IMG/VR virus record: IMGVR_UViG_3300042453_002305
Span: 1-40,157 of that record
DNA length: 40,157 bases
DNA from: a virus
Strand: one strand, 5' to 3'
Shown: piece by piece, positions 1-40,157 of the stretch
Layout: every line of letters starts with the position of its first letter
Numbering within the stretch: the first letter of the stretch is position 1
Notes under the pieces: generated by a model
The model's input: only the letters and a program-made list of their open reading frames with translations
Told to the model about the DNA's origin: nothing
Databases searched by the model: none
Program-made: the position numbers and the translations under genes

Positions 1-369
1 AAGATGTTCGGCAAATCCGTCGAGATCACGGAGGCGCTGTGCGTGGAACACGCGGCGGTGTTCAGTTGGGGCTGGGCGGCGGAAAATCTGCTGACGGCGG
101 CGGCACTGGCCGAATACCAGCGCGTGAAGGCGGCGGCCCTGGCCAAATGCCAGCGCGTGACGGCGGCGGCACTGGCCGAATACGAGCGCGTGTTGGCGCC
201 GGCATGGGCCGAATACGAGCGCGTGAAGGCGGCGGCACTGGCCGAATACCAGCGCGTGAAGGCGGCGGCCCTGGCCGAATACCAACGAGTGACGGCGGCG
301 GCACGGGCGGAATACGAGCGCGTGAAGGCGGCGGCATGGGCGCGCGCATACATCGGAGATAAGTCATGA
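1..369 (+). CDS. 3' part of hendecad-repeat phage protein (copy B)
   Basis: This is the C-terminal part of a protein whose first 26 codons lie at the other contig end (ATG at 40025); read around the junction it is 147 aa. The frame is open from base 1 (AAG = Lys) to the TGA at 367-369. A conserved N-terminal domain (KMFGKSVEITEALCVEHAAV) is followed by about seven 11-residue repeats of the type AAALAEYQRVK and a short tail ending YIGDKS. Eleven-residue periodicity rich in Ala, Leu and Glu suggests a long helix or right-handed coiled coil. I know this domain-plus-AEYERV layout from phage hypothetical proteins; the function is unknown. It is a near-duplicate of the gene at 39643-40032 with more repeats. 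It overlaps the next gene by ATGA. Confidence 0.85.
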   Translation, partial: KMFGKSVEITEALCVEHAAVFSWGWAAENLLTAAALAEYQRVKAAALAKCQRVTAAALAEYERVLAPAWAEYERVKAAALAEYQRVKAAALAEYQRVTAAARAEYERVKAAAWARAYIGDKS

Positions 370-548
370 CCTGGAACCTAATGTACCTGATCCCCGCCGC
401 CGTGTGCGCGCTGGGTGGCCTGATTTGCGCGCAGGACGCCGCGTTCAACATGCGCTTGGGCAAGAACGCCCTTGCCGTTCGGGATGGTCTTTCGACGGTC
501 CTGTGTTGGATCTTGGCAGCGGTTTCGCTTTGGGAGGCGCTGTCATGA
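366..548 (+). CDS. Small two-span membrane protein
   Basis: The 60-aa product has two hydrophobic stretches, around residues 5-22 (MYLIPAAVCALGGLICA) and 40-58 (STVLCWILAAVSLWEAL), joined by a short basic loop. It is probably an inner-membrane protein with two spans. The start ATG overlaps the preceding stop (ATGA) and its own stop overlaps the next ATG, so translation is coupled to both neighbours. I do not recognise the family. Size and topology would fit a holin-like or superinfection-related protein, but it lies in the early-type block far from the late lysis genes, so I leave the function open. Confidence 0.7.
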   Translation: MTWNLMYLIPAAVCALGGLICAQDAAFNMRLGKNALAVRDGLSTVLCWILAAVSLWEALS

Positions 549-817
549 ACCACATCCGCCCCTTCCAAACCCTCGCCAGCCCGACGCTGCGCGCGATCAT
601 GGACGACACCCAGCCGGCGCGCGTGCGTCTGCGCCAGATGGCGGCGCAGTTGGATGGCGCGCTTGTGGCCGGGGAATACCAGCGCCTGAACGACGACCAG
701 CGGTGGGGGCTGCGCTGCTTAGTGTTCGCCATCGAAGCCGTGGCCGACCAACTCGCCGAGGCCGCGCTGCCCCCGCCTTCCCCGCCGCCCCGCCGATGGT
801 GGCGGGTGTTTGGATAA
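545..817 (+). CDS. Hypothetical phage protein
   Basis: This 90-aa product starts at an ATG overlapping the previous stop by four bases. The frame stays open further upstream, but only as a shadow of the membrane-protein gene. The N-terminal two thirds are predicted helical (repeated Leu/Ala/Arg, for example VRLRQMAAQLDGALVAGEYQ), followed by a proline-rich tail (PPPSPPPRRWWRVFG). No catalytic or metal-binding motif is visible and I do not recognise the family. It is the last gene before a 160-bp non-coding gap. Confidence 0.65.
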   Translation: MNHIRPFQTLASPTLRAIMDDTQPARVRLRQMAAQLDGALVAGEYQRLNDDQRWGLRCLVFAIEAVADQLAEAALPPPSPPPRRWWRVFG

Positions 818-977
818 CGGCGCCGCGCGCCGCTCCGCACCGCAGCGCTTCACGTCGCAACGCAACGCAAGGATTTGTTTGGGACTTTCCGCCCCGCACC
901 ACTTTGCAGCGCTCCGCTCCGCGCAGCGTCGCACCGCATCACCGCGCAGCACCACGCCACGCAACGCAAGGAACCCC
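818..977 (+). repeat. Low-complexity GC-rich intergenic segment with CGCAA repeats
   Basis: This 160-bp gap between two gene runs contains tandem CGCAA units and many GCACCGC/GCTCCGC variants. The 13-mer CGCAACGCAAGGA occurs at 861-873 and again at 960-972, where its AAGGA serves as the ribosome-binding site for the Gp157-like gene. The frame at 810 is open through the gap but gives an Arg/Ala/Ser/His-rich peptide typical of non-coding GC-rich DNA. I see no convincing promoter or hairpin. It may be the remnant of a duplicated ribosome-binding segment. Confidence 0.5.
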
Positions 978-1481
978 ATGAACACCCGGGAAATTGCCAT
1001 CGTCACCAGCGCCATCCGCGCGCGTGTGAACGAACTCACGGCCAGCGGCAACACTGACGAAGCCGCGCTGCTGGCAGCCATTGAACAGGACGTGCCAGAC
1101 GCGCACCGGATCGTGACGTTGTTGGTGCGCGCCGTGGGCGAGGCCGAAGCGGAGGCAGACGCCATCACGGAACGCATCGCCGGCCTGGCCGCGCGCAAGG
1201 ATCGCGCCAAGCGCCGGGCGGCGACAATGCGCGGGCTGCTGTTTGCCGCGATGGAGGCGGCGGGGGTGGCGAAGTGGACGCACCCGGAGTTTACGGTTTC
1301 CGTATCTCAGGGGCGCCCCGGCGTCATTATCACGGACGAGGCGGCGCTGCCGGATGAATGTTTCCGCACGGTGCGGGAAATCGACAAGACGAAAATCAAG
1401 CAACTGCTGAGCGAAGGTATCCCCATTGCCGGGGCAGAACTGGCGAATGGCATGCCGACGCTTACCATAAGGAGCAAGTAA
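978..1481 (+). CDS. Gp157-like (siphovirus Gp157 family) protein
   Basis: The 167-aa product begins at an ATG with AAGGA six to ten bases upstream. It has an N-terminal all-helical, probably coiled-coil region rich in Glu/Ala/Arg (AEAEADAITERIAGLAARKDRAKRRAATMRGLLFAAMEAAG). A beta-type C-terminal part follows, with FTVSVSQGRPGVIITDEAALPDECFRTV then DKTKIKQLLSEGIPIAGAEL. This order and the 'LPDE(C/Y)' and 'DK..IK..L..G..I.GA.L' signatures are those of the phage Gp157 family, first linked to phage resistance in Streptococcus thermophilus; its biochemistry is unclear to me. Genes of this family commonly sit beside single-strand annealing proteins, as here. Family assignment is confident, function is not. 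Confidence 0.85.
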   Translation: MNTREIAIVTSAIRARVNELTASGNTDEAALLAAIEQDVPDAHRIVTLLVRAVGEAEAEADAITERIAGLAARKDRAKRRAATMRGLLFAAMEAAGVAKWTHPEFTVSVSQGRPGVIITDEAALPDECFRTVREIDKTKIKQLLSEGIPIAGAELANGMPTLTIRSK

Positions 1482-1482
1482 C

Positions 1483-2268
1483 ATGAGCCTCACCACAACC
1501 ACCCCCGCCGGCAACGCGCTGGTGCCGCAGACCATGGATCAGGCCGTGCGCCTGGCCGAGATGATGGCGCGCGGCAAGCTGGTGCCGAACCACTTGCAAG
1601 GCAGCCCCGGCGACTGCCTAATGGTCATCGAACAAGCGTCCCGCTGGGGCATGTCTCCGTTTGCCGTGGCGCAGTCCACCAGCGTAATTCAGGGCAAGCT
1701 CATGTTCGAAGGCAAGCTTGTTGCCGCCGCGCTGCACACGTCTGGGGCGCTGGCAACCCGCCTCGCCTACGACTATAGCGGCGAAGGCGCGGCCCGGCTG
1801 GTGCGCGTGTCCGCCACACTGGCGGGCGAGACGGCGCCCCGCGCGCTTGACGTGCGGCTGGTCGATGTGAAAACGAACAACCAGCTTTGGACTAAGCAGC
1901 CCGACCAGCAACTGGCCTATGCCGGCACGCGCATCTGGGCGCGGCGCTTCTGCCCCGAAGTCATGCTTGGCGTCTATGCGCCGGAGGAAATGGACGTGCC
2001 GCAGCCGTCGCACCCCGGCCCCACCATCGAAGCCCGCGCCGAGGTGGTGGAACCGCCCGCCGAGCCGAAGCGCACCCTTGGCCAGTTCCTGGACGCGCTG
2101 GAGGTGGAGTTGCGCGCCGCCGACACGTGGGAGGCGGTCGCAGCCATCGGCCAGCGCGATGACGTGGTGCGGGCGCTGGACGTGGCGCGCAACGGGATGT
2201 TGCAGCGGTTGACCGACATGCTCGAAGCCGCCCGGGAACGGACGGCGGTCGCTGGGGAGGATGTGTGA
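1483..2268 (+). CDS. RecT-type single-strand annealing protein
   Basis: The 261-aa product resembles phage RecT-family recombinases. Characteristic stretches are LAEMMARGKLVPNHL, CLMVIEQASRWGMSPFAVAQ, the GKLMFEGKLVAAALHTSGAL block, WTKQPDQQLAY, and RIWARRFCPEVMLGVYAPEE at about residues 148-167. The C-terminal 80 residues (Pro/Glu/Arg-rich, helical) look variable. Such proteins bind and anneal complementary single strands in phage recombination. No partner exonuclease (RecE or lambda Exo type) is adjacent; the VRR-NUC-like nuclease at 34150-34656 is the only nearby nuclease of another kind. It starts one base after the Gp157-like stop and overlaps the next gene by one base (TGATG). Assignment is from remembered family motifs, not an alignment. 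Confidence 0.72.
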   Translation: MSLTTTTPAGNALVPQTMDQAVRLAEMMARGKLVPNHLQGSPGDCLMVIEQASRWGMSPFAVAQSTSVIQGKLMFEGKLVAAALHTSGALATRLAYDYSGEGAARLVRVSATLAGETAPRALDVRLVDVKTNNQLWTKQPDQQLAYAGTRIWARRFCPEVMLGVYAPEEMDVPQPSHPGPTIEARAEVVEPPAEPKRTLGQFLDALEVELRAADTWEAVAAIGQRDDVVRALDVARNGMLQRLTDMLEAARERTAVAGEDV

Positions 2269-2615
2269 TGACACCCGAACGACAGAAGGCCCTAGAGGCC
2301 GTGGCGGCGGCGGCGCGACTTGATGCGCGACGGTCTGGGATAAGTGGCCAACTGGCTGAGAGGCTTGCCGCCCTCGACGCCCTGCCCCCCGATCCCGCGC
2401 CTGCGAGGGAGGTGGTGGAGGTGCGGGCTGTGGTGAAGCGCGACCGGAACACCGGGCGGCTCTTTACGTTTGGCCGAACCGGCGAAACGGATGTGGCGCT
2501 GGTGAACTGGTGCAACGGCTATGAAGTCGTGTGTTTCCTCACCGCCCGCGTCCCGCTGCCCACAGCCCCCACCATCGCCGCCACTGTCCTCCCGCTGACG
2601 GAGGGCGGGCGATGA
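2268..2615 (+). CDS. Hypothetical phage protein
   Basis: This 115-aa product starts at an ATG overlapping the preceding TGA by one base; a GTG one codon earlier (2265) is the alternative. It is helical in its first 45 residues, followed by a beta-rich portion (VVEVRAVVKRDRNTGRLFTF ... VALVNWCNGYEVVCFLTARV). No motif is recognised. It overlaps the next gene by ATGA and belongs to the chain of small genes downstream of the RecT-like gene. Confidence 0.65.
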   Translation: MTPERQKALEAVAAAARLDARRSGISGQLAERLAALDALPPDPAPAREVVEVRAVVKRDRNTGRLFTFGRTGETDVALVNWCNGYEVVCFLTARVPLPTAPTIAATVLPLTEGGR

Positions 2616-2911
2616 ATAACGCGATTTTGGATCGGGCCGCTAACGCCGCATCCCGTGAGGCAACAAGGCAGGGCATAAATGTTCACCACGGCCAATTGTT
2701 CGCCTGTGTCCGCGCCGCCCTCGCCGCCGTGATCCCCGCGATCCAGGCCGAGGCGTTGGAGCGGGCGGCGGCGGTGGTTGAGAATGGACAGGAAACCCAC
2801 CTCAGCACAGCAGACGGAGATAGCCGGTTCCTGACGCCGCGCAGGCACGGCAACCTAGCCGGCGTTGCTTTCGCCGCCGCCATCCGCGCGATGAAGGAGC
2901 CGGGGACATGA
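2612..2911 (+). CDS. Hypothetical phage protein
   Basis: A 99-aa product starting at the ATGA overlap with the previous gene. It is predominantly helical and Ala-rich (AACVRAALAAVIPAIQAEALERAAAVVE-like), with a DGDSRFLTPRRHGNLAGVAFAAAIRAM C-terminal part. Its plan, helix then Ala-rich middle then short basic tail, resembles the paralogous proteins at 3108 and 3538, though sequence identity is weak. Function unknown. Confidence 0.65.
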   Translation: MNNAILDRAANAASREATRQGINVHHGQLFACVRAALAAVIPAIQAEALERAAAVVENGQETHLSTADGDSRFLTPRRHGNLAGVAFAAAIRAMKEPGT

Positions 2912-3111
2912 CCGCGACGTGTGAGACGTGCCGGTGGTGGGATGCTGGCGGCTTCCCGTCGTTCCCGTTGTTCGGGACGTGCAATATTCGTGCTCCCGGG
3001 TCGAGCCCCTATGTTGTTGAGCGCAACGGCATAAAGCTCACGTCGCCATGGCCTATCACGGACGCAGAAGGATGGTGCGGCGAACACCAACCGAAGGAGC
3101 CCACGCCATGA
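2908..3111 (+). CDS. Small Cys-rich (zinc-binding type) phage protein
   Basis: The 67-aa product has CETCRWWD at the N-terminus, then a GTC and a terminal WCGEH. The four Cys and one His are arranged like the small treble-clef or zinc-ribbon proteins common in phage early regions. The start is the ATG overlapping the previous stop. A similar CxxC...C...C microprotein occurs on the other strand at 31174-31437. Metal binding is inferred from Cys spacing only; the biological role is unknown. Confidence 0.7.
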   Translation: MTATCETCRWWDAGGFPSFPLFGTCNIRAPGSSPYVVERNGIKLTSPWPITDAEGWCGEHQPKEPTP

Positions 3112-3413
3112 CCCTCCCTGAACGCATGGTGGAGGCGGCGGCGCGGGCGATGTGGCGGCACCGCTGGCGTGCCTACATGGAAGCCATCGACGACTTTGAA
3201 TGGGCCGACCGCGCCTGGTTGTTGCAGCCTATGGACACGCACCAACGATATGAGGGGTTTGCCCGCGCCTCCCTCCGCGCCGCCCTCGCGCTGGCCGAGG
3301 CGGAGGGGGTTGGGTTGTTCAAGGTGCCGAAACAGGTATTCAGCATGTCAATACACGGCGATGGCCGAAACGCTGCTATCCGCGAAATGCTCGCGGGGAG
3401 GGTGGAGGTGTGA
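3108..3413 (+). CDS. Hypothetical protein, paralogue of 3538-3873
   Basis: The 101-aa product starts with LPERMVEAAARAM, has a variable middle, and ends with ARASLRAALALAEAEGV and LAGRVEV. The gene at 3538-3873 shares all three blocks, and parts are identical at DNA level (26 bp at the 3' end, about 28 bp near the 5' end). The two are therefore internal duplicates with diverged centres. The start overlaps the preceding stop (ATGA). Proteins opening with LPERMVEAAARA are common in proteobacterial phages; their function is unknown. Confidence 0.72.
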   Translation: MTLPERMVEAAARAMWRHRWRAYMEAIDDFEWADRAWLLQPMDTHQRYEGFARASLRAALALAEAEGVGLFKVPKQVFSMSIHGDGRNAAIREMLAGRVEV

Positions 3414-3541
3414 GGCTCCTAATTTCGATCACCTTGGGCGCGCTGGCTGGCTTGGCACTAGGTTCCGTTGATGAATGGAATGGATGGTCCTACGGCGCCG
3501 GCATGATTGCTGGCGTTGTTGTCGCATGGGGGAAGCCATGA
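3410..3541 (+). CDS. 43-aa membrane microprotein (GTG start)
   Basis: This short ORF fills the gap between the two paralogues. The GTG at 3410 overlaps the previous stop (GTGTGA), preceded by GGGAGGGTGGAG as a strong ribosome-binding site. The stop TGA at 3539-3541 overlaps the next ATG at 3538. The product begins MRLLISITLGALAGLALGSV, followed by DEWNGWSYGAG and a second hydrophobic stretch MIAGVVVAW ending GKP. This gives one clear and one probable membrane span. The four-base couplings on both sides argue that it is translated. Function unknown. Confidence 0.65.
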   Translation: MRLLISITLGALAGLALGSVDEWNGWSYGAGMIAGVVVAWGKP

Positions 3542-3873
3542 CCGACCTACCGCAGCGCATGGTGGAGGCGGCGGCGCGGGCGATCTACCACGCCAATCTC
3601 CGCGAGGAAGCTAGCCCATGGGATGTGTTGGTGGCCACGTGCAGCGATAAGCCCGGCACGTTGGGATATCGGGCGCTGGATCGTTGTCGCACGCAAGCCC
3701 GCGCTGCCCTCCGCGCCGCCCTCGCGCTGGCCGAGGCGGAGGGGGTGGTGCTGGTGAGGGTGCCGGGGGAGCGTCCGCTGGCGCGACATCGACAGCCCGG
3801 CGAAACCGTCGAGCATGATGTCGGCTACAACTCTTGCCGCGCCGCCACGCTCGCGGGGAGGGTGGAGGTGTGA
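3538..3873 (+). CDS. Hypothetical protein, paralogue of 3108-3413
   Basis: The 111-aa product carries the same N-terminal block (LPQRMVEAAARAIY), Ala-rich block (ARAALRAALALAEAEGV) and C-terminus (LAGRVEV) as the gene at 3108-3413, with a different middle of about 40 residues. The 26 bases ending at its stop codon are identical to those ending the first copy, including the overlapping start of the next gene. It starts at the ATG overlapping the 43-aa microprotein gene. Function unknown. Confidence 0.72.
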   Translation: MTDLPQRMVEAAARAIYHANLREEASPWDVLVATCSDKPGTLGYRALDRCRTQARAALRAALALAEAEGVVLVRVPGERPLARHRQPGETVEHDVGYNSCRAATLAGRVEV

Positions 3874-4097
3874 GTGCCAAATCCCGCAGGGAACGGCGTC
3901 GCAACGCACGCATCAAACCGCCGCCGTTTCACAAACTTTGTCCTGCTTGCTTTAAGAGTGGCTTTGATGAGCGAAAGGCCCCGCACGACGGGCGCCCGCA
4001 GTTCAAGTGCTACCGTTGCGATCACGTCTGGACGGCTGGCCTAAGCGGTGCGCCGTGGGCCGGCAATGGCGTTAACATCACCGGCGTTCACCCATGA
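3870..4097 (+). CDS. Zinc-ribbon microprotein
   Basis: The 75-aa product starts at the GTG at 3870 that overlaps the previous TGA, using the same GGGAGGGTGGAG ribosome-binding site as at 3410. The alternative upstream ATG (3834) lies inside the previous gene. It has a basic N-terminus (SAKSRRERRRNARIK) then CPAC and CYRCDHVW, about 23 residues apart, a typical two-knuckle zinc ribbon. This is compatible with nucleic-acid binding. No family name is recognised. It overlaps the next gene by ATGA. Confidence 0.7.
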   Translation: MSAKSRRERRRNARIKPPPFHKLCPACFKSGFDERKAPHDGRPQFKCYRCDHVWTAGLSGAPWAGNGVNITGVHP

Positions 4098-4270
4098 CCG
4101 CTGAATGCCGCCCCCCGTCGGGCACACCGGACGGAACTGTGTGCGTAGTTCATTTTGCCGGCGTTGTGACGGTTAACGCAACATGGCGGGATAGTGGGTG
4201 GGACTGGCCGTATCGTTCGCCCGAAGGGCGCAGCCGATACACCGCCGCGCGATCCTGGCAATCGAGCTGA
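4094..4270 (+). CDS. Hypothetical 58-aa protein
   Basis: This small ORF begins at the ATG overlapping the previous stop by four bases and ends with TGA at 4268-4270, 12 bases before the DUF5131 gene. The product runs MTAECRPPSGTPDGTVCVV, then a short beta-type VVTVNATW and a Trp/Tyr/Arg-rich tail (WDWPYRSPEGRSRYTAARSW). No motif is recognised. It is called mainly because it fills a gap in an otherwise gap-free chain of overlapping genes. Confidence 0.5.
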   Translation: MTAECRPPSGTPDGTVCVVHFAGVVTVNATWRDSGWDWPYRSPEGRSRYTAARSWQSS

Positions 4271-4282
4271 AAAGGCTTCGTG

Positions 4283-5239
4283 ATGGCTGAGAACAGCAAG
4301 ATCGAGTGGTGCGACCACACCTTCAACCCATGGGTCGGCTGCACCAAAGTCAGCCCGGCGTGCGACAACTGCTATGCCGAAAGCTGGGCCAAGCGCACCG
4401 GCCAGTCGCAGCTCTGGCAGGGCGATCGCCGCCGCACCAGCGCCGCCAACTGGCAGCAGCCGCTGAAGTGGAACCGCCAGGCCGAGCGCGAAGGCCGCCG
4501 CTTCCGCGTCTTCTGCGCCAGCCTCGCCGACGTCTTCGACAACCAGGTGGCGGACGAATGGCGCGTGGATCTCTGGAAGCTGATCCGCGACACCCCGCAC
4601 CTCGATTGGCTGCTCCTGACGAAGCGCCCACAGAACATCGCCAAAATGCTGCCCGGCCCAGCCGCCGGCTACGATTCCACCATATCTCGGCTTCTCTGGC
4701 GCGATGGATGGAAGAACGTATGGCTCGGCACCACCGCGGAAAACCAGAAACAGCTCGCCGTTCGCGCGTGGCACCTATCGCAAGTGCCGGCAGCCGTTCG
4801 CTTCCTGAGCTGCGAGCCGCTGCTTTCCGGCCTGAACTTTCAAGCCACGAATCGCTGGGGCACGAAATGGGACGTACTGACCGGCCGCATCCTTGACGCG
4901 GTCAGCGGCCCGTCTAGCGTCGGCGGCGTCAGCTGGATCATCGCCGGCGGCGAGTCCGGCCCCGGCGCGCGGCCGATGCATCCCGATTGGGCGCGCTCGC
5001 TGCGGGACCAATGCGCGGCGGCGGGGGTGCCGTTTTTCATGAAGCAGTGGGGGGAATGGGTCGGATTGAACGATTTCTCCGCTGCGCACTGCGGCTGGTG
5101 GAACGGCCTCACCGATGCCGGTCGCCACGCTGTCGCGGTCCAAATGATCGAAGGGCGACAGATGATGCGCCTGGGCAAAAACCGCGCCGGCCGCCTTCTG
5201 GACGGCCGCGAGCACAACGAGTTTCCGGCCAATGCCTGA
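4283..5239 (+). CDS. DUF5131 / phage Gp37-Gp68 family protein
   Basis: The 318-aa product opens with KIEWCDHTFNPWVGC, then TKVSPACDNCYAE. This is the family's hallmark: WCDHTFNPW.GC followed by Cys20-x6-Cys27-x2-Cys30. Downstream are VFCASLADVFDNQV, WLLLTKRP, VWLGTTAENQ, RFLSCEPLL, WIIAGGESGPGARPM and PFFMKQWGEW, all typical of the phage Gp37/Gp68 family. The three-Cys cluster and barrel-like strand pattern suggest a radical-SAM-like iron-sulfur enzyme, but no reaction is established to my knowledge. Its usual neighbour, the three-Cys-motif partner TcmP, is not present. ATG 4283 is chosen; GTG 4280 is possible. The stop lies just inside a deletion scar. Confidence 0.88.
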   Translation: MAENSKIEWCDHTFNPWVGCTKVSPACDNCYAESWAKRTGQSQLWQGDRRRTSAANWQQPLKWNRQAEREGRRFRVFCASLADVFDNQVADEWRVDLWKLIRDTPHLDWLLLTKRPQNIAKMLPGPAAGYDSTISRLLWRDGWKNVWLGTTAENQKQLAVRAWHLSQVPAAVRFLSCEPLLSGLNFQATNRWGTKWDVLTGRILDAVSGPSSVGGVSWIIAGGESGPGARPMHPDWARSLRDQCAAAGVPFFMKQWGEWVGLNDFSAAHCGWWNGLTDAGRHAVAVQMIEGRQMMRLGKNRAGRLLDGREHNEFPANA

Positions 5240-5297
5240 CACCCCTCACCGCGTCCAGCTCCGCCGCACCCGATCACGGGCAGCCGCGTCGTGCTGA
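5232..5297 (+). pseudogene. 5' remnant of a DUF4326-type gene
   Basis: From the ATG at 5232, overlapping the DUF5131 stop, the frame reads MPDTPHRVQLRRTR and then SRAAASC before a TGA at 5295. 'P.RVQLRRT(K/R)GWR.P' is the opening of DUF4326 phage proteins, which normally continue for about 100 residues with WGNPF. Here only about the first 14 residues survive; the rest is out of context. The following DNA, in another frame, encodes the end of an HNH protein, so the junction near 5270-5280 looks like an internal deletion that fused two gene fragments. Confidence 0.55.
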
Positions 5298-5470
5298 CGG
5301 TGGCGCACATCCTGAACGATGCGCCCGAGGATGTGCGACCGCAGAACCTTGCCGCGTTGTGCCAGCGTTGCCACAACCGGCACGACGCCAAGAGAAGGGC
5401 GAATGGCATCCGGCTGCGGGCCATGAACACGCCAGACCTGCTGGCGCATTGCGGAGCCGCCCGCCGATGA
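5240..5470 (+). pseudogene. 3' remnant of an HNH endonuclease gene
   Basis: The frame directly after the DUF5131 stop (same frame) is open and reads SRVVLTVAHILNDAPEDVRP and then NLAALCQRCHNRHDAKRRA. This matches the C-terminal half of small phage HNH nucleases, with the AH, N-L-x-A-L-C and CxxCH elements. The N-terminal half with the first Cys pair is missing and there is no upstream ATG; the first plausible start is GTG 5291. The piece is probably non-functional. It ends in TGA 5468-5470 overlapping the next ATG, as an intact gene in this array would. Confidence 0.6.
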
Positions 5471-5538
5471 GTGACGATGTGAAATGGACAGCCCGCGAAA
5501 CCACGGCCTGCGGGAAAATGGAGGTGTATGATGAGTGA
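5467..5538 (+). CDS. 23-aa ORF, possible leader or gene remnant
   Basis: The ATG at 5467 overlaps the HNH-remnant stop and gives a 23-aa peptide (MSDDVKWTARETTACGKMEV then YDE) that ends at 5538 inside the next gene. Its first bases, ATGAGTGACGA, are repeated at the start of the next gene at 5531, which suggests a local duplication. It could be a coupling leader or another truncated gene. Coding status is uncertain. Confidence 0.3.
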   Translation: MSDDVKWTARETTACGKMEVYDE

Positions 5539-5917
5539 CGACGACAACCGGCTGCCGCCGTGCCCGTTTTGTGGTGGGGAGGCGGAATACGACAATGCCG
5601 ACGAGAACGCATCGCGCTGGATTTGGTGTCGAGGTTGTGGCGCGAGGGCTAGCGTAGGGCTTTCAGACGAAGACGCCCGCGCCGCCTGGAACCGCCGCGC
5701 GTCGGGGTGGCAGCCGATCGAGACGGCGCCGAGGGATGGGGAGCCGATCATGATCGGTTGCAGCCGCACTCAATCGCAGCGGTGGGCTGTCTGGTCCGGT
5801 GGCATGTGGCGCGATGGCCAGGATTTTGCTGGCGGCCGGATATCTGGCGTTCCGTCGCCTACTCACTGGCGCCCGCTTTTTACGCCACCCGCCGCCCCGG
5901 AAGCCCGCCATGACTGA
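5531..5917 (+). CDS. Lar-like zinc finger plus DUF551-like domain protein
   Basis: The 128-aa product has an N-terminal Lar-type finger: LPPCPFCGGEAEY, then WIWCRGCGARA, then DEDARAAWNRRA. This is the CPFCG..A...W...C..CGA....S..EA...WN.R pattern of the restriction-alleviation Lar family. From about residue 59 it continues with GWQPIETAPRDGEPIMIG and ends THWRPLFTPP, the pattern of DUF551. Lar of the Rac prophage modulates type I restriction; whether this fusion does so is unknown. ATG 5531 is favoured over 5528 because GGAGG at 5520-5524 is then six bases away. It overlaps the next gene by eight bases. Confidence 0.8.
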   Translation: MSDDDNRLPPCPFCGGEAEYDNADENASRWIWCRGCGARASVGLSDEDARAAWNRRASGWQPIETAPRDGEPIMIGCSRTQSQRWAVWSGGMWRDGQDFAGGRISGVPSPTHWRPLFTPPAAPEARHD

Positions 5918-6236
5918 CGCGCGATGCGAGCCGCCGGATGCAATAGAAGCTGCCGGCAATGCGATCATTGAAGCCCTGCGGGGCCGCCGTGGGTTTACGT
6001 CGCTGCTTGACAGCATTGATGATGACATATTGGCGGCGTTAAAGGTTACGGTAGGGTTGAAGGCCGTGCGGGCATACTTGGATGCTGCCCCCGTCGCCAC
6101 CCCCGCCACCGTGCGGGCGCTGGTGGAGGCGTTGGAGGGGGCTTTAGACCACTTGCAATTCCATGGCGACATGTATTGGAAGGGTGAAGACCACGCTCGC
6201 GCCGTTCTAGCCCGCGCCAAAGCGGAAGGGCTTTAG
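5910..6236 (+). CDS. Hypothetical phage protein, last gene of the rightward block
   Basis: The 108-aa product starts at ATG 5910 inside the end of the previous gene; a longer open frame upstream is a shadow of that gene. It is mostly helical (AIEAAGNAIIEALRGRRG, LLDSIDDDILAALKV) with a C-terminal LVEALEGALDHLQ ... DHARAVLARAKAEGL. The C-terminal pattern resembles many short phage proteins ending in a helix-loop-helix, but I do not recognise a family. It converges with the late operon; the two stop codons overlap inside a shared hairpin. Confidence 0.65.
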   Translation: MTDARCEPPDAIEAAGNAIIEALRGRRGFTSLLDSIDDDILAALKVTVGLKAVRAYLDAAPVATPATVRALVEALEGALDHLQFHGDMYWKGEDHARAVLARAKAEGL

Positions 6237-6245
6237 CCCTGCCGC
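6222..6245. terminator. Bidirectional hairpin over convergent stop codons
   Basis: The sequence forms GCGG-A-AGGGC, loop TTTA, GCCCT-G-CCGC: nine base pairs with one A/G mismatch. The loop and its edge contain both stop codons (TAG of the plus gene at 6234-6236, TAA of the minus gene at 6235-6233). There is no U-tract on either strand, so efficiency is uncertain. Its position exactly between converging operons supports a shared termination or insulation role. Confidence 0.5.
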
Positions 6246-6403
6246 TCCCGCATCACCACCGCCACCACGCCCCCCACGGCCATGCCAAGGGCGGACAGCG
6301 CCTGCACCCACTCCGCAGGCACCGCCAGCCCGAACGCCGCCGCCAGCAAGGCCATCCCGGCATACGTCGAAGGCTCCCGAAGGCGGGAAACGATGTAGTC
6401 CAT
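6233..6403 (-). CDS. Holin-like small membrane protein
   Basis: The 56-aa product starts at ATG 6403 one base after the upstream stop. The frame is open further upstream but that part is a shadow of the neighbouring gene. It reads MDYIVSRLREPSTYAG, then two hydrophobic spans (MALLAAAFGLAV and ALGMAVGGVVAVVM) separated by PAEWVQALS, ending in the charged RERQG. 'LREPSTYAG' followed by two spans and a basic tail is common among annotated phage holins. It sits last in the late operon beside another TM protein, consistent with lysis. It would permeabilise the inner membrane at the end of infection. Confidence 0.65.
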   Translation of the reverse strand: MDYIVSRLREPSTYAGMALLAAAFGLAVPAEWVQALSALGMAVGGVVAVVMRERQG

Positions 6404-6404
6404 G

Positions 6405-6668
6405 TCACTTACCCCACAGATGCATAGACAACCACGTAACGCCCGCGCTGAGGGATGGGAGAACCGTTGAGGCAATCCACAGCCCCACGCGAAGGCCCGT
6501 TTTGGCGGCGCGCACATCGGTGGCAACCGCCTCCATCTGCTCTGTCAACCGCTCAAGCGCCTGCTCCATGCGATGCATCCGCTCGTCTCGTGCGGCGCCA
6601 CGCTCTTCCAGGCGAGTGAGGCGCTCATACACCGCTTGCATTGTCCCGTAGTCAACGGCGTCATTCAT
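6405..6668 (-). CDS. Coiled-coil protein with C-terminal membrane anchor (holin/XhlA-like)
   Basis: The 87-aa product has a long charged helix with heptad character from about residue 10 to 55 (VYERLTRLEERGAARDERM ... LERLTEQMEAVATDVRAA). One membrane span follows near the C-terminus (VGLWIASTVLPSLSAGVTWL). This layout matches haemolysin XhlA-like lysis accessory proteins and similar single-span phage lysis proteins. It lies immediately upstream of the two-span holin-like gene. AGGGG about 12 bases before ATG 6668 is a plausible ribosome-binding site. Role in lysis is inferred from architecture and place. Confidence 0.6.
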   Translation of the reverse strand: MNDAVDYGTMQAVYERLTRLEERGAARDERMHRMEQALERLTEQMEAVATDVRAAKTGLRVGLWIASTVLPSLSAGVTWLSMHLWGK

Positions 6669-6738
6669 GGAACAAAACCCCTAGCACTTCCACAACCTAC
6701 AGGCGAAAAAATCACATTTGCGTGACATTGACGCATTA

Positions 6739-7599
6739 TTAATGCCCCAACGCCAGCCAAGAGAACGTTCCGTTTTGGCCCGTGCCGCCGTAAACCGTGA
6801 AGCCGGAAACGGCGTAAGACGCGGGCGACGGGCCAGGTGGCCACGATGCATGCGCCGCGCCGCCGGTCGTCAGGGTGCATTGCACGTTGAGCAGCGCCGT
6901 GGGGAAATTGACCGCGAAGGTTACGGTGCCGGTGCCTGCGGTGTAGGTGCCGGTTCCCCATTTCAGGATCAGTCCAGACGGAAGCGTAATCCCCCCCGGA
7001 CTGGCCAGGGTGGCGGGGAACTGGTCAAAGATGACTGCGAGGCCCGCCTTTGTGCCTGCCGCCGCGCCGATGGTGCTGGTAACCGTCAGGGTGCCGGTTA
7101 CGGTGCTGTTGCCCGTAATCGCGGCCCCGCCTTTGGAAACCGTCAGGGCATCGCTTACGGTCATGGTCCCGGTCACGGTGCTGTTGCCCGTCACCGCAGC
7201 GCCGCCGGCTGCCACGGTCACGCCGCCCGCCGTGATCGTCGCCCCGCCGGCTGTGACCGTCAGCCCGCCGGCTGTGACCGTCAGCCCGCCGGCCGTCACC
7301 GTGGCGCCGCCCTTGGTCACGACAAAACCGTTGCCCACCGTCACGCCGCCGGAGGTGCTGACGTTGGTGAACGCCGCCGCCGTGGCGCTGAGGGTGCTTA
7401 CCCCCGTGAGGGTGTAGCCCTTCCAGTCCCAATTGCCCGCAATCGGCGTCTGCCCGTCCGCAGCCGTGCTGGCGGTCATTGCGGTTTGGATGTCGGTAAA
7501 CACAGTGTTCATCGTCGGCGCGTCAATAATCGTGCTGTTCGCGAAGCCCGATGGATATGGGGCGGGCAGGGTGTAGCTTCCGGCGCCGTTGCGGCTCAC
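6739..7599 (-). CDS. Tail fibre / receptor-binding protein
   Basis: The 286-aa product (GTG start 7599, AGGAG 10 bases upstream) has an N-terminal attachment-like part. Then come about ten repeats of the form GGxTVTAGG/AVTGNSTVTG between residues 85 and 185, suggesting a beta-helical or triple-beta shaft. The C-terminal 90 residues (GITLPSGLILKWGTGTYTAG, VTFAVNFPTALLNVQCTLT, then FSWLALGH) match the terminal receptor-binding domain seen at the end of many phage tail fibres (gp53-like C-terminal domain). It is the last structural gene before the lysis candidates. The low-complexity shaft is encoded by near-identical GC-rich repeats at about 7180-7330 and could vary in length. Confidence 0.8.
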   Translation of the reverse strand: MSRNGAGSYTLPAPYPSGFANSTIIDAPTMNTVFTDIQTAMTASTAADGQTPIAGNWDWKGYTLTGVSTLSATAAAFTNVSTSGGVTVGNGFVVTKGGATVTAGGLTVTAGGLTVTAGGATITAGGVTVAAGGAAVTGNSTVTGTMTVSDALTVSKGGAAITGNSTVTGTLTVTSTIGAAAGTKAGLAVIFDQFPATLASPGGITLPSGLILKWGTGTYTAGTGTVTFAVNFPTALLNVQCTLTTGGAAHASWPPGPSPASYAVSGFTVYGGTGQNGTFSWLALGH

Positions 7600-7667
7600 T
7601 AGATGGCACTCCTGTATCTGGCCATGGGCCTGTTTATCGTGTTCCTGATTGCCATTGCGCTTGACCG

Positions 7668-9659
7668 CTAGTTTTCGACTTGCACGGCGCCAACCGTGCC
7701 GCCTCGCAGCAACGCATCACCTAGGCGCCGAGACATGCCTTGCGTTGATTGGTCGCGAAGCTGGCGCTTTTGCAACGCATCCAGCAGCCGGGCACGGTCG
7801 CCCGCCTTCATGCTGAACAGATAGGGCGCAATCTCCCCCGCCAGCGCCGACACGTCCGGTTCTCCGCGCGTGTAGGGCCGCAGGACGTTGGCGGCCGCCC
7901 CCAGCATGTCACTACGGGCTGCGGACAGCATGGCGTTAAACAGGGTGCCAGGCGGGGCGGATTGGCCGTCTGCCGTGAATTGCGCGAGGGGGGTAGTCTG
8001 CGAGCCGGCGCGCGGGTTCACCATGGCGTTGGTTTTGGCCATGGTAAGTTCGTTCTTCATGAAGTTACTAAACCGCTCGAAGTCCTTCGGATCATCGAAC
8101 GCCGCCGCCACCCGCTCGCGCACGCCCTGACTGCCCCAAATGTTCTGAACGGCGGACAAGTCGCGCGTGTCCCCGGTGTTCTTCACGCGGTCGATTAGGG
8201 CGCGTGAAACGCCGATGCGGAACATATCTTTTTCGGACGGCGACATTTTTGCGATGACTTGAGCGGTTTCGTCCGCCTCGCCCGTCAACACCCGCTTGCC
8301 TAGAGCCATCGCGTCAAGCGCCTCAGACGGTCCCGACCACGCCTTGAGCGCCCCGCCATAGCGGGGGTACATATCGACGAGTTCATTACGATACGCTGCC
8401 CGCGCGTTGTTTACCGCCCGGCCGTATTGGTCCAGTTGCAGCACTCCAACATCGTTGCGATAACCCTCAACGATTTCGTCATACCCGCGCTTTACTGCAT
8501 CCATCAGGCGCAGCGTCGGCACCTTCTCGGGCTCCAAAATGAACTTGCCATCTGGCGCTCGCGCCACGGCGTACGCGGCAGGATCAAACTTTGTGCCGGC
8601 GGCAAGGTGCTCCAACTCAATAATGCGAAGCCCTTTCTGCAAAGCCTCTTGCCCGATTGGGTCTTTGATGAACCGCTCAACTTTGGCGGCTTCCTCGGCC
8701 GTGGGGACAATCCGAGTAAACGCGGCTTCGTATTTCGGGGCTGCCGCAGTCGCCCGCGTGCGAAGCAAATCTTGCTTCGTTGAAGCAAAATCCTCCGCAT
8801 TGATAGCCCGCTTCACCTCCCCCTCAAGTCGCGCCGATTGGTTCAACCCGCCGCGCCCTTCGACAAGATCGGCCGCCATCTGGCGCCCAGCGCCTGGCAC
8901 GCGCGCCACCTGTTGCGCCCGCCCCGCGACGTTTTCGCCGGCCACGTCCGCTATCACCATGGGCTGATTGCCGGCGCCCGCCAGCCCAGCCCGCACATCA
9001 TCTAGGCTGGTGCCGCTGCGCTCCAAATCCCGCAGAAGCACGCGCTGCGCATCAGTGGCAGGCACGTTCATGCCGAGATACGGCGCGACCCTGCGAGCCA
9101 AACGGGATACGCCTTCCGCCACCACTGGCAGCGCGCCCCCCAGTGCAGCGCCCGTTACGCCACCTGTCAACGCCGCGCCGCCTCGATCGGCAAAGTTGCC
9201 TTCGCCTTCACCAAAACCCGCAGCCGCCCCCAGCACGCCGCCAGCGCCGCCCGCCATCAAGGATCGGCGCAGAAGTCCGCCGGTAAGCGGGAAGCGCGTA
9301 ACAGGATTGGCAATGCCGCCGGCAATCTGTGCCGCAAGCGCCACATAGGGGTTGTCAGCCTCAAACGCCTTGTCGCGTCCACGCTCGGCGGCAAGGTTTG
9401 CCGTGTAGCGGTCGCCCATGGTGCCGCCGCTGCCAGTCGCGGCCCCGGCGCCGGCTGCGATTTCATCCGAGAAATTGAACGTCGCGCCCTTGGCTACCTG
9501 TCGCACAAGATTGTCAACGTAGGTGCCGGCGCGCGACAGCATGCCGGGCTGTTCCGGCTGTTCCAATTCAAAGCCCGGCGGCAGCGCGGCGGGCGCGGGA
9601 GTTTGCACCGGCCGCTCAAGCTCGAACCCCGGCGGCAGTCGCGTCATGGCACCGCTCAT
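7668..9659 (-). CDS. Internal virion / DNA-ejection protein
   Basis: The 663-aa product starts at ATG 9659 overlapping the upstream stop (ATGA). The N-terminus has two copies of LPPGFELE, a short motif frequent at the start of large podovirus ejection proteins. Then follows a Gly/Ala-rich amphipathic section (for example LMAGGAGGVLGAAAGFG, GGVTGAALGGALPVVAEG, residues about 130-180) that could insert in membranes, and a long helical body. With the transglycosylase upstream it probably forms the channel that carries DNA into the host. No enzymatic motif is visible. Assignment rests on composition, size and position. Confidence 0.7.
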   Translation of the reverse strand: MSGAMTRLPPGFELERPVQTPAPAALPPGFELEQPEQPGMLSRAGTYVDNLVRQVAKGATFNFSDEIAAGAGAATGSGGTMGDRYTANLAAERGRDKAFEADNPYVALAAQIAGGIANPVTRFPLTGGLLRRSLMAGGAGGVLGAAAGFGEGEGNFADRGGAALTGGVTGAALGGALPVVAEGVSRLARRVAPYLGMNVPATDAQRVLLRDLERSGTSLDDVRAGLAGAGNQPMVIADVAGENVAGRAQQVARVPGAGRQMAADLVEGRGGLNQSARLEGEVKRAINAEDFASTKQDLLRTRATAAAPKYEAAFTRIVPTAEEAAKVERFIKDPIGQEALQKGLRIIELEHLAAGTKFDPAAYAVARAPDGKFILEPEKVPTLRLMDAVKRGYDEIVEGYRNDVGVLQLDQYGRAVNNARAAYRNELVDMYPRYGGALKAWSGPSEALDAMALGKRVLTGEADETAQVIAKMSPSEKDMFRIGVSRALIDRVKNTGDTRDLSAVQNIWGSQGVRERVAAAFDDPKDFERFSNFMKNELTMAKTNAMVNPRAGSQTTPLAQFTADGQSAPPGTLFNAMLSAARSDMLGAAANVLRPYTRGEPDVSALAGEIAPYLFSMKAGDRARLLDALQKRQLRDQSTQGMSRRLGDALLRGGTVGAVQVEN

Positions 9660-11344
9660 TGCGCCGGCTCCCACTTGCCGCCCAGGAAGATCAGCCGTTG
9701 CCCGTTCTGCCGGTTGATAGCCGTGGCGCCTTCCTGAATGCCGCCCGGTGCCGGAGCAGTGGTTTGCCCCGCTGGGGTGCTATCCATCCATCCGCCCTGT
9801 TGCAGCAGAGGAATAGCAACATCGCGCTCTTGGATGCCGGGCAACACGTCTGCGTTGAATTCTTCCAACAACGCAGGGGTAGGTTTGCCACCCCGTTCCT
9901 TGATAAAGGAACGGTATGCGCGGGCAATCTCAATTTGCTTTTCAGCCGCGCCGCGCATGGCTTGAATGATAATGCGGTTGCCGCCGGGGGAGTTTGCAAG
10001 CCCCGGCAAGGCGCGCTCAAGCATTTCGCGGTCGGCATTGCTGAAACCCTGCGCGGGGAAGCCGCCGCTGCCGATCATCCCGACAAGCATACGCGCTGCT
10101 TCACTCCGGATCGCTTCACCTTGCGCGATTTTGTCGCCTTGAACGCCTAGCAACTTGCGCGTTTCCTCCGGCACGTTTAGCCGGTCAGCCAACTGGCCAA
10201 GCGTGATTTGTGTTTGCGAGCCCGCGCCAGTCGTGAAGTTGTCTAGAAAGGATTCGACCCGGCGCAACTGGCCGAGGGTGCTGGTGGCCTTGCTCCCCGC
10301 GTCCTCCAATTCCGTAAGCCGCGTATTCAGCGTCTTGGCGCGTTCCACTTCAAAGGCGCCCGGCCCTCGCTGGTCAAGGTTTACTTGCGTAGTCGGGCTA
10401 ATCGTCGTGTTGCGCGCGATCACATTGCCAGCGCGGTCCCGCCGCTCGGCGCCGGGGGCAAGGATAAATCCTTGATCTTCGTTCTTTGCCAATTGCATTA
10501 GGATCGGCGCCATTGCCTGCAACTGCGGATTGCGAGACGTGGCGGCTTCCAACGCCATCGCGCGGTAGTCAACGCCCTGCGCGGCTTGCGGGGCGCCTCC
10601 CGGCGGCGATGCGACAGGCGCAGAAACCGGAAGCGCCCCGCCCATGCGGGATTGCACCTTGTTGACGTATTCGTCGGTATTTTCGCCATAAGCCCGCAAC
10701 GCCAGAGCCTGTTGCTGCGGATCGTTCCAATCCGTCACGCCAAGCGCGCCGCCACGGGCTTTGAGATAATCCAAAGACCACTGCACCGCTTTGCGAGGAT
10801 CCGACAACTCCGCTTCGTTGGTAGGCTGCATGCCATACCCCGGCTGCGCCATCGTGCTTGCCAGCACCTGGCCCATTCCGAACGCCCCCGAGCGAGGGTT
10901 CCGCGCCTGCGGATTAAACCCGCTTTCCACGGAAAAAAGCGCATTGGCCAGCGCCGGGGGAATGCCGCGCTTTTCCGCCTCGGCTTGGATCAATGGAGCA
11001 ATGTCAGGCGGGGCAAGTGGCGTTTGCGCCACGGGGGTTACTGGTGCAGTCGGCGGAGGCTCCATAGGCGCGGCAGCCGGTTGTCCGCCACCCATGGCAC
11101 GCTTGAGGAAATCTCCGACTTCCGCGCCGGATTTCTCCCCTTGCGTGCGGATTTCCTTGTCCGCCTGCCCCTGCTCATAACCGCCCACAAGCGCCTGCGC
11201 GAGCCTAGAAAGCCCCTGCAACGGCGAGCGGATGGGCGAAGAGTCGCCGCCCATCTTCATAAGCTGCGCGCCTTCCTGCCTCCGCCGGATCGCGTTGGCC
11301 AGTTCCGGGTTCCGGAGATACAGCGCCGTCAGAGACTCGCCCAT
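9656..11344 (-). CDS. Virion lytic transglycosylase (SLT domain) ejection protein
   Basis: The 562-aa product has an N-terminal helical region and a Pro-rich linker. A transglycosylase domain spans about residues 113-235: GIPPALANALFSVESGFNP with catalytic Glu140, GAFGMGQVLASTM, the segment PRKAVQWSLDYL, and ALALRAYGEN. This is the goose-lysozyme-like SLT fold that cleaves peptidoglycan during genome entry. The C-terminal 300 residues are helical (TLNTRLTELEDAGSKATSTL, LLGVQGDKIAQGEAIRSEA) and end in NRQNGQRLIFLGGKWEP. It overlaps the following ejection protein by ATGA. Because it is a virion protein it is unlikely to be the main lysis endolysin. Confidence 0.85.
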   Translation of the reverse strand: MGESLTALYLRNPELANAIRRRQEGAQLMKMGGDSSPIRSPLQGLSRLAQALVGGYEQGQADKEIRTQGEKSGAEVGDFLKRAMGGGQPAAAPMEPPPTAPVTPVAQTPLAPPDIAPLIQAEAEKRGIPPALANALFSVESGFNPQARNPRSGAFGMGQVLASTMAQPGYGMQPTNEAELSDPRKAVQWSLDYLKARGGALGVTDWNDPQQQALALRAYGENTDEYVNKVQSRMGGALPVSAPVASPPGGAPQAAQGVDYRAMALEAATSRNPQLQAMAPILMQLAKNEDQGFILAPGAERRDRAGNVIARNTTISPTTQVNLDQRGPGAFEVERAKTLNTRLTELEDAGSKATSTLGQLRRVESFLDNFTTGAGSQTQITLGQLADRLNVPEETRKLLGVQGDKIAQGEAIRSEAARMLVGMIGSGGFPAQGFSNADREMLERALPGLANSPGGNRIIIQAMRGAAEKQIEIARAYRSFIKERGGKPTPALLEEFNADVLPGIQERDVAIPLLQQGGWMDSTPAGQTTAPAPGGIQEGATAINRQNGQRLIFLGGKWEPAQ

Positions 11345-11345
11345 G

Positions 11346-12560
11346 CTACGCCTCCAATGCCTTGCCGTAATCGACAGCCATAAACCCGTTTGGCATCGTC
11401 ATTACGGCATCCGGGTTCACTGGCGCCACGTCCTGCGCCATCAGGCCGATGTGCGTTGTCGTGTCGCCTTTGTATGTAAACGAATAAATCGGCAGCCCGT
11501 TGTCAGCCGTGCCGATGCGCCGGATGTTGTCTTTCAGGCGCGCATCGGAAATCAGGCCGGAACGGATTGCCGCGCCGCCCAACGTGCCCGCCAGCCCAAA
11601 CAACCCCCCCAGCCCCGCCGCCTGTTGCTGCTGCCGGTTTTGCCACTGCGCCAACTGCCCCTGGTACGCGGTGTTGTAGGCGCCCATCACATCCGTAGGC
11701 GCCACCCCAACCTGCGGCGTGTTGGCGAGCTGCGGCGTCTGCACCTGCTGGCCAGAAAGCAGCGCCGCCACTTCGTTAAGCGGCATGCCACGAAGCGCCG
11801 CCTGTTGCTGGATCGCCTGCCCCACCGTGTTGCCCGCGTTCAAGTCGGCGCCGAGCAACATGTCGTTGCGGCCCTGATTGAAGTTGCGAAACTCCCGGTT
11901 CCATCCCTCAGATCCTTCCGTCAGCCCGCTATTGCGCAGCCGTTGGCGGAGGTTTTCCTCGGCGCTGGCCATCGTCGGGTTGAGCCGCCCCAATTGCGCC
12001 TGCAACGCCCGGTCACGTTCTGCCGCCCAATCGACGTTGACCGGCTGGGAAAGCTGCCCCCGGACGTTGTCAAGCAGCGTGTTGCCGATGTTGCCGTATG
12101 TCGTCTGGGCGCGGGTGCTGAGATCGTAAAGCCGCTGTTGTTCCGGGCTCAGAGTGGTCGTCATCGTCCACTGATCTTGCCCGCCCATCGTCGGCACAGG
12201 GCGCCCCGCAAGCGACGCCCGAAACCCGGCTTCGTCAAACACACGCGGCAGCGCCGATCCCGGTGTGTTGTTCGCGTCGTTGTCGCCGCCACCCTGCATC
12301 GGGACATAGCTCGAATCAGGCCCCGGGTTGGTCGCGTCGAAAGCCGCCCGGGCTCGGGCCACCTCGCCATCTTCCCACGCCTGCCGGTCCATCGCAGGCG
12401 CGCCTTGACTCCACGTCACGCGGCCAGTCGGCCCCACCTGATTGACGCGGTTCAACTGCGCCTGCAACCGCGCCGTCGCCGCGTTGCTGTCAGTCTGCGC
12501 CTGCGACGTTACCCGAGGATCGGGAGCCGCCGGGGCGGAGCCGCCGCTTTTGCTGCCCAT
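11346..12560 (-). CDS. Virion protein with C-terminal S74 intramolecular chaperone
   Basis: The 404-aa product starts at ATG 12560 (TAATG overlap with the GNAT gene stop). The body is Gln/Asn-rich and helical (LSPEQQRLYDLSTRAQTTYG, NLRQRLRNSGLTEGSEGW), followed by a Gly/Ala stretch (GLGGLFGLAGTLGGAAI). The C-terminus carries SDARLKDNIRRIG, then YSFTYKG, HIGLMAQDV, PDAV and FMAVDYGKAL, the peptidase S74 chaperone signature. It keeps the Ser and the Lys five residues on that form the self-cleavage dyad. Such domains trimerise fibres and are then released. The body does not look like a beta-fibre, so the client may be another neck or tail part. Its place is between GNAT and transglycosylase. Confidence 0.78.
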   Translation of the reverse strand: MGSKSGGSAPAAPDPRVTSQAQTDSNAATARLQAQLNRVNQVGPTGRVTWSQGAPAMDRQAWEDGEVARARAAFDATNPGPDSSYVPMQGGGDNDANNTPGSALPRVFDEAGFRASLAGRPVPTMGGQDQWTMTTTLSPEQQRLYDLSTRAQTTYGNIGNTLLDNVRGQLSQPVNVDWAAERDRALQAQLGRLNPTMASAEENLRQRLRNSGLTEGSEGWNREFRNFNQGRNDMLLGADLNAGNTVGQAIQQQAALRGMPLNEVAALLSGQQVQTPQLANTPQVGVAPTDVMGAYNTAYQGQLAQWQNRQQQQAAGLGGLFGLAGTLGGAAIRSGLISDARLKDNIRRIGTADNGLPIYSFTYKGDTTTHIGLMAQDVAPVNPDAVMTMPNGFMAVDYGKALEA

Positions 12561-13012
12561 TACGCCGCCTCCTTCAAGCCCCACCGGGCGTCGTATTCAT
12601 TCCGCATCATCCCGAAAATCCACGCGGCGCGCTTTGGCCCGAAATGGTGGCGCAACTTGCCTTCGCAGGTCATGCCGATGCCAAAGTTAAACCGGATCGC
12701 GCGTGCATTGTCGGCGGGAATGCACGTCCAAACCTTGCGCACGCCGTATTGCAAGAACGGGATGGCGAGCAGGTCGCGGATGGTTTGCGGCTTGGCCCAA
12801 TAGGGCGAAACAGTCGCCATGCTGATTTGGATGACCCCGGCGCGTTCATCGTACGCGTGATAGACAATCGCCCCCAGCGGCCGGTTGCCATTCACCACCG
12901 CCACCGCGCGGCACGGCCCGAAACCGCCCGCGCCCACGTGCGGCAACTGCTTGGCCACCCATGCCGCCACGCGCTCATCCTGGCCAAACACAAGGTCATT
13001 GCGCGGGTTCAC
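12560..13012 (-). CDS. GNAT-like N-acetyltransferase
   Basis: The 150-aa product starts at a GTG that overlaps the upstream stop (GTGA). The pattern CRAVAVVNGNRPLGAIVYHAY, IQISMATVSPYWA, TIRDLLAIPFLQYGVRKVWT and PADNARAIRFNFGIGMTCEG is that of phage GNAT proteins. It has strand pairs, then an 'N.RAI.....GM...G' motif where a classical GNAT binds acetyl-CoA. Such genes are often located among podovirus tail genes. The substrate is unknown; it might modify a virion protein or a host target. The protein is short for the fold, so activity is unconfirmed. Confidence 0.7.
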   Translation of the reverse strand: MNPRNDLVFGQDERVAAWVAKQLPHVGAGGFGPCRAVAVVNGNRPLGAIVYHAYDERAGVIQISMATVSPYWAKPQTIRDLLAIPFLQYGVRKVWTCIPADNARAIRFNFGIGMTCEGKLRHHFGPKRAAWIFGMMRNEYDARWGLKEAA

Positions 13013-14541
13013 AGGAACGCCCCCCGCTCGTAAAGCACCGAAACATTCATCAGCCGCGCCTGAATGGTGCCGGTCTGAATGATGAAATGAGGCGCCATCG
13101 CATAGCCCAGCGCGTCGGCGCTGATCCAGTTCTGTTGCAGCGTCATCCCGCTACCCCACGTCGCCACGCCCCACAGGCTGGAGCCCCACAAGGCGCCGCT
13201 CGCAAACGACGAAACCGGCGCCGTCAGGGTTGTGTTGTTAAAATCCACGTTGATGCCAAACGAAACCGTAATCGGCCCGGTCGTCTGGAACACCGGCCGC
13301 GCCATCGTCGCGCGCTTTATCAGCCCCTCGCCGCCAATGTATTGATACGCCCCGCGATATTCCGCGCGAATGTTGGCGCCGTTGTCACTGGTGCCATTTT
13401 CGCCCTTATACACGATACCGTTAGCGGCGCCGAAATAGAGCGCGCCGTTAAGGCTGGCCCAGCATATGCCGTTCATCCCCTGATACTGTGCCCACGCGCC
13501 CGTCAGGGTGTTGACGACATACTGGTAATACACGCCGCCGGAGCGCGGCACGTTGAACAGAAGCATATTCAGCGCCGGGTGCAGCGTGGCGCACCACCCG
13601 TTCTCGGTGCCATACGCCGTCACCGCTTCCGTAACCGCATTGCCGATCTTCTGCGACAGGGCCACGCGCTGCGCTTGTGATCGTCCAAGCTGCAAATACT
13701 GGCCCAGCGGCTGGAACCCATCCTCGCACAACAACACCATATCGGGTCCGATGCGGATGAGGCAATTCGGCCCCTTGACCGGCTTGCCCACCACGAACCG
13801 CGCCGAGATGTTCCACACGCCGCCGGGATACAGGCCTGTGAAGATGAACACTTCGCCCTGATCCGTGACCGCGACGAACATTTCGTTCGCGCCAGCCGCC
13901 GCGTTGTCCACCGTCCACGTGCCGATGGCCACGAGCTTCCCGCCTTCTGCGGCAAGCGGGCCAATGTCGTATTCCGTGAGCGCGCCTTGAAACAACCCGA
14001 CGCCGAGATACCAAATAGACAGGCTGTTGCTCTCGACGTAGTAGAGCCTCTGATTGAAGTTGCACACGGCGGAAAACGTGATCGTTGGGGCGATGCCGCC
14101 AATCGTGTTGACCGCATCAACCATCGTCGTGCCGTTGTAGACCTGCGGGGTGGCGTCCCCGTTCACGGTCAACAGGTATTGTCCTGCCGCCGTGGCAAAA
14201 TTGGTGCTGTTCCAATAGCCGCCAGTGCCAACCGTGGCCAACGCAGTCGGCGTGCTGCTAGTCACGTCCCACCACTTGCCGTCCGAATAGGCCAGCAAGT
14301 CGTCAGCCGTGCCGCTCGAATACGTGGCAATGCTGGTCACAGGGTCGCCCGTGCCGGTGTCGCAATGCGCCGTAGAGCCACCCCGCAGGCGCAGGTAGGT
14401 AGTGGCCGGGAACCAATTGATAAGCGTCTCAGCCTCGTTCTTCGCCATCGCATCGAGCGCGTCGATAGCGTTCCAGCCGCCCACGGCAACGGGGAAGTTG
14501 ACGGAGCGTGCGGTCGTGCGGGGGGAGAGAGCGGCGCTCAT
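13009..14541 (-). CDS. Tail nozzle / packaged-DNA stabilisation protein (gp10-like)
   Basis: The 510-aa product is beta-rich with repeated short blade-like segments (SIATYSSGTADDLLAYSDGK, QYLLTVNGDATPQVYNGTTM, FNQRLYYVESNSLSIWYLG, EMFVAVTDQGEVFIFTG, NMLLFNVPRSGGVYYQYVVN), consistent with a beta-propeller. Early motif ETLINWFPATTY resembles 'E.L.N.Y.E' near the start of P22 gp10-type plug proteins. It is preceded by the adaptor (15224-16174) and followed by ejection genes, the order of a P22-like neck. I infer a nozzle or hub closing the tail and holding DNA. The exact homologue needs profile search. Confidence 0.65.
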   Translation of the reverse strand: MSAALSPRTTARSVNFPVAVGGWNAIDALDAMAKNEAETLINWFPATTYLRLRGGSTAHCDTGTGDPVTSIATYSSGTADDLLAYSDGKWWDVTSSTPTALATVGTGGYWNSTNFATAAGQYLLTVNGDATPQVYNGTTMVDAVNTIGGIAPTITFSAVCNFNQRLYYVESNSLSIWYLGVGLFQGALTEYDIGPLAAEGGKLVAIGTWTVDNAAAGANEMFVAVTDQGEVFIFTGLYPGGVWNISARFVVGKPVKGPNCLIRIGPDMVLLCEDGFQPLGQYLQLGRSQAQRVALSQKIGNAVTEAVTAYGTENGWCATLHPALNMLLFNVPRSGGVYYQYVVNTLTGAWAQYQGMNGICWASLNGALYFGAANGIVYKGENGTSDNGANIRAEYRGAYQYIGGEGLIKRATMARPVFQTTGPITVSFGINVDFNNTTLTAPVSSFASGALWGSSLWGVATWGSGMTLQQNWISADALGYAMAPHFIIQTGTIQARLMNVSVLYERGAFL

Positions 14542-15227
14542 TCGGTGGCACTCAATTTTTTGAGTGCCTTTTTACGCGCGGTTCCCGTGAGATGGCCAAG
14601 CCCCTCCGCTTCTAGCAGGCTATCGTTGGCCAATTTACGCGCTCGCTCCGCCTTTTGGGCGTCGTTCAAAAAGCCAAACGGGTCAACGGCTTTTTGTGGC
14701 GCTGGATTGAACGCCAATTCAATTGCTTGAGTGGCTTCGTCCGCACTCATTCCATAACGCAAATCTGCCGCGTTCCCCGGACCATAAGAATGGTCGGAAA
14801 TGCGAATAGTTTTATCCCCTACTTTAAAATAATGGCTTGCCGATGGGCCAAATGTGTCGCTCATAGAGCGGGACGCGGTTTCGGTGAAATCCACCCCGCG
14901 CTTTTTCAGCGCCTCACGAACCCAATTTAGGTCAACTTTTTTCATCGGCGTAGTCTGCCCGAAAAACCCCGCCGCATAGTCGTAAGCCTCGTTCCCTAGC
15001 CGCGTCAGTTCCGGCAAATCCGCCCCGGTGTTCGGCTTGGCCCGCCCCGTCGCCATCGCCCAAAACCGGCCCAACTTCTGCTCTGGCGTGTTCAGCATCG
15101 CGCTAATCAGCGGCGATACGTCGGGGCTGGGATTGGTCACACGCTGCATCGTTGACGTTCCAACGGGGTTGGACATCGAGGGGTCAACGGGTGGTTTGAG
15201 GTTGAGGTAGTTGCGCCAGTCCATCAT
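14538..15227 (-). CDS. Hypothetical protein between adaptor and nozzle genes
   Basis: The 229-aa product (ATG 15227, ATGA overlap; ATG 15224 also possible) has an N-terminal Pro/Ser/Asn segment and a compact middle of about residues 95-165. The middle reads KKVDLNWVREALKKRGVDF, then ASHYFKVGDKTIRISDHSYG, then ADLRYGMSADEATQAIE. A helical basic tail follows. The middle resembles small 'RISDH' domains I have seen in large phage and plasmid polyvalent proteins, but I cannot name it. Placement inside the neck module suggests a virion or assembly role. It is slightly less GC-rich than its neighbours in the middle. Confidence 0.55.
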   Translation of the reverse strand: MMDWRNYLNLKPPVDPSMSNPVGTSTMQRVTNPSPDVSPLISAMLNTPEQKLGRFWAMATGRAKPNTGADLPELTRLGNEAYDYAAGFFGQTTPMKKVDLNWVREALKKRGVDFTETASRSMSDTFGPSASHYFKVGDKTIRISDHSYGPGNAADLRYGMSADEATQAIELAFNPAPQKAVDPFGFLNDAQKAERARKLANDSLLEAEGLGHLTGTARKKALKKLSATE

Positions 15228-16174
15228 GGGCGGTTCGGAAAGTTGCCGTCCTGCACGTTGGCAGGGCTGATGAAGATCGGCCAGCGGCGCCGCGTCATGC
15301 TCAGCACCGGCGCCCCACCGTCGCGCGCCTGCGCCACGTGCAACTGCCGCTGCCAGAGGGCAAACTGCGAGGAATAGTCAAACCCTTTCGCCGCAAAGAA
15401 CCGCCACTTGATGCCCTCCACAATCAGCCGGTCATCCCAGATGCACGTATCCGCATCCGCCGTGAACCGCGCCTTCGGCGTGCTGGCGCTATCCGACGCC
15501 CAATAGGACGACAGATATTCGTAAGACAGCGGCCCCGGAACATCGTTTGTGCCAGGCGGCGGCCACAGCCGGAACACGTCCAGTCCGCGCCCAACCTGCC
15601 GGAACCATCGGCGCGGCCCCGTGGTAACGATGCCACTTCGCAGCCACTGATCTTCCTGCGGGGAAGCCGGCCCTTGCAGGCGCCAGTGGTTGCCACGGTC
15701 CCATTGCGTGTCATTGATGAACGTCACGAAATCAGCCGGCACCGGATACGTGTCACGGGAAATCGTGATTGACGTGGCCACAACGCTGCCGCTCGCCTGC
15801 GTATCCAGCGTTACCGTGGTGCCACTCAGCGGCGGAGTGACTGCGTTGGACACCGCCCGCGAACTGGCAGGAATTTCGTTGCCGGAAACGATATAGGCCG
15901 TGACTGGGCCAGAGGGGAAGGTGACGACATTCGTAATCGCCGCGCTGCCATCGGTCGTCGTCCCCGTGGTGACGGTCGGGGATTCCACTGCAATGATTGC
16001 TTGCGTCTGCAACGCCGTCCACTGGTGCCGTGACAGCAAATCCGCGCCTACCGCATTGGCAAGCGCGAACATCTGCATAGTCTGCTGATCCGTGGCGCCC
16101 GCCACCGAACCCGGCACCGCAACGCCCAACTCAGCACAGGCGTTTTGCACCAGCACGAGAAGGGTGCTGCTCAT
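15224..16174 (-). CDS. Head-to-tail adaptor (gp4-like)
   Basis: The 316-aa product opens with LLVLVQNACAELGVAVPGSV, then ALANAVGADLLSRHQWTALQ, a helix-turn-helix opening typical of podovirus neck adaptors (P22 gp4 type). The centre is beta-rich. The C-terminal half has YPVPADFVTFINDTQWDRG, GPASPQEDQWLRSGI and DVFRLWPPPG, then LIVEGIKWRFFAAKG, with QLHVAQARDGG near the end. 'R.YP.P.DF......W.R' and 'P....W' are recurrent in this family. It would sit under the portal and connect to the nozzle protein. ATGA overlap with the next gene. Confidence 0.75.
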   Translation of the reverse strand: MSSTLLVLVQNACAELGVAVPGSVAGATDQQTMQMFALANAVGADLLSRHQWTALQTQAIIAVESPTVTTGTTTDGSAAITNVVTFPSGPVTAYIVSGNEIPASSRAVSNAVTPPLSGTTVTLDTQASGSVVATSITISRDTYPVPADFVTFINDTQWDRGNHWRLQGPASPQEDQWLRSGIVTTGPRRWFRQVGRGLDVFRLWPPPGTNDVPGPLSYEYLSSYWASDSASTPKARFTADADTCIWDDRLIVEGIKWRFFAAKGFDYSSQFALWQRQLHVAQARDGGAPVLSMTRRRWPIFISPANVQDGNFPNRP

Positions 16175-16177
16175 GGA

Positions 16178-16552
16178 TTAGGCCCCTCCGGCGAGCGTCA
16201 AAAATCGAGTGGCCAAAACCCTGCGGATTTGACGGGCGCGGAGTTGCGCGACGTTAATATTCCCATTGACGGCAACGCCGTCAATGGAACAACCAACCGG
16301 GGGGAATACACGAACGCCACTTGAACTAAGGCTAAAAACAGTAACAACGCCGCCAATAGGAAAATTAGTGTCAAGCCTGACGGCTTGGTCTGTAAAACTG
16401 CTCGTTACAAGGCAAAATTCCCCATTGTAAATAATGGATGTGGTGCTTTGGGTATTTGTGTTCGCAGCAAGCGTCCGAATGCTATCCCCCAGCAACGCTG
16501 CTTGCCGGGGCGGCATGCCAGACCCCAAGAGGTCATTCGGGAGAGCCGCCAT
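16178..16552 (-). CDS. Small virion-type protein, paralogue of 16563-16940
   Basis: The 124-aa product shares a plan with the gene just upstream: MAALPNDLLGSGMPPRQAALLG at the start, then VFPPVGCSIDG and NINVAQLRARQIRRVLATRFLTL at the end, versus LFPPTGCTIDQ and VSIAQNRGRQVRRVSATAFVTI. The beta-rich centre differs. The DNA here is clearly more A/T-rich than its neighbour, so this copy may have been acquired or has drifted. Function unknown; decoration, head-fibre or neck proteins are possible. Confidence 0.65.
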   Translation of the reverse strand: MAALPNDLLGSGMPPRQAALLGDSIRTLAANTNTQSTTSIIYNGEFCLVTSSFTDQAVRLDTNFPIGGVVTVFSLSSSGVRVFPPVGCSIDGVAVNGNINVAQLRARQIRRVLATRFLTLAGGA

Positions 16553-16562
16553 GCGTGCCTAC

Positions 16563-16940
16563 TTAAGCCCCGTAGATCGTCACGAACGCCGTGGCCGAAA
16601 CCCTGCGGACCTGGCGCCCACGGTTCTGCGCAATGCTGACGCTCGCGTTGGCGCTGCCCTGGTCGATGGTGCAGCCGGTCGGGGGGAACAGAAGCCCGGT
16701 CGTCGCGGTAATGGTGTAGACCTCGGCCACGTCGCCAACGGCCATCGCGCTGTCGATGGTGCAAGCGGTTGCGCCGACGGCCGTAGTCAACAGACACACG
16801 TTGCCGCCAAACACACGCGGAGAACTGCCGCCCTGCGCGGTGCCAACCCCGGTAATGGAAACGATAGTCGTCCCAAGCTGCGACGCCAGAAGCGCCGGCA
16901 TGCCCGATCCGATAAGATCAACCGCAAGAGCCGCCATCAT
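16563..16940 (-). CDS. Small virion-type protein, paralogue of 16178-16552
   Basis: The 125-aa product (ATG 16940, ATGA overlap with upstream gene) begins MMAALAVDLIGSGMPALLAS, continues with a beta-rich centre (VCLLTTAVGATACTIDSAM, VAEVYTITATTGLLFPPTG) and ends SIAQNRGRQVRRVSATAFVT. The end is shared with the next gene, making a tandem paralogous pair downstream of the capsid genes. No named family is recognised. Position suggests a structural role. Confidence 0.65.
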   Translation of the reverse strand: MMAALAVDLIGSGMPALLASQLGTTIVSITGVGTAQGGSSPRVFGGNVCLLTTAVGATACTIDSAMAVGDVAEVYTITATTGLLFPPTGCTIDQGSANASVSIAQNRGRQVRRVSATAFVTIYGA

Positions 16941-17548
16941 TCATCCCCTTCGGATTCAGTGTCATCGCGGCGCTTCCGGCCCCGCGTGGTCGGTTGCGCC
17001 ATCGCCAAAATCTGCGACCGCAACGCTTCGTTTTCCTCGCGCATCTGCCGCATCATCGCTTCGACCTGATGCATCGGCGCGGCACGCTCGGCGGCATCAA
17101 GGAACTTCTGCGCCTGCGACACATAACCTTCCACGCCCATGCCCACGCGGCGCTTTGCCTCCGCCGTCAGTCCGGCAAGCTGCTCCACCGTGAACACGTG
17201 GCATGCTCGCATGTGCTGCACGATGGCGGGATCGGCGGGGAACAGGATGGCAAGCGGGGTGCCCTCGGCTTCCGGCTGCTGGCCAGCCTCAAACGCCGCC
17301 CACGCTCGAGGAAACTCGTATTTGTGACCTTCCTTCATCACAACGGCGGTTTCGTCGCGCTCGCCGGGGTGGCGAACAAACACGACGATCTTGTTTTCAA
17401 AGATCGGCCGCCCCTCGGCCTCGGATCGAACCGTGTTCTGCGTCGGCACGTTGACAAAGCGCACCATGCGACGGTCATTCGGCACCACGATGCCGCCCCA
17501 GTCGCCCTGAAACTGCACCTGCCCGGACAGCGTTGCTAGATCGCTCAT
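16937..17548 (-). CDS. Conserved capsid-proximal phage protein with coiled-coil tail
   Basis: The 203-aa product contains AEGRPIFENKIVVFVRHPGE, FPRAWAAFEAG, EGTPLAILFPADPAIV and FTVEQLAGLTAEAKRRVGMG. I recognise this sequence plan ('GRPIF.D...V.I..PGD', 'FP..Y.AFKAG', 'GTPLE.WP', 'TVEQLA..SD') from a widespread family encoded just after capsid genes. The last 60 residues form a coiled coil (ERAAPMHQVEAMMRQMREEN) and an acidic/basic end (RGRKRRDDTESEGDE). Its function is unknown to me; a head-completion or decoration role is possible. The upstream 46 bp contain a stem-loop. Confidence 0.7.
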   Translation of the reverse strand: MSDLATLSGQVQFQGDWGGIVVPNDRRMVRFVNVPTQNTVRSEAEGRPIFENKIVVFVRHPGERDETAVVMKEGHKYEFPRAWAAFEAGQQPEAEGTPLAILFPADPAIVQHMRACHVFTVEQLAGLTAEAKRRVGMGVEGYVSQAQKFLDAAERAAPMHQVEAMMRQMREENEALRSQILAMAQPTTRGRKRRDDTESEGDE

Positions 17549-17564
17549 AAACCCTCACGAGTTG

Positions 17565-17586
17565 GCGGGGAGCCGAGGCCCCCCGC
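17565..17586 (-). terminator. Stem-loop between decoration gene and next gene
   Basis: GCGGGG at 17565-17570 pairs with CCCCGC at 17581-17586 around a 10-base loop. There is no U-run, so it would be a weak or partial terminator, or an mRNA-stabilising structure downstream of the strongly expressed capsid genes. It is the only sizeable non-coding gap within the late head genes. Confidence 0.4.
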
Positions 17587-17594
17587 TTGTTCCA

Positions 17595-18110
17595 TTAATC
17601 GTCGGTGCCGACAGCCGCGCCGGTGGCGATAGCCGCCGCGACGTTCGACGCCGCCGTGGCAGTCAGCACCAGCCCCGTCACCTTGGCCGAAGCGCCACCC
17701 ACGGCAGCGCCAATCCGGCCAGCGGTCGCGGTGCTGGAAAGCACCGTGAACCCGGCTTGGCCCGTGGTGGCGTTGACGCTGGGGTAACGGCCAGAAATCA
17801 TCATCCAGAAGAACTGGCCAACAGTCGCCGCCGAGCCCGCAATGCCCACCATCTGGCCCAGTTTGCCCTTAGCCAAGGTGCTGGTCATGGCCTGCGCCGT
17901 CCACGAACTGTTCGTGGTAATCAGCACCACGTCACCGGCCGCGACGGTGCCGCCGGCAATCACGCGCACCCAGACAGCGCCATCGGTGCCGTTAACGCAC
18001 GTGCCAACGGCGGGAGAGGCGCCGGGATATTCCGGCGTGCTGGTAGAGATCGCCGGGTCGGTATGGGTGAAGTTGAAGCCTTCACCGAAGACTGCAATAG
18101 AACCGCTCAT
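17595..18110 (-). CDS. Probable capsid decoration protein
   Basis: The 171-aa product is beta-rich and low in charge: VWVRVIAGGTVAAGDVVLIT, GKLGQMVGIAGSAATVGQFF, VLSSTATAGRIGAAVGGASA. It ends in a Gly/Ala-rich segment (AASNVAAAIATGAAVGTDD). The 'GD.V..T....W.A.......G...G.A..AA..GQ....' pattern resembles capsid decoration/cement proteins of the DUF2190 kind. It is encoded 13 bases downstream of the major capsid gene, the usual place for such a protein. Assignment is by position and fold impression. Confidence 0.6.
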   Translation of the reverse strand: MSGSIAVFGEGFNFTHTDPAISTSTPEYPGASPAVGTCVNGTDGAVWVRVIAGGTVAAGDVVLITTNSSWTAQAMTSTLAKGKLGQMVGIAGSAATVGQFFWMMISGRYPSVNATTGQAGFTVLSSTATAGRIGAAVGGASAKVTGLVLTATAASNVAAAIATGAAVGTDD

Positions 18111-18123
18111 GTCCGTGCCCTCC

Positions 18124-19131
18124 TTAGGCCGTCAGAACGCCCTGAAGGCGACAGTTGGAGATTGTCATATTGCCGGCCCACCCGATGAGCTTGACCATGG
18201 CGTCCTGGTTGACCGAGAAACGATCCGGGTCAAGCGGGACCATGTTGCGGTCACGGTGCGGGCGGTAGTGCAGGAACTCGCTGTTGATGAAATACATCGT
18301 GTTCGCCGCCGCGCCGCCCGTGGACGGATTGGTGTCCGAGGCATAGCCCTGGAACCCACCGTCAAGGATAACGTCGATGGAACGGCCGGAACCGTAGTAT
18401 TTCAGCGAGGTAAAGCCGGCGCCTGCCGTCTTTTCGTCGGTCACGCGCTGGATGGCCTGGAGGCTTTCCAGATACAGGCGGTAATAGTTGTTGTCGGCCA
18501 CGATCATGTCAGTGGCGCGATTGCCGGCGACAAGCTGAATGGCAACCGTGTTCATGTATCGTTGAATGTTGGCGGAGGTCGCAGCCGCGCCGCCGTCAGT
18601 CACCGCGCTGTAAGCGATGTTGCGCCAAAACTGCCAGGTGCTGCGATCAATGCCGCCGATGGTGCCGGAACCGGGCGCCGTCGAAATCAGCGATTGCAGG
18701 CCGTTGATCTGGCCAGTGGCGAGACCGTCCGAATACACGTCGAAGGCAAGCCCGTTCTTGAACGTGTCTTCGGCGTTCTGGATGCGGCTTTCAAGCAGGT
18801 CAATGACCGCCTCGCGCCCGCTGTTCTGGAGCATTTCCAGGCCAGAGATGGACACGGCCACGGCCATCTGCCGGATCGGGAACTCGGCGGCGGTGAACAC
18901 GTCGGACGGGGTGATATTCAGCACCTCGTAGCCGGAATACCGCTTGTAGGTGCCGTTCTGCGCGTAGGAAATTTCCTGCACGATGGTGCGGCCACCGGAG
19001 AACGGCTTAGCCTTGCCGCGTTCCTTGAGGCGCGCCAGAAGCGCATTGTTGCGGGTCACGTTGTCGGCAAGCTTGCCACTACGCGCACGCAGCGTCGTGG
19101 TGACGATTTCGGAAAGATTGGGCGAGGACAT
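18124..19131 (-). CDS. Major capsid protein
   Basis: The 335-aa product contains TRNNALLARLKERGKAKPFS, GGRTIVQEISYAQNGTYKRY, SGYEVLNITPSDVFTAAEF, RQMAVAVSISGLEMLQNSG, REAVIDLLESRIQNAEDTF and a C-terminal MYFINSEFLHYRPHRDRN. This is the layout of a common HK97-fold phage capsid family, with N-terminal helix, E-loop-like segment and P-domain spine helix. No N-terminal scaffold-like delta domain is present; a separate scaffold gene lies upstream. AGGAG lies about 8 bases before ATG 19131. It forms the head shell. Confidence 0.88.
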   Translation of the reverse strand: MSSPNLSEIVTTTLRARSGKLADNVTRNNALLARLKERGKAKPFSGGRTIVQEISYAQNGTYKRYSGYEVLNITPSDVFTAAEFPIRQMAVAVSISGLEMLQNSGREAVIDLLESRIQNAEDTFKNGLAFDVYSDGLATGQINGLQSLISTAPGSGTIGGIDRSTWQFWRNIAYSAVTDGGAAATSANIQRYMNTVAIQLVAGNRATDMIVADNNYYRLYLESLQAIQRVTDEKTAGAGFTSLKYYGSGRSIDVILDGGFQGYASDTNPSTGGAAANTMYFINSEFLHYRPHRDRNMVPLDPDRFSVNQDAMVKLIGWAGNMTISNCRLQGVLTA

Positions 19132-19154
19132 CGCCGTTACTCCTGTGAATGTGC

Positions 19155-20096
19155 CTAGTTGAGGCGTCCATCCCAGGCAGCGTTAAGCGTTCCGCGCAGG
19201 TCATCAGGCGGCTTCGCAATACCCGCGACAGTAGCCGATCCGCGCACGCTGCCAGCCTTGGCTTTCGCTTGGGCCGCTGCTTTGCGCTGAGCATCAAGGC
19301 TGGCCTTTTCCTTGGCTGCGGCCTCGCTCTGCTGGATCGTCTTGAACACGTCAGGGTGCGCGCGGCACGCCATTTCATAGGCCGCTTCCAGATCCTTGGC
19401 CTGCCCCTTCTCAATGAACGCGGCCATCAAGGGCTCCACGCTCGCGAAGTGGGCATGCTTGGGATCGGCGGCAAATTCGGCAACCATCCGCTCTACCTGA
19501 GCGGTCTGTGCCTGCTGGCTACGCTGCTGCTGGGCAGTCAGATGCGATTCAAGCTGCTGCACCTTGGCAACAAGAGCCTGATACGCGGGGTCGGCAGGCG
19601 CGGTCTGTGCCTGCTCATTCTGTGTGGGCGGCATACGCTGCGCCGCCCACTTCATGATGTCGAAGCCGAAGGCTTGCGCCAGCGCCGGAAAAGCCTCATC
19701 CGGCCGGCTGCGAAGCGCCACCTCGGCATCGAAAAGCGCCTTTACGGCGGCTTCCGGGGCAACCCCCTTGGCGCGGTAGAGATGCGCGTAGTCGTCTAGA
19801 ACCTGCTTGATCGGGGCCATTTCAGCAGGCATCGCGGGCCGGGTTTCTTCGGCGGCTTGGGCTTCTGCATCGGGCTTTGCCTCCGCTTGCGTCTCATCAA
19901 CCGGGGTTTCATCATCGACAACATCCGTAGCCGATCGTTCACGAGCGACAAACCGGCCGCTTTCGTCACGCTCGGTTTCCGGATCGGAATGCTGATCGAA
20001 CGCCGCACCGAGCGCCGCGCGCAGGTCGTCCGCAGCATCCGGCGCAGGGGCCTCGGCTGGCGTGTCAATCTGCGGTGCGTCGATGGTTTCGCTCAT
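19155..20096 (-). CDS. Capsid scaffolding protein
   Basis: The 313-aa product starts at ATG 20096 (ATGA overlap). It has a long acidic, disordered N-terminus (DTPAEAPAPDAADDLRAALG, VVDDETPVDETQAEAKPDAE), a helical centre (YAHLYRAKGVAPEAAVKALF, FPALAQAFGFDIM) and a coiled coil rich in Gln and Lys (VQQLESHLTAQQQRSQQAQT, EKASLDAQRKAAAQAKAKAG). It ends with a basic-plus-DDLRGTLNAAWDGRLN tail that could contact capsid subunits. Composition, coiled coil and place directly before the capsid gene are those of a scaffold. No protease motif is visible. Confidence 0.8.
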   Translation of the reverse strand: MSETIDAPQIDTPAEAPAPDAADDLRAALGAAFDQHSDPETERDESGRFVARERSATDVVDDETPVDETQAEAKPDAEAQAAEETRPAMPAEMAPIKQVLDDYAHLYRAKGVAPEAAVKALFDAEVALRSRPDEAFPALAQAFGFDIMKWAAQRMPPTQNEQAQTAPADPAYQALVAKVQQLESHLTAQQQRSQQAQTAQVERMVAEFAADPKHAHFASVEPLMAAFIEKGQAKDLEAAYEMACRAHPDVFKTIQQSEAAAKEKASLDAQRKAAAQAKAKAGSVRGSATVAGIAKPPDDLRGTLNAAWDGRLN

Positions 20097-20446
20097 GTAT
20101 CCCCGTATAGCTTCGTCGGGCCATCCCAATCCGAAACGCTTTCAATGGGGGGCGCCTGATAGCCCTGCTCCACCATCTGCCACGCTTCCGCGATGTCCTG
20201 TTTACGGTCTTTCGCGAGATCGGCGGCAGGATTTTGCCTATTCTGGCAATCGTTGCCGACTTCCACGAGGCCGTGCGCCTTGGTGACTTCGCGGAACCGG
20301 GATTTGCTGTCCATCATCTCGCCCGTGGCGGGGTGCCACGCGGCGTCCATGGTGTCGCGAATGATCGCCGGGAACTTCGGCGCCGGCCGCTTCCAGTCGG
20401 TCACGTCGACGAATTGGCCGTCATGCCAGACGTATTTTCGTTTCAT
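20093..20446 (-). CDS. Conserved phage protein upstream of scaffold
   Basis: The 117-aa product starts at ATG 20446 (ATGA overlap). The start KRKYVWHDGQFVDVTDWKRP then FPAIIRDTMDAAWHPATGEM, MDSKSRFREVTKAHGLVEVG is a conserved phage protein I recognise near capsid genes; it may be a small morphogenesis factor. After VEVGND the sequence becomes CQNRQNPAADLAKDRK. That segment is encoded by a 22-bp stretch repeated exactly at 27684-27705, so it may be a secondary insertion. Function unknown. Confidence 0.7.
   Translation of the reverse strand: MKRKYVWHDGQFVDVTDWKRPAPKFPAIIRDTMDAAWHPATGEMMDSKSRFREVTKAHGLVEVGNDCQNRQNPAADLAKDRKQDIAEAWQMVEQGYQAPPIESVSDWDGPTKLYGDT
20229..20250. repeat. 22-bp dyad-containing repeat, copy 1
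   Basis: These 22 bases are identical to 27684-27705. The core TTGCCTATTCTGGCAA (20234-20249) is an interrupted palindrome with 5-bp arms and a 6-bp centre. This copy lies inside the coding region of the gene at 20093-20446; the other lies between the large-terminase stop and the next gene. Chance recurrence of a 22-mer in 40 kb is very unlikely. Confidence 0.7.
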
Positions 20447-20904
20447 GCGCGAAACCCCTTCAAACGCAGCCACGTTTCCCGCACCCATCGCGCATCGGAT
20501 AAAGCGTGGTGCTGGTTATCGTGCTGATCGTTCACCCACACGCCGCAATCATCCATGAGGCAGCGAAGATCGCGCACATAGGATGGCCATCCGGGCGGCA
20601 ATTGCATTAACCCGCCAAACATTTGGCACAGCACAACCCAGTCATACGCCGCGTAATGCGCCCAAAACTCCGGATCATTGCCGACAAAGGCTCGAATCTC
20701 GGCCGCGACAACCAACGAGCCGCGCTTCGGCTGCACCAAGGTAGGGAGGATGTTCTCTCGCACCCATGGCGATGCATGAGACACGTCGGCGTCAAGCTCG
20801 GCGTAGAATTCCCGCCCATCAGCCCGAATCATGCCGATCGACAATGGGAGGATGCTGCGTCCCGCTGCGTCGTCGATAAATTCGGTATCAAAAAACACCA
20901 GCAT
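20443..20904 (-). CDS. DEDDh 3'-5' exonuclease / exoribonuclease-like protein
   Basis: The 153-aa product begins MLVFFDTEFIDDAAGRSIL then SIGMIRADGREFYAE. Asp6 and Glu8 (DTE) form motif I, Asp88 (AAYDWV) motif II, and His132/Asp137 (HHALSDARWV) motif III of the DEDDh RNase-T-like superfamily. The opening matches the Rv2179c-like exoribonuclease family. It could degrade RNA or single-strand ends. Its location in the head-gene operon, not with replication genes, is unusual. Start: ATG 20904 overlapping the upstream TGA by one base; GTG 20907 is the alternative. Confidence 0.82.
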   Translation of the reverse strand: MLVFFDTEFIDDAAGRSILPLSIGMIRADGREFYAELDADVSHASPWVRENILPTLVQPKRGSLVVAAEIRAFVGNDPEFWAHYAAYDWVVLCQMFGGLMQLPPGWPSYVRDLRCLMDDCGVWVNDQHDNQHHALSDARWVRETWLRLKGFRA

Positions 20905-22082
20905 CACAGCGCCCTCAACAACATCAAAACATCCTCATCATCCTCGGCCAGCGCGCGCACCCGTTCGGCCTCTTGCACCGCTGCCAGCAACGCCGTCACC
21001 GCCTCACGCGCCAAGGCCAGCAAGGCATCGTCAGGGCGCGTATCGGCCAGTGCCGGCACCATGCGGGCGGCTTGGCGCGTGGCAGCCTGTATCGCCTCCT
21101 GCGGCGCTTCCTCGGCCACCTCAGCCGCCATGCCCATCGCGGCCTCTAGGGACAGCCGCAACGCAAGCGCCTCTTCGGCCAAGCTGGCGCGCCGCCTTTG
21201 CTCGGCGGCATCCATTGCACGCTGCCGGCGGCTGCGGCGCTTCATCCCGTCATGCGTGTCGCCGGTCTGTGCCGGTTCGTACGTCAACGCCACCGTGGCG
21301 GGGGTATAGCGATACTCAACCGGCTCGGGGTTAAGTGTGTAGGCAATCGGCGTGCGGCCCGGACGGCGCCGGGGCTGCCGCGCCCACCACCAAGGGTCGG
21401 CTGCTGCTTCGGCTATCTCGGCTGGGGTAAACTGCCGGTCAAACGCAACCGCGTAATAGACGCCCCCGGATGCCGCCTGCACCCAAGGGAACGCACCACT
21501 ATTGTTGTTCCCAATAATAAGCTCACCAGCCGCCGTGGTGCCGTAGTTGGCGGCGGCCCCGGAAACAATTTGCCGCCCTTGCATGTACGCAATCTGCGAT
21601 GAAGGCCCCCACGTCAACGCAGTGGAGACAAGATCGCCGTTGGCATACAGGCCAGAGGCCGAAACCGTTACCCGCTTATCCGCGCCGTCTGCCCACCCGG
21701 CATACCATGCGCCAAAGAAAGTAGAGATTGCAACCAAATACGCCGACGGGAAAGTGGGATTGCCGAACGCAAAGAGAATGCGATTCCCGGCTGAGCCGCT
21801 GTCGTGGTCGGCAAGAAAATAAACGATTACCGTGCCGGCATTGGTGCCGAGGCTGTAGGTATTGCTTGCGCTGCTACTGCCCCACCACCCGTTGGCGCCG
21901 GTCATAGCCTGCGCGCCAAACCGAGGCGCGGTTACGGCGCCTGACTGATACGTTGAAACCGTCGCCCCGCGCGTCAGAAACGGCTGCGTTGGGTTATTCC
22001 CGAATGCCTGCGCGAACGAAAGCCCCTGAGCCAAGGCGCGAGGGTTCGGCCTCAGAATCCCATTAGGAGGCGACGCCCGCAT
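20904..22082 (-). CDS. LamG/ConA-like virion protein with coiled-coil C-terminus
   Basis: The 392-aa product begins with a Pro/Asn-rich arm, then a jelly-roll-like domain of about residues 40-235. That domain reads AGTVIVYFLADHDSGSAGNR, AYLVAISTFFGAWYAGW, LTWGPSSQIAYMQGRQIV, ELIIGNNNSGAFPWVQAASG, then YYAVAFDRQFTPAEIAEAAA and DPWWW. The last part (FDR.FTPAEIA....DPW..) is the usual end of phage LamG/concanavalin-like modules. A short linker leads to a long Ala/Glu/Arg coiled coil (MDAAEQRRRASLAEEALALR onwards). It may bind carbohydrate on the virion or host. ConA-like domain plus coiled coil is a somewhat unusual fusion. Confidence 0.65.
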   Translation of the reverse strand: MRASPPNGILRPNPRALAQGLSFAQAFGNNPTQPFLTRGATVSTYQSGAVTAPRFGAQAMTGANGWWGSSSASNTYSLGTNAGTVIVYFLADHDSGSAGNRILFAFGNPTFPSAYLVAISTFFGAWYAGWADGADKRVTVSASGLYANGDLVSTALTWGPSSQIAYMQGRQIVSGAAANYGTTAAGELIIGNNNSGAFPWVQAASGGVYYAVAFDRQFTPAEIAEAAADPWWWARQPRRRPGRTPIAYTLNPEPVEYRYTPATVALTYEPAQTGDTHDGMKRRSRRQRAMDAAEQRRRASLAEEALALRLSLEAAMGMAAEVAEEAPQEAIQAATRQAARMVPALADTRPDDALLALAREAVTALLAAVQEAERVRALAEDDEDVLMLLRAL

Positions 22083-22085
22083 GGT

Positions 22086-22574
22086 TCAGGTAATGGCGCG
22101 GTATGCGACCACGCACCCCGTAATTGCTGCCGCTCCGGTGAAGTTCACACCGACAATGGAAAAACCATCCGGCATCGTCTGTCCCACCGCCGAAGAAAGC
22201 GAAGCCCACCCGGAGACGATCTGATTCTGCGTCGTGTAAAAAAACCGGCGCAATAGAATTAAGTTGTTGGTGCTGCTGGTGCCCGCAATCGTGTATGCGC
22301 CCTGCGTGCCGCTCGGGAGCGTGGTTGTCCCACCGTCCGAATAAACGAACGCCGTTCCGTTATGCACGGCCGGCACCGCGTAAAAGTACCACGAACGGTC
22401 ATTGGCCGGCGCGGTGTTGGCCATCGGAAGGTAAAACAGAATCTCGTAATCAATCGCGCCCGTTGTGCGGTTGTCGATTACGTCCGACTGCCAGCCCACC
22501 GTGGAACTGTTGGCCAAGCTTTGCAGGTTCGTCACGGTCAGGGCGGTGTAAGCGCCGTAAGTTTGTGTCGGCAT
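22086..22574 (-). CDS. Small beta-rich virion-type protein
   Basis: The 162-aa product reads YGAYTALTVTNLQSLANSST, VGWQSDVIDNRTTGAIDYEI, a central YFYAVPAVHNGTAFVYSDGG, then NNLILLRRFFYTTQNQIVSG and ends ITGCVVAYRAIT. It is beta-rich with few charges, like a decoration or fibre-base protein. It lies one base downstream of its neighbour in the cluster between portal and scaffold. I recognise similar proteins from phage structural regions but no name or function. Confidence 0.6.
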   Translation of the reverse strand: MPTQTYGAYTALTVTNLQSLANSSTVGWQSDVIDNRTTGAIDYEILFYLPMANTAPANDRSWYFYAVPAVHNGTAFVYSDGGTTTLPSGTQGAYTIAGTSSTNNLILLRRFFYTTQNQIVSGWASLSSAVGQTMPDGFSIVGVNFTGAAAITGCVVAYRAIT

Positions 22575-22575
22575 A

Positions 22576-22932
22576 TCACGTCACCACTACGTCAAACCAT
22601 TTGCCGCCGTCCCAATAGGTGCCGTAACGGTCCCACGGGTTGCGTGCGTTCAATTCTTCCTGCCGGCGCATGTAATCCCCTTCCAGCATGGCGCGGGCCT
22701 GTTCTTCGGTGGCGGATGCCGGTTTCGTGAAGTTTTCTACTTGCTCCACGAAACGTCCGCAGCGCAGGTCGCTTAATTCCTCCGCCGTAATGTCCCGAAC
22801 AACGCTGGCGGCGCTCGGATTGGCGTAGAACCCCTGCCGCTCGACGGGCACTTCAAGCCAAAACGCCACCCGGTACGTTTGGTCAATCGACCCCAACGAT
22901 AGCCGATCCAGCATAATGATTTTCCGGCTCAT
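22576..22932 (-). CDS. Hypothetical phage protein in virion cluster
   Basis: The 118-aa product starts at ATG 22932 (ATGA overlap); the longer open frame upstream is a shadow. It begins MSRKIIMLDRLSLGSIDQTY RVAFWLEVPVERQ, then helical SVVRDITAEELSDLRCGRFV and ATEEQARAMLEGDYMRRQEE, ending NPWDRYGTYWDGGKWFDVVV. The plan (short beta start, 'I(T/S).EEL..L..G', then a helical end) resembles small phage proteins encoded between structural genes. Function unknown. Confidence 0.6.
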   Translation of the reverse strand: MSRKIIMLDRLSLGSIDQTYRVAFWLEVPVERQGFYANPSAASVVRDITAEELSDLRCGRFVEQVENFTKPASATEEQARAMLEGDYMRRQEELNARNPWDRYGTYWDGGKWFDVVVT

Positions 22933-23339
22933 GCGGGCGCATCCGTCCAGATGGTGAAGGTGGGCGCGCCGCCAAAGGTGAAGGTGTCCCCGGCCTGCAT
23001 CGTGGTCGCGACTCCGTTGTCCCACCACTGAACCAACGGGTCGCCGGTCGCCGTGTCGTCGTACATGACCACGTACCGAAACGGTGCCACGGCGCCGCTC
23101 GCGGTCAGCACCAGTCGTGCACATGTCGCCGTGAACGTGCCCGCCGTCTGCCCGCTAGCCGTAATCGTCAGGCCGCGGCTGGAGAGATTGGCGTAGCTAA
23201 TTTGGCTGATATCGGCCAACAGGCTATCGGCGGAAGTTGGCGCCGTGTTCGTCAGGGCCAGGGCAAAGGAATCCGTCCAGTCGGCGTTACCCTCCTGCAC
23301 GGCTTCCACCCAGGCGTTGAAACGGTTGCCTGTAGCCAT
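22929..23339 (-). CDS. Conserved phage structural protein
   Basis: The 136-aa product matches a common phage type. The elements are DSFALALTNTAPTSADSLLA, DISQISYANLSSRGLTI, TATCARLVLTASGAVAPFRY and VVMYDDTATGDPLVQWWDNG, then a beta end with AGDTFTF. The run 'F..ALTNTAP....', 'GPFRY.V.Y.D....DPL....D' is recurrent in phage virion regions. Its fold is probably an all-beta, decoration-type domain; biological role unproven. It overlaps the portal gene stop by ATGA, so it is the first gene after portal. Confidence 0.7.
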   Translation of the reverse strand: MATGNRFNAWVEAVQEGNADWTDSFALALTNTAPTSADSLLADISQISYANLSSRGLTITASGQTAGTFTATCARLVLTASGAVAPFRYVVMYDDTATGDPLVQWWDNGVATTMQAGDTFTFGGAPTFTIWTDAPA

Positions 23340-25675
23340 CAGACAATCCCCTCCAATTCCTGCCGGGCACCAATCGCCCGCCCATCCGGGCCGCGCTCAA
23401 TCGTCACGCGGCGCGGCGCCTGCGCCATCTGCGCCGCCTGTTCTGTGCGGACGCTTAGGGCGTCAAGCATGCCTTGCATCTGCGCCACGGCATCGGAAAT
23501 GGCCGAAACCTCGGCCTCGCGCTGGTTCAACGTCCGGTCGCGCTCTTTCAGGTCGATATCGCGGGATTTGATGGCCCGTTCCATCTCGGCGTTGTTCGCG
23601 TCGGTCGCCATGCGGTCGCGCTCGATCGCCAGTTTCTCCGCCTCAAACTGCATCCGCTCGCGCTCAAGCGCCATTTTCTCGCGCTCAAGCTGCGCCTGTA
23701 GATCGGCCTTCGCCGCCTCAAATTGCAACTTCTGCTGCTCGGCCTGCGCGCGCTGCTGCATCTCAGCCTGTTTCGTTGCAGCGTCTGCCTCGGCCTTTAC
23801 GATATCCGGATTCGGCTGCTGCGGTTGCGGTTGCTGCTGCGCCTGCTGCAACTGTTCCAAAGCCGTTTCAAACACCGCCTCCATCTCACGGCCAACCGGG
23901 AAGCCACGGATGCCAAACAGAAGCATCTGCGCCGCTAGCACAGCTAGTTGGGGAACCTGCTGCGCCAGTGGCACGGCCATGGCGAGGAAGTCGCCGGCCA
24001 TCTTAAGGAACTCGACGCGGGATTGCTGTTCCTGCTCCTGGTCGGCAATAACGGTGCTATCTACTTCAATTTCAATCCGAAACCCCCGCGCCTGATCGTT
24101 TTTAAGCAACTGGATCGCGGCCATGGCCTGTTCAGGCGTGGCGCCGATGGTCTGCTGATAATCGCTCAACAGAAGCAGCGTTTCGGGCTGGAAGTGCTTG
24201 GCAACAATCTCGCCGGTTATCCGCACCATATCGCGGCAGAAGCGGGCCACGTCGCCCACGCGCGACCGCAGCCGAAGCTGTGCAAACTGCCCCTTGAGCC
24301 GCTCCGCCGTCGCGGTGGCACTGGCCATTCCCTGCCCGCGCACAATGTCGGAAATGCCGGTAATCTCGTAAAGGTCTTGTTTCGTCTGCGACCGAACCTC
24401 GATCAACTGCCGCAGGGCAATAACCATCGGTTCCAACGGCATGAAATCGACAGCGCCCTTGAACCCGCCGCGCTCGGAAAACGTGCCCCAGTTTTCCACG
24501 GGGATCATGCTGTTTTCAGCGCCCTCGTTGAAAATCCGCTGCACGCCATCGTTTGCCGGGTCATAAACGCCCACAGCCTTGATTGCCTGCGCCAGCTTGC
24601 TAATCCGCCCCGTCAGGTCGTCCAGTTCGTTCGCCTGATCCTGATACATGCGGAAATCCGCCGCCGGCATCAGGGTGGAGTTGTTGAGCGTGGCATACAG
24701 GGGGCGGGGGCACGGATAGAAGTCCGTCAGCTTCAGCCAATCATCGCGCACATCAAGCGGCGCATCGCCGTAGTCGGGGCAAATCCAATACACCTTGCGC
24801 GAGGTCTTGCACCAAATCTCCCACACGACAGCGCGCGTGAACAACTGATACGCAGGCTCGTCCTCGGTCATCCCCTCGGGGCGCCAGGTCATCGGCACGT
24901 CGCGGAACATCGGGCCAAACCGCTCTAGCCCGTCCTCAAGCCCCATCATCACGCGCCGGGCCACCCATCGAACCTCGGGCCACGTGCGCGCCGGGGAATG
25001 GCGGAAGTCCTGCCAGTTCACGTAATCCCAGCAAACCTCTTCATACGTGACGATCTGGCCTTCCGCGTCGTTCGTGACTTGCAAGCCATCGTCGTCTGGC
25101 ATTTCGTCCGAGGGTTCGGTGCCGGATTCGTAATCCGGCCCGCTTTCCGGGGTTTCCGTCTCTACCCCCTCCATCGGCGCCGTCATGCCATCTTCGGAAG
25201 CCTCGCCGGTCTGCACCTCGCCCGCGCCCACGTCATCGAAGTGCGGCTCGTAACGCGCCCAGCACACGCCGCGCCCCGGAATGAGGTAATCCAGCACCGC
25301 CGCGTCAGTGGCCTCGTGCCACCCGGTTTGGTCGATGTTCGTCTGAATGGCCCGTTGCAGGATCGTGGAAGCTGCCCGTGCGGTGACGTCCTGATCCAGA
25401 TACCGGCGCTGCACCACCGCCTTGGGCGGGGTGGCGTAGATGGCCGGCTTGAGCGTCTGCACGTTGCTCCAAAAAATATTCATCCGCGCCTGATCGCGCT
25501 CCGGCGTGGTCCGTTCGTCCATGTATCGCCGCTCGATGTCCCGGCCGCGCGTCAGGAACCTATGCGCGTCCTGGCCCGACAGCCGCAGCTCAGCGATCCA
25601 GCGCGCCGCTATGCCGCGCTTGTCCGTGCCAAAATCGGCAGGCGCCGACGCCTTTGCGGTCAGGGATGCGCTCAC
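23339..25675 (-). CDS. Portal protein
   Basis: The 778-aa product has the order expected of a podovirus (P22-type) portal. It has RMNIFWSNVQTLKPAIYATPPK early, WHEATDAAVLDYLIPGRGVC, YVNWQDFRHSPARTWPEVRW, YPCPRPLYATLNNSTLMPA, QDQANELDDLTGRISKLAQA, IEVRSQTKQDLYEITGISDI and RGQGMASATATAERLKGQFA. A long C-terminal coiled coil follows (EREKMALERERMQFEAEKLA, rich in Gln around residues 610-700), which may form a barrel or bind DNA. GTG start at 25675 overlaps the upstream stop (GTGA). The portal forms the dodecameric channel for packaging and ejection. The acidic insertion at about 155-195 (SEDGMTAPMEGVETETPESG) looks disordered. Confidence 0.88.
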   Translation of the reverse strand: MSASLTAKASAPADFGTDKRGIAARWIAELRLSGQDAHRFLTRGRDIERRYMDERTTPERDQARMNIFWSNVQTLKPAIYATPPKAVVQRRYLDQDVTARAASTILQRAIQTNIDQTGWHEATDAAVLDYLIPGRGVCWARYEPHFDDVGAGEVQTGEASEDGMTAPMEGVETETPESGPDYESGTEPSDEMPDDDGLQVTNDAEGQIVTYEEVCWDYVNWQDFRHSPARTWPEVRWVARRVMMGLEDGLERFGPMFRDVPMTWRPEGMTEDEPAYQLFTRAVVWEIWCKTSRKVYWICPDYGDAPLDVRDDWLKLTDFYPCPRPLYATLNNSTLMPAADFRMYQDQANELDDLTGRISKLAQAIKAVGVYDPANDGVQRIFNEGAENSMIPVENWGTFSERGGFKGAVDFMPLEPMVIALRQLIEVRSQTKQDLYEITGISDIVRGQGMASATATAERLKGQFAQLRLRSRVGDVARFCRDMVRITGEIVAKHFQPETLLLLSDYQQTIGATPEQAMAAIQLLKNDQARGFRIEIEVDSTVIADQEQEQQSRVEFLKMAGDFLAMAVPLAQQVPQLAVLAAQMLLFGIRGFPVGREMEAVFETALEQLQQAQQQPQPQQPNPDIVKAEADAATKQAEMQQRAQAEQQKLQFEAAKADLQAQLEREKMALERERMQFEAEKLAIERDRMATDANNAEMERAIKSRDIDLKERDRTLNQREAEVSAISDAVAQMQGMLDALSVRTEQAAQMAQAPRRVTIERGPDGRAIGARQELEGIV

Positions 25676-25968
25676 ACGCCACCGTCACCGCGCGAGATGC
25701 GCAGGGTAGTGGTCCCGCTCGCCGTGATCGCCGCCACATGGGTAATCGCGTCGGACGATGCGACAAACACTTGACTATTCCCCGGCATGGAAAACCCGCT
25801 TGTGGTGGCATTCACGGAGCCGGTGCCGAACGCCACAAAGCACTCGGTGGAGCTTACGTTGGCCAGACGCATGACGTTGCCGGCGCCCGTGGTAGCAACC
25901 CGGCCGGTTGTGGTCGTGACGCTGATCGAGAAATTCCCGCCCGGCGTGAAAGGGTCAACCGCGCTCAT
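25672..25968 (-). CDS. Small beta-rich virion-type protein
   Basis: The 98-aa product runs NFSISVTTTTGRVATTGAGN VMRLANVSST, ECFVAFGTGSVNATTS, QVFVASSDAITHVAAITASG, TTTLRISRGDGGV. Such proteins ('A.VRL.N.GT..AFVAFG......AT.....M.V......') are common near portal genes and resemble small decoration or head-associated proteins. It starts at ATG 25968 (ATGA overlap) and its stop overlaps the portal GTG start. Confidence 0.65.
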   Translation of the reverse strand: MSAVDPFTPGGNFSISVTTTTGRVATTGAGNVMRLANVSSTECFVAFGTGSVNATTSGFSMPGNSQVFVASSDAITHVAAITASGTTTLRISRGDGGV

Positions 25969-26132
25969 GATTCAGACTCCTTACCGGCCGTGGCTTCCTG
26001 CGCAGCCTTCATTGCCGTTTCAAAAACCATGATCACCTGCATTGCAGCGCGTCGCGGAATAGGATCATCCATTACGACGGCATGCAAAATGCGCCATTGC
26101 TCGGAGGTCATCGCCACAGAAAGAGTTTTCAT
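25965..26132 (-). CDS. 55-aa helical microprotein
   Basis: This short ORF fills the gap between the fibre-like gene and 25672-25968, with ATGA overlaps at both ends (ATG 26132-26130, stop TGA 25967-25965). The product begins MKTLSVAMTSEQWRILHAVV, then MDDPIPRRAA, MQVIMVFETAMKAAQEAT and GKESES; it is mainly helical. Double coupling supports real translation. Function unknown. Confidence 0.6.
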   Translation of the reverse strand: MKTLSVAMTSEQWRILHAVVMDDPIPRRAAMQVIMVFETAMKAAQEATAGKESES

Positions 26133-27466
26133 GTGTTCCACGCTGGTATTTTGAGGGAGGTTCCTGCCCCATCTTTAATGATGAGATATGCAGCCGGGGC
26201 GCCCGGCAAGGGGCTGGCGCCACCTACGCTTGCACTTGTTGCAGTCGGCACTGCCATTTGTATGGTTCCGGTTGAACCGGCTGGATCAACAAGAATATCA
26301 ATATTTGCGTCGGCGCCAATCGCTGCGATTTTCAGCGCGTTACCGGAAGCAGAATTAGAAAACGACAACGTATTTACAGCATTGGCAACCATGCCAAAAC
26401 CTGCAATTATGGCGCCCCGGCCATAAAAGAATGGGCCACCATCCGCAAACACTAGCCCTTGCTCTAGCGCGTTTGATGTGACTTCGGTTTTTACATACGA
26501 AAGCTGGTTGCCATTATCTGCCATAAACAACGCAGTGGACGCAAATAGACGAAGGTTTCCCGCGCCCTTGGGTTTTATATCAAGGTTTGGCGCGGCGTCA
26601 TCACCGAATGTTTCTATGTATGGGTGCTGCCCAGCAACAGACGGAACAATCCCAATACCGTTAACGCTAGATGCTACGTTTCCGACACCAAAATCTATTT
26701 TCCCAAGTGGCGACACATATAGTGTCCCGCCGTCTTGAAACTGGATGGAATGCCCATTAGTTGTTGCGGTGCTGGTAATATAGTTTAAGCGTTCTCCGTT
26801 CCCAGAGCCTGCACCATACCAGCCCAAAATATGCCGCGTCGCCAGATTGATTGCAGAACCGAACCCCGTCAGGCCATCCGTTCCTTCAATGGCGGTTCGT
26901 TGAAAAACAATACCTGCCATAAAAGTTTCGCCATTATTGACGACGCCTAACGCTAACTGCGCCGGTGCGATGGCCCGACCATGATTGGCGGGGTCGCCTC
27001 CCGACGCAAGCCACAAAGCTGTCGTCCCACCCAAAGTTTGTGCGCGCCAAGGATTAGGTTCGTCAATGACGCTGCCAAAATTGATTGCGTCGATTTCCAG
27101 CCCGATCACGGTTCCGGTGGTCGCAGATTGCGGCTCGATGCGCGCTTCCAGGTATGCCCCGTAGGAAGTCCAATACGGAGGCCCGCCACCCGCTCGATCC
27201 ATAACCGCGATCCCCACAAAAGGGATACTAATTTGAGTTGTCCCCAAATCCGATGGAACGTCACTCGCGCGGGACGCGGCAGAAAACACCACTTGCCCAG
27301 TCTGCGCCACACTATAAAACGTGGAAGTAATACGAATCCAACTCAGACCCGCTTGCTCCACCAACCAATCATCAGCCGGATCGTTAGTAAAAAGCGGACC
27401 GCGATCTAACCCTAAAAGACCATAATATTGCGGAGGATACTGCACGCTATCCGGGCTCGTCGCCAT
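26129..27466 (-). CDS. Fibre-like virion protein of atypical base composition
   Basis: The 445-aa product has an N-terminal anchor (SVQYPPQYYGLLGLDRGPLF), then a long beta-rich repeating body: HSIQFQDGGTLYVSPLGKID, FGVGNVASSVNGIGIVPS, LDIKPKGAGNLRLFASTALF, NSASGNALKIAAIGADANID. It ends with PGAPAAYLIIKDGAGTSLKI then PAWNT, an end type seen in phage fibre proteins and head spikes. The DNA is visibly more A/T-rich than the surrounding genes (for example CATAATATTG near the 5' end), suggesting recent transfer. Its place between terminase and portal is unusual for a tail fibre; it could be a head fibre. Confidence 0.6.
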   Translation of the reverse strand: MATSPDSVQYPPQYYGLLGLDRGPLFTNDPADDWLVEQAGLSWIRITSTFYSVAQTGQVVFSAASRASDVPSDLGTTQISIPFVGIAVMDRAGGGPPYWTSYGAYLEARIEPQSATTGTVIGLEIDAINFGSVIDEPNPWRAQTLGGTTALWLASGGDPANHGRAIAPAQLALGVVNNGETFMAGIVFQRTAIEGTDGLTGFGSAINLATRHILGWYGAGSGNGERLNYITSTATTNGHSIQFQDGGTLYVSPLGKIDFGVGNVASSVNGIGIVPSVAGQHPYIETFGDDAAPNLDIKPKGAGNLRLFASTALFMADNGNQLSYVKTEVTSNALEQGLVFADGGPFFYGRGAIIAGFGMVANAVNTLSFSNSASGNALKIAAIGADANIDILVDPAGSTGTIQMAVPTATSASVGGASPLPGAPAAYLIIKDGAGTSLKIPAWNT

Positions 27467-27648
27467 TAGCGCACCACCCCAGGTCGCACGCCACGCCCCG
27501 GCGGCGGATACAAATCACGGTCTGGCGTGATTTCCTGCCGCACCTCCGGCAGCGCAGGCCCCAGCACCGGCATGCGGACAGGCGGCGCAATGTCCGGTTC
27601 CGGCCCGATGGTGACGTTGAAGGGCTGGGGGCTGGTAAAGTCGTCCAT
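27466..27648 (-). CDS. Proline-rich 60-aa protein
   Basis: The product (MDDFTSPQPFNVTIGPEPDI, APPVRMPVLGPALPEVRQEI and RDLYPPPGRG) is rich in Pro and lacks predicted structure. Its stop overlaps the next start (TAATG). It follows the large-terminase gene after a 56-bp gap containing the 22-bp repeat. No family recognised; possibly a small structural or linker protein. Confidence 0.55.
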   Translation of the reverse strand: MDDFTSPQPFNVTIGPEPDIAPPVRMPVLGPALPEVRQEITPDRDLYPPPGRGVRPGVVR

Positions 27649-27683
27649 GCCCCGTGATACCGCCTAGCGCGGCTGGGGTGCGG

Positions 27684-27705
27684 GGATTTTGCCTATTCTG
27701 GCAAT
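27684..27705. repeat. 22-bp dyad-containing repeat, copy 2
   Basis: Identical to 20229-20250. Core TTGCCTATTCTGGCAA occupies 27689-27704. On the late transcript it begins at the last base of the terminase stop codon and could form a small hairpin with 5-bp stem and 6-base loop, 36 bases before the next start. Possible roles: operator for a dimeric regulator, RNA signal, or a mobile scar; not decidable from sequence. Confidence 0.7.
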
Positions 27706-29042
27706 TAGATGCGCTTCCTCTGCCCCACCTTCTGCGCCGCCCACAGGTCGTCTAGCGTCACCTCGTTTAGCGCGCCCACCGCCAGCCGCTTGCCGGGTTT
27801 CACGACAGGCTCCGGCGCCAACTCGCGCCACGCCATGCACAGGTAGCGGAAAGCGTCGGCACGGTGCGAGGTCCAATCGTGCTTGGGCTTGTTCCCGAAC
27901 ACCCTCGCCTTTTCGTCGTAGTCCGCCCGGTATTGCTTCAGCCCCTCCACCCCGTCGCGGCACTCCGGCATGTTGAACCACATGCGTGGGATGGTCTGGC
28001 GCGCGGCGTTGATGCCGTCCTCCAGTTTGTGGGCCGGCACCAGGCGCGGGCACAGGCCCAGCTTGGCCATCGTCTCAACCCGCGTGCGGCCGGTGCCGAG
28101 TTCCCGAACCTTGGCATCGTGCGGCACCCAATCATGCCCCTTCGCCCACGGTTTGCTGGCCACCACGGCGGCGTAATGCTCCAAGCCCATGCCGTGGTTC
28201 TCATAGAAATCCAGAACGCGGATTTCACCCCCGACAGCCTGCCACCACCATATCGCGGTACTGTCGCCAATCCCCAAGTCCCACACGGTCTGCACTGGGG
28301 CGGGAGCGGCTTCCACGGCGCGCATGCGGCCATCGGCCTCGGCCTGCGCCAACTCCTTCCCCCAATAGGCGCCACGGATGGCGGCGTCGGGGTTGCACTC
28401 AAACTCCTGTTCGTATTCCTCTAGGCTCATGTCCGCCCGCAGCGCCGCCAGTTCATCCGGTGGGATGATGCCCGTCTCGCTCGCCTTGGCAATCATGGTG
28501 AACCATTCGGGGTCATCGCGATGGTTCTCGTATAACTTCCACAGATGGTTGCGGCCCTTGAGCGTGCCGATAAACGTCGCCGTGCCGCGCCGATCCGCCA
28601 GCATGGGGCGGATAATCTCCCCCCACACGCTCTCGGCCATGTCGGCGTATTCGTCCATCAACGCATCATCTAGGTATCCGCCACGCAGCCGGTCGGGGTT
28701 GTCAGCGCCGTAAATGCGCAGCCGCGACACACTGCCGGCGGCGTTTGGCACCTCGACCCATAGTTCCGCCTCGTTGGCTGCGATGCGGATGGGGTCCGTG
28801 TATCGCTTGAGATAGGCCCATGCGATGTCTTTGCCTTGGTTCAACTGCGGCGCGATGTAGGCTAGGCGCCCGTTCGGTAGCGGCAACCGCACCGCCTTGC
28901 GCACCTGATCGTTAATGCAGCCGACCGTCTTACCGAACCGCCGATGGCAGACAAGGCACGCCCACCGCTGCGCCCGCTGGTGATACGGGCGGAACAGGTC
29001 GCGCGGCGTGTAGGGGATGACGATGCGGCGGAGAAGGGTCAA
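27705..29042 (-). CDS. terL: Terminase large subunit
   Basis: The 445-aa product is the DNA-packaging motor. The ATPase has an unusual Walker A CHRRFGKT (residues 32-39), Walker B DDALMDEYADM near 125-135, and coupling motif FIGTLKGRNHLWKLY. The nuclease domain shows VWDLGIGDSTAIWWW (first catalytic Asp), then a C-terminal HDWTSHRADAFRYLCMAW (last catalytic Asp). The N-terminal IPYTPRDLFRPYHQRAQRWA fits the family. The start is TTG 29042 in a TTGA overlap with the preceding stop; there is no good ATG near and no strong ribosome-binding site, so translation is probably coupled. Confidence 0.92.
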   Translation of the reverse strand: MTLLRRIVIPYTPRDLFRPYHQRAQRWACLVCHRRFGKTVGCINDQVRKAVRLPLPNGRLAYIAPQLNQGKDIAWAYLKRYTDPIRIAANEAELWVEVPNAAGSVSRLRIYGADNPDRLRGGYLDDALMDEYADMAESVWGEIIRPMLADRRGTATFIGTLKGRNHLWKLYENHRDDPEWFTMIAKASETGIIPPDELAALRADMSLEEYEQEFECNPDAAIRGAYWGKELAQAEADGRMRAVEAAPAPVQTVWDLGIGDSTAIWWWQAVGGEIRVLDFYENHGMGLEHYAAVVASKPWAKGHDWVPHDAKVRELGTGRTRVETMAKLGLCPRLVPAHKLEDGINAARQTIPRMWFNMPECRDGVEGLKQYRADYDEKARVFGNKPKHDWTSHRADAFRYLCMAWRELAPEPVVKPGKRLAVGALNEVTLDDLWAAQKVGQRKRI

Positions 29043-29218
29043 GAATACCGCGCCACAATCGACGCGGCATAAGCGCGTCCCATGGCTTGCCGATACCGAT
29101 CACGAAGCGCGGCCAACTGGCCCCATTCCTTTTGCGTCTGGCAAACCATAGCCTGCATTTCCACCCGCAAATCGTGGCATTCTTGCTGGGCTGCGGCCAT
29201 GTGCTGTAGAGCAATCAC
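29039..29218 (-). CDS. Small helical protein before terminase
   Basis: Starting at GTG 29218 (GTGA overlap) the product is 59 aa: MIALQHMAAAQQECHDLRVE, then MQAMVCQTQKEWGQLAALRD, RYRQAMGRAYAASIVARYS. ATG 29200 is an alternative start. It is a single long helix or coiled coil with two Cys. Its stop overlaps the TTG start of the large terminase, so it may exist partly to couple translation. Function unknown. Confidence 0.55.
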   Translation of the reverse strand: MIALQHMAAAQQECHDLRVEMQAMVCQTQKEWGQLAALRDRYRQAMGRAYAASIVARYS

Positions 29219-29598
29219 TTCCCATCCTCCCACGCCACCACGGTTTTGATCGGAACCCCGTTCGGGTCGCCGCCAACCGCCATTGCCGCCTTCCCCTCCG
29301 CGCGCTCAATCAGCTTGTTCGCCGCGTCAACCCGCGTGCCATGAGGCGCCGTGGGGTCTAGCGCGATCTCGGCCAGCAACTGCGCCATGGCAACCGCGTG
29401 CGACTTGGCTACCTCGCGCGCCGTCTGTGCCGCCTCGCGCCCCGCAGCTTTCGCCTCGGCCGGCGGCTGGTGATCAGCGGAGAACGGTTTCCCATCCGCG
29501 CCCCTCGCATCGCCGCCCCACCCCTCGCCGCGCGCCGGGGTGCCGCTCGGCGGCTTGTGGACGTAGCCGCCGGGGGGTTTGTAGGTTTTCCAGGTCAT
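29215..29598 (-). CDS. Possible terminase small subunit
   Basis: The 127-aa product has a Gly/Pro-rich N-terminal third. A helical block follows, EAKAAGREAAQTAREVAKSH, AVAMAQLLAEIALDPTAPHG, TRVDAANKLIERAEGKAAMA, resembling the 'AR..S..A...L..I......R..AA..IL.RA.GK' block of small packaging or HTH-like phage proteins placed before terL. No clear DNA-binding HTH is visible. Small subunits select the packaging site; here the claim rests on the block and on position two genes before the large subunit. Confidence 0.5.
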   Translation of the reverse strand: MTWKTYKPPGGYVHKPPSGTPARGEGWGGDARGADGKPFSADHQPPAEAKAAGREAAQTAREVAKSHAVAMAQLLAEIALDPTAPHGTRVDAANKLIERAEGKAAMAVGGDPNGVPIKTVVAWEDGK

Positions 29599-29599
29599 G

Positions 29600-29848
29600 T
29601 CACCACACCTTCACCATGCCACGCGCCGTCGTATACCCCTTAATCCGCCCGGTTTCCTGCATGATCGCGAGATGCCGCAGTAGGTTGCTATGCGACGTCT
29701 GCACGACGCGGCAAACGGTTTCGAGCGGTAGAGGCTGGTCAGGCTTGACCGTCGCGGCCAGCACGGCGCGCACCGTCTCGCCGCGTTGCCGATCTTCCGG
29801 GTTGCCCTTCTTTCGCTTGCCGGGGATGCCGACAACGGATTGCGTCAT
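29600..29848 (-). CDS. Winged-helix DNA-binding protein
   Basis: The 82-aa product has a basic start (GKRKKGNPEDRQRGE), then RAVLAATVKPDQPLPLETVC, RVVQTSHSNLLRHLAIMQET and GRIKGYTTARGMVKVW. This is a helix - helix-turn-helix - wing pattern of the type used in small regulators. It might act as a late-gene regulator or in packaging-site recognition. It lies at the head of the late operon; ATG 29848 overlaps the preceding stop. Confidence 0.65.
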   Translation of the reverse strand: MTQSVVGIPGKRKKGNPEDRQRGETVRAVLAATVKPDQPLPLETVCRVVQTSHSNLLRHLAIMQETGRIKGYTTARGMVKVW

Positions 29849-30045
29849 TCCTCACCTCCAAACGTGACCGTGGCATGCACGCGCGGCCAGTCGCGCCATC
29901 GGTGACACAGTAGCGCGCGGACAGCCTCGGCGGCTTTCGTGGGCGATACCGGCACGCGGTATTCCCGGTGCGCGTCGCACGCCTCGGGGCGGAGGCACGG
30001 CTTGCCTTCGCAGCAGATGGCGACGGCTAGAGGGTCTGGGGTCAT
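29845..30045 (-). CDS. Small Cys-containing protein, first gene of the late operon
   Basis: The 66-aa product contains AVAICCEGKPCLRPEACDAH, then AAEAVRALLCHRWRDWPRVH and a beta end (ATVTFGGEE). The Cys-Cys ... Cys ... Cys ... His arrangement could bind zinc. ATG 30045 is preceded by CGGAGGT, a strong ribosome-binding site. A 12-codon frame upstream ends with a four-base overlap at this start and may be a leader. Function unknown. Confidence 0.6.
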   Translation of the reverse strand: MTPDPLAVAICCEGKPCLRPEACDAHREYRVPVSPTKAAEAVRALLCHRWRDWPRVHATVTFGGEE

Positions 30046-30071
30046 CGGGCTACCTCCGAAAAAATCTCGCG

Positions 30072-30130
30072 TGACTGCATTTTGCCGTTGACTTCGGCGC
30101 GGCTTGAAGGCAAGATGCCGTTATCAGAGA
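30072..30130 (+). promoter_or_regulatory. Sigma70-like promoter P1 of the rightward island
   Basis: -35 TTGACT (30088-30093), 17-bp spacer, -10 CAAGAT (30111-30116). It is flanked upstream by TGACTGCATTTTG and downstream by CGTTATCAG. The same elements occur exactly 750 bp downstream at P2. The start of transcription would be near 30123, about 20 bases before ATG 30144. The conserved CGTTATCAG just after the -10 may be an operator. The -10 is weaker than in P2. Confidence 0.65.
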
Positions 30131-30143
30131 GGGAGACAGAGAG

Positions 30144-30386
30144 ATGACCGCCGAACAAGCCGCTCAATTTGTCTGGGTCAACGCCAACAGTCACCGCGCA
30201 TCGCGCAAGCTTCCGATTTCTGCCGTCGCGTATTCCGAATGGCGCGACAACAACCTGTTTAAGTCGCGCTACGTTTACGCCATCCCTGCTGCTGATTTTG
30301 ACGCTCGCATTCTTGGGGGCGGCTACCACGGCAAAATCAGTAAGGCCCGTGTAAACCCGGCTTGGCTGCATAAGTGCTGGGCCTAA
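30144..30386 (+). CDS. Small island protein 1
   Basis: The 80-aa product (ATG with AGAGGGAG upstream) is basic and mixed alpha/beta: EQAAQFVWVNANSHRASRKL, PISAVAYSEWRDNNLFKSRY, VYAIPAADFDARILGGGYHG. No family is recognised. It is transcribed opposite to all surrounding genes and is preceded by promoter P1, so it behaves as a self-contained (moron-like) gene. Confidence 0.65.
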   Translation: MTAEQAAQFVWVNANSHRASRKLPISAVAYSEWRDNNLFKSRYVYAIPAADFDARILGGGYHGKISKARVNPAWLHKCWA

Positions 30387-30419
30387 CCCCCACCCCCACC
30401 CCAACGAGGAGAAACCAGG

Positions 30420-30611
30420 ATGTGGAAAGGCCAACACTGCACCTACACCACCCACGGAGGCGACATGACGTTTCGCGCTCGCGTTGTCCGGATTCATCGC
30501 GACGGCACGGTAACCGTAAAGGCGCTGTTTCAGGTCGGGCCTGATGGCAAGGATATTCCCGGGTATCTTGGGTTTGAATATCGCATAAGTCAGGATGACA
30601 TCAGGGCATGA
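30420..30611 (+). CDS. Small island protein 2
   Basis: The 63-aa product has strong ribosome-binding site GAGGAGA 7 bases upstream. The sequence MWKGQHCTYTTHGGDMTFRA RVVRIHRDGTVTVKALFQV, followed by DGKDIPGYLGFEYRISQDDI, is a small beta-barrel-like pattern (SH3/KOW-like), which would suit nucleic-acid or protein binding. Fold guess only. ATGA overlap with the next gene. Confidence 0.65.
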   Translation: MWKGQHCTYTTHGGDMTFRARVVRIHRDGTVTVKALFQVGPDGKDIPGYLGFEYRISQDDIRA

Positions 30612-30814
30612 CCCCCACCCTCCTCCCCACTTTATCCGAACTCGGCTGGAGCCTGCGCCATTTGGCGCGGGTTCTCGGCCGTCCGCCTGGAACGGTGATG
30701 AACTGGACGCGCGACCGCTACTCCGTGCCGCAGGACGTGTCCGCGTGGCTCGCGCGCCGGCTGGAGGCGCACAGGCAGGCGATGCGGGATGACCCGCCGC
30801 CGATGCAAAAATAA
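30608..30814 (+). CDS. Small HTH DNA-binding protein
   Basis: The 68-aa product contains TLSELGWSLRHLARVLGRPP GTVMNWTRDR YSVPQDVSAWLARRLEAHRQ. A helix-turn-helix (LRHLARVLGRPPGTVMNW) is followed by a helix typical of Cro/YdaS-like minimal regulators. It may regulate the two promoters of its own island. It overlaps the preceding gene by ATGA; promoter P2 lies just after it. Confidence 0.7.
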   Translation: MTPTLLPTLSELGWSLRHLARVLGRPPGTVMNWTRDRYSVPQDVSAWLARRLEAHRQAMRDDPPPMQK

Positions 30815-30821
30815 TCGCGGA

Positions 30822-30880
30822 TGACTGCATTTTGATGTTGACTGCGAGGGCGAATGACGGCATAATGTCGTTATCAGCAG
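30822..30880 (+). promoter_or_regulatory. Sigma70-like promoter P2 of the rightward island
   Basis: -35 TTGACT (30838-30843), 17-bp spacer, -10 CATAAT (30861-30866), a near-consensus promoter. It carries the same flanks as P1 (TGACTGCATTTTG upstream, CGTTATCAG downstream). Start of transcription about 30873; ATG 30894 follows with AGAGGGA as ribosome-binding site. Stronger -10 than P1. Confidence 0.7.
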
Positions 30881-30893
30881 AGGGAACGCGGAT

Positions 30894-31097
30894 ATGACAA
30901 AGACATACGGGATCGCTATGGAACGGACGGACAACACTCTGGAAGACCCGTTCATCACCTACACGAACAAAGCCACCGCCATCCGCGTTGCCAAAATGCT
31001 CGCCAAAAAGTCCAGTTTCGACTGCGTGAAAATTTGGGTGAACGATGCCGAAGGTTACGGGGTTTGGTCCGCCACGCTTCCGAAGTGGGAGGGGTAA
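30894..31097 (+). CDS. Small island protein 3
   Basis: The 67-aa product reads MTKTYGIAMERTDNTLEDPF, ITYTNKATAIRVAKMLAKKS, SFDCVKIWVNDAEGYGVWSA. The alpha/beta pattern with TNKATAIRVAKMLA then CVKIWV is like small phage proteins that fold as an alpha-beta sandwich. No name is recognised. It has its own promoter P2 and ends before a GC-rich hairpin. Confidence 0.65.
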   Translation: MTKTYGIAMERTDNTLEDPFITYTNKATAIRVAKMLAKKSSFDCVKIWVNDAEGYGVWSATLPKWEG

Positions 31098-31142
31098 ATC
31101 ATGCAACGAAGGAGACCACCCGCCGACGCTTAAAACGCCCTG

Positions 31143-31162
31143 GCGCCCGGTCTGAGGGGCGC
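31143..31162. terminator. GC-rich hairpin between convergent units
   Basis: GCGCCC (31143-31148) pairs with GGGCGC (31157-31162) across an 8-base loop. It lies between the last island gene (ends 31097) and the converging last gene of the early leftward operon (ends 31174). No U-tract, so termination efficiency is uncertain; it could serve both directions. Confidence 0.4.
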
Positions 31163-31173
31163 GGCGTGGGGTG

Positions 31174-31437
31174 TCACGCATCGTCGCGCTCCCTGCCGGC
31201 GTTCTCGGGCTGCTGGCGCGGCTCATGCGTAGGGCATTCTGTCAGTCTGGCGGCATTTTCAGTGAAGACCACCTTCCGCGTGATCCACGAAGTTGTGTCT
31301 TTCGGGCGCGTCCAATGCGATTGCGTGGTTATGGGCAGAGACCGCCCATCCCACCAGCCGCAGCGGACGTAGAACTCGGCATGCTCACGTGCCAAATCGT
31401 CCACCAAAAACCGGCACGAATTGCATTTCCGGATCAT
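31174..31437 (-). CDS. Small Cys-rich (zinc-binding type) protein
   Basis: The 87-aa product opens MIRKCNSCRFLVDDLAREH then YVRCGWWDGRSLP and ends with a further Cys (LTECPTHEP). CxxC...C...C spacing parallels the rightward microprotein at 2908-3111 (CETCRWW...C...C). It is the last gene of the leftward early operon and overlaps the preceding gene by ATGA. Metal binding is inferred, function unknown. Confidence 0.65.
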   Translation of the reverse strand: MIRKCNSCRFLVDDLAREHAEFYVRCGWWDGRSLPITTQSHWTRPKDTTSWITRKVVFTENAARLTECPTHEPRQQPENAGRERDDA

Positions 31438-31667
31438 GCTTCCTCCCGCGCCGACGCGGCGTTCTCAGTCTCGAAAGCGCCCGCGATGTGCTTACCCGTC
31501 CTTTCCAGCAACTCCCGCGCGAGGGCAATGCGGTCGGCCGGAGGCAGGGCAAAGAGCGCCGCCACAGCAACATCTGCCTGCGCCATTCGTCCCCGCCCCT
31601 CTGCATCACACAGCCCCATGTAGACGGCGCCGCTCCACTTCCCGCGCAACACCTCACGCCACCCCAT
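31434..31667 (-). CDS. Hypothetical 77-aa protein
   Basis: The product starts at ATG 31667 (GTG 31673 also possible) in the context GGTGGCGATGGGG, which also precedes the neighbouring gene. It begins MGWREVLRGKWSGAVYMGLC DAEGRG, then helical MAQADVAVAALFALPPADRI ALARELLERTGKHIAGAF. The LPPADRIALARELLERTG segment resembles small helical phage proteins. Overlaps its upstream neighbour by 14 bases. Function unknown. Confidence 0.6.
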   Translation of the reverse strand: MGWREVLRGKWSGAVYMGLCDAEGRGRMAQADVAVAALFALPPADRIALARELLERTGKHIAGAFETENAASAREEA

Positions 31668-31854
31668 CGCCACCTCCGCGCTTGCGCCACTTCACGCCGA
31701 ACAACCATCGGCTAACCACCCGCGCCAACAATGTTGGCTCTTGGCCTTCGCGCGGCGTGTAATTCAAACCGATCCACTCGGCAGTCCATTTGCCCGGCTT
31801 TGGCCAGTCGATGACCTGCACCTTCTGCTTGGTCACCCAATCATCCGGCCCCAT
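31654..31854 (-). CDS. Hypothetical 66-aa protein
   Basis: The product starts at ATG 31854 in the context GGGGGTGGCGATGGGG. It reads MGPDDWVTKQKVQVIDWPKP, GKWTAEWIGLNYTPREGQEP, TLLARVVSRWLFGVKWRKRG. It is basic and Trp-rich with a beta-type start and amphipathic helix, which would suit DNA or membrane contact. The longer upstream frame to 32019 passes through repeat DNA and is not favoured. Function unknown. Confidence 0.6.
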   Translation of the reverse strand: MGPDDWVTKQKVQVIDWPKPGKWTAEWIGLNYTPREGQEPTLLARVVSRWLFGVKWRKRGGGDGVA

Positions 31855-32140
31855 CGCCACCCCCGCTATTCCCGTTTGGACACAACGCACGCGCGCGGGG
31901 GTTTGTCGTTGCAAACATTCCCATCCCCCTCCGTTTTTCCTTCGGCGACCCGCACATGTTCCCCACCCTCTGGGGGGAACTGTGTGGGGCCTTCGGAACG
32001 AAGTGTTGCGCAGTTTCACGCTCAGTTTGACGCACTTTGGACTGCGCGCAGTTCAGTTTCTGGCTATAGGCGCCGAACTGAACTGCGCGCACAGTTTGCG
32101 ACGGTTCTGCGCAGTTAGGTGCTGCGTTCTGCGCGGTCAT
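31841..32140 (-). CDS. Possible 99-aa protein translated across the repeat region
   Basis: An ORF from ATG 32140 overlaps the RepA-type gene stop by four bases (ATGA) and ends inside the start of the next gene, as real genes in this operon do. However, its first half is read through the CAGTT/AACTG repeats, giving an odd Asn-Cys-Ala-Gln/Glu sequence (NAAPNCAEPSQTVRAV, QKLNCAQSKVRQTERET). The second half (GNMCGSPKEKRRGMGMFATT) has no known motif. Either a real gene overlies a cis-acting site, or the overlap is fortuitous. Confidence 0.4.
   Translation of the reverse strand: MTAQNAAPNCAEPSQTVRAVQFGAYSQKLNCAQSKVRQTERETAQHFVPKAPHSSPQRVGNMCGSPKEKRRGMGMFATTNPRARALCPNGNSGGGDGAG
32007..32116. repeat. 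CAGTT repeat cluster with 16-bp inverted repeat (possible origin or control site)
   Basis: Six CAGTT motifs on the plus strand (32011, 32023, 32049, 32054, 32092, 32112) and two on the minus strand (AACTG at 32077 and 32082) lie within 110 bp. TGCGCAGTT occurs as a direct repeat at 32007-32015 and 32108-32116. Between them, 32043-32058 and 32076-32091 are perfect 16-bp inverted copies around a 17-base loop. The cluster starts 21 bases downstream of the RepA-type ATPase gene. Iteron-like repeats beside a replication gene suggest an origin; a strong terminator or operator is also possible. Confidence 0.6.
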
Positions 32141-33372
32141 TCCGTGGGCCTCTTGGCGTTATCCACCAGCACCCCCGGCACGTCGCGGCGCAATTCGGGA
32201 TGGTGGAATGTTGTCTTATGGAGGAGACCGCTTTCAATCCATTGCGCGATAATCTGCTTTGCCCGCGCCTCCTCCATCTCGGCTTCGTCCATCAGCACTT
32301 GCCCGCACCAACGGGACGATCCGCCGCGCTTGGTGGGGCTGTAGAGAATGCCGGGCGACGGACCTGCGGCAATCTGGTCTAGAACTGTGTTCAGGGCCGT
32401 CGGCGTGATGTTGCCGAAGGCGCTGGGCGGCTCCCATGGCACGGCAGCAGCTACGCCTTCCTCGTTGTCCAGTTGGTATTCGATGCGCTGAAACCACTCG
32501 GCATCGTGGAGCGGCGCGTAATTCGACTTGGCGCCATCTACGCGAAAATACTTACCCCGCTCCTTGGGCTGAATACCCAACTTCGCCGCCTGTTCCTCGT
32601 CCATGGTAAGCACAGTGAGAACCACTCGAGCGGCGCCGACGATGCTTGAGGCGCCGCGCAAGCTGTCAGGGTCGCCGGCCGAACTGCCAGCCCCTTTGCG
32701 AGCGTGGTGAATCAGGACAACCGCCATGTTGTGTTCCACGGCCAACGCGCGAAACTTGGCCATGACGGCACGAATGGCAGTGTTGTCGTTCTCTTCCGCG
32801 TCGTGCAGTTCCACCAGCGGGTCTAGGATCAGCACATCCGGCTTCCGTTCGGCAATCATGGTCTCGAGCATCCGCATCGCCGCCGTAAACCCAAGCCGGC
32901 CGGAGATAGGGTCACGCCGCAACAAGGTGCCGGTGCTGTTGGGTCCGATACGCACCACTTTCCCGGCCAGGTCGCCGGGCGCGGCTTCAAACTGGCGCAG
33001 CGTGGCCGACATGCGGCGCTGTTGCTCGAGCCTGTCGTCTTCGACGTTGTAGTTGAAAACCCGCATAGGGCCGGCGGGGAAAAACCGATGCCACCTCTTG
33101 CCAAGAGCAAGAGCGATAGACCACCCCACAAGCAAGCTCGACTTGCCCGCGCTACCGGGGCCGGAAACCACGGTCACAGCGCCGCGCATCAGGTAGCCGG
33201 GCGCAATCCAAGGACGCCGCGTAATCTCCACCTCAAGCCATGGGCCATCGTCCACCCACAAAGCAGCCGGCTTGTTTTTCTCGAGCAAGTCGCCTTGTCG
33301 GTCGTCGTCGTCCGTGTCGGACGGCAGCGCCCAACGGCTATACAGCCCCTCGAGCTTGGCGTGCGCGTTCAT
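32137..33372 (-). CDS. RepA-type hexameric helicase/ATPase
   Basis: The 411-aa product starts at ATG 33372 (ATGA overlap). Walker A is GPGSAGKS (residues 71-78) after MRGAVTVVS; Walker B is VLILD (180-184), followed by PLVELHDAEENDN. A sensor-like VVLIHHARKG (219-227) and the RGASSIVGAARVVLTV block complete the RecA-fold of the RSF1010 RepA/AAA_25 group. These ATPases unwind DNA at origins or load replication proteins. The C-terminal 110 residues look like a helical accessory domain with a winged-helix-like end (AKQIIAQWIESGLLHKTTFH). No primase domain is visible. The repeat cluster follows directly. Confidence 0.85.
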   Translation of the reverse strand: MNAHAKLEGLYSRWALPSDTDDDDRQGDLLEKNKPAALWVDDGPWLEVEITRRPWIAPGYLMRGAVTVVSGPGSAGKSSLLVGWSIALALGKRWHRFFPAGPMRVFNYNVEDDRLEQQRRMSATLRQFEAAPGDLAGKVVRIGPNSTGTLLRRDPISGRLGFTAAMRMLETMIAERKPDVLILDPLVELHDAEENDNTAIRAVMAKFRALAVEHNMAVVLIHHARKGAGSSAGDPDSLRGASSIVGAARVVLTVLTMDEEQAAKLGIQPKERGKYFRVDGAKSNYAPLHDAEWFQRIEYQLDNEEGVAAAVPWEPPSAFGNITPTALNTVLDQIAAGPSPGILYSPTKRGGSSRWCGQVLMDEAEMEEARAKQIIAQWIESGLLHKTTFHHPELRRDVPGVLVDNAKRPTE

Positions 33373-33827
33373 TCCGCCCGTTCCCGTGTCTTCCACCAGT
33401 ATTCCGCCCTCCGGGCTTGCTGGGCTGCTGCTTCGATGGCTGCCGTCAGGATCGGTAACGGTGGCGCAAGCGGGCGCTGGGCTGCCTCTGCGGCGACGAC
33501 GCGCCGGGCCTTCGCCAAGTCGGCGCCGTCGCGGATGGCGATGAATGCCGCTTGCGCTAAATACTCGAGCGTCGCCTGATGCTCGGCTTCCTGCCGCTGC
33601 ATTTCCTCATCAACCGCCGATATCGCCACGTCATCGGCCAGCGCCGGTTCCACCTTGCACTTGCCGGCCAACATGAACGCGATGCCGCGTAGTTCGCGCG
33701 TGGCGTCCTCAACGGTGTAGCGGCCCCAAAACACAGCCGTAACAACGCGCTGCGCCTCCGGCTTTAGATGCGTGCGGATCAACCATCGGTCGATTTGATC
33801 GTTGGTGGCGATGGGTTCCGGTTTCAC
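33369..33827 (-). CDS. Hypothetical helical protein upstream of RepA-type gene
   Basis: Starting at GTG 33827 (GTGA overlap) the product is 152 aa; a much longer frame upstream is a shadow. It is helical: TNDQIDRWLIRTHLKPEAQR, VVTAVFWGRYTVEDATRELR, GIAFMLAGKCKVEPALADDV, then Ala/Glu/Arg-rich to the end. No motif is recognised. Neighbouring ATPase and nuclease suggest a role in replication, for example as a loader or accessory factor, but this is only context. Confidence 0.6.
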   Translation of the reverse strand: MKPEPIATNDQIDRWLIRTHLKPEAQRVVTAVFWGRYTVEDATRELRGIAFMLAGKCKVEPALADDVAISAVDEEMQRQEAEHQATLEYLAQAAFIAIRDGADLAKARRVVAAEAAQRPLAPPLPILTAAIEAAAQQARRAEYWWKTRERAE

Positions 33828-34153
33828 CCCCTCACCCTCTCCGCCATCCTCTCCACGTAATCGGCCAGCCATTGATCGGACGGCACCGGATACGCAGTCC
33901 CCGTCAGCGTCGCCCCGTTGCGCACCGCGCGCTTGATCGTCCAGATGCGCGCGGCTGGGGTGTTGCCGATGGTGATGCCCCCGGTAATCCCGTCCTCGCC
34001 GTCCTCGGTCGCCAGCGTGACCCGCTCGCCGTCGCTTGTGGTGGCGTGCATCTGGCTCTCGGCGGCTTTGTGCCAGGTCGCGAGGGTCCAAGTTTCGCCG
34101 TGGATAGTGATGCGGCCGGCGCGGGGGTTGGTGGTGAGGTGGAGGGTAATCAA
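33824..34153 (-). CDS. Hypothetical protein with TTG start
   Basis: The 109-aa product starts at TTG 34153 overlapping the nuclease stop (TTGA), with GGAGA upstream. It is beta-rich: ITLHLTTNPRAGRITIHGET, WTLATWHKAAESQMHATTSD, GITGGITIGNTPAARIWTIK RAVRNGATLTGTAYP. It ends with a helix (SDQWLADYVERMAERVRG). The repeated short strands could make a beta-barrel. No family recognised. The TTG call is supported by the overlap and by absence of a nearby ATG. Confidence 0.55.
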   Translation of the reverse strand: MITLHLTTNPRAGRITIHGETWTLATWHKAAESQMHATTSDGERVTLATEDGEDGITGGITIGNTPAARIWTIKRAVRNGATLTGTAYPVPSDQWLADYVERMAERVRG

Positions 34154-34656
34154 AACATCGTCTCCGCCCGCGCCTTCGCCAGCTTCGCCAGCGTCCGCGC
34201 CGTGGGCTTGGCGGCACGGGCACGCGGCGGCTTGTTGTGGCCGCGTGTGGGCACGTCCAGCGCCGCATCGTGGTGCATCGCCGCCAGCCGCCAGCCGGGC
34301 GCCAACGGGATGCCGTGGCGTTCCAGGGCCTCGCCGAGTTGTTCGACGGAGCGGCAAACGGCGTATCCGTGCTGCAACGTCTCCATGGCGCGCTGCATCG
34401 CCACTTGTGCGTCACTCTGCTTATTGGCGCCGGCCTTCAACTCGGCCATGAAGGCAAATCCCGGCGCGAGAATCAGCACGTCGCCAAGGCCCTGCTTCAC
34501 GCCCTGGCTTTGGAGGTGCTGCCACTCCCGCGCCCGCTGCTCGGCCGTGCCCGCATGTTTCCGGCCGTGTTCGATGGCTGTGAACCAACACGGCGGTAGA
34601 AGGTGCGATGCGAGGAACATGCGGCAGCGGGAGCGCAGGCGAGCTTCTGGTATCAT
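34150..34656 (-). CDS. VRR-NUC-like (PD-(D/E)XK) nuclease
   Basis: The 168-aa product has HLQSQGVKQGLGDVLILAPG then FAFMAELKAGANKQSDAQ: Asp59, Glu72 and Lys74 form the nuclease triad, with Ser/Gln after it as in VRR-NUC proteins (the G..D...........E.K.......Q pattern). The N-terminal helix-rich part and EHGRKHA also fit. VRR-NUC proteins act on branched or structured DNA; here recombination or replication is likely. The C-terminal 50 residues are basic and disordered (TRGHNKPPRARAAKPTART). Start ATG 34656 (TGATG); TTG 34659 is possible. Confidence 0.75.
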   Translation of the reverse strand: MIPEARLRSRCRMFLASHLLPPCWFTAIEHGRKHAGTAEQRAREWQHLQSQGVKQGLGDVLILAPGFAFMAELKAGANKQSDAQVAMQRAMETLQHGYAVCRSVEQLGEALERHGIPLAPGWRLAAMHHDAALDVPTRGHNKPPRARAAKPTARTLAKLAKARAETMF

Positions 34657-35567
34657 CAATCAGTAGCCTCGAACAAATCCACCGCGCCCCGCTCGGCGGC
34701 GGCTAGATGGCCTGCCGCTTGGCGCCAGTATTCTAACTTCAATTCTGTTCCGACAAATCTCCGCCGCTTCCGCAGCGTGACCACGCCCTCTGAACCGATG
34801 CCCGCAAACGGGCTCCATACAACGTCACCGGGGTTGCTCCACAATTCCACGCAACGCTCCGTGAGGTCCAGCGGCATGGGGCAAATGTGCTTTTCGTCCC
34901 CTGGCGCCCGAATAGCGTTCAAAACGTCAGTCTCGCGCGTGTGCATCCATACAGGCGATGCGGCTTCCTGCCACCAGGGCAGCGGGTAGTCTTCGCTGCG
35001 CTTCTCCACCGGCAGCACGGCGCCCGCGTCGTCTTCGGAGGCCCATTTGCGGAACACGACAAAATATTCGGGCAGGCCCTGCCGCGAGAATGACGAGTCC
35101 GCCCGCAGTTGCTTGTAAAGCAGCCCGTGCGCCTTCGTTTTCGTCATCTCGCGCACTGGGCAACGCCAGACGGTAATACGGGAGTGGAACGTAAAGCCGG
35201 CTTCCTCATGCTCTCGTATCAGCATGCCGGGGAAATCGCGGAGGCCCGCCTTGCCGCGCTGGTTTTTGTAGAATACCAGATCCTTGCAATGCACGGCCAC
35301 GATCCGGCCGGGCCGCATCACGCGATACATTTCGCGCACAAGGAACCGGTAGTGTTCCAGAAACTCGGCGTCATCGGCGCAGTTGCCCATATCCGCCTCG
35401 CTGTCATTGTAGATATAAAGACCAGAAAACGGCGGTGAATATACGGCGAGGTCAACACTGTTGTCGGGCATCTGCCGCGCCACATCCACGCAGTCCGCGT
35501 GGTAGAGTGCCCAATTGTCGCCATGTGCTTCGTTTAAGCAGCGGACTACACGAGTGTTGTCAACCAT
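34656..35567 (-). CDS. DNA methyltransferase (N4/N6 amino type)
   Basis: The 303-aa product has LYHADCVDVARQMPDNSVDL then AVYSPPFSGL (catalytic motif IV SPPF, residues 44-47), followed by REMYRVMRPGRIVAVHCKDL, and near residue 255 a motif I block DVVWSPFAGIGSEGVVTLRK, with GTELKLEYW. Motif IV before motif I is the beta arrangement; SPP rather than DPP favours N4-cytosine. The centre contains a likely target-recognition part (TKTKAHGLLYKQLRADSSFS). It may protect phage DNA from restriction or mark it. It begins 22 bases inside the helicase gene end; no cognate restriction enzyme is present. Confidence 0.85.
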   Translation of the reverse strand: MVDNTRVVRCLNEAHGDNWALYHADCVDVARQMPDNSVDLAVYSPPFSGLYIYNDSEADMGNCADDAEFLEHYRFLVREMYRVMRPGRIVAVHCKDLVFYKNQRGKAGLRDFPGMLIREHEEAGFTFHSRITVWRCPVREMTKTKAHGLLYKQLRADSSFSRQGLPEYFVVFRKWASEDDAGAVLPVEKRSEDYPLPWWQEAASPVWMHTRETDVLNAIRAPGDEKHICPMPLDLTERCVELWSNPGDVVWSPFAGIGSEGVVTLRKRRRFVGTELKLEYWRQAAGHLAAAERGAVDLFEATD

Positions 35568-36925
35568 GACGGCATTCTCCCGTTGTGTTTGGCGTCGTAT
35601 GGAATTTTCACTTGGCTTGCGTGAGCGCGAGCCCGCCGCATCGCTTCGCTCATCGCCCGCTTCATCGTCAGATGATCTCCCGCCTTCCGATCAATCACGC
35701 GGCCGATTTGATCCTCACCCTCGGCAACGATCAGATGCACATCGACGGGCCGCGTCTGGCCAAAGCGCCAGCACCGCCGCACGGCCTGATACCATGCCTC
35801 GTAGCTGAAACTGCGGCCCACGAACGCCATCCGCGCCGCGTGCTGCCAGTTCATGCCCATGCCGCACACGGATGGCTTGGAAATCAAAACCCGCGTGGCG
35901 CCTTCTGAGAACGCCGCCAGCGCGGACTCTTTGCGGTCTGGCGCATGCGATCCGCGAACTTCGACGGCATCGGGAATACGCTTGGCCAACGCGTCAGCTT
36001 CGTAATCGGTATCGCACCAGACAATCCACGGTTCTTTAGATTGCTCATGCACCAGCGCGGCTACGGCATCCGCCCGCGCGTCGGCTGTCTGCCGCTTCAC
36101 GTCGTGAATGTTTGTTGCGCTAAGGTCGGAAAGAAACAAAGCGCCAGCCGGCGCGCGGATATCTCCGGCGGCCTTGTGTCGGATGGTCCGCAGTTCTGGT
36201 AGCACGAAACGCGAGCCGTCAAAACCAAGATCATCTGGCGTTTCCGCGCATCGCGCCCAACTCGCCATCCAGTCCCAAAACAATGCCTCCGCATGGCCCT
36301 TAATGCGGTAACGGCCCATTTGGGTTTGATCGGAAACAAACCAGCGGGCAAGCATTTCGTTGCTGGCCATGATGCCCAAAAACTCGGCGTGCTGGCCCAG
36401 CTCCATATGATCATTCGGCGCCGGGGTTGCCGTGCTGGCCAGTTTGAACCGATGGCCGGCAAACGACGCGATCAACGCCCGAGTCGTGGCGCCCGTGAAG
36501 CTCTTGAGGATAGAGCTTTCGTCGAGCGATACCGCACCGAACTGCACCGTATCCAGCGCGCCGAGGCGGTCGTAATTGCATACATTGATGCCGTCACGCG
36601 CTTCGTCTTGGCTGCGGATCACGCGGACGTTGTAGCCCAGCGCCAGCCCCTCGCGCTCGATCTGCCGGGCCACGGCCAGCGGCGTCAGAAGCAACGCGCG
36701 CCCGTTCGTGGCTGCGGCGGCTTGATGGCACCATTCAAGCTGAATGCGGGTCTTGCCGAGGCCAGTATCCAGAAACATCGCAGCCCGGCCCTGGCGCAAA
36801 GCGAACGCCACGCACTCGGCCTGATAGTCGAATAGGTGCGCCGGCATGGCGCCGGGCTCGATGCCCATGGCCTGCGGCTTAGGGGCTTTGCCGGCAAGGA
36901 ACGCCGCGTAATCAGGATGCAGCAT
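35546..36925 (-). CDS. SNF2-type superfamily 2 helicase
   Basis: The 459-aa product shows LFDYQAECVAFALRQGRAAM, Walker A DTGLGKT (53-59), motif Ia LLLTPLAVARQIERE, motif II DESS, motif III LASTATPAPND, then a second RecA domain with WIVWCDTDYEADALAKRI, LISKPSVCGMGMNWQHAARM and motif VI QAVRRCWRFGQTRPVDVHLI. The 'Q..GR..R.GQ....V....' type of motif VI places it near SNF2/Rad54-like remodellers. Such helicases with an adjacent methyltransferase are frequent in phages; roles in replication, repair or removing bound proteins are possible. Start ATG 36925 (TGATG); TTG 36928 is possible. Confidence 0.86.
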   Translation of the reverse strand: MLHPDYAAFLAGKAPKPQAMGIEPGAMPAHLFDYQAECVAFALRQGRAAMFLDTGLGKTRIQLEWCHQAAAATNGRALLLTPLAVARQIEREGLALGYNVRVIRSQDEARDGINVCNYDRLGALDTVQFGAVSLDESSILKSFTGATTRALIASFAGHRFKLASTATPAPNDHMELGQHAEFLGIMASNEMLARWFVSDQTQMGRYRIKGHAEALFWDWMASWARCAETPDDLGFDGSRFVLPELRTIRHKAAGDIRAPAGALFLSDLSATNIHDVKRQTADARADAVAALVHEQSKEPWIVWCDTDYEADALAKRIPDAVEVRGSHAPDRKESALAAFSEGATRVLISKPSVCGMGMNWQHAARMAFVGRSFSYEAWYQAVRRCWRFGQTRPVDVHLIVAEGEDQIGRVIDRKAGDHLTMKRAMSEAMRRARAHASQVKIPYDAKHNGRMPSWLTTLV

Positions 36926-37131
36926 CAATAAAACCCCCCAGCCTTATCCACCCGCTCCACCTTCCACGCATCCGGGTAATACGCCGCCACCATCGACAGC
37001 CCGATCACCCGCTCGATCACCTCCCGCCCGTCTGGCAGGAACACGCGGTATTCGATCATCGGGACGGCCTTAAGCCCGGTTGCGGCGCGGCGCTTCGCCT
37101 CGTAAGCGGATTGTTTGGCTGCGTCACTCAT
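36925..37131 (-). CDS. Small basic protein
   Basis: The 68-aa product reads MSDAAKQSAYEAKRRAATGL, KAVPMIEYRVFLPDGREVIE, RVIGLSMVAAYYPDAWKVER. A basic helix is followed by a small beta domain. No motif is recognised. It is coupled on both sides (ATGA with the gene above, TGATG with the helicase). Confidence 0.6.
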   Translation of the reverse strand: MSDAAKQSAYEAKRRAATGLKAVPMIEYRVFLPDGREVIERVIGLSMVAAYYPDAWKVERVDKAGGFY

Positions 37132-37775
37132 GCACTGGCCCTCAACGCGACAACCTCAATCGCCGTCAGCCTCAGCCCGGCAATCACTGATTCCACGCCG
37201 ATGCCGCGCTGCACCAGCAACCGCGCCCGCACCAGGCGCTCTGTCTCGCGCAGGCCCGGCGCCGCAGGCTCTACAGGCGCCTCGATCTCATCTTGCAGCG
37301 CCGCGATACGATGCCGGTGCGCCTGCCGCATCTTCTGCAACAACCGCCGCTGCGCTGCAGCGCGCCGCTTGCCATCACACACCGCCGGCCGCTTCCCCAG
37401 GCGCATCAACTGGGCCTTCGCGCGGATCGCGCCCAGCGTGCGGCGAAACATCGACTCCAGTTCCGAATTTAGCACCGTGCTATCGGGCCACACCTGCCGC
37501 AAATGGTGGGCTTCGGCTTCTGTCCAACGGCCGTAATGGCTGGTTCCCTCAAAAAGCACCCCCGGCGCGCACGAAGCGGCCGGAGGTGAGTTTAGGGAGG
37601 AGTGCCGGGGATCGGACGCCGGAGCGCCCCCGGCCGCGCTTCCAACCGGGGGGAGAAACCCGCCGGCGCCGAACTCTCCACCAGCGCGCGGGAACTGCCC
37701 CCGGCCCGCGCTGGTGGCAACCACACCCGCAGGCGTGCCCGCGCCCGCGATATCAGCGGAGTGGTTGACTCTCAT
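37128..37775 (-). CDS. Homeodomain-like (GcrA/SANT-type) DNA-binding protein
   Basis: The 215-aa product has a disordered Gly/Ala/Pro N-terminus (about 80 residues), then HYGRWTEAEAHHLRQVWPDS, TVLNSELESMFRRTLGAIRA, KAQLMRLGKRP. This tri-helical 'W(T/S)..E...L...W......I...L.RT..AI..KA..LGL' pattern is shared by SANT/Myb and GcrA-like HTH domains. The rest is basic helix and an Arg-rich coiled coil. It probably binds DNA and may regulate early genes. It follows the Cro-like gene (ATGA overlap). Confidence 0.68.
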   Translation of the reverse strand: MRVNHSADIAGAGTPAGVVATSAGRGQFPRAGGEFGAGGFLPPVGSAAGGAPASDPRHSSLNSPPAASCAPGVLFEGTSHYGRWTEAEAHHLRQVWPDSTVLNSELESMFRRTLGAIRAKAQLMRLGKRPAVCDGKRRAAAQRRLLQKMRQAHRHRIAALQDEIEAPVEPAAPGLRETERLVRARLLVQRGIGVESVIAGLRLTAIEVVALRASA

Positions 37776-37972
37776 GGCGCCCTCACAGGCACCAGATCGC
37801 GGACCTTGACGGCGCCGCTTGTGATTTCCTCAATCTTGACCGCTGTATGAAGCGGCGGCGTCCTGCGACCTGTCACCCAGCCGTGCGCCGTGGAAATTGG
37901 CACGCCCACATCGGCTGCGAATTGCGTCAGCCGGATACGGTGCTCGAACAGATATTCGCGGAGGGGTGTCAT
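37772..37972 (-). CDS. Cro/YdaS-like regulator
   Basis: The 66-aa product MTPLREYLFEHRIRLTQFAA, DVGVPISTAHGWVTGRRTPP, LHTAVKIEEITSGAVKVRDL then VPVRAP is a compact HTH of the Cro/YdaS kind. The recognition part is LTQFAADVGVPISTAHGWVTG and the final 'I...T.G.V...DL.P' is typical of DNA-binding phage regulators. The ATG has no ribosome-binding site and follows a possible -10 by only 7 bases, so the mRNA may be leaderless. The longer frame upstream is not favoured. It probably acts on the divergent promoters at 37973-38113. Confidence 0.8.
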   Translation of the reverse strand: MTPLREYLFEHRIRLTQFAADVGVPISTAHGWVTGRRTPPLHTAVKIEEITSGAVKVRDLVPVRAP

Positions 37973-38113
37973 GGCGCGAATATTGTCACCGCGCGCAATC
38001 CGGCGCAAGGGGAATTGCAGGGACACGGGAAAAATTTGCGAAGCGCGTAAAAACCTCTTGCGTGGTGTTTCGCGGAATGCCAAACTCTCATTGTCAAACA
38101 AACGGAGGACGCC
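37973..38113. promoter_or_regulatory. Divergent early control region
   Basis: Leftward promoter: -35 TTGCGC (minus strand, 38008-38003), 17-bp spacer, -10 CAATAT (37985-37980). Rightward promoter: -35 TTGCGT (38058-38063), 17-bp spacer, -10 CAAACT (38081-38086). The rightward start near 38093 leads to GGAGG (38104-38108) and ATG 38114. Candidate operator parts: TTGTCA near each start site (37983-37988 and 38091-38096) and GCGCG...CGCGC at 37974-37994. Both -35 boxes share TTGCG, unlike the TTGACT of the island. Strengths are guesses. Confidence 0.5.
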
Positions 38114-38398
38114 ATGGCTTACCCCGACAACTTCAACGCCCGCGCCTACGACGATGGCCCCGGCGGCACCTACCGCCCCGAACCGCCGCTGATTGTGGCC
38201 GACCGTGACGACATCGACGCCATGCAGAAGGCCCGCGCGTGGTTGGTTGTGTCGCTCACCAGCCTGCGGCAGAACCCGTGGGATTTCGACAGCACGGAAA
38301 TCCCGCCGCACCACATGTTGGTGGCCGATGCCGAGGCGTTTCTTGAGCAGATGGACAAGGCGATTCAGCAGGCGCGGCTTAGCCGGGAGTGGCTGTGA
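38114..38398 (+). CDS. First gene of the rightward early block, hypothetical
   Basis: The 94-aa product (GGAGG ribosome-binding site, ATG 38114) begins [20 protein letters not shown], with a helical core [20 protein letters not shown] and [20 protein letters not shown]. It is the first gene expressed from the rightward promoter, where phages often place host-interaction proteins. No family recognised. ATGA overlap with the pentapeptide gene. Confidence 0.65.
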
Positions 38399-39111
38399 TG
38401 ACGAACCCCCGCGACAACCTGCCGCACATTCTGGAAGAACATCGGAAGTGGCGCCTGGGCGACGGTGGCGCCTGCGCCTATCTGGCCCGCGCCAATCTGG
38501 CCTGCGCCTATCTGGCCGGCGCCGATCTGGCCGGCGCCTATCTGGCCGGCGCCGATCTGGCCGGCGCCTATATGGCCCGCGCCGATCTGGCCGGCGCCGA
38601 TCTGGCCGGCGCCAATCTGGCCGGCGCCAATCTGGCCTGCGCCTATCTGGCCGGCGCCAATCTGGACCGCGCCGATCTGGCCCTCGCCAATCTGGCCCGC
38701 GCCGATCTGGCCGGCGCCGATCTGGCCGGCGCCGATCTGGCCGGCGCCGATCTGGCCCGCGCCAATCTGGCCGGCGCCAATCTGGCCGGCGCCAATCTGG
38801 CCGGCGCCGATCTGGCCGGCGCCTATCTGGCCCGCGCCAATCTGGCCGGCGCCAATCTGGCCGGCGCCAATCTGGCCTGCGCCGATCTGGCCTCGCAGCA
38901 CATCATCGACGGTGGCCAGCGAATCGACGGTTATCGCTTTGTCGGCTGGATCAAAGGCGACGCCCTGATGATCCGAGCCGGCTGCCGCAACATGACGCTG
39001 GCAGAATACCGCGTGCACAACGCAAAGCGCGAGGGCGTGGCGATGCGCGACGAGACGACTTCGATCTTGGACCATATCGAGCGCGTGGCGCGCGTGCGGG
39101 GGCTGATCTGA
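38398..39111 (+). CDS. Pentapeptide-repeat protein
   Basis: The 237-aa product begins [20 protein letters not shown], has about 28 tandem pentapeptides of the A(G/R/C)A(D/N/Y)L type at about residues 25-164, and a C-terminal domain [36 protein letters not shown] and a terminal helix. Pentapeptide repeats form a right-handed square beta-helix that can mimic DNA. Known members protect from gyrase inhibition or act as binders. I infer a DNA-mimic or binding scaffold but no target. The underlying 15-bp repeats (GGCGCCGATCTGGCC type) keep other frames open, which are not genes. Confidence 0.88.
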
Positions 39112-39395
39112 TGCTCACCATCACCAGCATCCACGAAACCCCGCCCGCCAACGTCGCGCTGTCCTACGCGCTGGAGCGTTTGGTTCCCTGCGCCGAAGAA
39201 CACGAACTCGCCCACATCCGCGACTGTTTGCGTGAGCGCGGGTTTGATGTGCTGCCGCTGAAAATGGCGGAGGCGTTGCAGATGTGGAGCGACTACCACA
39301 ACGGCGCCGATGATGTGTCGATGATGCTCCGGTACGCCGAGGCGTTGAAGGCAACGATGACCCTCCTGCCCAGCATCCGTGGAGACGCGACATGA
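39111..39395 (+). CDS. Hypothetical phage protein
   Basis: The 94-aa product starts at ATG 39111 overlapping the pentapeptide gene stop by one base; a long upstream frame through the repeats is not real. It is helical: [60 protein letters not shown], then [13 protein letters not shown]. No motif is recognised. Overlaps the next gene by ATGA. Confidence 0.62.
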
Positions 39396-39646
39396 CCCGC
39401 CGCATCCCCTTCTACATGGAAGCTTACACCGCCAAGGACGTGGAGGATTTCGCCCGCGAGCTCGCCGCGCAAATGGTGCAGCACGACGAGGAAACCGACC
39501 CGCACTGGCGCGACGTGCTGGCCGAACACATCCGCGACGACGCCGCGTGGCTGGCCGAAATGCGCGAGGCAGTGTTCCCGTCGCTCCCTTTCCGCCTGCC
39601 GGTGGGCCTGCCGGCGCCGCGTCCGGTGCAGGAGGTGGGGCGATGA
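39392..39646 (+). CDS. Hypothetical phage protein
   Basis: The 84-aa product reads [60 protein letters not shown] then VFPSLPFRLP and a Pro-rich end. It is acidic and helical with a flexible tail. No family recognised. It sits directly before the first tandem hendecad-repeat gene and overlaps its ATG. Confidence 0.62.
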   Translation: MTRRIPFYMEAYTAKDVEDFARELAAQMVQHDEETDPHWRDVLAEHIRDDAAWLAEMREAVFPSLPFRLPVGLPAPRPVQEVGR

Positions 39647-40032
39647 CCAGCCGCACATTGACGCTGGCGACGTTGAAGAAAAAAGGCGCGTGCAAGGAAC
39701 AGGTTGTATTGTTCCGTAAGATGTTCGGCAAATCCGTCGAGATCACGGAGGCGCTGTGCGTGGAACACGCGGCGGTGTTCAGTTGGGGCTGGGCGGCGGA
39801 AAATCTGCTGACGGCGGCGGCACTGGCCGAATACCAGCGCGTGAGGGCGGCGGCACTGGCCGAATACCAGCGCGTGACGGCGGCGGCACTGGCCGAATGC
39901 GAGCGCGTGACGGCGCCGGCATGGGCCGAATACGCGCGCGTGACGGCGGCGGCACTGGCCGAATACGAGCGCGTGAAGGCGGCAACATGGGCGCGCGCAT
40001 ACATTGGAGATAAGGAGGCGGGCGATGACTAG
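39643..40032 (+). CDS. Hendecad-repeat phage protein (copy A)
   Basis: The 129-aa product starts at ATG 39643 (ATGA overlap; longer upstream frame is a shadow). It opens TSRTLTLATLKKKGACKEQV then VLFRKMFGKSVEITEALCVE and WGWAAENLLT, followed by about five 11-residue repeats (AAALAEYQRV type), and ends ARAYIGDKEAGDD. Except for repeat number and end it is the same protein as copy B (40025 through base 369). The N-terminal DNA differs by a single base over more than 190 bases, so the duplication is recent. Function unknown; the long helix could be a spacer or binding rod. Confidence 0.85.
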   Translation: MTSRTLTLATLKKKGACKEQVVLFRKMFGKSVEITEALCVEHAAVFSWGWAAENLLTAAALAEYQRVRAAALAEYQRVTAAALAECERVTAPAWAEYARVTAAALAEYERVKAATWARAYIGDKEAGDD

Positions 40033-40157
40033 CCGCACATTGACGCTGGCGACGTTGAAGAAAAAAGGCGCGTGCAAGGAACAGGTTGTATTGTTCCGTA
40101 AGATGTTCGGCAAATCCGTCGAGATCACGGAGGCGCTGTGCGTGGAACACGCGGCGG
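40025..40157 (+). CDS. 5' part of hendecad-repeat phage protein (copy B), continuing at base 1
   Basis: ATG 40025 overlaps the end of copy A by eight bases. The frame reads MTSRTLTLATLKKKGACKEQ VVLFRKMFGKSVEITEALCV and runs off the contig end. Positions 40100-40157 equal 1-58 and the frame continues at base 1 without interruption, giving a 147-aa product with about seven 11-residue repeats. See the entry at 1-369 for its C-terminal part. Confidence 0.82.
   Translation, partial: MTSRTLTLATLKKKGACKEQVVLFRKMFGKSVEITEALCVEHAA
40100..40157 (+). repeat. 58-bp terminal overlap with contig start
   Basis: These 58 bases are identical to 1-58. The simplest reading is assembly overlap of a circular (or circularly permuted, terminally redundant) genome. 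The same bases also occur at 39718-39775, 382 bp upstream, because of the tandem gene duplication. An assembler could therefore have closed or collapsed the array incorrectly, and a third copy cannot be excluded. Confidence 0.8.

Follow-up and report, generated by a model that had tools for sequence, protein, structure and literature searches.

A Short-Repeat Array Directly 3′ of a RepA-Type Helicase Gene as a Putative Iteron Origin of Replication in Phages

The question raised by this locus is whether a dense cluster of CAGTT/AACTG motifs, lying against the end of a gene for a replication ATPase and read through by a small ORF, is a DNA element at which the phage starts its replication, or something else. 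Our answer, built on comparison with relatives, is that the array is likely where the phage starts its replication, an origin whose iterons the RepA-type helicase itself would bind through its C-terminal winged helix.

The Repeat Array and Its Genomic Context

The window, i.e., the whole stretch of DNA that was analyzed, is a 40,157-bp IMG/VR phage record classed as linear; its first and last 58 bases (1–58 and 40100–40157) form an identical direct terminal repeat, so the genome is probably complete and circularly closed. A gene made of 33-bp tandem repeats is found at both ends (92–336 and 39809–39983), and the window is probably a complete genome with this repetitive gene duplicated. Elsewhere, an ORF (38365–39075, minus strand) with a weak match to virion structural PHROGs contains a 15-bp tandem repeat in 28 copies (GCCGGCGCCAATCTG, 38470–38892), and genes for a Mu Gam-like end-protection protein and then a RecT-like annealing protein (810–2268) lie on the plus strand, in the direction opposite to that of the replication genes.

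A sequence-only reading of this DNA had pointed to eight CAGTT/AACTG motifs in 110 bp next to a RepA-type ATPase gene, and this description holds in all its parts. The eight copies lie at 32011, 32023, 32049, 32054, 32076, 32081, 32092, and 32112 (a span of 106 bp); the chance expectation, given as about 0.2 per 110 bp, is 0.13–0.22 when computed from the window; TGCGCAGTT is present as a direct repeat on both flanks (32007–32015 and 32108–32116); the central inverted repeat is perfect, with 16 of 16 positions complementary between 32043–32058 and 32076–32091 and a 17-nt loop; and the adjoining gene is indeed of the RepA type. This gene ends at 32137 on the minus strand, which places the cluster on its 3′ side. 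The motif is found 80 times in the whole window versus 48 expected (sd 6.7), and the cluster is its densest occurrence; eight copies of any 5-mer within 110 bp, anywhere in the 40 kb, were seen in one of 100 whole-window dinucleotide shuffles.

A better description of the cluster is that of about six clear and two degenerate copies of a unit of about 10 bp, aAACTGnGCr, spaced by 10–12 bp. The whole window holds three perfect copies of this unit, all inside the cluster, and three copies with one mismatch are located beside them. The parts of the array are as follows:

32007–32116, minus strand: whole iteron array (putative replication origin), 3′ of repA
32108–32117, minus strand: iteron 1, TAACTGCGCA, in the orientation of repA
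32096–32107, minus strand: degenerate iteron position GAACCGTCGCAA, read from the sequence and inferred from the ~10-bp phase
32088–32097, minus strand: iteron 2, AAACTGTGCG
32080–32089, plus strand: iteron 3, GAACTGCGCG, inverted, outer part of the 16-bp inverted repeat
32076–32091, no strand: right arm of the perfect 16-bp inverted repeat, with two inverted AACTG
32062–32074, no strand: central core GGCTATAGGCGCC in the inverted-repeat loop, with CTATAG at 32064–32069
32043–32058, no strand: left arm of the perfect 16-bp inverted repeat, holding an iteron GAACTGCGCG at 32045–32054
32031–32039, minus strand: degenerate iteron CAAAGTGCG, from the motif scan
32019–32028, minus strand: iteron AAACTGAGCG
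32007–32016, minus strand: iteron AAACTGCGCA, 12 bp from its neighbor AAACTGAGCG

A minimum of the cumulative GC skew near 32.0 kb had been put forward as a check of the origin reading. It did not come out: the minimum is near 38–39 kb, on a curve that follows the strand of the genes.

The RepA-Type Helicase and Its Predicted Winged Helix

Two features of the adjoining gene matter for what follows:

32137–33396, minus strand: RepA-type helicase gene (protein P0002, 419 aa), AAA_25 ATPase with a C-terminal winged helix
32137–32403, minus strand: part coding for the C-terminal winged helix (residues ~332–419), the putative iteron-reading domain

The protein matches PF13481 (E 9e-33) and phrog_25693 (E 3e-94), and its only clear solved relative is RepA of RSF1010 (E 2e-24, rank 1 in Foldseek); both the modeled fold and the sequence point to a RecA-fold helicase core of the RSF1010 RepA family. 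In an AlphaFold2 model made with 20 relatives, the core of the protein is confident, and pLDDT is about 86–94 over most of the C-terminal domain. The elements predicted there (helices 332–344, 365–372, and 376–389; strands 392–399 and 404–411) follow the helix-helix-helix-strand-strand order of a winged helix across residues 332–419, so that the predicted fold is the one expected of an initiator with a C-terminal winged helix.

In most relatives, an N-terminal Prim-Pol is fused to AAA_25. None was found in the window's phage or in the 40.6-kb record of lineage L018, and the array persists in these two phages of about 40 kb. An upstream ORF of 348 aa was considered as a split Prim-Pol and showed no similarity. 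Just upstream of repA and in the same direction, 34656–36928 carries genes for a DNA methyltransferase (N6_N4_Mtase) and a helicase-C protein.

Recurrence of the Array in Relatives

About 70 relatives came out of alignment-based scans of viral contigs; they were reduced to 36 lineages once sequences more than 90% identical were removed. In 30 of these lineages, the highest copy number of a single 6-mer along the locus is reached in the 200 nt after the repA stop codon, and a short-repeat array 3′ of repA reaches p < 0.05 in 32 of the 36; the signal is weak in L032 and L082, and a 7-mer variant of the scoring is weaker for L032–L042. The units themselves vary by lineage (CCGACGCA, AAACCCTGTG, TTCCGTGCA, and others). 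As in iteron origins, the repeats are replicon-specific, with the perfect units of the window confined to the array, and near the initiator gene.

We kept relatives from bacterial genomes, which played no part in forming the idea, as a hold-out set; a first scan of bacterial-genome contigs gave no relative, and a second, broader alignment found them. Seven of the eight close ones rank top for an array right after repA (Gluconacetobacter, two Gluconobacter, two Acetobacter, Rhodovarius, and one Hyphomicrobium MAG), with the restriction that the Rhodovarius array is the same as that of an IMG/VR record (L047), which makes it not fully independent; the eighth, L094, is a broken gene. Further away, arrays were found in three distant relatives (Synergistales, Paractinoplanes, and Micromonospora), and none was found after the distant AAA_25 proteins L083–L086, L096, L098, and L100, despite wHTH-like C-termini in the last two. 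Likewise, no repeat array follows the gene of L045 (L045:4134–4734), a Prim-Pol/AAA_25 protein with a winged-helix-like C-terminus, whose origin may have moved or be different in kind.

Among named phages, a DNA search gave no match, and for those with distant RepA relatives (L011–L015) the 200 nt that follow the gene hold no array. These 200 nt are not outstanding in the cultured cyanophage Mae-Yong1326-1 either, where an array sits further 3′: all six ACTGGCGCA sites (at most one mismatch) of the 9.1-kb locus are within 194 bp, 139–332 nt 3′ of the RepA-type gene. In a comparison made post hoc, the same unit was seen together with a similar wing, QRKxRxGVxVV, in lineage L021, with 31% identity in the ATPase.

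The anatomy of the array is also shared. Across 35 lineages, the spacing of same-orientation copies has its mode at 11–12 bp, about one helical turn, which gives the short, regularly spaced, and helically phased direct repeats of iteron origins. Arrays frequently run through three direct copies, an inverted copy, a core, and then more copies; two sets of iterons surround a center directly 3′ of the gene, as in the origins of phage-inducible chromosomal islands (PICIs). The core resembles CCTATAGG or CCCTAAGGG, with CTATAG at +40 to +100 in 7 lineages versus 0.0 expected and CCCTA in 14 versus 1.5 expected, and the arrays fold strongly (median z of −5.7 versus −0.35 in controls). We found no AT-rich melting region, the AT profile being flat at about 0.35–0.50 across the array; the AT-rich unwinding region of iteron origins and the AT-rich center of PICI-type origins are both lacking, and we therefore say that the array works like an iteron origin rather than rank it as a proven member of the class. 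Taken together, the comparison across relatives strongly supports the iteron-type origin that the sequence-only reading had suggested, origin function being what we infer from it. As a side observation, a relative with 61% identity carries, 3′ of its array, two adjacent genes with similar openings (L003:6303–7234; LPADVAVLTPYI and SAEQLAEIAPYV), likely duplicated DNA-binding genes.

Covariation of the Array with the Winged Helix

If the winged helix reads the iterons, the two should change together. In a partial Mantel test, array similarity is associated with that of the C-terminal domain given the ATPase (r 0.19, p 0.0005) and more weakly with that of the ATPase given the C-terminal domain (r 0.13, p 0.011), figures that ignore the phylogenetic tree, treat partly dependent lineages, and are inflated by linked co-inheritance because the array and the winged-helix coding sequence adjoin. 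In these comparisons, the array sequence tracks the winged helix better than it tracks the ATPase. Two pairs of lineages illustrate the point: L052 and L053 have ATPases that are 98% identical and C-termini that are 63% identical, L030 and L032 have 96% and 62%, respectively, and the units differ within both pairs. Between L030 and L032, DNA identity is high on both sides and falls only across the winged helix and the array, to return to 83–96% past it. At the level of a motif, the wing PRRGH is found in all seven lineages with a CGACGC unit and in none of the 28 others.

The Overlapping ORF and Alternative Explanations

One has to keep in mind that the array is also read through by an ORF:

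31841–32140, minus strand: ORF of 99 aa with an ATGA overlap with repA, open throughout the array; unconserved at the protein level and with no family match

Both this ORF and its ATGA-overlapping start had been noticed from the sequence, and conservation of the repeats against that of the ORF had been proposed as a check. The outcome favors DNA. In three close pairs, the array frame has no excess of synonymous change (P = 0.69, 0.55, and 0.95), versus P = 0.001 at the end of repA in two of these pairs, the third having only two changes there; the ORF gives no sign of protein-level selection in these alignments. The nearest relative, L001, is identical over repA and the array and therefore cannot tell constraint on coding from constraint on DNA. 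The odds of a change are about half as high in units as in spacers (odds ratio 0.53, p 0.0005), a bias that is inconsistent by pair, being absent in L061/L063 and reversed in L023/L024. Open frames across the array are somewhat more frequent than expected from shuffles (Fisher p 4e-7) and, in about ten lineages, the frame crossing the array ends in the ATGA of the next gene; translation may be carried through the origin.

A small repetitive protein, with the DNA repeats as by-products of its coding sequence, would account for the ATGA-coupled ORF and the excess of open frames; it is the least probable of the alternatives we weighed, given the lack of synonymous excess, the frame-breaking indels in close pairs, the lineages without such an ORF (L019 and L049), the lack of a family match, and a spacing of 11 bp that shifts the frame from one repeat to the next. 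The strong hairpins and those ORFs coupled to the next gene could also be those of a structured RNA element between repA and the next gene (an attenuator, a translational coupler, or a retroregulator). We hold this to be quite improbable, if less so than the small protein: scans for Rfam families, tRNAs, promoters, and terminators found nothing, which leaves the element without a terminator-like site or an Rfam match, the many direct repeats on one strand would not contribute to a hairpin, and it is the unit that tracks a DNA-binding domain, with no conserved RNA sequence.

Among readings of the repeats as protein-binding DNA or as template, priming is the rival with the best claim, and still an unlikely one. 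Prim-Pol/AAA_25 fusions make up most of the relatives and the Prim-Pol of NrS-1 starts at a specific 8-mer, TTTGGTTA (PMC8718748), so that the repeats could be primase start sites read on single strands; but they are present without Prim-Pol in the window's phage and in the 40.6-kb record, their duplex-phased spacing of 11–12 bp in both orientations suits a reader of double-stranded DNA, and the units differ where ATPases are 96–98% identical but winged helices differ. Winged helices commonly regulate transcription, a repressor-like gene is located at 37772–38314, and terL is about 3 kb away, all of which would fit an operator for autoregulation or for a transcription regulator, or another cis site, for instance for packaging or partition, that takes no part in initiation. 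To this we give slightly less credence than to the RNA element, as the array is 3′ of repA with no sigma-70 promoter-like site nearby and covaries with RepA's own domain, beside repA across diverse relatives.

Comparison with Known Replication Origins

A layout close to that of our origin reading is found in PICIs (SaPI, EcCICFT073), in which a primase and an initiator, fused in some cases, are followed directly 3′ by an origin made of two iteron sets flanking a central element (PMC6092414). Gene, 3′ origin, and iterons around a center are common to both; in our case, however, the helicase is RSF1010-RepA-like, the center has a CTATAG-like core without AT-richness, and the genome is that of a complete phage rather than a satellite, having capsid and terminase genes of its own (the window encodes a terminase, a portal, and a major head protein). 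With RSF1010 oriV and its RepA-RepB′-RepC proteins, the window shares a RepA-homologous helicase, iterons, and inverted repeats; a separate RepC reads the iterons of RSF1010 (PMC4234260), whereas here we propose as a reader a winged helix fused to the helicase.

Primase, helicase, and a C-terminal winged helix are combined in a single protein in P4 alpha, pRN1 ORF904, and BIP-1, and a stem-loop just 3′ of the gene is the origin, or a candidate for it, in pRN1 and BIP-1 (PMC4234260). What sets these systems apart from the window's phage is the Toprim primase in P4, the SF3 helicase in pRN1 and BIP-1, and, in pRN1, a stem-loop origin that has no iterons. As for covariation, the precedent is the RepA/ori pair of the Vibrio cholerae PLE, in which the DNA-binding domain covaries with the iterons and is swapped as a module, the cognate pairing having been demonstrated by origin-swap experiments (PMC8263062). 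The PLE initiator is, in contrast, an unrelated RepA_N protein with an N-terminal DNA-binding domain, and its iterons are about 30 bp long and not adjacent in the same way.

Proposed Mechanism and Significance

In the mechanism that we propose, the winged helix of the RepA-type (AAA_25) protein would bind the ~10-bp iterons on either side of the CTATAG core, the bound subunits would promote assembly or loading of the RecA-fold helicase ring, and the duplex would open at the core and inverted repeat. A primase would then start synthesis: the fused Prim-Pol in most relatives and probably a host enzyme in the window's phage. Binding, melting, and priming are steps that we infer from the features described above.

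With less assurance than for the origin itself, we consider it on balance probable, as a joint statement, that RepA-type helicases with a private 3′ iteron array form widespread, self-contained phage replicon cassettes, in which winged helix and array change together into mutually incompatible passwords. Alphaproteobacterial prophages would carry such cassettes and so, on weaker evidence, would a cultured Microcystis phage, Actinomycetota, and Synergistales. Our literature search, which covered part of the literature, found no description of such an array in RepA-type phages.

If the array is the origin, that of many uncultured phages of the RepA family could be located in the stretch after the RepA-type gene and its recognition unit read from sequence, and the layout described as unique to PICIs would also hold for complete phages whose helicase is of an unrelated type. 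The natural pairings of a winged helix with its iteron sequence, some 20 or more in number, may make a recognition code learnable, and one could ask whether the diversity of units reflects incompatibility or escape from parasites, as for PLE and ICP1.
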